In this document: one piece after another, positions 1-10,801 of the stretch | Numbering within the stretch: position 1 is the first letter of the stretch | Layout: the number at the start of each line of letters is the position of its first letter | Assembly: GCA_021775655.1 (NCBI GenBank) | Contig: JAJFHK010000314.1 | Location: 1 to 10,801, forward strand | Reading direction: 5' to 3' | Origin: Filomicrobium sp. | GTDB lineage: Bacteria > Pseudomonadota > Alphaproteobacteria > Rhizobiales > Hyphomicrobiaceae | Length of the DNA stretch: 10,801 bases | Program-made: the position numbers and the translations under genes | Notes under the pieces: generated by a model | Told to the model about the DNA's origin: nothing | Database searches by the model: none | The model's input: only the letters and a program-made list of their open reading frames with translations

Positions 1-180
1 CTGTCGGCAACGAAGAACGCGATCTTTGGAGGTAACTCGGCGAAGCTCTATGACTTTGCGGATTCAGAAGCGACTGTTGCGCATTATGCCGGAGACCGAC
101 TGAGTGAATATCGCGCCAAGTATAATGCAGAAGGTGCGGACCGCAGCAATATTGCCTATGGGTTTATCCACTCAGGTTGA
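1..180 (+). CDS. 3' end of a probable amidohydrolase-family protein (partial)
   Basis: Frame 1 is open from the first base to a TGA at 178-180, giving the last 59 residues of a protein whose start is outside the window. The stretch AIFGGNSAKLYDF matches the usual C-terminal signature of amidohydrolase_2 (TIM-barrel, decarboxylase-like) enzymes, in which a GGN-A-LY/F segment lies on the last helix. No catalytic metal ligands are in the visible part, so substrate and activity cannot be judged. The gene points toward the minus-strand operon and stops 56 nt before that operon's last stop codon. I see no convincing hairpin terminator in 181-236. It may be an unrelated flanking gene marking the edge of the glycan locus. 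The family call rests on one short motif. Confidence 0.55.
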   Translation: MSATKNAIFGGNSAKLYDFADSEATVAHYAGDRLSEYRAKYNAEGADRSNIAYGFIHSG

Positions 181-236
181 CGACAGACGGGTTTGGAGAG
201 ATGTGGTCAGAGCTTCGAAGGAAACCAGTGCTCGGG

Positions 237-1388
237 CTAAACTGAGATTTGCTCCAGCATGCCGATGATCGTGTCGACTTCGTCGTCAGACAGATCTGGA
301 TAGATCGGTAGTTGGAAGCCTTGATCAGCGACGTGCTCGGTATTTGGCAGCTCGACACGTAAGTCTTGATATGGCGGTTCGCGATGAGATGCCATGACAC
401 CTCGTCTGCAAGAAATGCCGTTGGCATGAAGTTCGCGAAGCACTTGATTGCGCGTCTCCACTCCTCCCTTGGCAACTGTCAGTTGGAATGATTGCCAGTT
501 GGGATTGGAATGGCTTGGCACGTGGGGAGCGACATAGGCAGGCATTGTGTTCAACGCATCGATATATCGCTGCGCGATTTCACGCCGACGCTTGAGCATC
601 TTATCGAGCTTGCCCATCTGCACGACGCCGATTGAAGCCTGGATGTCGGTGATGCGGAAATTGTATCCGACCTCGGGATAGGATTCAAAGTCGGTGGGCG
701 ATCCAGAATGGCGCTGGAAGTCGGTGAGCGACATGGCTTGGTGGCGCAGGAGCCTGAGCCTGATGGCCAGTTCTTCGTCGTTAGTGACGATCATGCCACC
801 TTCACCGGTCGTTACAACTTTGCGGGCGTGCATGCTGAAGATTGTCACGGGCGACAAGGCACCTACGGGGCGATCCCGAAAGACACTGCCGATTGAGCAG
901 GCCGCATCCTGGATGACGATTGCTCCGGCCTCATTGGCGATTTCGAGTATGCGGTCGATTTCGCAGGGAAGCCCGATCTGGTCGACCGGCAATATGGCTT
1001 TGGTGCGGGAGGTTACTTTTGAGGCTATGTCATCGGGGTCGACATTGAAGGTCGCGGGATCAACGTCGGCAAAGACCGGAGTCGCGCCAGCATGCACGAT
1101 GGCGTTGACCGAAGCGATGAATGTCAGGGAGGGCACGATGACCTCGTCTCCAGGTCCGATGCCCAGGGCCTTAAAGACTAGGAACGCCCCGGTCGTCCAA
1201 GAAGACACGCCCACAGCATTGCTGGTTTCGCAGTGCTCGGCGAAAAGCTGCTCGAGTTCCTTGAGGCGCGGACCTCCGACAACCCAGCCGCTTGCCACCG
1301 TTTGCGCAGCAGCTTGCTGTTCTTCTATGCCGAAACAGGGCTTCGCAAATGCTATCGGTGGAGCCTGTAGAGCCGTGGCTTGAGTCAT
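237..1388 (-). CDS. DegT/DnrJ/EryC1/StrS-family PLP-dependent sugar aminotransferase
   Basis: A 383-residue protein of normal length for the family, which transfers an amino group from glutamate or glutamine to a keto nucleotide-sugar in the cytoplasm. Family landmarks are in order: GDEVIVPSLTFIAS (residues 80-93), PVFADVDP (104-111), the cofactor-ring Asp in IQDAAC (D161), and FSMHARKVVTTGEGG, whose K190 is the expected PLP Schiff-base lysine. Two segments differ from the commonest form. The phosphate-binding stretch reads SSWTTGA (62-68) rather than NSGTSAL, and the loop after the central strand reads PVDQIGLP rather than VHIYGQP. It therefore belongs to a different subgroup from the aminotransferase that opens the operon. 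ATG at 1388 lies 15 nt after the stop of the upstream epimerase-like gene, with a GAGAG ribosome-binding sequence; it is the last gene of the operon. The regiochemistry (C3, C4 or other) cannot be read from sequence alone. Confidence 0.92.
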   Translation of the reverse strand: MTQATALQAPPIAFAKPCFGIEEQQAAAQTVASGWVVGGPRLKELEQLFAEHCETSNAVGVSSWTTGAFLVFKALGIGPGDEVIVPSLTFIASVNAIVHAGATPVFADVDPATFNVDPDDIASKVTSRTKAILPVDQIGLPCEIDRILEIANEAGAIVIQDAACSIGSVFRDRPVGALSPVTIFSMHARKVVTTGEGGMIVTNDEELAIRLRLLRHQAMSLTDFQRHSGSPTDFESYPEVGYNFRITDIQASIGVVQMGKLDKMLKRRREIAQRYIDALNTMPAYVAPHVPSHSNPNWQSFQLTVAKGGVETRNQVLRELHANGISCRRGVMASHREPPYQDLRVELPNTEHVADQGFQLPIYPDLSDDEVDTIIGMLEQISV

Positions 1389-1403
1389 TACGAGTGCTCT
1401 CAG

Positions 1404-2411
1404 TTATTCGCTGCTTGGCAGATTCCAGTTTTCGACCTGCTCTTCGATGAGTGCCTTAGGATCGGGATATTCTCGGCTAACCCAATCAAGATACTTTTCG
1501 AGTCCTTCTTCGAATCCGATCTTGGCTTCATAACCCAGGACGTCGCGAGCTTTGGCCGTGTCGGCGTGGAGCTGATGCACGTCGCCCGGACGCGGGTCAT
1601 GCAGCTCGACGCTGAGGTCGTTGCGCTTCAATGCAGTGAGCACATGTTCGGCGATCTCTCCCACCGTGATCATCTTGCCGAATGCCAGATTGACCCTCTT
1701 TCCGATCATCGCCTTGCTGAATCCGGCCATGCGAATGCCTTGGGCGACCTCGGTTACGTAGGTGAAGTCGCGACCGTTGGAAGCGTCACCGAAGACAACG
1801 GGTGGCTGGCCATTGCGCACACGGTTCACGAAGCGGGGGAGAACCTCGGCGCGCGTTCCGCGATGGTAGGCACGGGGGCCGTAAGCGTTGAACGGGCGTA
1901 CGACCATGGTCGGTAAATCGTAGGTGCGGAAGTAAGCCTCCGTGTAGAGTTCACCGGCAAATTTTGCAGCACCATAGACTGTCATTGGTTTGCAAATGGT
2001 CTCATCTTCCGACAATCGGCCGGTAGATGCATTGCCGTAAACTTCGGACGAGGAACAATAGATGAAGCTGCTGATGCCTGCGTGTCGCGCTGCTTCCAGC
2101 AGCAGCAGGGTGCCTGTTGCGTTCACGTCGTGGGATTCGATTGGTAGACGTAGCGAGCGGCGGACGCATTGCACGGCTAGATGAAAGACCATATCGCAGC
2201 CAGTGATTGATGATGCGACGACCTTTTCGTCGGTGATGCTGCCTTCCAGAATCTCGACATTCCCCGTTGCCTCAGCTTCGGCCAGGTTGCTGCGCGCACC
2301 AACTGAATAATCGTCGAGCACTCGTACCTTATGGCCTTCGGCCACGAGTTGGTCGACGAGATGGCTTCCGATGAAACCGGCGCCGCCGGTAACGAGGACG
2401 TTGCTGGTCAC
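1404..2411 (-). CDS. NAD-dependent epimerase/dehydratase (extended SDR) acting on a nucleotide-sugar
   Basis: A 335-residue extended short-chain dehydrogenase/reductase. The Rossmann motif TGGAGFIG is at residues 8-15, an acidic LDDYS follows beta-2 (32-36), the active-site strand carries SSSEVYG (120-126), and the catalytic YxxxK is Y146-K150. RPFNAYGPR (172-180) and GRDFTYV (213-219) are typical substrate-domain motifs. The start chosen is GTG at 2411: it sits just before the first Rossmann strand, one base after the upstream stop, with a strong GGGGGAG sequence upstream. An in-frame ATG at 2459 would add 16 basic residues that no family member needs. The Glu in SSSEVYG is common in 4,6-dehydratases and UDP-glucuronate decarboxylases, whereas classical GalE epimerases usually lack it. 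The overall sequence otherwise looks epimerase-like, so the reaction is left open. It could supply the keto-sugar or epimer used by the adjacent aminotransferase. Confidence 0.9.
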   Translation of the reverse strand: MTSNVLVTGGAGFIGSHLVDQLVAEGHKVRVLDDYSVGARSNLAEAEATGNVEILEGSITDEKVVASSITGCDMVFHLAVQCVRRSLRLPIESHDVNATGTLLLLEAARHAGISSFIYCSSSEVYGNASTGRLSEDETICKPMTVYGAAKFAGELYTEAYFRTYDLPTMVVRPFNAYGPRAYHRGTRAEVLPRFVNRVRNGQPPVVFGDASNGRDFTYVTEVAQGIRMAGFSKAMIGKRVNLAFGKMITVGEIAEHVLTALKRNDLSVELHDPRPGDVHQLHADTAKARDVLGYEAKIGFEEGLEKYLDWVSREYPDPKALIEEQVENWNLPSSE

Positions 2412-2412
2412 G

Positions 2413-3447
2413 TCAAACTCCCCCAGTCTGCGCCTTGCGCTGCTTCTCGAGAGAGGCAAGGCTGGTTTTCAAGCGCTCATCGGCCAATTCCAGAATACGG
2501 ACAACCTTGAGACCTTTTTCCCCATCCATTTTCGAAGTCTCCTTGCCTGCAATGACACCTGCAAAGTGACCCGCGACACCAGCAAGCGCTTCCGTGCGCG
2601 AAACGCGTGGCGAATAAATGTCACCGATCCGGTATTCGGGTATGATTGCGCTGCGCTGATCCTCGGGCTGGAAATCGATACCGTGATCATAGATCTTGAT
2701 TTTCTGATCCTGATCGAGGTCGTCCCAGATCAGCATTTTGCTCGTGCCGCCAATCGTAAAACGCCGTACCTTTACCGGCGACATCCAACTCATATTGAAG
2801 TGGGCTACGGCATTGTTGGCAAGATGCAACGTCAGGAAGACCATATCTGGACGCTTGGGATCGACGTGGCAGTATCCAGAAACCTCAAGGTCCACGATTT
2901 CGTCGTCGACCAAATAGTCGATGATGGATAGGTCGTGGGGTGCGAGATCCCACAGGCAATTCACATCCGGCTGAAACAATCCGAGATTGACCCGCATGGA
3001 GTCGAAATAGCAAATTCGACCGAGATCGCCGGACCGCGCGATCTTGGCAATGGACTGCACGGCTCCGGTAAACAAGAACGTATGATCGACCATCAGCACG
3101 CGGTCGGCCTTCTTGGCACGCGCGACGAGATCTTCAGCTTCGGCTGATGTCCGGGCAATGGGCTTCTCAACAAGAACGTGCTTGCCATGGTCGAGGGCGA
3201 GTGCGGCAAGCTGGTGATGTGTCGCCACGGGGGTCGCTATGACGACCGCGTCCACGTCCGGCAGCTTCATTAGTTCTGAAGGATCTTCGAAGGTCGCAAT
3301 GGCGGGATAAGTTGCCTTAACTTTTTCGCGAGCGGCCTCGCGCAGATCGGCAACCCCAACGACGTCGATCCCCGGTGTCGCGGCAAAGTTGCGAACGAGG
3401 TTCGGTCCCCAATAGCCATAGCCTGCAACACCAATCCGCAGCGTCAT
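2413..3447 (-). CDS. Gfo/Idh/MocA-family NAD(P)-dependent sugar dehydrogenase
   Basis: A 344-residue oxidoreductase of normal family length. The N-terminal Rossmann domain has GVAGYGYWGPN (6-16) for NAD binding and the conserved EKP motif (94-96), whose K95 is the usual catalytic lysine. The C-terminal alpha/beta domain carries WDLAPHDLS (166-174), with D167 and H171 in the usual catalytic-pair region. Enzymes of this kind oxidise sugar hydroxyls. In nucleotide-sugar loci they commonly make a 3-keto sugar for a DegT aminotransferase (WbpB/WlbA role), and partners for that are present here. However, the WDLxPHD form is not the WbpB signature I know best, so the exact substrate is inferred from context only. 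ATG at 3447 has an excellent GAGGAGG ribosome-binding site. The stop leaves one base before the GTG of the downstream SDR gene, so the two are probably translationally coupled. Confidence 0.92.
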   Translation of the reverse strand: MTLRIGVAGYGYWGPNLVRNFAATPGIDVVGVADLREAAREKVKATYPAIATFEDPSELMKLPDVDAVVIATPVATHHQLAALALDHGKHVLVEKPIARTSAEAEDLVARAKKADRVLMVDHTFLFTGAVQSIAKIARSGDLGRICYFDSMRVNLGLFQPDVNCLWDLAPHDLSIIDYLVDDEIVDLEVSGYCHVDPKRPDMVFLTLHLANNAVAHFNMSWMSPVKVRRFTIGGTSKMLIWDDLDQDQKIKIYDHGIDFQPEDQRSAIIPEYRIGDIYSPRVSRTEALAGVAGHFAGVIAGKETSKMDGEKGLKVVRILELADERLKTSLASLEKQRKAQTGGV

Positions 3448-3477
3448 GTCAAATCCTCCTCAACCGCGCGCCCATGA

Positions 3478-4419
3478 TCATCCGACAGGGGCGTTTCGGC
3501 CGCCTGCGTATCCCGCCAGGAGACCCAGCGCCGCGACGACAAGATAATTCAATCCATAAAGTACGCCACATGCAACGAAGCCTGCTTCACCGACACCACC
3601 TGCCTCGCTTGCAAGCCAGGCAAAGGTCGCTTCCCGGACGCCAATTCCTTGCAGCGAAATCGGCAACATCCGAGCGAGTTCGGTTACGACCGCGATCAAT
3701 GCAATGGGTGCGAGAGCAAGGCCCACACCGGTGTCGCTACTGATTGAATGTGCGCTGACCGCCCATACGGCGACGGATGCGAAACTCAAGGCGAGGGCGG
3801 CGGTGTTCGTTTGCCAGCCATTTGCTGTGAGGCCGGTAATTGCTGCTCTGGCGAAGCGGCCAGCCGCGCCATCCCAGCGCGATGGGATTCTAATTCGTGA
3901 AAGCAGCGCCAAGCCGATGATTATCCCTATGGCTAAGGTGAGGAAAATCGATGCGCTTGCCTCGAACACCGGCGACTTGGCCGCTCCGCTGCTTAACAAA
4001 TAGGCCACGAGGAATACAGCCGATTGACCCCAAATTCCCATGATCCGTTCTAACAGAACAAGTCCAGCGCTTCGCATGCGTCCGCCTCTGGACTCGTCGC
4101 TCTTGATAACTCGATAAGCGTCGGCGCCGACAGCTCCCGGTGTCACCAGGTTGTAGACGGAGGCTTGGCAAGCGATCAGCATGTCACTGAAGCGCGGTGA
4201 CTCATTGCGGTCGGCAATCAGCAGTGCCCAGCGCAGCGAGGTGCAGAGGTGTGTAGCAAGAATAAAGAGGAGACAAACGAGCATCGAGGAGAAGGAGATT
4301 CGTTGCAGAGCCGCAATCAGTCCATTCCAATCGAGTAGGTACAAGGCGACCGCGACGACGAGAGCAGTTCCCGTCAATCCAAGCAAGAGCCTCAACATCG
4401 AGCGTCCCGGAGCTGCCAC
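3478..4419 (-). CDS. Flippase-like multi-pass membrane protein (lysylphosphatidylglycerol synthase TM-domain family)
   Basis: A 313-residue, strongly hydrophobic protein with about seven or eight predicted transmembrane segments: roughly residues 9-29, 45-68, 131-149, 156-174, 205-223, 233-249, 256-275 and 283-303. Three family motifs are visible. NLVTPGAVGADAYRV (90-104) corresponds to the usual N-PG-xGGD-YR, SAGLVLLERIMG (117-128) to the VLxER segment, and LPISLQGIGVREATF (252-266) to the LPIS-GxGxREG signature. There is no C-terminal catalytic domain of MprF type. Such stand-alone proteins are often found in glycan loci and are suspected of lipid or lipid-linked-sugar translocation, but function is unproven for most. 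The start taken is GTG at 4419, one base after the sulfotransferase stop; an in-frame ATG at 4398 (residue 8) is nearly as good. A 30-nt gap follows before the dehydrogenase gene. Confidence 0.85.
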   Translation of the reverse strand: MAAPGRSMLRLLLGLTGTALVVAVALYLLDWNGLIAALQRISFSSMLVCLLFILATHLCTSLRWALLIADRNESPRFSDMLIACQASVYNLVTPGAVGADAYRVIKSDESRGGRMRSAGLVLLERIMGIWGQSAVFLVAYLLSSGAAKSPVFEASASIFLTLAIGIIIGLALLSRIRIPSRWDGAAGRFARAAITGLTANGWQTNTAALALSFASVAVWAVSAHSISSDTGVGLALAPIALIAVVTELARMLPISLQGIGVREATFAWLASEAGGVGEAGFVACGVLYGLNYLVVAALGLLAGYAGGRNAPVG

Positions 4420-4420
4420 C

Positions 4421-5230
4421 TCAGAAGCCCCATCGCCCTACGTCGACATGGCAAAGTTCGGCAAGCAGCTGCATGTCGGGTTGCAAGCGGTCGCGGAGCC
4501 AGCGGTCAGTTTGTGCAGAGAGCGTCAATTTGTAATCTTCAAGGGCGTTGACCGCACCCGTTTCAAGTTTCGACCATGGTAGCGGATCGAGTTTCATGAA
4601 CGCTTGCAGATCTGCAATGAACACATCTGGCTCATTCATTGCTTCCTCCAGCATGATTACCTTGATGCGCTCCTTACCGATCGCGTCGATCCAGGCACTG
4701 ATGTGCGAGCCGTATTTACTTCGGATCAGGTAGTCAAATGGACGTGCATATTCGAGGCCGGGAGGCAGCGGGCTTGGACGTTTCTCCTGAAGTTTCACAG
4801 CGGTTTCGAAATCCAGCGTCTCAAGTTGATTCCGCGTTGTGCGGAGCCAATTCGAATAGGCCCTTTCAATGGGATCGCGCAAAATGAAAATGATGGATGA
4901 CTGCGGCAGCAAACGGCTGAATCGCTGGCGGGCATCTTCGTTCTCGAGGTAATAGCTGGTCTTCTCGACAGTGACGACGTTGTCGGGCACCTGGGCGAAG
5001 AGTTGATCATAGGCTGCTAGAAATCCTTCATCGCCTTCTCGATGCGGCACCATCAGCACTTTGCGTTCGGGAATAAATGGCTTTGCGACGAATACGCCGG
5101 GATGCTTATCGAGGATTTCGCACAGCAAGGTCGTGCCTGAGCGCGGTGCCCCACCGATCACGAAGTCCGGCAGGCGGCAGGCTGCGCCGTGACGTGAAAA
5201 GAGCGCTTGTCCCGTCTGAGCTGCATTCAT
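4421..5230 (-). CDS. PAPS-dependent sulfotransferase-domain protein
   Basis: A 269-residue cytoplasmic-type sulfotransferase that would move a sulfuryl group from 3'-phosphoadenylyl sulfate to a hydroxyl or amine acceptor. The 5'-phosphosulfate loop GGAPRSGTTLL is at residues 26-36, a VEKTSYYL segment (88-95) follows, and the 3'-phosphate-binding motif LRDPIERAYSNW is at 117-128 with R118 and S126 as the expected contacts. Further on, KYGSHISAWIDAIG and IMLEEAM fit the family's C-terminal helix-strand pattern. The ATG at 5230 overlaps the preceding stop as ATGA and starts close to the first core strand. An in-frame upstream GTG at 5275 would lie inside the preceding gene and is less likely. 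The context of aminotransferases, a sugar dehydrogenase and a flippase-like protein suggests a glycan or glycolipid acceptor, which is inference. There is no signal peptide, so sulfation would precede export. Confidence 0.9.
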   Translation of the reverse strand: MNAAQTGQALFSRHGAACRLPDFVIGGAPRSGTTLLCEILDKHPGVFVAKPFIPERKVLMVPHREGDEGFLAAYDQLFAQVPDNVVTVEKTSYYLENEDARQRFSRLLPQSSIIFILRDPIERAYSNWLRTTRNQLETLDFETAVKLQEKRPSPLPPGLEYARPFDYLIRSKYGSHISAWIDAIGKERIKVIMLEEAMNEPDVFIADLQAFMKLDPLPWSKLETGAVNALEDYKLTLSAQTDRWLRDRLQPDMQLLAELCHVDVGRWGF

Positions 5231-6696
5231 GATGCGTCGACCTGCGGTGCGATCTGCCCAGCCCAAGGGCACCATTCCAATGGGGAATCTGGAGAAAGAA
5301 AATTGTCGACACGGATCTGTTCGACCTCACCGAGGAACATAGAATGGGTGCCGAGCCGGACCTCGTCGACGACCCTGCAATCGAAATGCACTGGGAGTTC
5401 GGCGAAGCAGAACCCGTTTTCGAGCTCGATAGGTGTGAGGCCGGAGCACTTCGCCTTCAATGGATCGTCACGGAGTGAAATGTTGCCGAGGTAGGCGATC
5501 GCATCCAGAACCGTTTGGTCATAGATCGGAACGCCACAACCGAAGCGGCCTGCCGAGCGTATGACATCGAGCGAAGCACGAGGCGCGTACCGGGCATTAA
5601 TGCGGCCGTAGGAAACGCAGATGGCGACGGTGAATGGATGGCGAGCCATGATCGATGTAGACCCGCAAGGGAAGGCTGCAACCTTATTTCCGTGACGCGC
5701 GGTGATGATGCCGACGGATGATGGAAAGTAACATGGCCAGCGCGCCTTGTCGTTTTCGACCTCGGTCTCGCCCGGCTCAAGCGGCTTCACGTCCAATACG
5801 GAAAAATCGCCAGACGGCGTGCCTTCGAAGGCGATAGTCTCTGGGGATGGAAAGACGTAATCGGAACGATAGGATTTCTGATAGCCGACGCGTGCGAGCT
5901 GATCCTTGCGATGCTGGAGGGTTGCTGGTTTTTTATCTGACGGTGTCGCGAAATTTCCATCCTGCCGGCGCCAAACAGGAAGGCTTCGCCAATGGATCGG
6001 CTTGTCGCCTGAGGCAATGTCGCGGCGTAGCGAGATCGTTTCAATCTCGAACATGTAGATCCGGTGGCTGCCACAATCGACCCAGGCCGCTTCGTTGACT
6101 GGGACTCCGTCGAAGTCCGGTCCCGGTTTCACGAAGCGACCCTCATAGATCAGGTAGGCACCATCGATGACCGGGGCAGGGCTGCGCAGTGCGGGCCGGT
6201 AGCGATTTGCAGCCTTGGATAGCCTCTCCGGCATGTCACTTGCTTCGGTCGAGGCGATGGCATTCATGACTTGCTTGAGTTCGTCGCCAGGGAACAGGAA
6301 CTGGACTGCAACGGTTCCTGTCTCCTCGACAAGCGACATGAATTCCGAGCGTTCGTAGTGTCGTGTGGAAAGCGGAGTCCGGCAGAACGACAGCGCGAGC
6401 GTGTAGGGGAAGCGATTGACGATCGCCGCCCCGACGACCTTTTCGATTGCCGATTTCTGGCCGTCACTGGTTGTCGCAATTGACAATGCAGATGGGAAAA
6501 AAGCCGGCCACCGGCTGTCGTCAGAAACCTCAACTGTGCTTTCGGGCAGGTTCCGCACGCGCCAGTTTCCGTCATCGCTCGTTGACCACTGGGGGCCGTC
6601 CAGTGCACCGGCGTACGGCCACGCGTAGCTCGTGCGCATCCTGTCTGATGGAAGACCGGGGACGGGTTTATATATTGCCGATGCTCCGTCAGCCAT
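5227..6696 (-). CDS. Protein with two tandem flavin-reductase-like domains
   Basis: A 489-residue protein, about twice the length of a single-domain flavin reductase, built from two related halves. Half 1 (about 20-245) has RWPAFFPSALSIAT (62-75), NRFPYTLA (94-101), RHYERSEF (112-119) and GSHRIYMFEIE (209-219). Half 2 (about 272-489) has RWPCYFPSSVGIIT (319-332), ARHPFTVA (351-358), ARYAPRAS (368-375) and GTHSMFLGEVE (449-459). The order and spacing match, so this is an internal duplication. Half 2 looks like a canonical flavin reductase (HFDCRVVDEVRLGTH); half 1 is more diverged. Known relatives bind FMN or FAD and reduce it with NAD(P)H for a partner oxygenase, but some are other flavoproteins. 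The start chosen is ATG at 6696, with GGGAG about 10 nt upstream; it overlaps the preceding gene by 8 nt. Its stop overlaps the sulfotransferase start as ATGA. No partner oxygenase is visible, so its role in a sugar operon is unknown. Confidence 0.85.
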   Translation of the reverse strand: MADGASAIYKPVPGLPSDRMRTSYAWPYAGALDGPQWSTSDDGNWRVRNLPESTVEVSDDSRWPAFFPSALSIATTSDGQKSAIEKVVGAAIVNRFPYTLALSFCRTPLSTRHYERSEFMSLVEETGTVAVQFLFPGDELKQVMNAIASTEASDMPERLSKAANRYRPALRSPAPVIDGAYLIYEGRFVKPGPDFDGVPVNEAAWVDCGSHRIYMFEIETISLRRDIASGDKPIHWRSLPVWRRQDGNFATPSDKKPATLQHRKDQLARVGYQKSYRSDYVFPSPETIAFEGTPSGDFSVLDVKPLEPGETEVENDKARWPCYFPSSVGIITARHGNKVAAFPCGSTSIMARHPFTVAICVSYGRINARYAPRASLDVIRSAGRFGCGVPIYDQTVLDAIAYLGNISLRDDPLKAKCSGLTPIELENGFCFAELPVHFDCRVVDEVRLGTHSMFLGEVEQIRVDNFLSPDSPLEWCPWAGQIAPQVDAS

Positions 6697-7810
6697 TGGC
6701 GGTGAACTCCCGGATCTCACTTACAACTTGGTTCACCTGTGCGTCGGTCATTCCTATGAAGAGGGGTAGCGAAAGACCCTCGTTCGCCCAGCGGTCTGAA
6801 ACCGGGTAGCTGTCGACATCGAAGTTGTAGGTTTTCATGCACGGCTGGCGATGCAGCGGGACTGGGTAGTGCAGACCCGTCTGAATACTGCGTGTGTTGA
6901 GATATGCCTGCAGCTCATCTCGCATCGGTGTTCGGATTACAAAGAGGTGCCAGACGTGGTCGCCATTGACGATCTGCGGCACCTCGATGGGCAGACCGGA
7001 CAATCCTTCATGATAGAGCTGACCAAGTCGCTTGCGTTCTGCGATCCAGCTATCCATCAGCCGAAGCTTGTGGCGCAAGACGACGGCTTGGAGACCGTCG
7101 AGCCTGTAGTTGTAGCCAGTCTCTTCGGATATGTAGCGCTCGCGCTGGGCGTGATTGCGCAGGCATCGCAAGCGATCGGCGATCTTTTCGTCCTGCGTGA
7201 TCACGAGGCCTGCCTCGCCTGCGGCGCCGAGGTTTTTGCCGGGATAGAAGCTCACACATCCGCATTCCCCAAACGTACCGGTCATCCGGCCATCGAAGCG
7301 TGCGCCGATTGATTGGGCCGCATCCTCGATGACGACGAGCCCGTGTTCGTCGGCGAATTGCTTTACCGCATTGAGGTTTGTCGGTTGACCGTAGATGTGG
7401 ACCGGCATGATGGCCTTGGTGCGGTCGGTTATACGCTTGCGGGCATCATCGATATCGATGGTGCCGGTTTCTGCGTCGACATCGCAAAGGACCGGTGTGG
7501 CGTTTGCGTAGATTGCTCCCCAGGCGGTGGCGATAAATGTGTGTGCGGGCAGAAGGATCTCGTCGCCTGGGCCGATGTCGTTGGCTACGACCGCCAGGTG
7601 CAGTGCAGATGTGCCCGAGTTGACGCCTACAGCATGGCGGCTTCCCATCCATTCGGCGATTTCTTGCTCGAATGCGGCTGCGTGCGGGCCGAGGCAGAAC
7701 GCGCTCTTTTGGAAAACGTCATCAAAGTCCTTCTTAACGCCCTGCTCGATCTGTCGCCACTGCACGAGCAAATCATTGAAAGGCACTTCGTTGGCCTCGG
7801 TCGTCGACAT
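6689..7810 (-). CDS. DegT/DnrJ/EryC1/StrS-family PLP-dependent sugar aminotransferase (first gene of the operon)
   Basis: A 373-residue aminotransferase with the classical family pattern: NSGTSALHLA (64-73) binding the PLP phosphate, LPAHTFIATAW (87-97), MPVHIYGQP (135-143), IEDAAQSIGA (161-170) with the ring-stacking Asp, and SFYPGKNLGAAGEAG (187-201), whose K192 should form the PLP Schiff base. The FYPGKNLGA form is seen in 3-amino-sugar aminotransferases such as QdtB/FdtB as well as in WbpE-like enzymes, so a C3 role is plausible but not proven. ATG at 7810 is preferred over an in-frame GTG at 7816 because an AGGA sequence lies about ten bases before the ATG and too close to the GTG. The gene opens the seven-gene operon. 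A long spacer with repeats lies upstream. Together with the Gfo/Idh/MocA dehydrogenase and the nearby acetyltransferase it could form an oxidation-amination-acetylation module. Confidence 0.93.
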   Translation of the reverse strand: MSTTEANEVPFNDLLVQWRQIEQGVKKDFDDVFQKSAFCLGPHAAAFEQEIAEWMGSRHAVGVNSGTSALHLAVVANDIGPGDEILLPAHTFIATAWGAIYANATPVLCDVDAETGTIDIDDARKRITDRTKAIMPVHIYGQPTNLNAVKQFADEHGLVVIEDAAQSIGARFDGRMTGTFGECGCVSFYPGKNLGAAGEAGLVITQDEKIADRLRCLRNHAQRERYISEETGYNYRLDGLQAVVLRHKLRLMDSWIAERKRLGQLYHEGLSGLPIEVPQIVNGDHVWHLFVIRTPMRDELQAYLNTRSIQTGLHYPVPLHRQPCMKTYNFDVDSYPVSDRWANEGLSLPLFIGMTDAQVNQVVSEIREFTANG

Positions 7811-7831
7811 AGACACCAGTTCCTGACCCCT

Positions 7832-7861
7832 TCAAGGAAACCGCCATATCCGGCATTCCAT
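7832..7861 (-). other. Possible nine-codon leader ORF upstream of the operon
   Basis: On the minus strand an ATG at 7861 is preceded by CGAGG at good spacing (AATAATA between). It opens a nine-codon frame MECRIWRFP ending in TGA at 7832-7834, 21 nt before the aminotransferase ATG at 7810. It has one Trp and two Arg codons but no run of one amino acid, so it is not an obvious attenuator. It may be chance, since the AT-rich AATAATAATG could also be part of a promoter -10 element. Confidence 0.2.
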
Positions 7862-7946
7862 TATTATTCCTCGGAGGAGCTGTAACCTACAGGCTTGGCA
7901 CACGCAACGGGCCAATAGGCACCGAGTTGTGGGCCTTTCAGAACGG

Positions 7947-7980
7947 TTCTAGCGGTGTCTTCGTGATACTAGCGGTGACA
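7947..7980. repeat. Direct repeat pair, 14-nt units spaced 20 nt (candidate regulator site)
   Basis: Two units, TTCTAGCGGTGTCT (7947-7960) and TACTAGCGGTGACA (7967-7980), share a 9-base core CTAGCGGTG and match the pattern T-W-CTAGCGGTG-W-C-W. All differences are A/T exchanges. The start-to-start distance is 20 nt, about two helical turns, so a dimeric regulator could bind both on one DNA face. The pair lies about 140-170 nt upstream of the operon's first start codon, a common distance for an activator site. The regulator is unknown. Confidence 0.4.
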
Positions 7981-8020
7981 CGCAGGAATTCGAAGATGAC
8001 GGGAAGCTGTGGCATGCGGT

Positions 8021-8071
8021 GGAATAGCGCAGGCGGGGCTGAATTCGGCATGCATGCAGCGCTACTATTCC
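8021..8071. repeat. Imperfect inverted repeat between acetyltransferase and operon
   Basis: GGAATAGCGC (8021-8030) is mirrored by GCGCT-ACT-ATTCC (8059-8071), giving ten base pairs with a three-base bulge in the right arm. The loop is 28 nt and contains the palindrome GCATGCATGC. It lies 56-106 nt downstream of the acetyltransferase stop on the minus strand, so it could be a transcript-end or processing structure, but no T-run follows. It is therefore not a standard intrinsic terminator. Confidence 0.25.
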
Positions 8072-8126
8072 GGCAAAACGCAGAGGATGGAAATCACGTT
8101 CTTTTAGAGAGTTGGATACGCTTTAT

Positions 8127-8609
8127 TCAGTCGCTTTGCCGATTTCGGGTATCCCCGATTACGCGCGCAGGATTTCCGGCGACTATCGCGTAGTCGGGAA
8201 CATCCTTGGTGACGACGGCACCTGCACCGACAAGTGCGCCTTCACCGATGGTGACCGGAAGAATGGTAGCGCCACTCCCGATCGAGGCGCGTTTGCCGAC
8301 ATACGTTTTGGATAAGGTCCATCCCTCGCTGCCGAGCAAACGCCCGGAATCGTCGGTTGCGCGCGGATGGAGATCATTTGTGAACATCACGCCGTGGCCG
8401 ACGAAAACCTCATCGCTGATCGTGATGCCTTCGCAAATGAAGCAATGGGATTGGATTTTGCAGCGCTGGCCAATTGCCGCACCGGCCTGAATCTCTACGA
8501 AAGGTCCGATGCGGGTGTCATCTCCGATCGCACAGCCATAGACGTTTACGAGGTCGGGGTGCGAGAAGCGAACGCCTTGGCCGAGCTTTGCGGATTCATT
8601 GATTGGCAC
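8127..8609 (-). CDS. Left-handed beta-helix (hexapeptide-repeat) acyltransferase, WbpD/WlbB-like sugar N-acetyltransferase
   Basis: A 160-residue protein made almost wholly of hexapeptide repeats with small or aliphatic residues every sixth position: IGDDTRIGPFVEI (28-40), IGQRCKI (46-52), ISDEVFVGHGVMF (64-76), VGKRASIGSGATIL (104-117) and VTIGEGALVGAGAVVTKDV (119-137). It ends in the common AIVAGNPARVIG (141-152) cap. The loop FTNDLHPRA (76-84) is placed as in acetyltransferases that act on UDP-2-acetamido-3-amino-sugars; they form trimers and use acetyl-CoA. The start is GTG at 8609, with the strong sequence AGGGAGGG seven bases upstream and no suitable in-frame ATG. The neighbouring Gfo/Idh/MocA dehydrogenase and DegT aminotransferase supply the two steps that normally precede such an acetylation. 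It could also be a general sugar O-acetyltransferase. It is read in the same direction as the seven-gene operon but is separated from it by a long spacer. Confidence 0.88.
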   Translation of the reverse strand: MPINESAKLGQGVRFSHPDLVNVYGCAIGDDTRIGPFVEIQAGAAIGQRCKIQSHCFICEGITISDEVFVGHGVMFTNDLHPRATDDSGRLLGSEGWTLSKTYVGKRASIGSGATILPVTIGEGALVGAGAVVTKDVPDYAIVAGNPARVIGDTRNRQSD

Positions 8610-8666
8610 CCGGTATCCCTCCCTAGCGCGGCAGTCATTAAAGTGCGGGCCCGCCCGTACTCCTTG

Positions 8667-8694
8667 CGTATCGCGCGTGATGAGCGGCAGTCAA
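8667..8694 (-). promoter_or_regulatory. Candidate promoter for the acetyltransferase gene
   Basis: On the minus strand TTGACT (8694-8689) matches five of six bases of the sigma-70 -35 hexamer, and a poor -10-like GATACG (8672-8667) follows after 16 nt. Transcription would start near 8660, leaving a leader of about 50 nt. The -35 is good and the -10 weak, so this is tentative. Confidence 0.3.
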
Positions 8695-8778
8695 GGGAGG
8701 TTCTCCAGCTCATGTGCTACGGTAGCCGGCTGCTGCTGGACTGAAGCTTGATGGCGGCTGTGGTGGTGTGGTAGCGAA

Positions 8779-8830
8779 GTACGAATTGCGGGTACCTTAA
8801 CTGCCAGTCCAAGGCATAATTCGTACGAAT
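8779..8830. promoter_or_regulatory. Palindromic candidate operator with a second half-site
   Basis: ATTCGTACGAAT (8819-8830) is a perfect 12-bp palindrome. Its half GTACGAAT recurs at 8779-8786 in the same orientation, 44 nt upstream, which is about four helical turns. The left copy GTACGAATT also forms a 9-bp inverted repeat with AATTCGTAC (8818-8826). The palindrome overlaps the weak plus-strand -35 candidate. A transcription factor controlling one or both divergent units could bind here; identity unknown. Confidence 0.4.
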
Positions 8831-8952
8831 GCCGAGGACGACTGTACTAAGCACGGTCAGCCGTATCTCGACTCGATCGCCCCTACGGGTCCATGCGGCC
8901 ATGACGGGCACCACCTAACAGCGGCTTTGCAGCTGCTCTCCAGGACCTCGCC

Positions 8953-9927
8953 ATGAAACGGTTGCGGGCAGAACGGCCTCGTCTGGTTATCGTGACGCCC
9001 GTATATAATGAGGCCGAGAATCTAGGCGCATTTATCGAGTCTGTGCGGGAGATTTTGCTGTCGCGAACTGACCTCGACGCTGAAGTTCTATTTGTCGACG
9101 ATGGTTCGGCTGACGCAAGCTGGGAGCTTATCGAGGAATCTGCCGAAGCCGATCCCCGGCTGAGAGGCGTGAAGCTTTCGCGCAACTTCAGCGCGCATGT
9201 GGCTCTTGCTGCAGGATTCGATGCAGTTGGCCCGGATGCCGACATTGTTGCTACAATCGCGTGCGACTTGCAGGACCCGCCCGAGACGGTACTTGCATTC
9301 GTCGAATCCTGGCGCGAGGGAAACGATATCGTCTGGGGTGAGCGCAAGACGCGCCGGGATTCGGGCTGGAAGCGGGCGGCGTCAGGTCTACTTGAGTCAG
9401 TACTGCGCAGGTTTGCAATGCCGAGGGGATCGAAGTTCCGGACGGGCAGCTTTCTGCTCATGGACCGGCGCGTACTTGAATGCTTTCTCCAATATCGAGA
9501 GCACAGCCGCGTGACTTTCGCACTCGTCGCTTGGACGGGCTTCAAGCAGGACGTTGTGGGTTACGAGCGCAAACCAAGACTGAAAGGACGATCAGGTTGG
9601 ACTTTCCGACGAATGGCAAATACCGCTTATGATGTCTTTATCGGATTCTCCGACGTGCCCGCGAAATTCCTGACGTTTACGGGAACCAGCATGTTTGCGC
9701 TCAGCGTGCTAGCACTCATTTATCTCGTCACGGTCTGGTTCATACAAGATGTGCAGCCGGGCTGGACCGGTATTATGGCAACGCTGACTTTCTTCTTCGG
9801 CCTCGTGTTCATGATGCTCGGTATCATTGTCGAATACCTTTACCGCATCTTCGTTGAGACCAAGGCTCGTCCCCTCTACTTCGTGGCCGAACGAACCGAG
9901 CCTCGAATTGGCGAGCGCAAGAGATGA
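8953..9927 (+). CDS. GtrB/ArnC/DPM1-like family 2 glycosyltransferase (polyprenyl-phosphate sugar transferase)
   Basis: A 324-residue membrane-attached glycosyltransferase. The GT-A domain has VIVTPVYNEAENL (12-24), FVDDGSADAS (47-56), the LSRNFSAHVALAAGFD segment (75-90) typical of the dolichol-phosphate-mannose-synthase-like branch, and CDLQDPPE (104-111), which holds the metal/nucleotide-binding Asp residues. Two transmembrane helices follow at about 243-263 and 273-295, as in GtrB and ArnC. Such enzymes move a sugar from a nucleotide donor to a polyprenyl phosphate on the cytoplasmic face of the inner membrane. ATG at 8953 has CAGGA about nine bases upstream and begins just before the first core strand. 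The stop overlaps the ATG of the deacetylase gene as ATGA, so the two proteins are probably made together and work in sequence. The sugar is unknown. Confidence 0.93.
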   Translation: MKRLRAERPRLVIVTPVYNEAENLGAFIESVREILLSRTDLDAEVLFVDDGSADASWELIEESAEADPRLRGVKLSRNFSAHVALAAGFDAVGPDADIVATIACDLQDPPETVLAFVESWREGNDIVWGERKTRRDSGWKRAASGLLESVLRRFAMPRGSKFRTGSFLLMDRRVLECFLQYREHSRVTFALVAWTGFKQDVVGYERKPRLKGRSGWTFRRMANTAYDVFIGFSDVPAKFLTFTGTSMFALSVLALIYLVTVWFIQDVQPGWTGIMATLTFFFGLVFMMLGIIVEYLYRIFVETKARPLYFVAERTEPRIGERKR

Positions 9928-10801
9928 CTGCCGAGACACTTGTCGATACTGTTTTGGATTCTGCGCTCCTTCCCGATCCCGCGGCCTGGGCAACGGATGC
10001 AAGGGCAAAGCTTCCATCCGGCCTTGCCCGGCTCGTCGCCGACGGTGCATTCCGGAATCCGGATGCTGAAACGAGCGCCTATGCGATTCAATGTGCACAG
10101 GACTTGCGCATGCGTTCAGCTTATGTGCGGGCAGCGCCTACCGCCACGAAACTCCCGGTCAGCTACCGATCCGTACCTGGACCGCTGCGGCGCCTGATCG
10201 GCAAAGCTATTGGCCGAGTGCAGCGCAGGCGTGAGTCGAAGTGGGCCGAGTTTCCCGGTTGGCCGCTCGACTTGTCAGCGGACCTGGCGGCGGATCTTGC
10301 TGGAGCCGTGAACGCCAACCTTGATCGGCCGACACCGGTTATCGTCAGTCACGATATCGATAGCGATGAGGGCCTTGAAAATCTCGTCTCCATGTTCCTG
10401 CCAATGGAGGAGGAGGTAGGTGCGCGCTCAGCCAACTATGTGGTGCCGTTCGCTTGGGCGCTCGATCATGGCCTGATCCGCGAGACACTTGATCGCGGGC
10501 ACGAGATCGGTGTCCATGGCTATGACCACTCTGGCCGGACGCCATTTGCCGGTGCCGATGAACGTGCCGAGCGAGTGAATCGAGGGCACGATTTTGGTGT
10601 TGGTTATGGCGCTGTCGGTTATCGCGCACCATCGCTGATGCGGACCGAGGCGTTGATCCAGGATTTGACACCCCTGTATCTCTACGACAGCAGCATCCCG
10701 ACTTCGGGTGGCCCATTCCCAGTGCCCAATAACGGATGTGCGTCAGCACGGCCCTGGCGAATCCATGACAAGTTGTGGGAACTTCCGCTGTCACTGCCGC
10801 G
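9924..10801 (+). CDS. NodB-type polysaccharide deacetylase family protein (3' end outside window)
   Basis: The frame opens at ATG 9924, overlapping the glycosyltransferase stop as ATGA, and remains open to the window edge (292 full codons). The NodB-fold motifs of carbohydrate esterase family 4 are clear. SHDIDSDEG (142-150) replaces the usual TFDDG and supplies the catalytic and metal Asp (D144, D146), HGYDHSG (198-204) gives the HxxxH metal ligands H198 and H202, and GYRAPS (232-237) is motif 3. The end of the visible part, WELPLSLP, fits the next conserved strand. About 140 residues precede motif 1; they are rich in Ala, Asp and Arg, with a basic stretch at about 104-111, and have no signal peptide or obvious membrane segment. 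The enzyme would remove an N- or O-acyl group from a sugar. Coupling to a polyprenyl-phosphate glycosyltransferase suggests a lipid-linked sugar substrate, by analogy with ArnD and NaxD. The HDID form is less common than FDD. Confidence 0.88.
   Translation, partial: MTAETLVDTVLDSALLPDPAAWATDARAKLPSGLARLVADGAFRNPDAETSAYAIQCAQDLRMRSAYVRAAPTATKLPVSYRSVPGPLRRLIGKAIGRVQRRRESKWAEFPGWPLDLSADLAADLAGAVNANLDRPTPVIVSHDIDSDEGLENLVSMFLPMEEEVGARSANYVVPFAWALDHGLIRETLDRGHEIGVHGYDHSGRTPFAGADERAERVNRGHDFGVGYGAVGYRAPSLMRTEALIQDLTPLYLYDSSIPTSGGPFPVPNNGCASARPWRIHDKLWELPLSLP

Follow-up and report, generated by a model that had tools for sequence, protein, structure and literature searches.

A fused two-domain flavin-reductase-like protein family in bacterial amino-sugar loci and its possible role in sugar tailoring

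Short-chain flavin reductases of the Pfam family PF01613 are homodimers of one domain, and many PF01613 proteins are the reductase partners of two-component monooxygenases, according to PMC13327496. In the same paper, CobR and the 2-nitrobenzoate nitroreductase NbaA use reduced FMN on substrates of their own. The protein considered here, designated FR2, is encoded in a window of 10,801 nucleotides (the whole stretch of DNA that was analysed) from Filomicrobium sp., and its halves resemble the short-chain PF01613 enzymes PheA2, HpaC, BorF and SgcE6 in the split barrel, the GxH motif, a conserved proline and a basic residue of the flavin loop. Unlike these enzymes, however, FR2 consists of two diverged and fused domains, carries an RWPxxFPS motif and an arginine-rich insertion, and is encoded in a glycan locus where no oxygenase partner of the searched kinds was seen. 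The best sequence relatives among solved structures are the flavoredoxin and PH0856-type FMN-binding proteins (2d5m, 2r6v), which match half 2, whereas half 1 lacks such a match and both the fusion and the genomic setting set FR2 apart from them. CobR and NbaA have the same fold as FR2, but they are not fused and act on a corrin and a nitroaromatic compound, which are other substrates than the one proposed for FR2.

The neighbourhood of FR2 also has described counterparts. The Wlb/Qdt (3-amino) and Arn/perosamine (4-amino) pathways resemble the gene cassette around FR2 in their Gfo/Idh dehydrogenase, the two DegT aminotransferase types, the hexapeptide acyltransferase and the SDR enzyme, but the cassette joins the Wlb/Qdt-type and Arn/perosamine-type sets in one. 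To our knowledge, neither pathway has a flavin reductase. Additionally, a protein that is CMAH- or CmlA-like by domain type, here called MBL-SCP2-Rieske, was found in three loci (L081-L083) at the cassette place of FR2, with different domains.

Architecture of the FR2 protein and its family

The FR2 gene lies at 5227..6696 on the minus strand and encodes 489 aa, with the start ATG at 6696 and the stop TGA at 5229-5227. It is overlapped by 8 nt (6689-6696) by the DegT aminotransferase gene and joined to the sulfotransferase gene through an ATGA junction (5230-5227), both exactly as the preliminary description had them. That description also saw two related halves, and this was confirmed: RWPxxFPS occurs at residues 62-69 and again at 319-326, GSH at 209-211 is paired with GTH at 449-451, and half 1 matches half 2 both by BLASTP (E 5e-11, 24% over 217 columns) and in a profile-profile comparison (probability 99, E 9e-18, 170 columns). 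The internal duplication is thus beyond chance. Half 1 spans residues 46-250 (5947..6561, minus strand), with GSH and a VVGA sequence in its flavin loop, and half 2 spans residues 292-480 (5257..5823, minus strand), with CGST at 344-347 and GTH; half 2 matches flavoredoxin-type FMN proteins.

The whole FR2 protein matched PF01613 (Flavin_Reduct) at 7.5e-23 and 81.8 bits over two stretches. Scored alone against the curated cut-off of 27 bits, half 2 of the window protein reached 58.6 bits, and half 1 stayed just below the cut-off with 26.7 bits; the corresponding values were 62.5 and 34.0 bits in L003 and 51.8 and 20.3 bits in L018, and half 1 exceeded the cut-off in several other members, with scores of up to 43.2 bits. 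When modelled, the whole protein and half 1 alike resemble solved flavin reductases, so that by profile and model both halves, and not one alone, are shown to have the predicted split-barrel flavin-reductase fold. UbiD-type decarboxylases also appear in the Foldseek and VIA lists at lower Z, which we take as a shared barrel only. An identity as RutF, with which one source labels many members, was rejected, because the RutF model TIGR03615 gave 17.6 bits on the window protein against an equivalog cut-off of 254.75. Unlike the one-domain, homodimeric short-chain flavin reductases, FR2 has two domains per chain, as have its listed relatives judged by length, and the chain would form an internal pseudo-dimer.

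Both halves hold many invariant residues among 115 sequences, and the mean column identity in 25 sequences was 66% in half 1, as against 72% in half 2. Twelve FR2 members were compared with nine ordinary flavin reductases, the latter picked by similarity to half 2. W63/W320, P64/P321, R95/R352 and R112/R369 are invariant in each half of the 12 members and have a counterpart in none of the nine, and counterparts were found in one of nine for R116/R373, in two for F67/F324 and P68/P325, and in three for R62/R319. The ordinary enzymes share P97/P354 and G209/G449 in all nine cases and H211/H451 in eight, and the position of R158/K414 is basic in eight. The FR2-specific motifs occur in both halves, and therefore probably predate the duplication. 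A decayed first half found no support, in view of the similar conservation of both halves and the invariant residues that half 1 has of its own. The earlier suggestion that half 1 may have turned merely structural is likewise not supported, since its own invariant residues persist through the 115 sequences and the motifs that it shares with its partner half are for the most part absent from ordinary flavin reductases. As for the flavin contacts, half 2 retains the flavin-loop and GxH residues and is the putative flavin site, whereas the loop of half 1 is altered, with VVGA for CGST.

A protein search scored 8000 candidates and returned 507 relatives of FR2 at E<=1e-3, the best 120 of which are 428-514 aa long and stand at 45-65% to the window protein. 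The species collection holds 25 loci with FR2, or 26 with the window; they are spread over several phyla, and the hosts belong to Cyanobacteria, Alpha-, Beta- and Gammaproteobacteria (with a Methylibium host that we presume to be betaproteobacterial), Desulfobacteraceae, Bacteroidota, Rokuibacteriota, Phycisphaerales, Opitutia and WOR-3. The fused form is shown to be a distinct conserved family without a name; a literature search found nothing on this protein family, which supports its absence from print weakly. Occurrence is sparse: the window's own protein was the sole full-length match in 398 Pseudomonadota genomes, 12 others of which gave matches of 20-26 bits on half 2, and 195 cyanobacterial genomes held full-length FR2 in two, both already known. 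Carriage by plasmids was rejected, with no match in plasmids, and so was carriage by phages, as ten pattern matches in viral contigs contained no relative.

Searches with the separate halves returned 69 shorter matches among 271 candidates for half 2 and 22 among 403 for half 1, some of them labelled partial or lying on very short contigs. The half profiles cross-match, 73 of these 91 short proteins having matched both, so the halves were not told apart in this way, and a free-standing half was not established among the 91. Ten short matches were read, and in three of them (P0121, P0126, P0135) half 2 is complete and half 1 missing. The tail of a half 1 piece, P0200, departs from the FR2 family sequence, and the contigs given for P0135 and P0200 are equal in length, so that these two are apparently parts of a single gene that has been split. 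In locus L027 (9983-11387) the FR2 gene is split over two reading frames, by either sequencing error or decay, and this locus does not enter A3, A4 or the distance correlation.

Linkage to the amino-sugar cassette and the slot after DegT A

In the window, FR2 sits on the minus strand between a DegT-type aminotransferase (DegT A, 6689..7816), whose solved relatives include, among the best three, the 3-amino-sugar enzyme QdtB, and a PF13469 sulfotransferase (4421..5230). The same strand carries a hexapeptide N-acyltransferase-like protein of the NeuD / WxcM / QdtC type (8127..8609), an LPG_synthase_TM / flippase-like membrane protein (3478..4419), a Gfo/Idh NAD-dependent dehydrogenase (2413..3447; the best NCBIfam model is UDP-GlcNAc 3-dehydrogenase, below its cut-off), an SDR of the 4,6-dehydratase/epimerase type (1404..2459; the best model is LegB, also below its cut-off) and a second DegT-type aminotransferase (DegT B, 237..1388), nearest among solved proteins to perosamine synthetase and ArnB, both 4-amino-sugar enzymes. 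These relatives suggest that DegT A could be of the 3-amino type and DegT B of the 4-amino type, and the cassette product is likely to be a nucleotide-linked diamino or triamino sugar. A PgfS/ArnC-like GT2 glycosyltransferase gene (8953..9927, plus strand) overlaps a polysaccharide-deacetylase-like gene by 4 nt (the pair spans 8953-10799), opposite to the operon, and such a pair is also found upstream of FR2 in L021 and L022. No RNA feature reached Rfam gathering scores in the window, and there is no tRNA. A Pfam scan of the ten window genes showed no oxygenase domain, in agreement with the preliminary description, which had seen none.

To measure linkage, the loci were scored against five partner families, each with its own profile: DegT, hexapeptide acyltransferase, SDR, Gfo/Idh and GT2. 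At least three of the five were present in 24 of 26 FR2 loci and all five in 12; the two loci with fewer than three are L009, a 5-kb contig, and L011, of 21 kb. As controls, 20 loci with an ordinary PF01613 gene were hand-chosen from these genomes (1-3 per genome), several of them cut by contig ends to 3.6-20 kb, and none held three or more families. The profiles derive from the FR2 loci, which favours matches there, and still found DegT in two of the 20 controls. The condition that would have refuted the earlier reading, a fused form widespread outside glycan loci, did not come true, as 24 of the 26 loci seen are glycan loci of one kind. A DegT tree separates clade A, beside FR2 in the window, from clade B, and one member of each was found in 15 of the 26 loci, while the genes bordering FR2 vary by locus among DegT A, DegT B, SDR and hexapeptide. 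With close relatives dropped (L003, L005, L006, L007 and L022 in the collapsed distance correlation), co-inheritance with FR2 was significant for GT2 (r = 0.53, p 0.0005), Gfo/Idh (r = 0.42, p 0.003) and DegT A (r = 0.31, p 0.02) and not significant for DegT B (0.20), SDR (0.19) and hexapeptide (0.07), an unevenness expected of a cassette that exchanges parts.

The sulfotransferase is a different matter. The idea that FR2 always lies beside it had to be given up, and with it that of a constant link between the two, because the window type was found in three of 26 FR2 loci (L021 and L022 included), and in L109 a similar sulfotransferase adjoins DegT A with FR2 absent. The neighbourhood of FR2 and sulfotransferase does occur outside the window too: in P0189, a fragment on a contig of 26,346 bases, the FR2 piece reads in frame into a window-type sulfotransferase.

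The cassette also exists without FR2. An orthologous Gfo/Idh was found in 14 of 195 cyanobacterial genomes (above 550 bits, the next lower match being 390), and FR2 is absent from 12 of these 14. Those 12 genomes contain 14 FR2-less loci, 13 of which hold hexapeptide, Gfo/Idh, DegT A, SDR and DegT B, the remaining locus (L089) lacking DegT A. The gene directly after DegT A is FR2 in all five cyanobacterial FR2 loci. In the 13 FR2-less loci, DegT A is followed at once by the second hexapeptide gene in seven (L076-L079, L084-L086) and by the MBL-SCP2-Rieske gene in three (L081-L083); in the other three (L080, L087, L088) the next gene belongs to a family with no Pfam match and precedes one of the formyltransferase type. 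The slot can hold FR2, other genes or nothing before the next cassette gene, and all the evidence on it is cyanobacterial. In Pseudomonadota, Gfo/Idh was present at E<=1e-120 in 19 of 398 genomes, the window's included; FR2 was seen in none of the 18 other loci fetched, 12 of which have both aminotransferase types and the SDR, some others being cut by contig ends. FR2 therefore makes more sense as a tailoring gene that is optional, and we rejected the reading in which it is indispensable for the core sugar. The earlier view that FR2 belongs to the pathway rather than being carried along is thus upheld in part, by the 24 loci with three or more cassette families, and qualified by the cassette that does without it.

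L004, with FR2, and L081, with MBL-SCP2-Rieske, have nine genes in common, in one order and at 67-89% protein identity. Their DNA agrees at 82% until just before FR2, breaks at FR2 and returns at 79% from the next gene; a second break lies at a methyltransferase / formyltransferase gene, followed by 83%. FR2 and the MBL-SCP2-Rieske gene thus occupy the same place in the two loci. The MBL-SCP2-Rieske protein has an MBL fold and a Rieske domain with an SCP2-like domain between them, carries what we take to be HxHxDH and Rieske-type motifs, scores below every NCBIfam cut-off listed, and matches SxtT (E 1.4e-5) and CmlA (E 0.006) weakly. Beside it in L081 (13627-14667), and beside FR2 in L004 (11404-12447), lies a gene of a 346-347 aa family without Pfam match; the L004 product has no NCBIfam match either.

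Proposed role of FR2 and alternative readings

Based on these findings, we propose that FR2 is, on balance, probably a fused flavin-reductase pseudo-dimer, an oxidoreductase of the FMN type (possibly FAD) that serves as an optional tailoring enzyme of the diamino/triamino-sugar cassette; the cofactor, substrate and reaction are what we infer from sequence and gene context. Fusion would have joined in one chain what are ordinarily the separate subunits of a flavin-reductase homodimer. Half 2, with its CGST loop, flavoredoxin likeness and GTH, would hold a canonical flavin reduced by NAD(P)H, and half 1, with its EKVVGA loop, GSH and invariant Arg and His, would complete the pseudo-dimer and might form a second, altered site for flavin or a nucleotide sugar. 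R62/R319, R95/R352, R112/R369 and R116/R373 could grip the phosphates of either ligand. FR2 would then act on the sugar itself, in most likelihood through a reduction that needs no oxygen, and would not supply an oxygenase with free reduced flavin.

Such direct action is favoured by the steady linkage, the tailoring slot and the fusion, by related proteins that reduce their own substrates (PMC13327496), by the lack of any luciferase-type or PF08028 gene listed within 50 kb in 25 genomes, and by hosts L009 and L017, which come from an anaerobic lineage. Against it stand the oxygenases encoded elsewhere in most FR2 genomes, and the proposal as a whole is weakened by the uneven co-inheritance with the partners and by the two loci with fewer than three partner families. 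A PhyH-type dioxygenase gene in the FR2 locus L005 and, by similarity, in L013 counts against a direct reaction free of O2, and the exchange partner with oxygenase-type domains (L081-L083) would suggest O2-dependent chemistry for FR2 too. The bolder form of the proposal, that FR2 represents a new class of sugar-tailoring flavoenzyme, an asymmetric split-barrel pseudo-dimer that works directly on a nucleotide-linked amino sugar and stands in at the same step, possibly without O2, for the MBL-SCP2-Rieske protein, is doubtful.

An unlikely alternative is that FR2 and the MBL-SCP2-Rieske protein bring about one and the same net change, for example N-acyl or amine oxidation, by different chemistry. 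The swap at one place between the otherwise homologous L004 and L081 speaks for it, as does the finding that none of the 26 FR2 loci has the MBL-SCP2-Rieske gene. CMAH itself has a Rieske domain. This MBL-fold enzyme hydroxylates the N-acetyl group of a nucleotide sugar, according to PMC4819959, which would provide a precedent. However, only three loci with the MBL-SCP2-Rieske gene were seen, a second gene also differs between L004 and L081, and the slot, which also holds unrelated genes or none, may be a permissive site; since it can lack both proteins, a job shared by them is possible rather than required. Moreover, we know of no split-barrel flavin enzyme that hydroxylates.

Quite unlikely, too, is that FR2 is a flavin reductase feeding a monooxygenase coded elsewhere, for instance for sugar N-oxidation or hydroxylation, although this is the role of many PF01613 proteins noted at the outset. 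The search for oxygenases in the FR2 genomes covered PF08028 and PF00296, and at least 24 of 25 genomes hold a PF08028 protein and at least 12 a PF00296 protein, as such a supply would need; yet among the matches listed neither lies within 50 kb of FR2 on its contig in the 25 genomes, 13 of the 25, which may be incomplete, show no listed PF00296 match, and G407, a 2.1-Mb assembly, shows neither family. Two of the hosts (L009, L017) are Desulfobacteraceae, a lineage known as strictly anaerobic, and a diffusible source of flavin would need no steady linkage to one cassette.

A non-catalytic FR2, which would serve the aminotransferase as a scaffold or as a regulator that binds flavin, would fit the tight overlap with DegT in the window, the adjacent DegT gene in several loci and the missing CGST loop of half 1, but it is very improbable in view of the invariant polar residues in both halves, the GxH kept in both, and borders that differ among loci. 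That FR2 merely travels with glycan islands as a passenger might be indicated by its absence from most sampled genomes that have the cassette Gfo/Idh (12 of 14 in cyanobacteria, 18 of 19 in Pseudomonadota), but this is hardly credible for a protein that is conserved across phyla and has three or more cassette families alongside in 24 of 26 loci.

If the proposed tailoring role of FR2 is true, a nucleotide-sugar step would be added to the uses of the flavin-reductase fold, the fusing of a homodimer would be shown to let one site diverge, and a polysaccharide amino sugar with a redox decoration would be indicated. The closely related pair L004 and L081 makes the question testable via comparison of the two polysaccharides.

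Other genes of the glycan loci

Several further genes were observed in these loci. An amidotransferase, which we take to be WbpG-like, and a carbon-nitrogen hydrolase are encoded together in four FR2 loci (L008, L015, L016 and L020; e.g. L016:5772-7792), a hint that the sugar may bear an amidine or amide. Six FR2 loci and nine FR2-less cassette loci encode a large protein whose C-terminal domain is dimethylformamidase-like (L003:14588-17614, with relatives in L005, L006, L007, L013 and L019). In the FR2-less cassettes of L101, L102 and L104 (e.g. L101:10514-12031), a Wzx-type flippase gene lies between Gfo/Idh and hexapeptide, and radical SAM proteins with a B12-binding domain are encoded inside the glycan loci L014 (8149-9864) and L105 (11882-13378).
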